Assembly (NCBI GenBank): GCA_030037475.1
Contig: JASHRH010000229.1
Location: forward strand, 1 to 33,353
Length of the DNA stretch: 33,353 nt
Reading direction: 5' to 3'
From: Acidobacteriaceae bacterium
GTDB lineage: Bacteria; Acidobacteriota; Terriglobia; Terriglobales; Acidobacteriaceae
In this document: in pieces, positions 1 through 33,353 of the stretch
How positions within the stretch are numbered: position 1 is the stretch's first letter
Layout: the number at the start of each line of letters is the position of its first letter
The notes under the pieces: generated by a model
Database searches by the model: none
Told to the model about the DNA's origin: nothing
Seen by the model: only the letters and a program-made list of their open reading frames with translations
Program-made: the position numbers and the translations under genes

Positions 1-148
1 GGTGTTTTGGTACCTGACAGATTCCATGAGACTTCGTGCTCGTTACCGATTTGACATCCCCGTTACCTTCCAGTTAACGCGGCATGTGAGCCGGATTGGG
101 GGGAATCGGCCGTCGCCGCGGAGGTGGTGATACCCACCCTATTGCCCC

Positions 149-187
149 TTCGACTCGGTCGCTGCGCTCCCTCGCTCAGGGCAGGCT
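149..187 (+). repeat. 39-bp interspersed repeat, copy 1
   Basis: This copy matches 443-481 at 37 of 39 positions; the only differences are GC versus TT at 164-165. It contains a short self-complementary block (CCCT-cgctc-AGGG). A well-conserved, hairpin-forming repeat outside genes is what REP-like interspersed repeats look like, but only two copies are visible, so genome-wide repetition is inferred. Confidence 0.7.
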
Positions 188-308
188 CCAGCGGCGATCA
201 AGGTGAGGCACCCGGTGTTCGCCGAGATGAGAAAGATCTGTCTACCACCCCACCGCGCAAGCGCGTTGGGGACCCCGGTCGAGCCGCCCCTGAGGGCGTG
301 AAAGGGAA

Positions 309-333
309 AAGCTCTGCCGCGAGGACAGAGCTT
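309..333. other. Hairpin with 8-bp perfect stem
   Basis: AAGCTCTG (309-316) and CAGAGCTT (326-333) are perfect reverse complements around a 9-base loop. No T-run follows, so it is not a typical intrinsic terminator. Its role is unknown. Confidence 0.4.
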
Positions 334-442
334 CTCGATTTCAGGGTAGAAGGTGAGAGAAATTGGGGCAAGGGAAATCGGAGGGGCGGAGGGTACGGAG
401 GTAACCCGGTTCCTATTGTCGAGAGGGAACCGCAGGTCCCCA

Positions 443-481
443 TTCGACTCGGTCGCTTTGCTCCCTCGCTCAGGGCAGGCT
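443..481 (+). repeat. 39-bp interspersed repeat, copy 2
   Basis: Second direct copy of the repeat at 149-187, in the same orientation and 294 bp downstream. The pair brackets a segment with two further hairpins and lies just upstream of the lower-GC gene block starting at 649. Confidence 0.7.
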
Positions 482-648
482 TTCGGCTTTGTTTGCCGCT
501 ACCCCGCCGGGCCGTTCCTAGCAGCAAATCCGTGCGCACGTGCTGCCGCTGGCGGCTGGCCGTTTTTAACGGGCTGGCTCGGTTTCCTGATACGATATTC
601 CATCCCTTACCCCCAAACGCCATATGTCGCAGCATCCGGAGAGTCATC

Positions 649-1557
649 ATGGCCGATTTCCTGAGAAATTTTGGTATTGGGATTATCAATCTTCTTGGAG
701 TGGCGGTTCCAGGAGCATTGCTGATCGGATTGGCAATGTTCGGATTTTTATTCCCAATGACGGCTGTCTTGCTTAACCTATCCGGCAACTCCGTCTCGAT
801 GCATTGGCCAAGAGACTCGCACTGGGTCAACATCGCAACTGTTTGCGTTCATTTCTCAATCGCTATGTTCGCCGTTCTTTCCTACGTTGCGGGCTATATT
901 CTGCGGCTAACCTCTCCCGATGGGCTGGATCGAGCCAGCGTGGGCTGGATGCAGAAGAATGGAAATGCTAGTTTCGTAACGTCCCCAGATCGAATGGACA
1001 ACAAAGTTGAAAAGGACGGCAGAGCTTACAAGGATGCATTCCCCTATTGGGGCTTTGGCACCTTTTTGGAATTGTTGGGCCATGATGAGCTACGCGAGCA
1101 CGTAACCTGGACAGACCAGACTCCTCAGAAGTGCAGCAACTCCAGGGTGAACATGTGGAAAGGAGATATCGCCCTGTACTGCCCTGATCTCGCGGCTACG
1201 GTCAATTCCGAGGAAGCTCATGTTCGCCTTATGTCGGGCACATGGCTTGCTATTCGAACGACTAGCTGGGCTGTTGGAGCCTGCTGGATTTTGACCCTGG
1301 CGGCCTTACTGTTGCCGCACGTCCTCTCCTGGGATTGGTATGATTCGATTCATTTCAGAGAAAGCGCGTGGTTCTATGCGATCCAGCTATCCATCAGCAC
1401 CGCTATGTTGTTTGGAATGTCGTGGGCACAAACACACATCGTGATGTTGTTCCACAAAAAGAGAGTTGGGGAGCTCCTGCTGGTTTGCCACGCCAAGCAT
1501 CATGCCGATGAGCGGAAAAAACAAATGAATGGTAATGCCTCTCTCACGAATGCTTAA
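649..1557 (+). CDS. Four-helix membrane protein of unknown function
   Basis: Predicted 302-aa integral membrane protein that I do not recognise. Hydrophobic segments lie at about residues 11-43, 61-86, 203-225 and 239-265. The roughly 115-residue hydrophilic stretch between segments 2 and 3 and the basic tail (about 268-302) are then on the same side, probably the cytoplasm. I chose ATG 649 rather than the far upstream in-frame ATG at 124, because the translation before residue 176 of the long frame is low-complexity and overlaps nucleotide repeats. The gene is clearly less GC-rich than most of the window, as is the next gene. Its stop lies 16 bp before the preferred start of the glycosyltransferase gene, so the two are probably co-transcribed. 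A role in membrane or surface polysaccharide biology is only a guess from that neighbour. Confidence 0.7.
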   Translation: MADFLRNFGIGIINLLGVAVPGALLIGLAMFGFLFPMTAVLLNLSGNSVSMHWPRDSHWVNIATVCVHFSIAMFAVLSYVAGYILRLTSPDGLDRASVGWMQKNGNASFVTSPDRMDNKVEKDGRAYKDAFPYWGFGTFLELLGHDELREHVTWTDQTPQKCSNSRVNMWKGDIALYCPDLAATVNSEEAHVRLMSGTWLAIRTTSWAVGACWILTLAALLLPHVLSWDWYDSIHFRESAWFYAIQLSISTAMLFGMSWAQTHIVMLFHKKRVGELLLVCHAKHHADERKKQMNGNASLTNA

Positions 1558-1573
1558 CCATGAGGATAATTCC

Positions 1574-3322
1574 ATGTTTTTAGATCGTTCAAGGGGAAAA
1601 AGAGATTTCTCTTTCGCAAACGCTCTGTTCGGCCCGCGGGCCACAGCCCTGCGAGAAAAGCTCTGCTCAACCCGCCTGCGGCACCTAGTCTTCTGCTCCT
1701 TTGAGAACCGATTCGCAAGGAGCGGAGGACTGGCGGCTGTCGCTGTCAACACCCTTCCGTTTCTGAGAGAGACAAACCAACTTGAGTCTGCATCCCTAAT
1801 GACGCCGTTCTATCCATTTCTTATGGACGCTCAACGGCTGGAGTCCACGAATATTCGGTTTCGGGTTCCGTTCTCGGGAAGCTTAATCGACGCCGAGCTT
1901 CTCCGCAGCACGTGGTCGTACTCTGTTCCGCGCGTGGGTTCGCTGTTTGAATACTATGTGAAGGCAGAGGGCTTTTTCGGTGCAAAGAATCCGCTGAGGG
2001 ATCCTTATATCTATGTGGAGAGCAGCGCTGCAGAAAATGAACGGAGGATGCGGGAAAGCGCGCTCTTCTTCTGCGCGGCAGTGCCAGCCGCGCTTGAGGC
2101 CCTTGGGTTGGTGGAGGACGTGGTCCTACACCTCCAAGAGTGGCAAACGACCCTGACCGCATTCACCGCCAAGGAAGCAATGCTCAGAGGAACCTTGCAG
2201 TCCTGTGCGATTGTGCAGACGATGCACAATCCATACGATTGCTTCATGCCCATGGAAGAACTACAGAAGATTGTGACGGACTCGTCGTGCAGGCAATCCG
2301 TCGAGAGGCTCGCTGGAGATGGACTCACTGCCTACCAGATCGGGCTGTCTCTCGTGGATGCGCCGGTGGCGACTGTCAGTGAGCATTTTGCCCAAGAGCT
2401 CACGTCGGACATTCTACAGACCGAGCACTTTGCTCCGCACTTGCAGCACCTGTTCAGCAATGGAGTTGTGGGGATTAATAACGGTCCATTTGTAGGATTC
2501 TCGAGCATGTTCCCCAAACGCGAAGGGCATACGACACAAGAAATAGGTGAAACTAAACAGGAAGCACGAAGATCGCTCCTGAAAGTCCTGCACGAATACG
2601 CGCCGCCGGAACGATTCGGAGAGCTGACATACAGAGAGAATAGCATTCTGAAGCTTCCCGATGATGTTCCGATCATCGTTATGAGCGGGCGACTCGATCC
2701 GATGCAGAAAGGATATGACATCCTCATCGAGGCTCTGGAACGTTTTGCACCGGATGAAATCAAAGCCGTTCTGACGCCCTTAGCGATCAGAGACTCTGAC
2801 CTCGACTGCTTTCGGAAAGCGTCTGCAGGAACCTGCAAAGGAAACCTGGTCGTGTTTCCAATTCGGATGGCGCAGGGATATGTGGAACTACAAACAGGCA
2901 GCACGTTTGGCATAATGCCCTCTATTTACGAGCCATTTGGTGCGGCCATTGAGTACATGGCAAACGGGACGGTCAACGTCGCACGCCGGACCGGCGGTCT
3001 GGTTGACCAAGTGATTGATGCTGAGACCGGCTTCCTGTATCGGGAGGACGAGTCTTCGTACACGTCTGTCAACATCGAGAACTTTGCGGCAAACAGCGCG
3101 AATGTCCTGGCCCGGAAGAGGAACCTGTGGGCAAGAAGCATGGCAGATGCCCTTGAAATGACCCTCAGAAAGGCACTAGCTGTCTACCGGGAGCATCGTG
3201 AGGGCTACTACGAGATGATTCGCCGGGGATTCGAAAAGGCGGCAGAATTTAGCTGGGAGAAGAACGCAGGCGAATACTGGAAGGTTTATCGGATGGCAGT
3301 TCAGTTGAGAATTGACGGATGA
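1574..3322 (+). CDS. Glycogen/starch synthase-like glycosyltransferase (GT5-like, GT-B fold)
   Basis: Predicted 582-aa cytoplasmic retaining glycosyltransferase. Enzymes of this family move glucose from ADP- or UDP-glucose to a growing alpha-glucan. Family landmarks are in the expected order: an N-terminal SGGLAAV segment (50-56) corresponding to the K-x-GGL-x-DV nucleotide-sugar loop, HLQEWQT (186-192) corresponding to the HDWQT region, TMHNPYD (216-222), SGRLDPMQKG (371-380), and PSIYEPFG followed by RRTGGLVD (449-478), the typical GT5 acceptor/donor region. The loop lysine is Arg49 and the usual Asp is Ala55, so this is a divergent member and the donor is uncertain. ATG 1574 is preferred because GAGG at 1562-1565 lies 8 bases upstream; in-frame ATGs at 1529 and 1550 overlap the previous gene. 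GC is lower than in downstream genes, which suggests acquisition by transfer together with its partner. Confidence 0.8.
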   Translation: MFLDRSRGKRDFSFANALFGPRATALREKLCSTRLRHLVFCSFENRFARSGGLAAVAVNTLPFLRETNQLESASLMTPFYPFLMDAQRLESTNIRFRVPFSGSLIDAELLRSTWSYSVPRVGSLFEYYVKAEGFFGAKNPLRDPYIYVESSAAENERRMRESALFFCAAVPAALEALGLVEDVVLHLQEWQTTLTAFTAKEAMLRGTLQSCAIVQTMHNPYDCFMPMEELQKIVTDSSCRQSVERLAGDGLTAYQIGLSLVDAPVATVSEHFAQELTSDILQTEHFAPHLQHLFSNGVVGINNGPFVGFSSMFPKREGHTTQEIGETKQEARRSLLKVLHEYAPPERFGELTYRENSILKLPDDVPIIVMSGRLDPMQKGYDILIEALERFAPDEIKAVLTPLAIRDSDLDCFRKASAGTCKGNLVVFPIRMAQGYVELQTGSTFGIMPSIYEPFGAAIEYMANGTVNVARRTGGLVDQVIDAETGFLYREDESSYTSVNIENFAANSANVLARKRNLWARSMADALEMTLRKALAVYREHREGYYEMIRRGFEKAAEFSWEKNAGEYWKVYRMAVQLRIDG

Positions 3323-3483
3323 AACCTAGATCCCTTTTCACCACCGTCTACCCATCGGAACGAAGCGATAGTCTTCGCCAGGAAATCAGCCGTGATGACG
3401 GTGACAATGCCCTTTCAAGTCGGGTTGCCGGTGTGGTGCGGTCCGCATCGTGTCCCTCAAAGTTGGTTGCTGCCCTCCGAAGA

Positions 3484-3588
3484 ACACAGTGCTTACGCAC
3501 TGGCTGTTGGCGCTGTGTCGCGGTAGGGATACGGCTTACGCCGTATCCCCGCACAGATCCGGACGAGCGGATTTCTCGCATCCGGTCC
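3484..3588 (+). ncRNA. Candidate structured RNA with tandem TTAC-loop hairpins
   Basis: Two perfect hairpins share the same closed loop, C-TTAC-G: 3487-3502 (6-bp stem CAGTGC/GCACTG) and 3526-3549 (10-bp stem GGGATACGGC/GCCGTATCCC). A third, weaker one spans about 3559-3588. The segment CTGTGT at 3513-3518 can pair upstream with ACACAG (3484-3489), and its CTGTG part can instead pair downstream with CACAG (3552-3556), so two exclusive folds are possible. The strand is assumed from the flanking plus-strand genes. It matches no RNA family that I recognise; it may equally be a DNA-level repeat or a 3' end structure of the glycosyltransferase mRNA. Confidence 0.3.
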
Positions 3589-3833
3589 TGCCTCAGGCGG
3601 CGGCGCACAGACGACGCGGAGGATAAGGATGGCAGATGCGGGCCGGAGGGAGTCAGCGGCGGGCAACGCTGGTAACGGCGCCGTACGATTGCAAGATACT
3701 TATCAGCTCCATTTTCCATTGCCTCTCGGCCTGACCGCGCGCGAGCGACTCCGCCCATCAGGCACTCGGTTGCGGTAGTACGGCATGTCAGTTTCGACGG
3801 GATGACGGCTTTTTCTACTACAGAGAGTGAATG

Positions 3834-3894
3834 GATTCCGAAGGCGTGGGCCGCCGAAGACGAAGATTCGTCCGTTACAAAAATCTTCGGAATC
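3834..3894 (+). promoter_or_regulatory. Long inverted repeat upstream of the GGDEF gene
   Basis: GATTCCGAAG (3834-3843) and CTTCGGAATC (3885-3894) are perfect 10-bp reverse complements. Inside lies a perfect palindrome, GACGAAGATTCGTC (3859-3872), and its GAAGATT can alternatively pair with AATCTTC at 3882-3888. A possible -10 hexamer, TACACT (3909-3914), follows the right arm, so the repeat could be an operator over the -35 region. If transcription starts further upstream it could be a switchable leader. Confidence 0.4.
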
Positions 3895-3978
3895 TGCCAG
3901 CGCTGCGCTACACTCAGTCTCACCAGTACACAGCATCATCAGGCGGGCCCGGCTTTGGAGTCAGAACAGAGATTCCGG

Positions 3979-5469
3979 ATGAGACCTTCCGCGCTCATTG
4001 CCATCAGCGCCGGGATGATTCTTGTCCACGCCCTGCTCAATACGTTCTTTCACGGCGCCGGGTTCACCATCTCCTATCTGTCGTGGTCGTTCTGGTCGCT
4101 GGCGGCCACCCTGGCCTGCCTGTGGCGGGCACTGCACTGCCCTCGTTCGGTCCGCACCCACTGGTGGCTGGCTGCCGTTTCTCTGTTCCTCATCTTCTTC
4201 GCCGCAGCCATTGAGGCGCCCGCGGAGATCTTCTTCAAAGCCGTGCCCACCGTGGCCCAGGCCGGCGATTTCTTCTTCTTTTCTTCCTTCGTTCCGATCC
4301 TGCTCGCCCTCACGCTGCCGGAAGAAGGCATGCTGCTCCGTTTCACCTTCGTGCTGGACTGTCTCCAGGCCGCGGCCTGCGCGTGCCTCGCCTACACCGT
4401 CCTCTTCGGGGCGTTCCCTTTCAGCGGCGAGCCCGCGCAGGCCATCGCTTATGCGCCCCTGGAGTACACCTACGACACCGAGTACCTGGCCGTGGTTCTG
4501 ATCGCCGCGCTGCGCTATTTCCTCGGCACACGCAACACAGAGGACCGCTTTTTCTTCCGTTCCATTCTGCTGTACTGCTCGCTCTATGCCCTGTGCTCCG
4601 GGATCTATAACCATCACAACGGCAAATACACGCTCACCAACGGCATGGACGCGCTCAACGACATTCCCTCCGCGGCGCTGGCCCTCGCCGCGATCTTCGC
4701 GCCCGCCGCGATCGAATCTACGTCGAGCTTCGCCAGCCGCCGCGTGCTCGTCCGCCTCGTCGACAACGCGCGCCCGGTTTTCCTCTCGCTGGCGCTGATT
4801 GGCCTGAGCGCCGCAGTCGCGGTCCGCCACTTTGCCGCGGCCTTCGCGTTCATCTTCGGCGCCTTTATCCTCTACAGCCTCCGCGCCTCGATGCTGCAAA
4901 GCAAGGCAGAGCAGGCCCAGGCCTTACTGGAACAGTCGAACAGCCGCCTCTCCGCAATCGCGCTCCTCGACAGCCTGACCGGAATCACCAACCGCCGCGG
5001 TTTCGACGAGTGCCTCGCGCTGGAGTGGGGACGCGCGCAGCGGACCGGCCAGCCGCTCTCGTTGCTGCTGATCGACGTCGACCACTTCAAGCACATCAAT
5101 GACACGTATGGCCACCCGGCCGGCGACGAATGCCTCCGCTACGCCGTGCGGGTGCTGGGCGAAGCTCTTCGCCCTACTGATCTCATCGCGCGCTATGGCG
5201 GCGACGAGCTGGCCGTCCTTCTGCCGGAAACCGGCTCCGCCGGCGCGTCCACGGTCGCCGGCCGCATCCGCTCCGTGATGGCAAAGGACGTCCCCGCCGG
5301 AGCCTCATGCCCCATTACTGTCAGCATTGGCGTCTCCACCTGGGGTACAGAGGAAGACGCCGGCCCGGACCAGCTCGTTTCCGCGGCCGACCGCGCCCTC
5401 TACGCGGCCAAGCAGAACGGACGCGATCGGATCGAACTGGTGGACCTGCGCTCGATCGCGGCGAGGTAG
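3979..5469 (+). CDS. Membrane-anchored diguanylate cyclase (GGDEF domain)
   Basis: Predicted 496-aa protein that condenses two GTP into cyclic-di-GMP, the second messenger for biofilm and motility control. The N-terminal half consists of about eight hydrophobic helices up to roughly residue 290 and resembles an integral-membrane sensor. A short coiled-coil-like linker follows, then a complete GGDEF domain from DSLTG (331) onward. The active-site loop is GGDEL (407-411), a variant with Leu for the final Phe. The DVDHFKHIND metal/nucleotide segment is present. The inhibitory RxxD I-site (RPTD, 398-401) sits exactly five residues before the signature, so product inhibition is expected. ATG 3979 is chosen because it opens directly into the first helix; the in-frame ATG at 3802 would add 59 residues with no membrane or domain character and would cross an inverted repeat. 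The ligand sensed is unknown. Confidence 0.9.
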   Translation: MRPSALIAISAGMILVHALLNTFFHGAGFTISYLSWSFWSLAATLACLWRALHCPRSVRTHWWLAAVSLFLIFFAAAIEAPAEIFFKAVPTVAQAGDFFFFSSFVPILLALTLPEEGMLLRFTFVLDCLQAAACACLAYTVLFGAFPFSGEPAQAIAYAPLEYTYDTEYLAVVLIAALRYFLGTRNTEDRFFFRSILLYCSLYALCSGIYNHHNGKYTLTNGMDALNDIPSAALALAAIFAPAAIESTSSFASRRVLVRLVDNARPVFLSLALIGLSAAVAVRHFAAAFAFIFGAFILYSLRASMLQSKAEQAQALLEQSNSRLSAIALLDSLTGITNRRGFDECLALEWGRAQRTGQPLSLLLIDVDHFKHINDTYGHPAGDECLRYAVRVLGEALRPTDLIARYGGDELAVLLPETGSAGASTVAGRIRSVMAKDVPAGASCPITVSIGVSTWGTEEDAGPDQLVSAADRALYAAKQNGRDRIELVDLRSIAAR

Positions 5470-5578
5470 CTTCCCTCCCACCCTGTCGCCAACGACGGCG
5501 ACAATCACCCCACCATGCCAACTGCCTGCGTGCTGGGGCCCCGGATAAGAATGGGGCATCCGCGATTCGCTTTGAAGG

Positions 5579-6061
5579 CTAATTGCGCTCCCAGAAATGC
5601 GGCGGTTCGATGCCCAGCGCGCGGAGATACACGTATCCCTGGCCGCGGTGGTGAATCTCGTTGTCGATGGCGTACTGGAACATGCCGGTGCCGGTGTTCG
5701 TGTAAAAGCCGAAGGCGGTATCGGTTTCGGCGAAGCGGTGCGGCGGGATCTTCGGAAACGCCTCATCGATGGCCGCAGTCTGCTCGTCCCACAGGTGGAG
5801 CAGATCGGCCCTGGTGGTGGGTTTCTCGCCCGCGAACTTCTCCCACTTGCCGGTGGAGACGCCGTTGACGACCGGCATGCCCACGTTGATGCACTCGAAG
5901 GCCAGCTCGGCGAAGGGCCTCATGCCGCCGATTGAAAACTGAAAGAGCTTGTCTTCCGGGAAGGCTTCGATGGTGCGGCGGGTGAGCCGGCGATGCTCCT
6001 GCCAATGCTGTAACAATTCGTCGGCGGTCATCACGCTGACGGATTTCGTTTCTGTTGCCAT
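5579..6061 (-). CDS. DinB-family protein
   Basis: Predicted 160-aa four-helix-bundle protein of the DinB/YfiT-like superfamily, whose members are small, usually metal-binding and mostly of unknown role (some act as thiol S-transferases). The recognisable part is the C-terminal DNEIHHRGQ motif (133-141) followed by YLRALGIEPP. In metal-binding members a His normally stands at the Asn134 position and another in helix 2, where this protein has FECINVGM (55-62), so the canonical three-His site looks incomplete. A strong ribosome-binding site, GGAGG, lies 9 bases before the ATG. It is transcribed divergently from the WYL regulator across 96 bp and converges with the GGDEF gene, which suggests that the regulator controls it. 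Confidence 0.85.
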   Translation of the reverse strand: MATETKSVSVMTADELLQHWQEHRRLTRRTIEAFPEDKLFQFSIGGMRPFAELAFECINVGMPVVNGVSTGKWEKFAGEKPTTRADLLHLWDEQTAAIDEAFPKIPPHRFAETDTAFGFYTNTGTGMFQYAIDNEIHHRGQGYVYLRALGIEPPHFWERN

Positions 6062-6117
6062 TGTTGATTTCCTCCGTGTCGCCCAATTTGGGTTGAGAAC
6101 AGGCTACGAGACATTCC

Positions 6118-6132
6118 CGACAGAACATGTCG
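6118..6132. promoter_or_regulatory. Inverted repeat in the dinB-like/WYL divergent promoter
   Basis: CGACA-gaaca-TGTCG forms a perfect 5-bp inverted repeat around 5 bases, in the 96-bp region between the divergent DinB-like and WYL genes and 25 bp before the regulator start. This position suits an operator for the HTH-WYL protein. No binding is shown. Confidence 0.35.
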
Positions 6133-6157
6133 TAAATTGGAGCGAGGCTGAATATTC

Positions 6158-7141
6158 ATGTACGACCCGATTCTGCGCGTGCTGACGGTGCTGGAGATTC
6201 TGCAGGCACGCGAATCCGTGACCGGAGCGGAGCTGGCTGAGCGGCTGGAAGTGGACCTGCGCACGGTGCAACGGTACATTGTACGGCTGAAGGATCTGAA
6301 GATTCCGGTCGAGTCGTCGCGGGGCGTGGGCGGCGCGTACCGGTTGCGGCCTGGGTATCAGCTGCCGCCGCTGCTGCTGACGAATGAGGAGGCATTTGCG
6401 CTGTCGCTGGGGCTGCGGGCGCTGCGGCAGGTGGGCCTGGCGGCGTTTGCTCCGGCAACCGAGGGCGCGCTGGAGAAGCTGGGGCGCGTGCTGCCGGCGG
6501 CGCTGCGGGAGAGCCTGCGGACGGTGGAGGACGTAGTCGCCATCGAGCCGGGACCATGGGTGGTGTCGACGTCGGTGGAGGCGCTGATGCGGGCAGCGAC
6601 CGCGATCCGCAGCGGGCGACGGGTGCGGTTTCGGTACCGCTCGCATAGCGGGCGGATGTCGCAGCGTCAGATTGAGCCGTGGGCGGCTCTGCATACGGAT
6701 GGGCGGTGGTATCTGATCGGGTATTGCCTGACGCGGCGGGCACCGCGAACCTTTCGGCTGGATCGGGTGACGGACCTGGAGCTGTGCGCGGAGAGATTCC
6801 GCCGGCCGGCGGACTTCGACGCGCGGCAGTACCTGGCGGAGCACATGCCGTTCGTGCAGACGGACTACCAGATCGACGTGTGGATCGACATGCCGGCGGA
6901 AGAGGCCGAGCGCAGCTTCGCGCCATGGAGGATTGCCACCGAACCGGAAGGCGAGGGAACGCGGCTGCGCTGCGGGCGCGATCGGCTGGAGCTGTTTGCG
7001 GCGATGCTGCTGAGCCTGGGGCGGAGGATCGTCGTGCACAGTCCGGCGGAACTGCGAGAGACGTTCCGGCAACTGGCGCGGCAGGCGACGGAGGCTGCGG
7101 GCCGTGGAACCGCTCGAAAAGCAGCGGCAAGGAGCGGGTGA
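6158..7141 (+). CDS. HTH-WYL (YafY/DeoR-type) transcriptional regulator
   Basis: Predicted 327-aa DNA-binding regulator. Residues about 3-60 form an N-terminal winged helix-turn-helix of the HTH_11 type (GAELAERLEVDLRTVQRYI), followed by GVGGAYRLRPGYQLPPL, typical of YafY-like regulators. The WYL domain is in the middle, with the diagnostic DGRWYLIGYCLTRR segment and the nearby FRLDRV. A WCX-like C-terminal extension (about 240-310) completes the architecture. WYL domains are thought to bind ligands, in several studied cases nucleic acids or nucleotides; none is known here. The only obvious target is the divergent DinB-like gene, through the shared 96-bp region with an inverted repeat. It converges with rsmI. 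Confidence 0.9.
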   Translation: MYDPILRVLTVLEILQARESVTGAELAERLEVDLRTVQRYIVRLKDLKIPVESSRGVGGAYRLRPGYQLPPLLLTNEEAFALSLGLRALRQVGLAAFAPATEGALEKLGRVLPAALRESLRTVEDVVAIEPGPWVVSTSVEALMRAATAIRSGRRVRFRYRSHSGRMSQRQIEPWAALHTDGRWYLIGYCLTRRAPRTFRLDRVTDLELCAERFRRPADFDARQYLAEHMPFVQTDYQIDVWIDMPAEEAERSFAPWRIATEPEGEGTRLRCGRDRLELFAAMLLSLGRRIVVHSPAELRETFRQLARQATEAAGRGTARKAAARSG

Positions 7142-7191
7142 AGGCGTGCGGAATTATCGGGCACGAGGCAGCAAGCGGAAACAGAGAGCGA

Positions 7192-8079
7192 TCAGCGGCC
7201 GCGCGCTTTTTCCCGCTGCAGCTCGCGCCATAACTCGCTCTTCGCGACGCCGCGCTCCCGGGCGAGGCGTTTGAGCGCGTCCTTCTCCGTCAGCCCTTCG
7301 GAGCTCTCCAGCTCCGCCAGCCGCTGGCGCACATTTCCCGGTCGATGGTTCGCCGCGTCGGCAGGCGGGCGCGCCTCGATCATCAGCACCATCTCGCCGC
7401 GCAGGTTGCGCACCTGTATCTCCTCGCGCACCTCGCGGACCCTGCCGCGGAGGTACTCTTCGTGGATTTTGGTCAGCTCGCGCGCCAGGGCCACGTGACA
7501 ATCGCCGCCCCACACCGCCTGGATGTCCTCCAGCGTGTCCAGGATGCGATGCGGCGCTTCATAGAGCACCAGCGTCGTTGGCCGCGCGAATGAGGCCGCT
7601 AATTCCTCCAGCGCGGTCCTGCGCGCGCCCCTGCGCGGCGGCAAAAAGCCCGCGAAGAAAAAGCGCTCCGTGTCCAGCCCGGAAGCCACGAGCGCCGCCA
7701 GCACGGCGCTGGGCCCGGGAATGGCGCAGACCGCGACACCGGCTTCAATGGCCGCGGCGACCAGAATCATCCCGGGATCGGAAATGCCCGGCGTGCCGGC
7801 GTCGGTGACCACCGCAATGCGCGCGCCGTGGCGGAGCTGTTCCAGCAGCTCGCGGCTGCGATCCGCCTCGTTGTGCTCGTGGCTGCTGATCACCGGCGTG
7901 AAGATGCCGTAGCGGTCCAGCAGCTTGCGGGTCTGGCGCGTGTCCTCGCAGGCGATGCGATCGACGCCGCGCAGCACCCGCAGCGCGCGCAGCGTGATGT
8001 CTTCGAGATTTCCGATCGGGGTGGCGACGATGTAGAGACCGGGGGCGAGCGACGGATGAGTCTCGTTAGTCTCGCTCAT
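7192..8079 (-). CDS. rsmI: 16S rRNA (cytidine1402-2'-O)-methyltransferase RsmI
   Basis: Predicted 295-aa cytoplasmic enzyme that 2'-O-methylates C1402 in the 16S rRNA decoding centre using S-adenosylmethionine. It has the tetrapyrrole-methylase fold with family blocks in order: YIVATPIGNLEDIT (16-29), ACEDTRQTRKLL (44-54), SSHEHNE (65-71), TDAGTPGISDPG (92-103) and IPGPSA (120-125). The helical C-terminal tail (about 258-292) is also typical. Length is normal for the family. The start lies inside the end of the upstream M50-like gene (14-bp overlap), so the two are translated as a coupled pair. I see no other good start. Confidence 0.95.
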   Translation of the reverse strand: MSETNETHPSLAPGLYIVATPIGNLEDITLRALRVLRGVDRIACEDTRQTRKLLDRYGIFTPVISSHEHNEADRSRELLEQLRHGARIAVVTDAGTPGISDPGMILVAAAIEAGVAVCAIPGPSAVLAALVASGLDTERFFFAGFLPPRRGARRTALEELAASFARPTTLVLYEAPHRILDTLEDIQAVWGGDCHVALARELTKIHEEYLRGRVREVREEIQVRNLRGEMVLMIEARPPADAANHRPGNVRQRLAELESSEGLTEKDALKRLARERGVAKSELWRELQREKARGR

Positions 8080-9214
8080 TGCCGTTGCGCTCCAGGCGCC
8101 GATACTCGGCCAGCAGGCCCATGCTGCTGCTCAGGTTCTGCCAGGTCACGATGCCCACCACGCGGCCGCTTTCCGCCACCGGGATCAGCGAGAGGCGCCC
8201 GCTGCCGATGCGGCGGATGAGCACGCCCAGCGAGTCCTCAGGCTGCGCTACCTGGAACGCTCTCGACATGATCGACTGAATGTAGCCGTTGCCTTCATTG
8301 CGCATTGCCTGGACGATGCCCTGCCGCGACACCACGCCGACCAGATTGGGCCCGCGCACCACCGGGAAATCGTCCTGGAGACTGTGGATGGCCTTGTACA
8401 GCGCATCGGAGAATGTGTCCGAGGGCGAGAGCGTGTCGAAGTCGGTCAGCATGATGTCCTTCATCCGCACCGTTTCCACGACGCTCTGAAAGAGCACACC
8501 CTGGTCTTCCAGCTGCGCGCCGATGAAGATGAAGAAGCCGCCCATGATGAGCCAGGGGCTGAGGCTTCCGGCCAGATGCGTGTTCGGCAGCGCCAGCAGG
8601 GCCAGGCCCACGACCACCGCGGCAATGCCGACCATTTGTCCGAGTCCCGAAGCCGCGCGCGTGGCCTGCGCCGTACCCCTGGTCCTCGAAAACGCACTGC
8701 GCAGCAGCCGCCCCGCATCCAGCGGATAGGCCGGGATCACGTGCAGCGCCGCCAGCACCACATTCAGCCACACGGTGGAGCGCATGAGGTGCGAGGGCGT
8801 CACCAGCGGCATGGCCGCAACGGGCACCTGCGCGGTCGCGCCCACGATGAGCGCTGCCACCACCCCGGCAAACAGCAGGTTCGAGAGCGGTCCGGCCGTG
8901 GCCATCGCTATCTGCGTGGCTCCGCTGTCAGCCCGCTCCGCCATTTCCGGGCTGGCGTAGGAAAAGAGACCGCCAATCGGCAGCAGCAGAATACTGCGCA
9001 CGGTGAGGCCGTGATACGCAGCCGTCATGGCACGCACTGCCTCCCTCCCCAGCACCGCACCCAGCAGCAGCACCCACAGCATCACGCCACGCCATCCGGA
9101 AACCCCGGCCAGATTGGTGGAGACCGCGCAGAAAAGCAGCAGCAGCAGGAAGAAATAGTGGATGCGCAGGTGCACTCCAAACCAGCGTCCCAGGGGCAAT
9201 GACCACGCGCGCAT
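8066..9214 (-). CDS. M50 (site-2 protease)-like membrane protein with two CBS domains, catalytic motif lost
   Basis: Predicted 382-aa protein with the architecture of Rip/FtsH-independent site-2 proteases: about six membrane segments (1-230) and a C-terminal CBS pair (about 251-370). Family landmarks are GVHLRIHYFF, SILLLPIGGLFSY, ATAGPLSNLL and PAYPLDAGR (161-169). The zinc-binding HExxH reads REAVR (57-61; DNA 9032-9046), so both histidine ligands are replaced. In the second motif, N-x-x-P-x-x-P-L-D-G-G-R has become H-x-x-P-x-x-P-L-D-A-G-R. Asp166 and Glu58 remain. The protein is therefore probably not a conventional metalloprotease; it may be a pseudo-protease that binds membrane substrates or senses nucleotides through its CBS domains. 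ATG 9214 is chosen because it opens into the conserved N-terminus; upstream sequence in frame overlaps rsmD on the other strand. It is coupled to rsmI downstream. Confidence 0.88.
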   Translation of the reverse strand: MRAWSLPLGRWFGVHLRIHYFFLLLLLFCAVSTNLAGVSGWRGVMLWVLLLGAVLGREAVRAMTAAYHGLTVRSILLLPIGGLFSYASPEMAERADSGATQIAMATAGPLSNLLFAGVVAALIVGATAQVPVAAMPLVTPSHLMRSTVWLNVVLAALHVIPAYPLDAGRLLRSAFSRTRGTAQATRAASGLGQMVGIAAVVVGLALLALPNTHLAGSLSPWLIMGGFFIFIGAQLEDQGVLFQSVVETVRMKDIMLTDFDTLSPSDTFSDALYKAIHSLQDDFPVVRGPNLVGVVSRQGIVQAMRNEGNGYIQSIMSRAFQVAQPEDSLGVLIRRIGSGRLSLIPVAESGRVVGIVTWQNLSSSMGLLAEYRRLERNGNERD

Positions 9215-9275
9215 CTCGATTCCCTTCTGCCTTCCCGTTATTGTAGAGGTTCGGCCGGATTTGGCCACGGAAGCC

Positions 9276-9842
9276 ATGCGCATCATTGCCGGACAATTCC
9301 GTTCGCGCCCGCTGCACGCGTCGCGCGGCCTCGACGTGCGGCCCACCAGCGATCGCCTGCGCGAGACGCTCTTCAACGTGCTCGCGCCCCGCATCGCCGG
9401 CTCCGTGTTCCTCGACCTGTACGCCGGATCGGGCGCTGTCGGCATCGAGGCTCTGAGCCGGGGCGCGCACGAGGCGGTGTTCGTCGAACAGGCTGAGGCG
9501 TCGCTGCGGGCCATCCGCGGCAATCTCGCCTCGCTCAGCATTCGCGGCGGATACGCGCTGGAGCCGCGCAGCGTCGCCGCCGCTCTCCCGCGCCTTGTGG
9601 AGGCTGGCTGCACCGCCGATCTCGTTTTCCTCGACCCGCCTTATGCCGCTGACGAGCAATATGCGGTCGTTCTCGGGCTGCTCGGGGGCGACTGCCGTTT
9701 GCTGCTCGCACCCGATGCGCTCGTCATCGCCGAGCATGAGAAGAGACGCGCCCTCGACGAGCGCTATGGCGCGCTGCTCCGCACCCGCGTGCTGCAGCAG
9801 GGAGATGCTGCGCTGAGCTTCTACCGGATCAAGCCGGAGTGA
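9276..9842 (+). CDS. rsmD: 16S rRNA (guanine966-N2)-methyltransferase RsmD
   Basis: Predicted 188-aa SAM-dependent methyltransferase that modifies G966 of 16S rRNA in the assembled 30S subunit. The start MRIIAGQFRSRPL is the family N-terminus, followed by VRPTSDRLRETLFNVL (21-36), the SAM-binding loop FLDLYAGSGAVGIEAL (45-60) and the catalytic DPPY motif (120-123). Length is normal. ATG 9276 matches the family start exactly; an in-frame upstream start at 9162 would run into the divergent M50-like gene. It is divergent from that gene across only 61 bp, so the promoters probably overlap. Confidence 0.95.
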   Translation: MRIIAGQFRSRPLHASRGLDVRPTSDRLRETLFNVLAPRIAGSVFLDLYAGSGAVGIEALSRGAHEAVFVEQAEASLRAIRGNLASLSIRGGYALEPRSVAAALPRLVEAGCTADLVFLDPPYAADEQYAVVLGLLGGDCRLLLAPDALVIAEHEKRRALDERYGALLRTRVLQQGDAALSFYRIKPE

Positions 9843-9889
9843 GGCTGGACGCGTGATGGGAGATCTGATTTAATTGTAACTACGAAAAA

Positions 9890-10171
9890 ATGGCGTTCGT
9901 TTGGAATGAAACGAAGCGCGCGGCCAATTTGCGAAAACATAGCCTGGATTTTGCCGATGCGTGGCTCGTTTACGACAATGCGGACAAAGTGACATTTTCG
10001 TCGTCCCGAAATGACGAAGAGAGGCTCGTTGACATTGCGATGGTCGAGATAGCCGGGCGGGTACTGACGCTGATTTATGTGGAACGAGGAGAGGACGTTC
10101 GAGCGATCTCTTTCCGGACGGCATCAGGGAAGGAAAGGAGGATCTATGAGCGGGAAAAAGAGCGGAACTGA
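9890..10171 (+). CDS. brnT: BrnT-family type II toxin
   Basis: Predicted 93-aa BrnT-like (DUF497) toxin. Characterised BrnT proteins are ribonucleases with a RelE-like fold that stop translation and are neutralised by BrnA. Visible family features are F-x-W-x-x-x-K-x-x-x-N-x-x-KH near the N-terminus (residues 3-17), an LDFADA segment, NDEERLVDIAMVE in the middle, and the C-terminal ISFRTASGKERRIYE block. No clear Shine-Dalgarno precedes ATG 9890, while the downstream antitoxin has a strong one; that would favour more antitoxin than toxin. The antitoxin start overlaps the toxin end by 26 bp. Confidence 0.92.
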   Translation: MAFVWNETKRAANLRKHSLDFADAWLVYDNADKVTFSSSRNDEERLVDIAMVEIAGRVLTLIYVERGEDVRAISFRTASGKERRIYEREKERN

Positions 10172-10463
10172 CTGGGCTCGCGTGCGCGCGATTCGCGAGG
10201 ACGCCCCGATTCCATTTGATCCCGAGGACGGACCCTACGATCCGAATGACGAAGCCGCCACGGAAGCATGGCTCTCCAGGACCAGGGTCCGCAAACCCGG
10301 TCAGCGTGGTCCCGGAAAGGCGCCCAGGAAGCGGCTCGTCTCCCTGCGCCTTTCCCCCGAAGTGATTGAACACTTCCGCGCAACGGGGCCTGGCTGGCAA
10401 ACGCGTATTGACGAAACGCTGCGGAAGAATGTCGCACGACAGCGCAGGCGGAAAGCCAGTTAG
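10146..10463 (+). CDS. brnA: BrnA-family antitoxin
   Basis: Predicted 105-aa partner of BrnT. BrnA antitoxins bind the toxin with an N-terminal helical part and DNA with a C-terminal ribbon-helix-helix, and the complex represses its own operon. Here an acidic Pro-rich N-terminal region (about 20-45) precedes KRLVSLRLSPEVIEHFRATGPGWQTRI (63-89), the typical RHH block of this DUF4415-type family. ATG 10146 is preferred because AAAGGAGG stands 4 bases upstream; the longer frame from 10077 lies inside brnT. The gene ends tail-to-tail with the downstream minus-strand gene, sharing the bases TTAG. Confidence 0.9.
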   Translation: MSGKKSGTDWARVRAIREDAPIPFDPEDGPYDPNDEAATEAWLSRTRVRKPGQRGPGKAPRKRLVSLRLSPEVIEHFRATGPGWQTRIDETLRKNVARQRRRKAS

Positions 10464-11014
10464 CTTCGTTCCCCTGTTTTCAGATCCACGGTGAAGGGCA
10501 CTTCCTTATCCGTCAGCAGATCCCACCCGAAGCCGTGCAGCGCATTGCCGCGAACCTCCGCGATGCGCAGGCCCTCCGCCGAAAGCCGTGGGGTTTGCCA
10601 CGCCTGGCCCGCCGCGCCCCACGCCATCAGCGCATGATGCCCGGCGAATAACAGCAACCCCTGCTCCGCGAGCACCCGCACCTCCAGCACCGGACGAAAC
10701 GGCAGATGCGTGAAGCGCTCCGGCTCGCGCGTATTGACCACATACGCGTATCCACCAGAGACCGCGCACAACTCGTCGCGATGCGGACAACTCCACAGCC
10801 CCGTCGGCGCCGCCGGATCAGCGAATCCCAATGCAAAGGTCGCCAGAAACGACGCGCCCTCCGCGGGCTGCACCATGACTTCCAGCGCTCCGCGCTCCAC
10901 CTCTTCCGCTTCGCGCGGGTAGACGAATCTTTGCGGCGGCAGAATGAGCGGCCGAGTTGCGAGGATCTCCGCCTGCCAGGAATGCTCAAAAGTGAAATCG
11001 ACTGTTGGCTTCAT
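10460..11014 (-). CDS. Conserved-looking protein of unknown function, coupled to gltX
   Basis: Predicted 184-aa soluble protein that I do not recognise. It has no signal peptide or membrane segment and is rich in alternating hydrophobic residues with many Trp, Phe and Gly, which suggests a mainly beta-strand fold. Segments such as GGYAYVVNT and [21 protein letters not shown] recall repeats of beta-propeller blades, but I cannot assign a family. Its ATG overlaps the gltX stop as ATGA (11014-11011), so it is translated from the gltX message. The GC content and third-position pattern match its neighbours, which supports a real gene. Confidence 0.75.
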
Positions 11015-12525
11015 CCCGCGAGAAACCGCTCCACTCGCTCGCGCACGCTCGTCACGTGAGCCGGCAGCGGCAGGCGGCTGCCCTCTTCGAAAATCGGGAT
11101 CAGCCTGTCGAACTCCGGACCCGAGTGTGACCCGGTCAGCGCAATCCTCACCGGATGGAACAAATCCTTCCCCTTCGCGCCGGTCTCCGCCTTCACCTCG
11201 TTCATCCAGGCCCTGAACTGCTCCGGCGTCACTGGCCCTCCACCCGCATCTCCGTGCGCTCGCACCTTCGCAGCAAAAGCCGCGAGTACTTTCTGTGCGC
11301 TTTCGCTCGCCAGCACGGCCGCGTTCTCGGCGTTCGCGCGCGCCGCCTTGAGGTCAAACCCAAACACAAACCCGGCCTTCTTCGGCAGCTCATCCAGCTG
11401 GCTTACCGCCGGCAGGAACAGCGCCAGCAGCTTTGCAAACCACGCTTTCGTCTCCGAATTTGCCGTATCGAACCCCGGCAGCAGCTCCACGCCTGCGAAA
11501 TGCGGCCATGCCAGCTCCTCCACGCGGGCCGGCTCGGCCTGCTTCAGATAGTGCCGGTTCAGCCAGTGCAGCTTTTCCCAGTCGAAGACCGCCGGCGATG
11601 CCGTCACCCGCTCCAGCCGGAACTCCCGCGTCAACTCCCTGAGCGAGAAAATCTCCCGCGTTCCGCCCTCCGCGCCCCAGCCCAGCAGCGCCAGATAATT
11701 GACCAGCGCCTCGGGCAAAATCCCCATCTCGCGGAAGCTGCCCACCGCCGTCGCGCCGTGCCGCTTCGAGAGCTTCTCGCGATCGCTGCCCAGAATTGTC
11801 GACAGATGCGCGAATTCCGGCAGCTTCCATCCGAACGCCTCGTAAATCGCCACCTGTTTCGGCGTGTTCGAAATGTGGTCGTCACCGCGGATCACGTGCG
11901 TGATCTCCATCAGCGCGTCGTCGACCGTGACCACGTAGTTGTAGACGGGCATGCCCGACGACCGCACCAGGATCGGGTCGCTCACCGTCTCGTTCGGAAA
12001 CTCCACCTCGCCGCGCACCAGATCGTGAAAACGCAGCGGGTGATCGGGAATGCGCAGCCGCACCGCGAAGGGCTCGCCCGCCGCTGCCCGGCGCGCCGAC
12101 TCCGCTTCGGCCAACCCGCGGCACCGGCCCGAATACACCTGCGCACGATGCTCCGCCGCCGCCGCCACTCGCTCGGCCTCCAGTTGCTCGGCCGTGCAGA
12201 AGCAGCGGTACGCCTTACCCTCCGCCTGCAGCCGCTCCGTGTGCTCGCGATAGATCCCGAGCCGCTCCGACTGCCGGTAGGGCGCGTGCGGACCCTCCAC
12301 GCCCGGACCCTCGTCCCACTCCAGCCCCAGCCACTGGAGATCCTCGATCAGCGCCTCCTCATGCCGCGCCTCGCTGCGGTCCAGGTCGGTGTCCTCGATG
12401 CGCAGCACGAACACGCCTCCCAGATGGCGGGCAAACAGCCAGTTATAGAGGGCAGTGCGGGCCCCGCCCACGTGCAGATATCCGGTGGGCGAAGGGGCAA
12501 AACGGACGCGAGGCGCGCGGGACAT
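11011..12525 (-). CDS. gltX: Glutamyl-tRNA synthetase
   Basis: Predicted 504-aa class I aminoacyl-tRNA synthetase that charges tRNA-Glu with glutamate. The HIGH-type motif is [14 protein letters not shown] (11-24), the KMSKS-type loop is KLSKRHG (251-257), and RIEDTD (42-47) and [11 protein letters not shown] (214-224) are both characteristic. Cysteines at 108, 110 and 135 sit where several GltX proteins bind zinc. The C-terminal half is the helical anticodon-binding domain; the length is slightly above the usual 470-490. ATG 12525 gives [15 protein letters not shown]; a TTG two codons upstream is possible. No clear Shine-Dalgarno is visible. Whether it is discriminating, or also charges tRNA-Gln in an organism with GatCAB, cannot be told from sequence alone. 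Confidence 0.97.
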
Positions 12526-12601
12526 GGCCAAAAAATGATCTTATGCGCCGTGCGCCAAGGCCACAACTTCCGCACAGTCAGCCGTTAGAATGGCATTCAG
12601 C

Positions 12602-12706
12602 ATTTTCAGAGAGGGTGCATCCTGAGCCTCGACGTCCGAGTCGCTGCGACCATCAGAGAGCGGCGACCCTGCATGAAGCGACAAAGGACGCAGAAGCTCT
12701 GAAAAT
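12602..12706 (+). promoter_or_regulatory. Candidate structured leader of ddl
   Basis: ATTTTCAGAG (12602-12611) and CTCTGAAAAT (12697-12706) are perfect 10-bp reverse complements enclosing 85 bases. AGGGT directly after the left arm can pair with ACCCT at about 12666-12670, and a GTCG-ctg-CGAC hairpin lies inside. The right arm ends 9 bases before the ddl ATG, and no Shine-Dalgarno sequence is visible before that ATG. This could be a translational control element. It resembles no riboswitch class that I know. Confidence 0.35.
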
Positions 12707-12715
12707 CCGTCACCC

Positions 12716-13903
<1,188 letters not shown>

Positions 13904-13950
13904 GGCGCAGCTCCACAGAAACTACCGGAGCCTCGGCGGTGTCAGAATAA

Positions 13951-13968
13951 GAGGGAGCCCTCGTTTTT
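13951..13968 (+). terminator. Possible weak intrinsic terminator after ddl
   Basis: GAGG-gag-CCTC forms a short GC stem at 13951-13961 (4 bp, 5 if the loop is tighter), followed by G and TTTTT (13964-13968), 47 bp past the ddl stop. The stem is short, so efficiency would be low. Confidence 0.35.
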
Positions 13969-14001
13969 CGCATCCTACTCGTCGAAAAGGAGTCGCGCGG
14001 A

Positions 14002-14478
14002 ATGACCCTGCTGGATGCTCCTGCCTACAATGCGCGCCGGGCGCGCCTCATTCAGCGACTTTCCCTTGTCGCAGCGGTTATCGTGGTCGTCGGGGCCATC
14101 GGCGCCTGGCTGTGGTTCCTCCAGATTCCCTGGCAGTTCTGGCACTGGCCCTCCGATCACAAGATCAACACCTTTCTTGACACGGTGGAGAGCGGCAATC
14201 TGCAGAAGGCCTACGGCATCTGGAACAACGATCCCAACTGGCAGCAGCACCCGCAGCAATACGCGCCCTATACGATCCAGGAATTCACGAAAGACTGGGG
14301 CCCGGCCAGCGATTACGGCGTGATCAAAAACCACAAGATCATCGTCGCCCATCACTCCGGCAATGGCGTCATCATTGGCGTCGACATCAACGGCGGTAAA
14401 ACACCCATCTTCCTGTTCGTCGACGACAAGAACGATACGATCAGCTTCTCGCCGGTGGAGCTGTACAGCGGCCCATAG
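14002..14478 (+). CDS. Single-pass membrane protein of unknown function
   Basis: Predicted 158-aa protein. A basic N-terminus (NARRARLIQR) precedes one hydrophobic helix (about 20-42), giving an N-in signal anchor. The remaining roughly 115 residues are then periplasmic and look like a small alpha/beta domain (KINTFLDTVESGNLQKAYGIW, then strands VIKNHKIIVAHH, VIIGVDIN and TPIFLFVDD). The overall plan is like small domains of the Coa1 or DUF4864 type, but I cannot assign it to a family. AAGGAG at 13987-13992 stands 9 bases before ATG 14002, a good ribosome-binding site. It lies between ddl and the convergent fabD. Confidence 0.75.
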   Translation: MTLLDAPAYNARRARLIQRLSLVAAVIVVVGAIGAWLWFLQIPWQFWHWPSDHKINTFLDTVESGNLQKAYGIWNNDPNWQQHPQQYAPYTIQEFTKDWGPASDYGVIKNHKIIVAHHSGNGVIIGVDINGGKTPIFLFVDDKNDTISFSPVELYSGP

Positions 14479-14506
14479 CCTGATGGTCGGCCCTCGGCGC
14501 CAGCCG

Positions 14507-15442
14507 TTACCGGCTACTGACTGCTGATTCCAGGCTCTTCTCGTCCTCGACGTTCACACACGTCTGGCCACGGTCGATCTGCCGCATCAGCCCGCTCAGC
14601 ACCCTGCCTGGACCCACCTCCACAAACGCCGCCGGAGACTGCGCGATCAGCAGCTGCACGGATTCGACCCAGCGCACCGCGCCCGTCACCTGCCGGATCA
14701 GCGCCTGCCGCAACGCGTCGGGCTCCGTCACCAGCGCCGCATCCACATTCACCGCGACCGGAACACGCGGCGCGGCGAACTCCGTTGCCCGCAGCAGTTC
14801 CGCCAGCCGGTCCTGCGCCGGCTGCATCAGGGCGCAGTGAAAAGGCGCGCTCACCTGCAGCATCACCACGCGCTTCGCTCCGCGGTCTTTGCCTACCTGC
14901 GCCGCTCGCTCCACAGCCGGAGCCTCACCGGAAATCACCGTCTGCTCCGGTGAGTTGAAATTTGCCGCCGAGACCACCCGCTGCGTCTCGGCCGCCGCAT
15001 CGCCGCAGGCGCGCGCCGTTTCCTCCGAACTCAACCCGAGCACTGCGGCCATCGCGCCCTGCCCCGCCGGTACCGCTTCCTGCATGAATTTGCCGCGCTG
15101 CCGCACCGTCCGCACCGCGTCAGCAAACTGCAGCGACCCAGCGGCCACATTTGCCGCGTACTCGCCGAGCGAGTGTCCCGCCACGACCGCCGGCGTCACT
15201 CCTTTCTCCGCCAGCACACGCAGCGCCGCCACGCTCACCGTGCAGATCGCCGGCTGCTGGTATTCCGTGAGCTTCAGTTGATCGTCCGGTCCCTCGAAGC
15301 AGAGCTTCGAGATCGAAAACCCCAGCGCGTCGTCCGCTTCCTCGAAAGTCTGCCGCGCCACCGCAAACTTGTCCGCGAGGTCGCGGCCCATGCCGACATA
15401 CTGGGAGTTCTGTCCGGGGAAGAGGAAGGCAAGCTTTTTCAT
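14507..15442 (-). CDS. fabD: Malonyl-CoA--acyl-carrier-protein transacylase
   Basis: Predicted 311-aa cytoplasmic enzyme that loads malonyl groups from CoA onto acyl carrier protein for fatty-acid synthesis. The N-terminus LAFLFPGQNSQYVGMG (4-19) is the family signature, with N at the position usually held by G in GQGSQ. The nucleophile elbow GHSLGEYAA places the active serine at 91, APFHCALM carries the catalytic histidine, and VEVGPGRVLSGL is the usual C-terminal block. ATG 15442 is chosen because it gives the canonical start; an in-frame ATG at 15502 adds a Pro/Arg-rich stretch with no homology. It stands alone, with no fabH or fabG beside it in the window. Confidence 0.97.
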   Translation of the reverse strand: MKKLAFLFPGQNSQYVGMGRDLADKFAVARQTFEEADDALGFSISKLCFEGPDDQLKLTEYQQPAICTVSVAALRVLAEKGVTPAVVAGHSLGEYAANVAAGSLQFADAVRTVRQRGKFMQEAVPAGQGAMAAVLGLSSEETARACGDAAAETQRVVSAANFNSPEQTVISGEAPAVERAAQVGKDRGAKRVVMLQVSAPFHCALMQPAQDRLAELLRATEFAAPRVPVAVNVDAALVTEPDALRQALIRQVTGAVRWVESVQLLIAQSPAAFVEVGPGRVLSGLMRQIDRGQTCVNVEDEKSLESAVSSR

Positions 15443-15621
15443 CTTTCTGCCATCATAACTGCGCTGGTCGCGCGGACGCGGCGCGGAGAAACCGGGGATC
15501 ATTCCTCACAATTCACAACTTGCTCCCGTCCGGCATAACCTTCCGGGAAACCGCGCGTCTATAGGGCAAGAGGCGCGCGGGGCGCGCGCTCAACCGCTGC
15601 TGCCCCTGCCGCCCTCGATGA

Positions 15622-15654
15622 AAGCCCCGGCGGTTCGTGGGTCCGCCGGGGCTT
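15622..15654 (-). terminator. 12-bp GC-rich hairpin after the GvpL/F-like gene
   Basis: AAGCCCCGGCGG (15622-15633) and CCGCCGGGGCTT (15643-15654) are perfect 12-bp reverse complements with a 9-base loop. The hairpin begins 26 bp past the stop of the minus-strand GvpL/F-like gene, before fabD. No strong T-run follows on either strand, so it is a likely but not classical terminator and may work with Rho. Confidence 0.55.
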
Positions 15655-15680
15655 CTCTTTGCTGAAATGCGAAGTTGGGT

Positions 15681-16475
15681 CTACGCCGAGACAGCGAGGC
15701 CGGCCGCGGGGCGCGCGACCACCGTCGCCGCCACCGGCGCCGCGCCGTGATGCGTCAGCCGGTGCACGAAGTGGTACGGCGGCCACGGTCCCGAGAGCTG
15801 CATCTGGCAATCTTTCATCAGCAGCGCCGCGCTCGAATACTTGTTCTGGTACCGCTCCACCGCGCCCGAATCGATCAGGTGCGCGATGTCGAGCAGCATC
15901 TTGCCCGTGTCCAGCCTCCGGCAGCTTACCTCCTCCGCCAGGGGCAGGAACATGCGGTGCATCTGCACGGTCACCGCGCGCGCCTTGGTTTGCCGCTCCC
16001 GCTGGAGCGCCGCGTTCTCCCGCAGGTTCGAGAGATACGCGCGTCCGGTTGAGGACGATGGTGGCGCATTGTAGCGCCGGATCTGCTCGCGGCAGCAGTC
16101 GTCCAGCACCACCTTCAGGTGCATCTCCGCTTTGCCGCGCAGGCGTTCGATATTGGTCACAAACTGCCGCTGGTTGGAGCGAATCGAGCGGCGCAGGGCC
16201 TCGTCGTCCGCAAATACGGTTCCAAATCGGAACGGCAGCACCGTGGAAGTCCTGAAACAATCGGAGATCACCCGGGCGTGCTCCATGCCGGCCTGCTGGG
16301 TGAGGGTTTCGGTTGAGGAATATTCGCTGACGATAACCGCTAAATCACTGGCTGGGTAAAGGAAAACCTGATTTCCCTGCACTCCGGTGACGGCTTCCAT
16401 TGGAATTGGTTTCCGGTGCCGAAGCAACTCAGGAAAGGCTTGTCTTTCTGTTATGCAGTAGGCATACCACGCCAT
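15681..16475 (-). CDS. GvpL/GvpF-family gas vesicle protein homologue (orphan)
   Basis: Predicted 264-aa protein of the GvpL/GvpF family. In gas-vesicle producers these proteins are minor or accessory components needed for vesicle assembly and bind the shell protein GvpA. Diagnostic stretches are WYAYCITE at the start, VLPFRFGTVFADDEALR (79-95), the GKAEMHLKV strand (114-122) and, near the end, KDCQMQLSGPWPPYHFV, matching the sGPWPPYsF block of the family. No gvpA, gvpN, gvpK or other gas-vesicle gene is in the window, so the role here is open. ATG 16475 has GGAG 9 bases upstream; the longer frame to 16637 is rejected because the family start lies at MAWYAYC. It is divergent from a winged-helix regulator. 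Confidence 0.85.
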   Translation of the reverse strand: MAWYAYCITERQAFPELLRHRKPIPMEAVTGVQGNQVFLYPASDLAVIVSEYSSTETLTQQAGMEHARVISDCFRTSTVLPFRFGTVFADDEALRRSIRSNQRQFVTNIERLRGKAEMHLKVVLDDCCREQIRRYNAPPSSSTGRAYLSNLRENAALQRERQTKARAVTVQMHRMFLPLAEEVSCRRLDTGKMLLDIAHLIDSGAVERYQNKYSSAALLMKDCQMQLSGPWPPYHFVHRLTHHGAAPVAATVVARPAAGLAVSA

Positions 16476-16638
16476 ATAAAGTCGCTCCGCATGCTGATTT
16501 GTGAGTGGGTTAGGAACAGCAGCTTTCCGGGGGTATACATGGCTTTTTTGGCTCGGGCAGGCACCAAAACTGCGGAGGAGCCTCACTGAACTGCCCCGTA
16601 TCCTAGTCCCCGCCAGCAACGCCTGGCAACAGCGCAAC

Positions 16639-16662
16639 CCTTCCGGCTACGGAAGGTTAGCC
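16639..16662. other. Hairpin with an alternative fold in the divergent region
   Basis: CCTTCCG (16639-16645) and CGGAAGG (16650-16656) form a perfect 7-bp stem with a GCTA loop. GGCTA (16645-16649) can instead pair with TAGCC (16658-16662), destroying the first stem. On the minus strand it would lie in the leader of the GvpL/F-like gene. No known riboswitch consensus fits. Confidence 0.3.
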
Positions 16663-16680
16663 ATGGAAAACGATTTTGCT

Positions 16681-16686
16681 TTGACA
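16681..16686 (+). promoter_or_regulatory. Consensus -35 element TTGACA
   Basis: A perfect TTGACA opens the AT-rich stretch upstream of the winged-helix regulator. The hexamers at the usual 16-18 bp spacing (around 16703-16710) match TATAAT poorly, so the -10 is unclear. A TATTAT/TATAAA tract at 16747-16755 is a separate candidate. Confidence 0.35.
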
Positions 16687-16742
16687 ATATAAAAATTATT
16701 TCTTCAATATCGAAAATAACTGAAAAGATTCCCAGATAATAT

Positions 16743-16774
16743 TCTCTATTATAAAGAGTACTTCGTAATAGAGA
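16743..16774. promoter_or_regulatory. 9-bp inverted repeat, candidate operator
   Basis: TCTCTATTA (16743-16751) and TAATAGAGA (16766-16774) are perfect reverse complements around 14 bases. The left arm runs into a TATTATAAA tract that could be a -10 region, and the right arm ends 22 bp before the preferred start of the regulator gene. This geometry suits autorepression by the dimeric winged-helix protein encoded next to it. Confidence 0.5.
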
Positions 16775-16796
16775 GTTTCCCGTGACTGGGAGAGAT

Positions 16797-17105
16797 ATGC
16801 CTGAGCTGCCGGAGTTGAATCCCGTGATCCACGGCAAGCTGCGCCTCGCGCTGCTTTCGCTGCTCGCGGGCGTCGACGAGGCGGAGTTTACCTGGCTGCG
16901 CGCGAAAACGGGCTCGACTGACGGCAATCTCGGCGCGCAACTCATGAAGCTCGAAGAGGTCGGTTACGTCACGGTGGAGAAGCGGTTTGTGCTGCGCAAG
17001 CCGCAGACACTCTACCGCATGACGGAGCTCGGCCGCAGCGCCCTCGCCGAATATGTCGCGGCGCTGAAGAAGCTGCTGGGAGGAATATTGGCAAGCAGTC
17101 AATGA
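16797..17105 (+). CDS. Winged-helix DNA-binding regulator (HTH_34-like)
   Basis: Predicted 102-aa regulator related to MarR/ArsR-type winged helices of the HTH_34 class. It reads NPVIHGKLRLALLSLL, then a recognition region TGSTDGNLGAQLMKLEEVGYVTVEK and the wing KPQTLYRMTELGR, ending in a helix (SALAEYVAALKKLL) suited to dimerisation. There is no sensor domain. ATG 16797 has GGGAG 4 bases upstream; a GTG at 16782 in frame would add five residues and has GAGAG 6 bases before it, so the exact start is uncertain. The most likely targets are its own promoter and the divergent GvpL/F-like gene. Confidence 0.85.
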   Translation: MPELPELNPVIHGKLRLALLSLLAGVDEAEFTWLRAKTGSTDGNLGAQLMKLEEVGYVTVEKRFVLRKPQTLYRMTELGRSALAEYVAALKKLLGGILASSQ

Positions 17106-17123
17106 GTCGTCGATTGAGTGCTG

Positions 17124-17726
17124 CTAAGGCTCCTGAAGTCTCGCGAGGTCGTCCGGCTCGTCCAGGTCGATCTCTCCCTCCGGCCAGGGAATCGTGCTGA
17201 CCCGATCGGCGTGGCGGCGGATCACCTCTCTTGCGCCCCGATCTCCTTCCACGGCGATCAGCTCCGCGAAGAATTCCCGGCCGAAAATGGCTGGAACCCC
17301 GGCGCGGTCAGCGTATCCCGAGGCGGTAATCCGGGTTTCGGAGGCGCCGTGCTGGGTCCGCAGGCGGCCCAGAAGATTCACTGTCAGTTCCGGCTGATCG
17401 CAAACCAGCAGCATCACTCCCGCCGGCTGTGGCTCCATCGCGAGCACGGCCTCCATGCCGCGCCGCAGAGAAGAGCCCATGCCCTCGGCCCATTGTTCGT
17501 TCACTACGATGATCGCGCCGAGACCATCGAGCTCCGTCCGCATCCGCTCCGCTTCATAGCCGAGGACGACGAACACCGGTGCACATCCAGATTCAAGGGC
17601 GAGCCGCACGGTTCGCCGCAGCAGCGACTCGTTCTCTATCCTGATCAGCTGTTTTGGTTTTCCCAGCCGCGTAGAAGCACCTGCAGCCAGGATTACCGCC
17701 GCGATGCCGGGATGCTGTTCGCTCAT
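17124..17726 (-). CDS. mocA: MocA-like molybdenum cofactor cytidylyltransferase
   Basis: Predicted 200-aa nucleotidyltransferase that transfers CMP from CTP to molybdopterin, giving the cytosine dinucleotide cofactor used by xanthine dehydrogenase/aldehyde oxidase-family enzymes of the Pao type. The N-terminal AAVILAAGASTRLGKPKQLI (9-28) is the family signature, MGSSLRRGM follows, and LLVCDQPELT carries the metal-binding Asp. The PAIFGREFF block is also typical. ATG 17726 is used because upstream residues in frame overlap the XdhC gene and are Arg-rich nonsense. It begins 4 bp after the XdhC stop and is the last gene of the operon. GTP specificity (MobA) is less likely given the partner genes. 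Confidence 0.9.
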   Translation of the reverse strand: MSEQHPGIAAVILAAGASTRLGKPKQLIRIENESLLRRTVRLALESGCAPVFVVLGYEAERMRTELDGLGAIIVVNEQWAEGMGSSLRRGMEAVLAMEPQPAGVMLLVCDQPELTVNLLGRLRTQHGASETRITASGYADRAGVPAIFGREFFAELIAVEGDRGAREVIRRHADRVSTIPWPEGEIDLDEPDDLARLQEP

Positions 17727-17730
17727 CGCC

Positions 17731-18771
17731 TCAAGCCGGAACTGTCGCGGAGGCTTTGCGCGTCGCGACTCCGGCAAAGACCGCCTGCAACTCCGCCACA
17801 ATCGACAGCGCAATCGCCGCGGGCGCGTGGCCACCCAGGTCCAGACCCACCGGCGCATGCAGGCGCGCCAGACATTCTTGCGCGCTCAGCTCCAGCTCCG
17901 GCGCAAGCGCGTGCACCAGATGCTCGGTGCGGCGCCGCGGCCCCAGAACTCCCAGATAGCGCAGCTCGCGTGGCAGCAGTGCGCGCAAAATCTCGCGGTC
18001 CTGCTCATAGCTGTGCGTCATGACTACCGCCGCATCGCCCACCGCCGGCTCCTGCAGCGCCTCAGCCAGCAGCTTCACCGCGGCAGCCTGCGGGAATCGC
18101 TCCGCCCGCGCCAGATGCGACCGTCCATCCGCCACCGTTACATGCCAGTCCAGCTCCGACGCCAGTTGCACCAGCGGCTGCGCGTCGTCGCCTGCTCCAA
18201 AAACAAACAGCGCCGGCGGCGGCGCGATGTATTCCGCAAACAAATCCGCGTGCCATTGCGAGGCCCGCGCGCGCAGAGCCTTCCGGGCTAGTGTCTGGGC
18301 TGTCTCGCTCGCCTCACGCGACCAAACTTCCTTTCCTGTCTGATCGACGATCAGTTCTGTCCCCGGATTCGTCCCGAGATTCGCCACCACCACCTGCGCC
18401 GTGCGTTCTTCCGCGCTCCGCCGCAGCGCCCCCAGCGCCTGCTTCGCCGGTTCGCCCCGCTCGAGCAGCACCCGGATCGCTCCGCCGCACCCGAGGCCGT
18501 ACGGAATATCGCTGTCCTCGTCGAAAAAGCTGCTGTAGCGCTGAACCGACGCGTCGCGCTCGGTCAGCCACCATGCCTTCTTCGCGACTTCCGCTTCCAG
18601 GCAGCCGCCGCTGATCGTACCCGCGCGCTGCCCACTCGCCGTCAACAGCATCCGCGCACCCGGCCGCCGATACGACGAGCCTTCCACCGCGGTCACAGTC
18701 GCCACGCAAACTTCCTCGCCCGCCGCGCTCGCGCGCTTCCACAACTCGAGGATTTTGCACAGTTCCGCCAT
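17731..18771 (-). CDS. XdhC/CoxI/PaoD-family molybdenum-cofactor insertion chaperone
   Basis: Predicted 346-aa chaperone that binds the dinucleotide form of molybdenum cofactor, promotes its sulfuration and delivers it to the apo-enzyme. The N-terminal XdhC_CoxI domain is seen as VATVTAVEGSSYRRPGARM and GTISGGCLEAEV, with the conserved SGGCLE. The C-terminal domain starts at about residue 187 with the Rossmann-like LFVFGAGDDAQPL, followed by VADGR and the GVLGPRRR stretch. The start lies 3 bp after the stop of the catalytic-subunit gene, and mocA follows 4 bp later, so it is firmly within the operon. It corresponds in position and role to E. coli PaoD. Confidence 0.93.
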   Translation of the reverse strand: MAELCKILELWKRASAAGEEVCVATVTAVEGSSYRRPGARMLLTASGQRAGTISGGCLEAEVAKKAWWLTERDASVQRYSSFFDEDSDIPYGLGCGGAIRVLLERGEPAKQALGALRRSAEERTAQVVVANLGTNPGTELIVDQTGKEVWSREASETAQTLARKALRARASQWHADLFAEYIAPPPALFVFGAGDDAQPLVQLASELDWHVTVADGRSHLARAERFPQAAAVKLLAEALQEPAVGDAAVVMTHSYEQDREILRALLPRELRYLGVLGPRRRTEHLVHALAPELELSAQECLARLHAPVGLDLGGHAPAAIALSIVAELQAVFAGVATRKASATVPA

Positions 18772-18774
18772 CGC

Positions 18775-21009
18775 TCAGACGATCGTCGCCCTCTCGCCGC
18801 CGAGAACATCTTCCATCCGGAACGGCAGCGTGCGCACCCGCACGCCGGTCGCGTGATGGATGGCCATCGTCAGCGCCGGAGCCACGCCGGCCAGTCCAAT
18901 CTCGCCAATGCCGCGCGCCCCGTATTCGTTCAAATGATAGTCCGGATACTCGACGAAGATGCATTCCAGTTTGGGAACATCGGCGTTCGTCGCCACCAGA
19001 TAATCCGCAAAGTTGTTATTGATCGGCTTGCCGGTGCGCGGATCGTAGATCGCCTCCTCGAACATCGCCATGCCGATCCCCATCACCACCGCACCCAGAA
19101 TCTGATTGCTGCCTGCTTTCCTGTTGATGATCCGGCCAGCGTCGATCACCGTCAGGCCGCGGGTCACGCGCAGCCGCGCGATGCCGGGGTCCCACGCCAC
19201 TTCCATGAACTGCGCGCCAAAGGAGTGGAAGGAGTAATGTTCCTGCGCCGCCATGTCCGGCCCCGTCGTCGCTTCGCCCTCCAGGGCGGCCAGCCGCCGC
19301 GCAATCAGAATCTCGTCGAACGGCACGCCGCTGTTCCACGACTTGTCCACCTCATGCACCCAACCATTCGTCATCGCCAGCTTCGGCGGGCTCGCGCGGT
19401 CTTCGGTAAAGAACGGCGATCCGGGTGTGATCAGCGCGGCCTCCAGCAGCCGCTGCACTGCCTGATCCGTCGCCTTCGCAATCGCCGGCAGCACGGTAGC
19501 TGTCGTGGTCGATCCGCCCGACGTGGGCCCAGGCGGCAGCGTGCTGTCGCCCAGCACCACCTGGACCTTGTCGAGCACGATCCCCGTCCTGTCCGACACC
19601 ACCTGCGCGAAGATCGTGTACGTTCCCGTCCCGATATCCTGCGTCGCGCAGCTCGCACGCGCGGTGCCGTCCGCGTTCAGCCGCACGCGCACGGTCGCTC
19701 CGCCGCGGCCCGCGTGCCATGTCGCCGTGGACATCCCCCAGCCCAGAATCTCATCGCCCTGGCGCATCGAGCCGATCTTCGGGTTCCGCTTCGCCCATCC
19801 GAAGCGCTCCGCGCCCGTCTGACAGCACTCCCGCAAATGCTTGCTCGACCACGGCAAATTCGAGCTGGGGTCGGTCTCCGCGTAATTCTTCAGCCGCAGC
19901 GCAATCGGATCCATTTCCAGCTTCACCGCCAGCTCGTCCAGCGCCGATTCCAGCGGAAACAGCCCCGGGACAATCCCCGGTCCGCGCATCGGTGTCGGCG
20001 TTCCCACATTCAGCCGCACCAGATCCTGCCGAGTCTCCACATTCGGGCATTCGTACAGCATCGTGGTCACGCCGGTGCAGTATTCCACGTACTCATCCAC
20101 CATCGACATCGGCTGCACCACGTCGTGCCGGATCGACACCAGCTTCCCGTCTGCCGTCGCCCCAATCCGCATCCGCTGCCGGGTCAGCGGACGGTTCCCC
20201 ACCGTCGTGAACATCATGCTGCGCGGCACCTGCACCCGCACCGGGCGCTTCACGTGCTGCGCTCCCAGGGCCGCCAGCATCGACTCCGGCCAGGGGAACA
20301 GCTTTCCCCCGAATCCCGAGCCGCAGAAGGGCGAAATCACCCGCACGTTCTCCAGCGGAACTCCCATCACCTCCGCCAGCACCTTCTGATAATTCATCAC
20401 TCCCTGCGTGGTCACGCAGAGGGTCAGCTTGTCGCCCTGCCAGTGCGCGATGGTCGCGTGCATCTCCATCGGGTTATGCACTTCCACCGGGATCGTGTAC
20501 GTCTCGTCGATCGTCACCGCCGCGCTCGCGAACGCTCCCGCCGCGTCGCCGCGGCTCGAGTGCACGCGCGGCGGACCCTGCGGCTTCGCCGCCTCGGACA
20601 GGAGCACCACCGGCTTGCGCACGTCGTACTGCACCCTCACCCTGTCCGCCGCGGCCTGCGCCTGCTCCAGCGTGCTCGCGATCACCAGCGCGACGAATTG
20701 CCCGTAGTAATAGACCTGATCGTCTTCGAAGGGCGGCCGAATCTCGCCCGCGCGGCTGTGCTCCAGTTGTTCCGCCGGACGATACAGCGGCGGCGTGTTC
20801 CCGTGATACAGCACCGCCAGCACGCCCGGCATGTGCTCCGCTTCGCCTGCATCCACGCGCACCACGCGCGCATTTGCAACGGTGCTGGGTACGCCGACGC
20901 CATACGCCAGATTCTCCAGCGTGTAATCCACCGCGTATTGCGCTGCTCCGCTCACCTTCAGCGGTCCGTCGATGCGGTTCACCGCCGCGCCAATGATCGA
21001 TGTGCTCAT
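18775..21009 (-). CDS. paoC: Molybdopterin-binding catalytic subunit of a PaoABC-type aldehyde oxidoreductase
   Basis: Predicted 744-aa large subunit of a xanthine dehydrogenase/aldehyde oxidase-family enzyme, which hydroxylates aldehydes or N-heterocycles at a Mo centre. The N-terminal Ald_Xan_dh domain begins at GAAVNRIDGPLKVSGAAQY (7-25). Cofactor-binding stretches such as FCGSGFGGK, RGPGIVPGLFPLE and DIGTGTYT are present. The catalytic Glu is expected in GARGIGEIGLAG (Glu703), close to the equivalent of E. coli PaoC. The length also matches PaoC (about 730). ATG 21009 overlaps the stop of the FAD-subunit gene as ATGA, which indicates translational coupling; sequence further upstream in frame lies inside that gene. 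The physiological substrate cannot be read from sequence. Confidence 0.93.
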   Translation of the reverse strand: MSTSIIGAAVNRIDGPLKVSGAAQYAVDYTLENLAYGVGVPSTVANARVVRVDAGEAEHMPGVLAVLYHGNTPPLYRPAEQLEHSRAGEIRPPFEDDQVYYYGQFVALVIASTLEQAQAAADRVRVQYDVRKPVVLLSEAAKPQGPPRVHSSRGDAAGAFASAAVTIDETYTIPVEVHNPMEMHATIAHWQGDKLTLCVTTQGVMNYQKVLAEVMGVPLENVRVISPFCGSGFGGKLFPWPESMLAALGAQHVKRPVRVQVPRSMMFTTVGNRPLTRQRMRIGATADGKLVSIRHDVVQPMSMVDEYVEYCTGVTTMLYECPNVETRQDLVRLNVGTPTPMRGPGIVPGLFPLESALDELAVKLEMDPIALRLKNYAETDPSSNLPWSSKHLRECCQTGAERFGWAKRNPKIGSMRQGDEILGWGMSTATWHAGRGGATVRVRLNADGTARASCATQDIGTGTYTIFAQVVSDRTGIVLDKVQVVLGDSTLPPGPTSGGSTTTATVLPAIAKATDQAVQRLLEAALITPGSPFFTEDRASPPKLAMTNGWVHEVDKSWNSGVPFDEILIARRLAALEGEATTGPDMAAQEHYSFHSFGAQFMEVAWDPGIARLRVTRGLTVIDAGRIINRKAGSNQILGAVVMGIGMAMFEEAIYDPRTGKPINNNFADYLVATNADVPKLECIFVEYPDYHLNEYGARGIGEIGLAGVAPALTMAIHHATGVRVRTLPFRMEDVLGGERATIV

Positions 21010-21986
21010 CCCGCTCGCTCCGTTTGTGTCGTCGTTTCCAGCGCGCGCACCAGCGCCCGCTTTGCCAACTCGACTTTGAATGCGTTGTACTTCAGCGGCT
21101 TTGCGCCGGTCATCGCGGCGTCTGCCGCTTTGCGGAAGTTCTCCATCGTCGCCTCGCGTCCTTCGAGAGCGCGCTCGGCCTCCGGCGACCGCCACGGCCG
21201 CGTGGCCACGCCACCCAGCGCAATCCGTACCCGCTCGATGTGCCGCCCGCGCAGCCGCACCACGACCGCCGCTGAAGCGAGCGCGAACTCGTACTGCGCG
21301 CGATCCCGCAACTTCAGGTAATGCGAGCGCGTCCCGCTCTGGAGCGGCGGCAGCGTCACGTGCGTGATCAGCTCGCCCGGCTCCAGCACATTCTCTTTGT
21401 CCGGAGTGGTTCCGGGCAGCAGGTAAAAATCCTTCAGCGCAATCGCCCGCTCGCCCTGCGGTCCCTGGGTGTGGACCGTCGCCTCCAGCGCCATCATCGC
21501 CACGGCCATGTCGGAAGGATGCGTCGCTACGCAGTCGGCGCTCCCACCCAGCACCGCATGGATGCGGTTGTACCCATCGATCGCCGAGCAGCCTGAACCC
21601 GGCTGCCGCTTGTTGCATGCGTAATTCGTGTCGCGATAGTAGTAGCACCGCGTTTTCTGGAGCAGATTCCCGCCCGTCGTCGCCATGTTCCGCAACTGCG
21701 GCGACGCGCCCGACAACAGCGCCTCCGACAGCACCGCGTACTGCTGCTTCACCACCGGATGGTTCGCCAGATCGCTGTTCCGCACCATGGCGCCGATACG
21801 CAACCCTCCGCCGGGCAGCGCTTCCAACTGCGCCAGCGGCAGGGGATTCACATCGATGACCGTGGCGGGCTGGAGCACGTTCAACTTCATCAGATCGACG
21901 AGCGTCGTCCCACCCGCCAGATACGTCCCACCGGCGCGCACCGCGCCCTCGACCGTCTTCGCCTGCCTGTAGCGAAATTCCTGCAT
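21006..21986 (-). CDS. paoB: FAD- and [4Fe-4S]-binding subunit (PaoB-like)
   Basis: Predicted 326-aa electron-transfer subunit. It carries the FAD_binding_5 motifs YLAGGTTLVDLMK (22-34) and the TTGGNLLQKTRC region, and the CO-dehydrogenase flavoprotein C-terminal domain (ITHVTLPPL onward). As in E. coli PaoB, and unlike most xanthine dehydrogenase FAD subunits, an insertion brings four cysteines (114, 124, 133, 152) suited to an extra [4Fe-4S] cluster. AGGAG stands before ATG 21986. The gene follows the [2Fe-2S] subunit after 35 bp and overlaps the catalytic-subunit start. Confidence 0.93.
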   Translation of the reverse strand: MQEFRYRQAKTVEGAVRAGGTYLAGGTTLVDLMKLNVLQPATVIDVNPLPLAQLEALPGGGLRIGAMVRNSDLANHPVVKQQYAVLSEALLSGASPQLRNMATTGGNLLQKTRCYYYRDTNYACNKRQPGSGCSAIDGYNRIHAVLGGSADCVATHPSDMAVAMMALEATVHTQGPQGERAIALKDFYLLPGTTPDKENVLEPGELITHVTLPPLQSGTRSHYLKLRDRAQYEFALASAAVVVRLRGRHIERVRIALGGVATRPWRSPEAERALEGREATMENFRKAADAAMTGAKPLKYNAFKVELAKRALVRALETTTQTERAG

Positions 21987-22021
21987 CCGCCTCTCCTGCC
22001 TGCCTGCGTTTCGCTGACTCG

Positions 22022-22720
22022 CTAGCCCGCTGACTTGCTGGTTTTCCGCGCTTCCTGCACCGCAGCCACGATGTTGTCGTAGGCCCCGCAGCGGCAGATA
22101 TTGCCGCTCATCGCGGCGCGCACGTCATCGTCTTCCGGTCCGATGGGCTCATCCAGCAGCGCCGTCGCCGACATAATCTGTCCCGGCGTGCAGTACCCGC
22201 ACTGGAAGCCGTCGTTGACCACAAACGCCTGCTGCATCACGCTCAGCTCTCCGTGGTGCGCCAGTCCTTCGATGGTCGTGATCCTGTCTCCCTGGTGCAT
22301 CACCGCGAAGCTCAGGCAGCTATTCACGCGCCGGCCGTTCACGTGCACGGTACACGCGCCGCATTGCCCGTGATCGCAGCCTTTCTTCGTTCCATAGAGG
22401 TGCAGCCGCTCGCGCAGCGCGTCCAGCAACGTCACCCGCGGCTCCAGCCTCAGGCGATATTCCCTGCCGTTCACCAGCAGCGCCACCGGAATTGCTCCTG
22501 GCTCGGCGCTCGCATCATCGGACTGCTCAGGAATTCCGTCCTGCGCTGCCGCGTGCAGGGTGCCGGCGGTCGCGGCCACGCCGGCCGCGCCCAGTTGCGC
22601 CAGGAACGCACGCCGCGAGAACCGGCCCAGCGCCGGCTCGTGTTCCTTTTCCTGTGGATGGCCGGAAGCTGTCTCGCGTTCTGCGGCTTCAGGGAGAGGG
22701 GGCCGTTCAGCCTGGTCCAT
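22022..22720 (-). CDS. paoA: Tat-exported [2Fe-2S] subunit (PaoA-like)
   Basis: Predicted 232-aa small subunit with two [2Fe-2S] clusters. An N-terminal twin-arginine signal (SRRAFL, 35-40, then a hydrophobic stretch ending at about HAAA, 56-59) means that the folded complex is carried to the periplasm, as for E. coli PaoABC. Cysteines 115, 120, 123 and 135 form the plant-type ferredoxin site; 174, 177, 209 and 211 form the second, alpha-helical site (CGYC-TPG and CRC). The 34 residues before the twin arginines are longer than usual. ATG 22720 has AAGGAG 6 bases upstream. It is the first gene of the five-gene operon. Confidence 0.95.
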   Translation of the reverse strand: MDQAERPPLPEAAERETASGHPQEKEHEPALGRFSRRAFLAQLGAAGVAATAGTLHAAAQDGIPEQSDDASAEPGAIPVALLVNGREYRLRLEPRVTLLDALRERLHLYGTKKGCDHGQCGACTVHVNGRRVNSCLSFAVMHQGDRITTIEGLAHHGELSVMQQAFVVNDGFQCGYCTPGQIMSATALLDEPIGPEDDDVRAAMSGNICRCGAYDNIVAAVQEARKTSKSAG

Positions 22721-22745
22721 GCACGCTCCTTGGGAGTTTGGATGT

Positions 22746-22761
22746 CGGCGGTTCTCCGCCG
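22746..22761 (-). other. Hairpin in the paoA leader
   Basis: CGGCGG and CCGCCG form a perfect 6-bp stem with a 4-base loop, 26-41 bp upstream of the paoA start. It has no T-run. It may be a weak attenuator or mRNA structure between pgsA and the pao operon. Confidence 0.3.
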
Positions 22762-22846
22762 GCTACGAAATTCAAGGGCCGCTTCAGGAATGCGCGGAGA
22801 GAAGAATGCGAGTTTCCCATCCGCCTGTTGCTGTTCAACTCTGCTC

Positions 22847-23518
22847 TTACGAGTGCGTCGCGTTGTGTGCAACCGGCGCCGCTTTCTTCCGCCGGCTCAA
22901 CACCAGCTCGTTATCCGTGCGCCGCCGCGTCGCCGTCGCCCTCTCGATCTTCCGCCAGAACGCGACAAAATAATCGATGGCGGACAGGATCGAGATCCCG
23001 GTCATGTAGTAGATGCCCACCAGGGCGATCAGGTGAACCGGCACGATGAACCATCCCCAGTGCCATACCGCCCAGCCGCGGTCCAGCGTCGCCGCCACCA
23101 CGGAAACAATCTGGATCACCGTTTTCAGCTTGCCCACGTCGCTGGCTTCAATGGTGAAACCCTCGGTGGACGCAATCGACCGCAGTCCGCTGACCAGAAA
23201 CTCGCGCCCCACCACTACCACCACGATCCAGGGCTTCACGATGTGGGGATTGAACTCGACGAGCGCCACCAGCGCCGAGGTAATCAGCAGCTTGTCCGCG
23301 ATGGGGTCCAGCAGCATCCCCATTGTGGTGATCTGTCCGCGGTGCCGCGCCAGATAGCCATCGATTCCGTCTGAAATCGACACCAGCACGAAGAAGAGCG
23401 AAGCCACAATTTCCTGCTCGCCCTGAAAGCCGCCATGCGGGAAATGCGGCGACAACATCCAGATGAGGATGGGAATGCAGAAAATGCGGCTGAGCGTGAT
23501 GGAGTTCGGCAGGTTCAC
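22847..23518 (-). CDS. pgsA: CDP-diacylglycerol--glycerol-3-phosphate 3-phosphatidyltransferase
   Basis: Predicted 223-aa inner-membrane enzyme that makes phosphatidylglycerol-phosphate, the committed step to phosphatidylglycerol and cardiolipin. The CDP-alcohol phosphotransferase motif D-x-x-D-G-x-x-A-R-x8-G-x3-D-x3-D is complete, with Asp at 50, 53, 71 and 75. Several hydrophobic helices and the N-terminal NLPNSITLSRIF are typical of PgsA. I place the start at GTG 23518, where the family normally begins; the frame stays open to another GTG at 23590, with a better Shine-Dalgarno-like AAGGGG, adding 24 residues, so the start is uncertain. The basic C-terminal tail (about 195-223) is slightly longer than usual. 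Confidence 0.93.
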   Translation of the reverse strand: MNLPNSITLSRIFCIPILIWMLSPHFPHGGFQGEQEIVASLFFVLVSISDGIDGYLARHRGQITTMGMLLDPIADKLLITSALVALVEFNPHIVKPWIVVVVVGREFLVSGLRSIASTEGFTIEASDVGKLKTVIQIVSVVAATLDRGWAVWHWGWFIVPVHLIALVGIYYMTGISILSAIDYFVAFWRKIERATATRRRTDNELVLSRRKKAAPVAHNATHS

Positions 23519-23685
23519 GGAGGTGGCCCAGCGGCCGGCATTCCCAGCGAGCCGGCTCGCCGGGGGAGTGCGCCTACAGCCATTATGCACCTGCCCCTTC
23601 CGGCCAGCGGTCTTCGTGGCCGACCGCCGTGTGCTTCATACCTTCCGGAGGGTGCGCAAAGCGCGTTTGACCATCCGGCCAGGAC

Positions 23686-26600
23686 TTACCACCGGAACCG
23701 CGCGCTCACCTGCATCAGCCGCGGCGGCGCCGCACTCACAATCTGGCCAAAGTTCGCGCTGCCGATGTTTCCCTGGACCGATCCCGCCCCGAAAAACTGC
23801 GCGTGATTGAAGACGTTGAACGCCTCCGCTCGCAGTTCCAGATCACGTACCTCCGGCAGCGACGTATCCTTCTCCAGGGCCAGGTCCGTATCGTCCGATC
23901 CCGGCCCGTGGAAGAATCGCCGCCGCGCGTCTCCGAACTCGCCCAACGGCGGCAGACTGAACAGCGTGGTGTTGAATGCCGCTCCCGGACGCGGACTTCC
24001 CTGCAAATTCAGCGGCCCGAGCGTAAAGTTCAGCTGATCCACGCCGTTGTTGTTCACTCCGTTCGGCTGCGTGCCCAACAGCGACGTGTCGTTGTTATTG
24101 ATCAGCGTCACCGGAAATCCCGTCGTCAGGCGCGTCACTCCGGAAATCTCCCACTCATGCGCCAACCACTGCGGCGGACGTCCCACGCCGCGCAGCATCC
24201 GTTCTACCGGCAACTGAGCATGGTAATCCGCCACGAAATTCTGCCTCAGGTCGAACGCCGAAAGACCGCGGCTCGCTCCCGCATCCACTGGATCGACCGG
24301 ATCGGACAAACTCGAGCCCTCGTCGATCGACTGGCTCCAGGTGTACGCCAGGTTATATCCCACTGCGCTGCCCTGGTGGCGCAAACTCACCTCCAGCGCG
24401 TTATCGTGCGAGTTCCCAATCGTCTTCTGCCACGTCACGCTGCCGAACGCCGGCGAAAAGCGCGTCCGCGTCCCGTCCACCACCTGACCGTTGGCCCGTG
24501 TGTACGCGCCGCTCTCGCCGAACGGACCGCAGGTCGCCGATCCCGCCGCAACCTCGCTCACCTGGCTCAGGCTGAGGCAAATCGCCGGATCGCCCGAATT
24601 CGCTTCGATCAGCGTCAGCAGATGATGCGCCTGCGTTCCTTCGTAGCTCACGTCCAGCACCGTGTTCCTGCCCAGCTGCCGTTCCACGCTCAGCAGATAG
24701 TCCTCGGCATACGGCGAGCCGTCGTCCGGCGCCACCGCCGGAATCCCCGTGAACGGCTCGAACTGCGTCCAGTCCACGCCCGTAATCGGATGCGCCTTCG
24801 ACGCCCCATACGGCACCGTCTGCAACGGGAATCGCGCCCCATTGCTCCCCTGCAAGCTCGACCCATTCGCCGCCGCCGTCCACGGATCGTCGAACAACGT
24901 CGGCACCGCGCTCGTGTACGTGTACCCGTAGGGCGGATTCGCACTCATGATCGCCGCCGACAGCCCCTCGATCGGCGTGTAGAACTGTCCCCAGCTTGCC
25001 CGCAGGCTCATCTTGCCCTGCCCCAGAAACGCCGGCGTCCACGCCACTCCCACCCGCGGTCCGAAATTCGCATCCCGCGCCGGCGCCAGGCTCCGCGGCA
25101 CGCCGGGATCGCCCGGAAACACAATCCCTGCCGGCGCATTCGGGAACACCACGCTCTGCTCGCCCGGCACCACCGTCTGCAACTGGTTGTACTTCTCATG
25201 CCAGAACGGCAAACGATCCCACCGCACCCCGTAGTTCACCGTCAAATCCGGCCGCGCCCGCCACGAATCCTGCGCGTACGCCCCGGCCAGCAAATTCCGG
25301 TTATAGAAGTGCTGCGCGTCTCCCTGCGTATAGTTCGAATCCACGCCCAGCAGAAAATCCGCGAAGTCCAGTCCCGTCTCCGATCCGGTGAAGTCGTAGC
25401 TCCCGTTGAAGTACACATCCGGATGGTTGTTGATCTGGTCCACATGAACGTCCACCCCGAACTTCAGGTTATGCGTGCCCGCGACATGCGAAAAATCGTC
25501 GCTCCCCTCCACAATATTTTCCGCCTGGAACAGCGCCGTCGTGTCCACGCCCATCGTGAAGTCGTTGAAGATCGTGTTCTCCACGCCCTCGATCTTCGGA
25601 TCCAGCGCCGCGATGCCTGAGAATCCCTGTGACGTGAGCGACGGACCGACCCCGCCCTGCGGAACACCCACGTTCGCCGCATTGCGCATAGAACTCACCC
25701 GAGCCTGATTCACGGAGTTCACTCCGAATGTCTTTGTATCGCTCAGTGTCAGCAGCTGCGCCCGGCCAAAGTTCAGGGCGTCAAATCCTGGTACGCTCGC
25801 ACCGCCTTCGCCCGTCGGATAGGGATTGTCCTCCCGGTAATCGTCCAGGAAGCAGTACCCGGAAATGCTGCCCAGCTTCGTCTCCCAATCCAGCCGCGCC
25901 GATCCTTTGTCGTCCCGAATCTGCTGCTCCGCCGCTGATGTCTCAAATCCGCCGGCGCCGTCGTTCGGCTGCGGAAGGTACGCGAGCAGATGCTGCGCTG
26001 CGCCTGACCACGCCGCCTGCGGAATCCGCGCGTTCGGCAGGACGCACTGGCCTGAGTTCGTGCACCCGGCCGTGTAATACGGCTCGCCCTGCGTCACTGA
26101 GTATCCCAGCTTCTGCGTCAGCAGTTGCGCCAAATACGGCCCGCTTACCGTCCCGGTCAGCGCGTTCGTCGCGCCGGCAAAATCTCCGTTTCTCTCTGCC
26201 AGCGTCGGGACCGAGATCAGCCCCGTATCCACGCCCTGGGCCATCCGCGTTCCCTGGTAATCCCCGAAAAGGAACAGCTTGTCGCGCCGCAGCGGGCCGC
26301 CCACCGTCGCGCCGAACTGATTCTGGTGAAACGGCGCCCGCTCCTGCGAGAAATAATTGCGCGCGTCCAGATTCGTATTCCGCAGATACTCGAACAGCGA
26401 TCCCCGCCACTGGTTCGTCCCGCTCTTCGTTGTGACCGCAATCTGTCCGCCGCTCGCGCTCCCGTATTCCGGCTCATCATTGCCCGTCCGCACATCCAGG
26501 TCAGCAATCGAGTCCAGCACCGGCACAATCGCGACGCCCATGTTCACGTCTTCCTGCGCGTCGGCTCCATTCACGCGAAAGCTGTTCGCCGTCTCCCGCT

Positions 26601-27255
26601 GTCCACTCACCGAAAGCGATCCGGCATCCAGCTCTCCGGATGGAGGCGTGCTCGCCACGCCACTCATCACAATCGCATTCGCCGGCTGCGAGCTCGCCGG
26701 AGCCACTCCGGGCTGCACCGCCAGCACATCCGTAAAGCTCCGCCCATTCAGCGGCACGGTCTGGAGTTGCTGCGCTTCCAGCGTCCCGCCCGCCGAAGTC
26801 GAGCTGGTTTGGATCGTCGCGCTCGCCGCGCTCACCTGCACCGTCTGCGTCGCCTGCGCTACGTTCAGCGTCAGGTTCACCGTCACCGGTGCGCTCCCCA
26901 CCGTCACCGTCTCTTCCGCCGGAGCAAACCCCTCCGCGCTCGCCATGACCACATACGGCCCTGGCTTCAGTCCTGCGAGCCGGAACGCGCCGCCGCCATC
27001 TGTCGTGACTGCTTCCACACCCGCGGTCTCCATCGCGGATTTCGCCGTCACTCTGGCTCCCGGAATCACCGCGCCGGAGATGTCTGCCACCGTGCCGGCC
27101 AGCGTTCCATTCGCCACGGCCGAACCCTGGGTGATCTTCGGAGAAGTGTTTGCCTGGCACTGCCCGGGCAACGCGCCCGCCAGCGCAGCCACCAGTACCC
27201 ACGCCAGCCAGCCAGATATCTCTCTCCTGCGGGTCCTGTTGTTGCTGCTTCTCAT
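23686..27255 (-). CDS. TonB-dependent receptor, Oar-like, with N-terminal carboxypeptidase-regulatory-like domain
   Basis: Predicted 1189-aa outer-membrane protein. A signal peptide (hydrophobic core WLAWVLVAALAGAL) is followed by a carboxypeptidase-regulatory-like beta-sandwich (about 50-130: GTLAGTVADISGAVIPGARV and GAFRLAGLKPGPYVV). The plug region has LQTVPLNGRSFTDVL, the motif of the large Oar/CarboxypepD_reg TonB receptors abundant in acidobacteria. A long beta-barrel ends in SARFRW, with a terminal aromatic residue for BAM-dependent assembly. Receptors of this group are thought to import large or complex substrates, or to act in surface structures; the ligand is unknown. ATG 27255 has GAGG 6 bases upstream and fits the promoter geometry described for 27275-27318; ATG 27267, four codons earlier, is the alternative. 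Confidence 0.93.
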   Translation of the reverse strand: MRSSNNRTRRREISGWLAWVLVAALAGALPGQCQANTSPKITQGSAVANGTLAGTVADISGAVIPGARVTAKSAMETAGVEAVTTDGGGAFRLAGLKPGPYVVMASAEGFAPAEETVTVGSAPVTVNLTLNVAQATQTVQVSAASATIQTSSTSAGGTLEAQQLQTVPLNGRSFTDVLAVQPGVAPASSQPANAIVMSGVASTPPSGELDAGSLSVSGQRETANSFRVNGADAQEDVNMGVAIVPVLDSIADLDVRTGNDEPEYGSASGGQIAVTTKSGTNQWRGSLFEYLRNTNLDARNYFSQERAPFHQNQFGATVGGPLRRDKLFLFGDYQGTRMAQGVDTGLISVPTLAERNGDFAGATNALTGTVSGPYLAQLLTQKLGYSVTQGEPYYTAGCTNSGQCVLPNARIPQAAWSGAAQHLLAYLPQPNDGAGGFETSAAEQQIRDDKGSARLDWETKLGSISGYCFLDDYREDNPYPTGEGGASVPGFDALNFGRAQLLTLSDTKTFGVNSVNQARVSSMRNAANVGVPQGGVGPSLTSQGFSGIAALDPKIEGVENTIFNDFTMGVDTTALFQAENIVEGSDDFSHVAGTHNLKFGVDVHVDQINNHPDVYFNGSYDFTGSETGLDFADFLLGVDSNYTQGDAQHFYNRNLLAGAYAQDSWRARPDLTVNYGVRWDRLPFWHEKYNQLQTVVPGEQSVVFPNAPAGIVFPGDPGVPRSLAPARDANFGPRVGVAWTPAFLGQGKMSLRASWGQFYTPIEGLSAAIMSANPPYGYTYTSAVPTLFDDPWTAAANGSSLQGSNGARFPLQTVPYGASKAHPITGVDWTQFEPFTGIPAVAPDDGSPYAEDYLLSVERQLGRNTVLDVSYEGTQAHHLLTLIEANSGDPAICLSLSQVSEVAAGSATCGPFGESGAYTRANGQVVDGTRTRFSPAFGSVTWQKTIGNSHDNALEVSLRHQGSAVGYNLAYTWSQSIDEGSSLSDPVDPVDAGASRGLSAFDLRQNFVADYHAQLPVERMLRGVGRPPQWLAHEWEISGVTRLTTGFPVTLINNNDTSLLGTQPNGVNNNGVDQLNFTLGPLNLQGSPRPGAAFNTTLFSLPPLGEFGDARRRFFHGPGSDDTDLALEKDTSLPEVRDLELRAEAFNVFNHAQFFGAGSVQGNIGSANFGQIVSAAPPRLMQVSARFRW

Positions 27256-27274
27256 ATACGACCTCATTGGTCCT

Positions 27275-27280
27275 ATTTAA
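27275..27280 (-). promoter_or_regulatory. Candidate -10 element for the TonB receptor
   Basis: On the minus strand TTAAAT lies just upstream of the receptor gene. Transcription starting near 27269 would put the CRP-like site centred at 27310.5 at position -41.5, and would leave a 14-base leader containing the GAGG before ATG 27255. Confidence 0.35.
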
Positions 27281-27302
27281 TCGCGGATGTAGATTTCCGA
27301 CC

Positions 27303-27318
27303 TGTGACAGGCGTCACA
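27303..27318 (-). promoter_or_regulatory. Perfect CRP/FNR-type binding site
   Basis: TGTGACAGGCGTCACA is an exact TGTGA-N6-TCACA palindrome; the symmetry extends to 8 bp per arm (27301-27320). This is the consensus half-site pair for CRP-family regulators. It lies 48 bp upstream of the preferred TonB-receptor start, at the distance expected for class II activation. Which CRP-family protein binds is unknown. Confidence 0.65.
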
Positions 27319-27528
27319 GGGTCAAAGGTTCAGATTTCCGCCGGACCTCCGCAGAGACCTGCTTTTGCAGTTGTCGGGTGCCCCAGCTCTGCCTGTCTTT
27401 GGCAGATCGGGAGAGCACGACACCTCACTCACGGCCGTTTTTGGATCAGACCATGATTTTGAGTCATGCCATAAGGCCGCCCTGAAAGTTCCAGACTCAG
27501 CCCCTACGCCTTCCGTGTCGCTCTCCCT

Positions 27529-27559
27529 TTGACAAAACCCACGCGCCGACGGCTATCGT
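27529..27559 (+). promoter_or_regulatory. Possible promoter of the small membrane protein gene
   Basis: TTGACA (27529-27534) is a perfect -35 hexamer. A weak TATCGT (27554-27559) follows after 19 bp, longer than ideal. Together they would give a leader of about 40 bases before ATG 27607. The remaining sequence between 27321 and 27606 shows only short hairpins. Confidence 0.3.
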
Positions 27560-27606
27560 CAGAACCGAACGCGAACCGCGCTCGTATCTCTTGTCCAGGA
27601 GGGTGC

Positions 27607-27969
27607 ATGAATCGCGAAACGATCCTGAAAATTGTGCTGGTTGTGGTGGGCGTGCTGTTTCTGGCGATGGCGTATCCCATGATTGCCTTTGTCCGCCATG
27701 AGCCGGCGCTGTCGATGATGATGAGCGTTTACGCCACGCTCGGCATCTTCCTGCTGCTGGCCGTCCGCAACCCCACGGCGCATCGCAGCCTCATCGCCTT
27801 CACGGCGTGGTCCAGCCTGGCGCACGCGGTTCTGATGGGAACCCAGGCCGAACGAGGGATGATCGCGCGCGGAGAGCTGATCGGGGTCGTGGTCCTCGCG
27901 GTCATCGGGATCGTGCTGCTGGCGCTGCGGGCGCCGGCGCCGGTGCCGGAGCCGGTCCTTACGCGGTAA
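27607..27969 (+). CDS. Small four-helix membrane protein of unknown function
   Basis: Predicted 120-aa integral membrane protein. Four hydrophobic segments lie at about residues 7-27, 36-54, 63-78 and 88-107, followed by a Pro-rich tail (APAPVPEPV). It resembles the small DUF6632-type membrane proteins seen in acidobacteria, but I cannot confirm this family, and no function is known. ATG 27607 has AGGAGG 4 bases upstream; the frame open from 27529 is rejected because its extra residues are Arg/Ser-rich and lack a ribosome-binding site. It converges with the beta-helix gene across about 205 bp, in which I see no gene. Confidence 0.8.
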   Translation: MNRETILKIVLVVVGVLFLAMAYPMIAFVRHEPALSMMMSVYATLGIFLLLAVRNPTAHRSLIAFTAWSSLAHAVLMGTQAERGMIARGELIGVVVLAVIGIVLLALRAPAPVPEPVLTR

Positions 27970-28174
27970 AGAGCTGCGTGCCTCACCTCTCCGGCATGCC
28001 GAGCAGATACCGGATCGGGACGCGGTCGCCGCGCGTTCGCATTTTAGTGGGGATTGCCGATCTTCTTCGCACACGCCGGCGGCACCTCCGCGCGCCGATG
28101 ATCGTCCGGTCAGCAAGCAGATCGGAGAGGAAAGACGGATGCGAGCAGCGGGAGCCGGAGAAAGGCTGCCCGGA

Positions 28175-29722
28175 TTATTTCTGCACTCCATCTCCGGTGC
28201 TTTGAATGGCCCCGCGATCGGGGTTGCGGCTCGGAATGGGATTGCCGAGGAAATCGACGCCGCCATTGTTGGGTATGGCGACTCCTGATTGAGCGCATGG
28301 GGAGCCGGGCTTCAAGGCAAAGCTCTTTTCCGGATGCGCAGAGTCAGGCGGCATTTTTGCAAACCTGGGGTCTGCCGTAATCTTTCTCGGATCAGGAGGC
28401 TCGCCGGCGGGATGGCGGCCGGCGAAGCAGTTCGCGGCAATCCAGTAGCGTTTTCCGGCAGCGTATTCATAGTCGCCGCCACCACCGTTGAAGATGATGT
28501 TGTTGGCGAAAACCACGCCGGTGTTGGTTTCGGAACTCCTTTCAAACGAGCGAAGACGCAGGATGTGAGGATCGTCCGACGGGGAGAGAAAAACAGAATT
28601 GTTGTAGATCATTGCGTGGGTTGCGGGATCGTCGAAACTGAAGACACGATGCTGGGCGCCGTCGGCGATGTTGTAGCGGACGATGGTACCATCGTTGAAG
28701 CCACCCGAATGTTTGGGAGCGCAAATATCGACTAGTCCGCCTCCATCGTCGTGAGCGACGTTGTACTCGATGAAGGTGCCAACGGTGTCGTAGTCGCTGT
28801 CGAATGCCGCTCCTTCCATGCCGCCATACCTGACTCCGCTGACATCGTTGTGCGCGATGACTGCGTCTTCGCTGTACGAGACCATGATTGCGTTGCCGTG
28901 GAGTTTCAGGGCAGAGCCTCGGACGAGGTTGCCTTCGATCAACGGAGCGAGCGAATCGCGAACGATGATCGCGTTCTTGCCGATACCCTCCAAGTCATTG
29001 TTGGTGATTCTCACGTGGGTAAAGCTGTCTTCCGCCCAGTTCGCGGAGCGAGGATCGATGCGGGCTTCGCTCTGCAGCCATATCGCACTGCTGTCGACAT
29101 GGGCGATCCGGCAATGATCGACGCGGATATCGTCAAAGCGCCCAGGATTCTCTTTGCCGTTGGCCTGGAATCCGATCCCGCCTGTGTTCTTTTCAGCGAC
29201 CTCTGTCCCCAGCTTGCCCGAGACGTCGTGCACGTCCAGATCGCGCAGATAGACATGGTGAATCACTTGTCCTGGGCCGGCCTCCACCAGCACGCCGGTT
29301 CGGATCCCGGGATGGCGCGCGTGATCGGAAATATCGAGATCCTCGACCTCCACAAACGATGCGTTGTCCAAATGAAGAGTGACAGGAGCACCAGCGCCCA
29401 GAAGCTTCGGCTTTGCTCCCTGCCCATACTCACCAATCAGAATGGGATGAGCCGCGTCGCCTGCTCCACGAACCTCCAGGACGCCGGTAAACGAATCGCC
29501 GGCGTGGAAAAGCAATTGATCGCCGGGCTTAAGAACCAGCCCGCTGGCCTTTTCCAGGGTGCGCCACGCGGTTTCCGGAGTCGTGCCGGGATTCGTATCG
29601 CTGCCGTGCCGGGCATCGACGTAATACGTCTGACCGAAGGCACAGACGCCAGCACCGATGAGCATTACCACGCAAACGATATTCCGAACCATGCCGGAGC
29701 GCTCTGTATCCAATAGCCGCAT
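28175..29722 (-). CDS. Secreted right-handed parallel beta-helix protein
   Basis: Predicted 515-aa exported protein. An N-terminal signal peptide (about residues 11-31, ending CAFGQ) is followed by YYVDARHGSDTNPGTTPETAWRTLEKA, the usual opening of pectate-lyase-like and PbH1-repeat proteins. PbH1-type turns then recur from about 120 to 410 (for example HHVYLRDLDVHDV, HVRITNNDLEGI, APLIEGNLVRG and AVIAHNDVSGV). Such folds occur in polysaccharide lyases, glycoside hydrolases and surface adhesins; I see no signature that fixes the activity. The N-terminal ATG at 29722 is used; an ATG at 29692 would start directly at the signal peptide and is equally possible. It is divergent from the ECF sigma factor gene. 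Confidence 0.85.
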   Translation of the reverse strand: MRLLDTERSGMVRNIVCVVMLIGAGVCAFGQTYYVDARHGSDTNPGTTPETAWRTLEKASGLVLKPGDQLLFHAGDSFTGVLEVRGAGDAAHPILIGEYGQGAKPKLLGAGAPVTLHLDNASFVEVEDLDISDHARHPGIRTGVLVEAGPGQVIHHVYLRDLDVHDVSGKLGTEVAEKNTGGIGFQANGKENPGRFDDIRVDHCRIAHVDSSAIWLQSEARIDPRSANWAEDSFTHVRITNNDLEGIGKNAIIVRDSLAPLIEGNLVRGSALKLHGNAIMVSYSEDAVIAHNDVSGVRYGGMEGAAFDSDYDTVGTFIEYNVAHDDGGGLVDICAPKHSGGFNDGTIVRYNIADGAQHRVFSFDDPATHAMIYNNSVFLSPSDDPHILRLRSFERSSETNTGVVFANNIIFNGGGGDYEYAAGKRYWIAANCFAGRHPAGEPPDPRKITADPRFAKMPPDSAHPEKSFALKPGSPCAQSGVAIPNNGGVDFLGNPIPSRNPDRGAIQSTGDGVQK

Positions 29723-29881
29723 GGGCCCCGCCTTGCGATCGCGAAATGCAGAAGACAGGCGTGGATTATAGCAACGAAAACAGAGGGCCGGGTCGCGTCT
29801 GGCTCCCGGATGTGCCGCCGCCGTTTTCAGTCCGCCGTCAGGACGCCATAGCCGCGTGGCGAGCGAAAACGCGATATCCTC

Positions 29882-29898
29882 CGTCTTTAGGGCAGACG
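29882..29898. promoter_or_regulatory. Short inverted repeat upstream of the ECF sigma gene
   Basis: CGTCT-ttagggc-AGACG is a perfect 5-bp inverted repeat, 50 bp before the sigma-factor start in the 225-bp divergent region. It could be an operator or part of an autoregulated promoter; this is weak evidence. Confidence 0.25.
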
Positions 29899-29947
29899 TG
29901 TACGATTCCCCGCGCCGGGCTTTGCTGCCGGCTGGAGGTTTGCCAGG

Positions 29948-30535
29948 ATGAGTTGCTGTCAGCTCGCCGGCTGGTCAGCGCCTGCTCCGATTGCCAGAGC
30001 CTTGGATACGAACCAGACGGACGCGAGCCGGACCATTCCCCTGCTGGTCGCCGAATACTCGACGGCGCTCTACCGCGTGGCCTTTTCCGTCACGCGCAAC
30101 GCCGCCGAGGCCGAGGACGCCGTGCAGGAGACGTTTCTGCGCGTATTGAAGCATCAGGACCGGCTGGGCGAGATTCGCGATTACCGCGTGTGGCTGGTGC
30201 GGATCGTGTGGAACATCGTTCTGGACCGCAAGCGGCGCGCGAAGACCCGGCCCGAGAACGAGGACCTTTCCGACCATGCGCGCGTTCTGCCCTCGGGCGA
30301 TCCCGGCGCCGACGAGTCGGTGATCTCGATGCAGGAACGCGGACGGATCATGGCGCTGATCGACCGTTTGCCCCGCCGCGAGCGCGAAGCGCTGCTGCTC
30401 TCCGCTGTGGAGGAGCTGACGACGGCGGAGATCGCTTCGGTGCTCGGAACGACGGAGTCCTCGATCCGCTCGCGGATCTTCCGCGCCCGGCGCGAGCTTT
30501 CGGTCCTGCTGAAACAGGAAGGCATTGCACGATGA
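29948..30535 (+). CDS. ECF-type RNA polymerase sigma factor
   Basis: Predicted 195-aa sigma-70-family extracytoplasmic-function factor. Region 2 spans about 35-102 (LYRVAFSVTRNAAEAEDAVQETFLRVLKH, with the RDYRVWLVRIVWNIVLDRKRR core-binding and -10 recognition part). Region 4 spans about 128-185, with LPRREREALLLSAVEELTTAEIASVLGTTESSIRSRIFRARREL, the -35 recognition helix-turn-helix. The linker is short, as in ECF factors. GGAGG lies 9 bases before ATG 29948. The stop overlaps the start of the next gene as ATGA, the usual layout of a sigma/anti-sigma pair. The first 28 residues are unconserved, so a later start cannot be excluded. Confidence 0.92.
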   Translation: MSCCQLAGWSAPAPIARALDTNQTDASRTIPLLVAEYSTALYRVAFSVTRNAAEAEDAVQETFLRVLKHQDRLGEIRDYRVWLVRIVWNIVLDRKRRAKTRPENEDLSDHARVLPSGDPGADESVISMQERGRIMALIDRLPRREREALLLSAVEELTTAEIASVLGTTESSIRSRIFRARRELSVLLKQEGIAR

Positions 30536-31017
30536 CGTTCGATCCCCAATCCGACAAGTGGCAGCCACGCATCGACACTGCACTGCGCAGCGCCGGCTCG
30601 GCGATGCCCCCTGACGGTCTCGAAGGCCGCATCCTCACGCGCCTGGCCGCCGCGCGCGTTGCGGAACCGCGGGTCTTCCGGTTCGCTCGCTGGCCGCGTT
30701 ACTCTCGGCCTGCACTCGGCTTCGCCGCCGCGGGTTTGGTTTGCACTGTCATTGTCATCGGCTCCGTGGATCATGGGCGAGAGCGACACTCCGGACGCAT
30801 GCCCGCGCCGCCTGTGCTGGCGCTGCCCGGACAGGGCATGGGCGCTGCTTCGGCAGTGCATCCGGCGGCTCCGGCTTCAGCTCCGCTGGCTGCCGGACGC
30901 AATGATCGCGGCCGCTCGACGCGCAAGCTGAGCCACGCCCGCGCCCACATTGCTCCCAACGCGCGCAAGGCGCACGGCGTCGCAGTGCCCGCGCCTTCGG
31001 CGACCCCACAGCACTAA
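30532..31017 (+). CDS. Candidate single-pass anti-sigma factor
   Basis: Predicted 161-aa protein. A cytoplasmic N-terminal part of about 57 residues (DSALRS-like and PPDGLEGRILTRLAAARV segments) precedes one hydrophobic helix (about 58-79). A periplasmic tail rich in Ala, Pro, His and Arg follows. The layout and the ATGA overlap with the ECF sigma gene suggest a membrane anti-sigma factor, but the usual zinc motif H-x3-C-x2-C is absent and the N-terminal domain is shorter than typical. I do not recognise a family. The frame is open from 29746 but is coding only from ATG 30532, because the upstream part lies within the sigma gene in another frame. Confidence 0.7.
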   Translation: MTFDPQSDKWQPRIDTALRSAGSAMPPDGLEGRILTRLAAARVAEPRVFRFARWPRYSRPALGFAAAGLVCTVIVIGSVDHGRERHSGRMPAPPVLALPGQGMGAASAVHPAAPASAPLAAGRNDRGRSTRKLSHARAHIAPNARKAHGVAVPAPSATPQH

Positions 31018-31180
31018 AGCGAAACCAGCGATGCTGTGTCCTTTAAGGTCGGTTCCGTGCGGCTTCTTTCTACCCCGGCACGCCTGAAGCTTCTTCGGCG
31101 GAAAGCTGCGTCAGGAATTGCGGCTCTGAGATATATCCCTTCGCTGATTTCGCTCTGAGGGCTCCGCGCCCAGCGGGGCG

Positions 31181-32389
31181 ATGGGAATTTTGCGCTCGGT
31201 AGTAGTCTGTTCTGTGCGAACGATCCTTACCGCTGCCCGCCTGCTCTCACCTGTTGAAGTCGTCGAGCGCCCGGTTGTCGTTCTCGACGACGGGGCCATC
31301 GCTTCGATTGCCAGCAGAAACGCAGCGGAGCTGCCCGCAGGTCGCCACGTCGATTTCCCCGACTGCACGCTGATCCCGGCGTTGTTCGACGTGCACATTC
31401 ACGGCAGCGGCGGGCACGATGCGATGGAGGCGACGGATTCGGCGCTGAATCATATCGGCGCGTTCCTTGCGCGGCGCGGCGTGGGTGCGTATTTTGCTAC
31501 CACGGTTACGGCTCCGCTGGACACGCTGCTGCGCTCGCTCGCCGGGCTGGCGAAACTGATGCACGCGCCGCTGGAAGGCGCACGGCCGGCGGGGATTCAC
31601 CTGGAGGGGCCGTTTCTCTCGCCGCATAAGCGCGGCGCTCACGCGGAGAGCCAGTTGCTCACGCCCTCCGCCGCGCTGTTCGATCGCCTGTGGCAGGCCG
31701 CCGAAGGCCATATTCGCCTGATGACGATCGCACCGGAGCTGCCCGGCGCGGAGGAGACAATCGCGCACGCGACGCAGCTGGGCGTGCGGATCAGCCTGGG
31801 GCACAGCAATGCGCAGGGCGACGCGGCACGGCGCGGAGTCGCCGCCGGAGGGATCAGCGCCACGCACACCTTCAACGCCATGCGCGCCTTCGACCATCGC
31901 GACCCGGGACTGCTGACTGAGGTACTGACGAATGACCGGCTGTTTGCCGAGATCATCTGCGACGGGCTGCATGTCGATCCGGGGGCGGTGCGGCTGTTTC
32001 GCCGCGCCAAGGGACCGGATCGCGCGATGCTGGTGACCGACGCCATGGCTGGGACCGGCATGCCCGATGGCAATTATCGACTGGGCGAGCTGGAGGTGCG
32101 CGTGAAGAACGGCCGCTGCGTGGTCGGCGAGGACACGCTGGCGGGCAGCACGCTCACGCTGGATCGCGCGGTGCGCAACTACGCGGAATTCACCGGAGCG
32201 ACGCTGGCCGAAGCCGTCGGGCTGGCCACGCGGAATCCCGCGCGCATGACGGGACTGGACGCGGAGATCGGCACGCTCGGTCGCGGCCGTTCCGCGGATA
32301 TCGCCGTGCTCTCGCCGAAGCAGGAAGTGATCGAGACGTTCCTGCGCGGACGCCCCTGCGTCAATGACGCGGTAACGTTCAACGGCTGA
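31181..32389 (+). CDS. nagA: N-acetylglucosamine-6-phosphate deacetylase
   Basis: Predicted 402-aa amidohydrolase-superfamily enzyme that removes acetate from GlcNAc-6-phosphate, feeding amino-sugar catabolism and cell-wall recycling. Metal and active-site residues are in place: H72-x-H74 (DVHIHGSGGHD), Glu142 (HLEGPFLSP), His208 (SLGHSNA), His229 (THTFNAM) and catalytic Asp287 (VTDAMAGTG). The small beta-sandwich domain is formed by the first 60 and last 50 residues. ATG 31181 is used but lacks a clear ribosome-binding site; GTG 31214 (12th codon) is a plausible alternative. It ends tail-to-tail with the next gene, with an 11-bp overlap. Confidence 0.94.
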   Translation: MGILRSVVVCSVRTILTAARLLSPVEVVERPVVVLDDGAIASIASRNAAELPAGRHVDFPDCTLIPALFDVHIHGSGGHDAMEATDSALNHIGAFLARRGVGAYFATTVTAPLDTLLRSLAGLAKLMHAPLEGARPAGIHLEGPFLSPHKRGAHAESQLLTPSAALFDRLWQAAEGHIRLMTIAPELPGAEETIAHATQLGVRISLGHSNAQGDAARRGVAAGGISATHTFNAMRAFDHRDPGLLTEVLTNDRLFAEIICDGLHVDPGAVRLFRRAKGPDRAMLVTDAMAGTGMPDGNYRLGELEVRVKNGRCVVGEDTLAGSTLTLDRAVRNYAEFTGATLAEAVGLATRNPARMTGLDAEIGTLGRGRSADIAVLSPKQEVIETFLRGRPCVNDAVTFNG

Positions 32390-33353
32390 ACTGCTGCCGT
32401 ACGGCGGTTGACGTTAAGATCCCACTCAGAACGTTGACGTTGCCGTCGATCGGCGGCGTTTTCAGGCCCAGGATTTTCGCAATCAGCGGGTAGACGTTCA
32501 CATTCTCAAAAGGCCGCAGCGTCACGCCAGGGCGGATGCCGGGCCCCTCGGCGTAAAAGATCCCTCGCATCTGCGGCATAAGGAATGGATCGAAGCCCCC
32601 TTGCCCGGGTGCGGGCTTTGCGCCGCCGACGGCCAGTCCGCGAATGGCGCAGGGCCCGCGCGCAACAATGACCGGGTCGCCTTCGCGGGGATTGCTGTTG
32701 AAGTGCAGCGCGGCGGGAACGTTCGCCCGGCGATAGACCATGAAGCGCGGATCCGCTGCTTTCAGCTTCTGGTAGGCTGCGTTGGCCGCGGCTTCTGACG
32801 GAGCATACAGGAGCGGCCCGACTGTGGTGAACCCGGTTAAGGGCGCGCCGGCGTCGAGGTCGATCCAATTACCGTCGACGGACGCCATGCCGTGATCGGA
32901 GACGATGAGCAAGTCGATGGGCAGATGCAGTGCATCGAGATCGCGCTCCAGCGTTCCGATCAAAGCGTCCACGCGTGGCACAGCCTCGGCCGTCTGCGGG
33001 CTGTCCGGACCGTATTCGCGCGCCGCGCGCTCGAGATCAGCGAAAGCGAGCGCGATGAAGTGAGGGCGTTCGGCCGCCGGCAGACGCAGCCATACGATGA
33101 CCTGCTCGATGCGGCGAGCATCCGAAGCCCTGCCTTCATCGCCGGCGGAATACGCTGGCCGCTCGCCGGCGATTTTCGCCTGCGCGCCCGGCCAGAAGAA
33201 GCAGGCGCTGCGCATCCCCTGCTGCTCCGCGAGCGACCACAGCGGCACGCCGCCGTACCAGGAACCGTCATCGGCAGCTTTCGGGTCGCTGGCGCGATAG
33301 ATCTCCTTGTGCGCCGGATCGTAAAACGCATCGGCGACGATGCCGTGGTGCTC
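32379..33353 (-). CDS. Nucleotide pyrophosphatase/phosphodiesterase-family protein, 5' end outside the window
   Basis: The last 324 residues of an alkaline-phosphatase-superfamily protein of the ENPP type, which hydrolyses phosphodiester or pyrophosphate bonds with two zinc ions. Reading on past the first internal GTG (33248), the frame stays open to the window edge and gives HHGIVADAFYDP and SWYGGVPLWSLAEQQG, exactly the family pattern, so the gene is longer than the frame starting there. LIVSDHGM holds the metal-binding Asp and His, and ENVNVYPLIAKILGL near the C-terminus is also typical. The nucleophile (Thr or Ser) and the signal peptide would lie in the missing N-terminal part. It overlaps nagA by 11 bp in convergent orientation. 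Confidence 0.9.
   Translation of the reverse strand, partial: EHHGIVADAFYDPAHKEIYRASDPKAADDGSWYGGVPLWSLAEQQGMRSACFFWPGAQAKIAGERPAYSAGDEGRASDARRIEQVIVWLRLPAAERPHFIALAFADLERAAREYGPDSPQTAEAVPRVDALIGTLERDLDALHLPIDLLIVSDHGMASVDGNWIDLDAGAPLTGFTTVGPLLYAPSEAAANAAYQKLKAADPRFMVYRRANVPAALHFNSNPREGDPVIVARGPCAIRGLAVGGAKPAPGQGGFDPFLMPQMRGIFYAEGPGIRPGVTLRPFENVNVYPLIAKILGLKTPPIDGNVNVLSGILTSTAVRQQFSR

Follow-up and report, generated by a model that had tools for sequence, protein, structure and literature searches.

A probably transferred two-gene block in an Acidobacteriaceae genome encodes a GT5-like glycosyltransferase of a clade separate from GlgA and a rare membrane protein

The closest described relatives of the enzyme considered here, P0002, are the GlgA glycogen/starch synthases of CAZy family GT5 (TIGR02095; structures 2qzs, 3fro, and 6gne), with which it shares the GT-B fold over its residues 34-579, the Pfam domains PF08323 and PF00534, and the catalytic positions. 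P0002 differs from GlgA in that identity in the structural alignment is only about 20%, the GlgA profile gives less than half of its cut-off score, there is an N-terminal extension of ~35 residues and a longer linker before domain 2, the EPFGAA[IV]EYM motif is shortened, and glycogen-gene neighbors are lacking in the scanned loci. Among PDB sequences, its best match is the archaeal GlgA of Pyrococcus (2bis, 3fro; 6e-11, or 2.1e-16 with a profile); the two have the GR[LF]D..QKG and EPFG motif forms in common, whereas the Pyrococcus motif after EPFG is one residue longer. According to a published review (PMC11046441), archaeal GT5 enzymes use ADP- or UDP-glucose as donors or, in the case of P. 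furiosus, GDP-glucose. We recognized no publication on the clade of P0002 in the open-licence literature.

The window, i.e., the whole stretch of 33,353 nucleotides analyzed (G000:C378:1-33353), comes from a draft MAG of 3.8 Mb in 453 contigs that is 88.8% complete. Close to its left end, two intact open reading frames (ORFs) lie on the forward strand where an earlier note on this DNA had placed them, 16 bp apart: P0001 (649-1557), a membrane protein of 302 aa with probably four transmembrane helices and the motifs PG, FPY, and EAH[VI]RL..[GS]TW; and P0002 (1574-3322), a GT5-like GT-B glycosyltransferase of 582 aa from a separate clade. A mechanical ORF list starts P0002 at 1529, but we prefer 1574 because an AGGA-like ribosome site, recognized by eye, precedes it. 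Sigma-70-like promoters were not found in window positions 480-3900. The GC content of P0001 and P0002 was 0.508 and 0.539 (GC3 0.586 and 0.612), respectively, as against 0.646 ± 0.023 (mean ± SD; minimum 0.583) for a host yardstick consisting of the 69 longest non-overlapping ORFs of at least 200 aa, some of them probably spurious, from five other contigs of the assembly and the rest of the window. In codon-fit score, counted from the bottom, the two genes ranked 4 and 5 of 70 (z -2.2 and -1.8); three and four yardstick ORFs score lower still, which makes codon fit by itself a weaker argument than GC. The per-gene GC and codon analysis that the earlier note proposed thus bore out its claim of two genes of lower GC, with codon fit being low too and less decisive.

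P0002 matched Pfam PF08323 (Glyco_transf_5) with 55.6 bits over residues 39-280, well above the cut-off of 22.7, and PF00534 (Glycos_transf_1) with 50.3 bits. Against the NCBIfam GlgA model TIGR02095, it scored 133.3 bits over nearly its full length and did not reach the cut-off of 328.45, and all seven members of the enzyme alignment (A1) matched this model at E ≤ 0.001. The earlier wording, "divergent GT5-like," is supported in part. A structural model of P0002, built from seven sequences (mean pLDDT 77.5), had as its best structural matches starch synthase IV (6gne_A; Z 27.6, rmsd 3.4, 458 residues) and Escherichia coli GlgA (2qzs; Z 26.1).

A quick 41-row tree split 32 enzyme rows from nine GlgA rows with an SH-aLRT of 100, and the branch to GlgA had a length of 3.46. 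The host's own GlgA clustered with those of congeners, while P0002 was sister (support 97) to the enzyme of locus L026, a row marked as long-branched and compositionally odd. Both the tree and a census of motifs omit L113, where the enzyme lies in two frames, and L114, where it is cut by the contig end; the census comprised 32 family rows and seven GlgA rows, with L013 not included and L019 having failed the pattern. The second TGGL motif and the positions of catalytic His, Arg, Lys, and Glu residues follow the GlgA literature and were aligned to the GlgA of the host family. Residues H186, W190, H218, N219, R373, K379, E453, and R471 and the TGG at 473-475 were invariant in 32/32 family rows and equal to those in 7/7 GlgA rows. 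Position 189 was E in 30 and D in two of the 32, where GlgA has D. The first-motif Lys position is R49 in P0002; 17 family rows had K there and 15 had R, and R also occurred in two of the seven GlgA rows. Judging from catalytic residues identical to those of GlgA, P0002 is probably an active enzyme, and these same residues do not tell its donor or acceptor. On the nucleotide side, EPFGAA[IV]EYM was found in 32/32 family rows and is one residue shorter than the GlgA motif before the following GT; such family-wide changes, which include F for C and A for L, suggest another donor or acceptor.

The host carries an ordinary GlgA on another contig (C361; 526.3 bits to TIGR02095, cut-off 328). Neither a branching enzyme, a phosphorylase, nor an ADP-glucose pyrophosphorylase was present among the window neighbors scanned, and no glycogen genes were detected among 20 scanned neighbors of six enzyme loci, most other neighbors having been clustered without naming. 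The proposal that this is not a normal glycogen locus agrees with these observations.

We also examined how the enzyme is distributed. No P0002 orthologue was found in 11 congeners (best match 3.4e-8, to generic glucosyltransferases), nor in samples of 395 further genomes from the phylum (E ≤ 1e-15) and, using a profile, 396 further ones from the order (E ≤ 1e-60). Conversely, a one-protein scan of genome contigs returned orthologues with 47-53% identity to P0002 in the alignment from six MAGs, of which two belong to Nitrospirota and one each to Thermodesulfobacteriota, Caldithrix, Aminicenantes, and a further bacterium. When the 229 genomes taken, by inferred kinship, as the nearest relatives of the Nitrospirota genome G449 were searched with a profile (E ≤ 1e-50), 30 contained the enzyme family. 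The block thus deviates in composition and is missing from close relatives, both marks of a horizontally acquired island, and horizontal acquisition, the foreign origin suspected earlier, is well supported. A viral or plasmid origin was considered and rejected: viral contigs held no relative of P0001, P0002, or either family alignment; P0002 had only seven distant, GlgA-like matches (<60% identity) in phage records and sixteen in plasmids; and P0001 matched nothing in plasmids or phages, with one of its relatives likewise lacking a plasmid match.

The surroundings of the enzyme were compared across a Nitrospirota set of 29 loci (L023, L024, and L088-L114, with G981 left out; L108 and L114 have <200 bp upstream). 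At 21/29 loci, a same-strand REC-HD-GYP gene lay no more than three genes upstream, and an HD-GYP motif occurred in one of the two upstream genes at twenty. Upstream HD-GYP was absent at the Thermodesulfobacteriota, Caldithrix, L026, and window loci, L028 being without upstream sequence; the window does not show this linkage and has a GGDEF gene downstream of P0002 instead. Given that the enzyme usually follows this response regulator, whose HD-GYP domain is of cyclic-di-GMP phosphodiesterase type, in the Nitrospirota set, a tie of its activity or expression to signaling is plausible there, a link that consists of synteny among related genomes. At three of the 29 loci, a gene for a membrane protein with two helices (246-248 aa) lies upstream of the GT5-like gene, by 17 bp in L089 (7369-8109), 15 bp in L090 (8101-8841), and 13 bp in L099 (7339-8079); the one member scanned had no Pfam match. 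We considered this protein as a relative of P0001 and rejected the idea, there being no similarity (hhalign probability 0.1%). At L026, a gene for a PfkB-type kinase overlaps the end of the enzyme gene. At eight loci, a gene of ~800 aa with membrane stretches (e.g., L103 4500-6971) precedes the enzyme by two or three genes, presumably resembling spermidine-synthase-like membrane proteins; the one scanned had no Pfam match.

For P0001, a four-helix membrane protein had been proposed. Three strong hydrophobic stretches (24-42, 62-80, and 208-226) would account for three of the helices, while the fourth is only plausible: a long helix at 237-301, which would hold it, appears in a single-sequence model of low confidence (mean pLDDT 49.7). 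P0001 belonged to no family in Pfam, NCBIfam, PADLOC, or PHROGs and had no meaningful match among PDB sequences. No relatives were found in 296 other genomes of the phylum searched with the single protein, in 395 others searched with a four-row profile, or in 197 other relatives of the Aminicenantes MAG G453. When the six enzyme-bearing genomes were searched, three relatives were recovered, all in G453: a tandem pair on contig C544 (E 2.4e-17 and 3.4e-16) and one on C441 (4.7e-8). Two of these proteins are 27-29% identical to P0001 over most of their length and the third 23%, and the three, from loci L063 and L064, share its PG, FPY, and EAH[VI]RL..[GS]TW motifs; unlike P0001, they are not encoded beside a GT5-like gene, their contigs being different from that of the enzyme. 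The relative on C441 (L064 86-1060) overlaps a YkuD L,D-transpeptidase gene (1057-1806). P0001 thus represents a real but rare family.

The block lies, as the earlier note had it, between a repeat-bearing region and a structured intergenic region, which proved to be genus-wide repeats within positions 1-558 and the degenerate 3' end of a group II intron at 3517-3589. The left flank (1-558) consists largely of interspersed repeats: parts of 39-489 recur elsewhere in the assembly, on other contigs, and parts of 130-558 recur in congeners, the copies being only 73-95% alike. It includes a direct repeat of 43 nt (145-187 and 439-481), and segments 299-404 and 428-488 are repeat units with many copies across the genus. 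The contig starts at window position 1, only 0.65 kb from the block, and the left neighbor is thus hidden. To the right, 3517-3589 on the reverse strand scored 29 bits (E 0.001) against the domain V/VI model RF00029, whose gathering score is 40. The longer segment, 3517-3662 on the same strand, which adds adjoining intron sequence, is 84-85% identical to segments of the congeners G006 and G008; since those copies score 47.9 bits, we file it as a group II intron relic. The G006 copy adjoins a reverse transcriptase gene. Next come a diguanylate cyclase gene (GGDEF; 3802-5469, forward; PF00990, 159 bits) with a host-like GC of 0.639, then a DinB-family gene (5579-6061, reverse; PF05163) and a gene for a WYL-domain regulator common to congeners (6158-7141, forward; PF13280), the last two forming the first stretch that shares its order with congeners. 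Window positions 5576-7099 matched five congener loci at 70-88% identity, and none of the congener matches listed (25 candidates scored per genome) fell in 560-3514.

Among the ORFs scanned in window positions 1-6100, no integrase or transposase was recognized, and direct repeats flanking the block did not exceed 7 nt, with the contig ending on the left. An inverted repeat (643-663 and 3379-3399; 19/21 bases complementary) brackets the block and includes the P0001 start codon. With a score of 15, it comes close to the average best score obtained when the whole 4 kb was shuffled 40 times (13.3, SD 2.1), and we rejected it as a pair of transposon ends; it did beat 2000/2000 shuffles in a flank-only comparison, for which the flanks had been chosen after the repeat was seen. 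In the congener G001, the DinB gene has a copy of the 429-488 repeat ~80 bp away, which we do not accept as proof of an empty site because the repeat is interspersed. The location of the block, next to remnants of an intron and of repeats, is consistent with a variable region. Elsewhere in the window, a lone GvpL/GvpF-family gas vesicle gene (15681-16637) adjoins a GC dip at ~16201-16800.

Do P0001 and P0002 form a dedicated two-component system, in which the membrane protein anchors the enzyme and the two together make or export a membrane-linked alpha-glucan? We consider this quite unlikely. The 16-bp spacing and the low GC of both genes would suit such a system, as would the parallel arrangement at three of 29 Nitrospirota-set loci, where a membrane protein stands 13, 15, or 17 bp upstream, but that two-helix protein is without similarity to P0001. 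Moreover, when the pair was searched in other genomes, P0001 stood beside the enzyme in the window only (1/34 enzyme loci), with no relative near any of the 33 others, and we therefore rejected the pair as a conserved system, lack of co-occurrence elsewhere being what the earlier note had named as an argument against a functional pair. The sole other genome found with the P0001 family also has the enzyme, i.e., 1/6 enzyme-bearing genomes compared to 0/592 others sampled (Fisher p 0.010), a weak sign of association, since a single genome carries the test and only some of the 592 were checked for the enzyme; in that genome the relatives sit on contigs other than the enzyme's, one of them overlapping the YkuD gene. 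Nor did the capsule, phage, or defense neighbors envisaged earlier appear: PADLOC 2.0.0 gave no match at E ≤ 1 for P0001 or P0002, PHROGs only a weak glycosyltransferase match for P0002, and Pfam none of these among the scanned window neighbors.

A simpler account would have P0002 as a second glycogen synthase, gained by transfer and redundant with the host GlgA, with P0001 as a passenger. Its GT5 fold, its catalytic residues, and the GlgA profile match over nearly its whole length speak for this account, which we nevertheless regard as unlikely in view of a score far below the TIGR02095 cut-off, the long branch to GlgA, and the altered, shortened EPFGAA[IV]EYM motif throughout the family. It is highly improbable that the block is an assembly or binning artefact, with DNA of another organism joined into the contig. 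The assembly is a draft MAG, repeats lie on either side of the block, and a contig end is nearby, but repeats whose copies are this dissimilar offer poor grounds for mis-joining, and two mis-joins would be needed because both flanks are of host type.

The reading we favor, and hold to be moderately probable, is that of a horizontally acquired accessory block with a GT5-like glucosyltransferase acting beside the host GlgA. The block would have come from a lineage of lower GC and landed in a variable stretch that contains repeats of the genus and remnants of a group II intron. P0001 and P0002 are probably co-transcribed, given the 16-bp gap. P0002 would be a retaining glucosyltransferase, soluble and working alongside the host's normal GlgA; it would draw its glucose from a nucleotide sugar and attach it in alpha linkage to an alpha-glucan or related acceptor, and P0001 may anchor or regulate it at the membrane, a pairing that would be specific to this lineage. 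A broader version strikes us as improbable, namely, that this is a GT5 branch, common in one Nitrospirota group and spread by transfer, that makes a non-storage glycan at the membrane, is tied to cyclic-di-GMP via REC-HD-GYP, and has repeatedly been given a co-translated membrane partner (the two-helix protein in some Nitrospirota, the unrelated P0001 here).

For the window itself, the result is a modest one, an accessory gene gained by transfer in a host that already has an ordinary GlgA. Since the enzyme is present in 30/229 relatives of a Nitrospirota genome, beside a signaling gene, the clade is testable there. If it is active with another donor or acceptor, the known scope of GT5 enzymes would widen.

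Follow-up and report, generated by a model that had tools for sequence, protein, structure and literature searches.

In the window, which is the whole stretch of 33,353 nucleotides that was analysed (contig JASHRH010000229.1 of an Acidobacteriaceae bacterium), one gene encodes a relative of site-2 proteases (S2Ps) in which both histidines of the zinc-binding motif HExxH are arginines. The exchange is fixed across a large lineage of soil acidobacteria, and it has probably turned a cutting enzyme into a binder or regulator of membrane proteins. Most likely the protein is a non-proteolytic, CBS-regulated binder of membrane proteins.

Pseudo-S2Ps are nearly unknown. Here, a tree assigns the inactivation to a single branch, and orthologues with HExxH are found at the same chromosomal place. 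The family includes the cultured genera Silvibacterium, Acidipila, Paracidobacterium, Occallatibacter and Acidicapsa. Two questions become testable: which role an intramembrane protease fold has after the loss of its metal, and whether a pair of arginines is able to replace a zinc ion structurally in the membrane.

The gene, its motifs and its predicted fold

The coordinates of all features are given in Table 1. The preferred start is the ATG at 9214, giving 382 aa, while a 515-aa ORF that begins at a GTG is an extended reading in the same frame. On the minus strand, the codons CTG GGG AGG GAG GCA GTG CGT GCC are read as L G R57 E58 A V R61 A; the AGG at 9046-9044 encodes R57, and the CGT at 9034-9032 encodes R61. 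This is exactly what the earlier note had described, REAVR with the Arg codons AGG and CGT. The second motif that it gave, H-x-x-P-x-x-P-L-D-A-G-R, is found as H158-V-I-P161-A-Y-P164-L-D166-A-G-R169, and Glu58 and Asp166, which it listed as retained, are both present.

Table 1. Features of the S2P-like gene and its surroundings, with positions in the window.
Feature	Position	Strand	Description and basis
Pseudo-S2P gene	8066..9214	-	382 aa; M50 membrane core and two CBS domains; ORF, Pfam, orthologues
R57-E58-A-V-R61 in place of HExxH	9032..9046	-	Minus-strand reading and orthologue alignment
P161-A-Y-P-L-D166-A-G-R169, former third zinc ligand (LDG) motif	8708..8734	-	D166 kept in 123/130; all losses in genus g80
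S2P membrane core, about residues 1-245	8480..9214	-	AF2 model, structural match to MjS2P
CBS domain 1, about residues 250-305	8300..8467	-	Pfam PF00571; matches A. fulgidus S2P CBS tandem 5g5r
CBS domain 2, about residues 310-367	8114..8287	-	Second Pfam PF00571 stretch; match to A. fulgidus S2P CBS tandem
rsmI, 16S rRNA C1402 2'-O-methyltransferase	7192..8079	-	TIGR00096, 270.8 bits (cut-off 167.9)
rsmD, 16S rRNA G966 N2-methyltransferase	9276..9842	+	TIGR00095, 134.4 bits (cut-off 117.5); conserved neighbour in both clades
Divergent intergenic region common to the S2P gene and rsmD, 61 bases	9215..9275	.	Coordinates

The domain composition, an M50 membrane core followed by two CBS domains, had also been proposed before, and Pfam agrees with it. 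Peptidase_M50 (PF02163) matches the window protein with 42.3 bits, against a cut-off of 27.2, and is matched by all 34 members of alignment A1. Alongside the two CBS stretches Pfam gives no match to a PDZ domain. At the profile level the protein matches MjS2P (3b4r) with an E-value of 3.6e-43, and in this alignment R57, R61 and D166 fall on the zinc-ligand positions of the MjS2P motifs HELGH and PMDGGR.

Further, an AF2 model was built from 70 sequences of the R clade, the branch that holds the RExxR proteins. Its membrane core is confident, with a block pLDDT mostly between 85 and 97 up to about residue 230, while the model of the CBS domains, with a pLDDT below 50, is of no use. The modelled core matches MjS2P with a Z of 23 (2.8 Å over 211 residues) and SpoIVFB with a Z of 13.6. 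In the model RExxR lies within helix 40-67, and D166 opens helix 166-179.

By sequence and by model, the protein belongs to the S2P fold family and is homologous to M50 peptidases. The presence of CBS domains and the lack of PDZ place it in group III of the S2Ps, as the group is defined in a review (PMC10202637). With MjS2P (3b4r) and group III S2Ps such as SpoIVFB (8vjl/8vjm) it shares the six-helix M50 core, the LLPIGG hairpin, PxxPLD and one or more C-terminal CBS domains. However, both of their zinc histidines are Arg in the acidobacterial protein, and judging from its sequence metal catalysis is not expected. As HExxH is absent the protein probably does not function as an M50 peptidase, even though the Asp of the third ligand, D166, is present.

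Conservation and origin of the arginine motif

Of 398 genomes sampled from the family, 369 have an orthologue, and those with names belong to the Acidobacteriaceae. RExxR is present in all ten congeners where the motif is covered (an eleventh is fragmentary), and it spans about 24 genera of Acidobacteriaceae. Among 130 distinct R-clade proteins, residue 57 is Arg without exception, residue 58 is Glu in 129, and residue 61 is Arg in 127. All six Arg codons are in use at position 57 and at least five at position 61. The complete motif is found in the window protein and in 127/130 R-clade proteins. D166 is Asp in 123, and all seven losses occur within genus g80. In the membrane core P79, G81 and P109 are invariant alongside R-E-x-x-R, and the features of the groove (LLPIGG hairpin, GP and PxxPLD) are retained. 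Pairwise dN/dS in the RExxR gene is 0.03-0.11, with both the membrane core and the CBS part constrained; the CBS part is strongly conserved and, between close pairs, shows a lower dN than the core.

Near-invariant residues at 57, 58 and 61, mixed Arg codons and such low dN/dS values indicate residues under selection, neither errors nor drift. It is true that the source genome is fragmented (453 contigs), and that an S2P without its ligands could be drifting. However, the same residues recur in ten congeners and in 130 distinct proteins from many assemblies, with intact frames and dN/dS of 0.03-0.11. That the gene carries a sequencing or assembly artefact, or is a pseudogene in decay, therefore has practically no probability, and we regard error and recent decay as refuted. 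An intact HExxH in close relatives, which the earlier note had named as the sign of a recent inactivation or an error, was found in none of them; HExxH is confined to genera that stand further away within the family, and to relatives outside it. The pseudo-protease that the note had suggested is thus a conserved one and not a recent lesion, given RExxR in the ten readable congeners and about 24 genera under strong purifying selection. The ligands have been lost while fold and sequence are under selection across the clade, and we consider a conserved pseudo-protease very probable.

Position 158 behaves differently. It is His in 68, Asn in 59 and Ser in 3 of the 130 R-clade proteins, against Asn in 36 of 38 HExxH orthologues. 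Roughly equal shares of His and Asn are what one would expect in a protein no longer selected for catalysis, and they are consistent with a relaxed selection on catalysis.

A few R-clade members depart from the common pattern. In genus g80 (L222, L223, L225-L229) both D166 and the GGR residues are missing while RExxR is invariant. Late departures from the motif itself are REVGH in two close g48 genomes (L219, L220) and RQSAQ in one g50 genome (L201). A second R-type copy in the assembly of a congener (L033, G001:C11) is nearer to Occallatibacter-type sequences and could be contamination.

About 45 other genera of Acidobacteriaceae have HExxH together with a full LDG-type motif. These proteins are about 40-48% identical to the RExxR protein and have the same domain order, and in nearly all cases their genes sit beside a divergent rsmD, as the RExxR genes do. 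The shared locus indicates that they are true orthologues; they differ from the RExxR genes in the intact zinc motif and in a downstream gene that is usually not rsmI. Elsewhere in the phylum, all 40 relatives from other families also have HExxH, so His is the ancestral state.

In a tree of 99 proteins, made by a quick search with the motif columns removed, all RExxR proteins form a single branch (SH-aLRT 100, stem 0.72) that is separate from every HExxH protein. The simplest history compatible with these sequences would be that the zinc site was lost once, in an ancestor of the R clade.

Changes of the zinc site are also seen outside the R clade. Within the HExxH clade one protein (L195, G088) has an independent QETAR together with PLAAGR, so that its zinc site has been lost in a partly convergent way. 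HQLML replaces HExxH in a single genome (L031, G016), which may be a further inactivation, and HELVQ replaces it in a single genome of another genus (L024, G015), a possible inactivation that is absent from the tree. An apparent QEPAR at L281, picked up by a motif regex, proved false: the same gene in the alignment (L191) reads HEIGH.

A proposed role and its known parallels

We propose that the ancestor was a zinc site-2 protease of the CBS type (group III) with its gene next to rsmD, that it lost its activity a single time, on the stem of a large acidobacterial clade, and that the R-E-x-x-R/D charge cluster would then have been maintained. Structurally, the two guanidinium groups may supply the +2 charge that formerly came from Zn2+, and a buried, roughly neutral R-R-E-D cluster may tie TM2 to the helix of the LD motif. 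If the RExxR cluster is a charge substitute for Zn2+, both the fold of the S2P and the groove for its substrate could persist without metal or catalysis. Functionally, a membrane-protein client would be bound by a non-cutting receptor or chaperone, or by a decoy that shields clients from intact S2Ps, and the cytoplasmic CBS pair would gate this binding in response to adenine nucleotide. Taken as a whole, an ancestral inactivation after which the protein was kept as a metal-free, client-binding pseudo-protease is the best explanation, and on balance we lean towards it. The gating of client binding by the CBS pair is a tentative element, plausible but slightly on the doubtful side.

Binding without cutting is seen in SpoIVFB, which holds uncleaved Pro-sigmaK in its groove when it is catalytically dead (E44Q), or when the wild type is purified without Zn (PMC11486902). 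According to PMC6242693, the CBS domain of SpoIVFB binds ATP in vitro (cited there), and for CBS modules of this kind Mg-ATP is reported to favour the monomeric form. In sequence, the CBS pair in the window matches 5g5r, the CBS tandem from the S2P of A. fulgidus, for which a nucleotide-bound entry (5g5x) exists. By homology to this tandem, the window pair may also bind adenine nucleotide.

The role of the arginines can be judged further from genus g80. It lacks D166, yet keeps R57, E58 and R61, so a salt bridge to D166 is not the sole reason for keeping the arginines; the idea that they exist only to pair with D166 is weakened. It seems unlikely to us that the metal-free R-E-x-x-R(/D) cluster is itself the working part, by anion or lipid binding, a proton relay or client clamping, in a separate acidobacterial family with the S2P fold and a new function. 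A new enzyme or transporter, in which R-E-x-x-R/D forms an active site without metal, a binding site (of lipid phosphate or another anion, for instance) or a proton path, could draw on the same genus, as residues invariant even there may serve a separate purpose. However, we know of no S2P-fold protein that works through such a metal-free cluster, and the neighbourhood suggests no substrate, and we hold this reading to be very improbable.

For a conserved pseudo-protease two parallels are at hand. EGY3 of plant chloroplasts is likewise a lineage-wide, highly conserved relative of S2Ps that is held to be inactive, and it has been named the only pseudoenzyme of the S2P family, found only in plants (PMC9355673). 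In contrast, the acidobacterial protein is bacterial, has CBS domains and a fixed RExxR; this distinction is drawn from the description of EGY3. The iRhoms, as described in PMC3149277, keep the inactive fold of an intramembrane protease for client binding and regulation. However, their fold is that of rhomboid, a serine protease, and they are eukaryotic and have no CBS domains, so the likeness is an analogy only.

No bacterial pseudo-S2P was found in the open-licence literature searched. None appears in the accessible part of the review of bacterial S2Ps (PMC10202637), and a review of inactive metallopeptidases mentions neither M50 nor S2P. A lineage-wide dead relative of S2Ps seems so far to have been described only in plants.

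Neighbouring genes and other S2Ps

Both rsmI and rsmD score above their NCBIfam equivalog cut-offs. The former overlaps the 3' end of the S2P gene by 14 bases (8066-8079), which makes a single unit plausible, and it lies directly downstream in most R-clade loci. However, it is missing in for example L014, L063, L068 and L112. The unit with rsmI that the earlier note described is plausible in the window, and the linkage holds in most of the clade but is not universal. As to its question whether REAVR is conserved in orthologues adjoining rsmI, RExxR is conserved across the R clade, mostly with rsmI, except that some loci lack this neighbour. Among the HExxH loci rsmI is downstream in one (L175). 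Others carry different genes: a convergent serA-like gene (D-3-phosphoglycerate dehydrogenase, from a reading of the sequence) at L240, L249, L253 and L028, and still other genes at L241, L243 and L020. Present in most R-clade loci and in nearly none of the HExxH loci, the rsmI link mostly tracks the inactivated clade.

The presence of rsmI directly downstream in most R-clade genomes, together with the high conservation and lower close-pair dN of the CBS part, would suit a CBS sensor or adaptor. Here, the membrane part would mainly be an anchor, and the CBS pair would sense nucleotide and signal to a cytoplasmic partner, perhaps linked to translation through co-expression with rsmI. However, if the membrane core were a mere anchor, it would have no need to keep R-E-x-x-R, P79, G81 and P109 invariant, and the rsmI link is absent in several R-clade genomes. 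We find this reading improbable.

The genome of the window also has intact HExxH S2Ps: one RseP-like with HELGH, two with HEAAH, and a CBS-type paralogue with HELGH. Since intact S2Ps coexist with the RExxR protein in R-clade genomes, and its fold and groove features are kept, it might act as a decoy or dominant-negative regulator, competing with the intact S2Ps, for example the RseP-like protein or the CBS-type paralogue, for the same clients, in the way that iRhoms compete with rhomboids, or forming mixed dimers with them. However, the CBS-type paralogue is only about 25% identical to the RExxR protein, and such a decoy appears rather unlikely, though it deserves some weight beside the client-binding pseudo-protease that we prefer.

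Another S2P paralogue, with HEMGH and LDGGH, was seen at L237 (G067:C1:1465600-1467200). In 20 genomes its loss seemed cleanly linked to the R clade. However, across the 398 genomes nearly all HExxH genera have this type, and its distribution among R-clade genera is patchy, so a linked loss explains nothing. The paralogue has what we take to be an EGY-like look.
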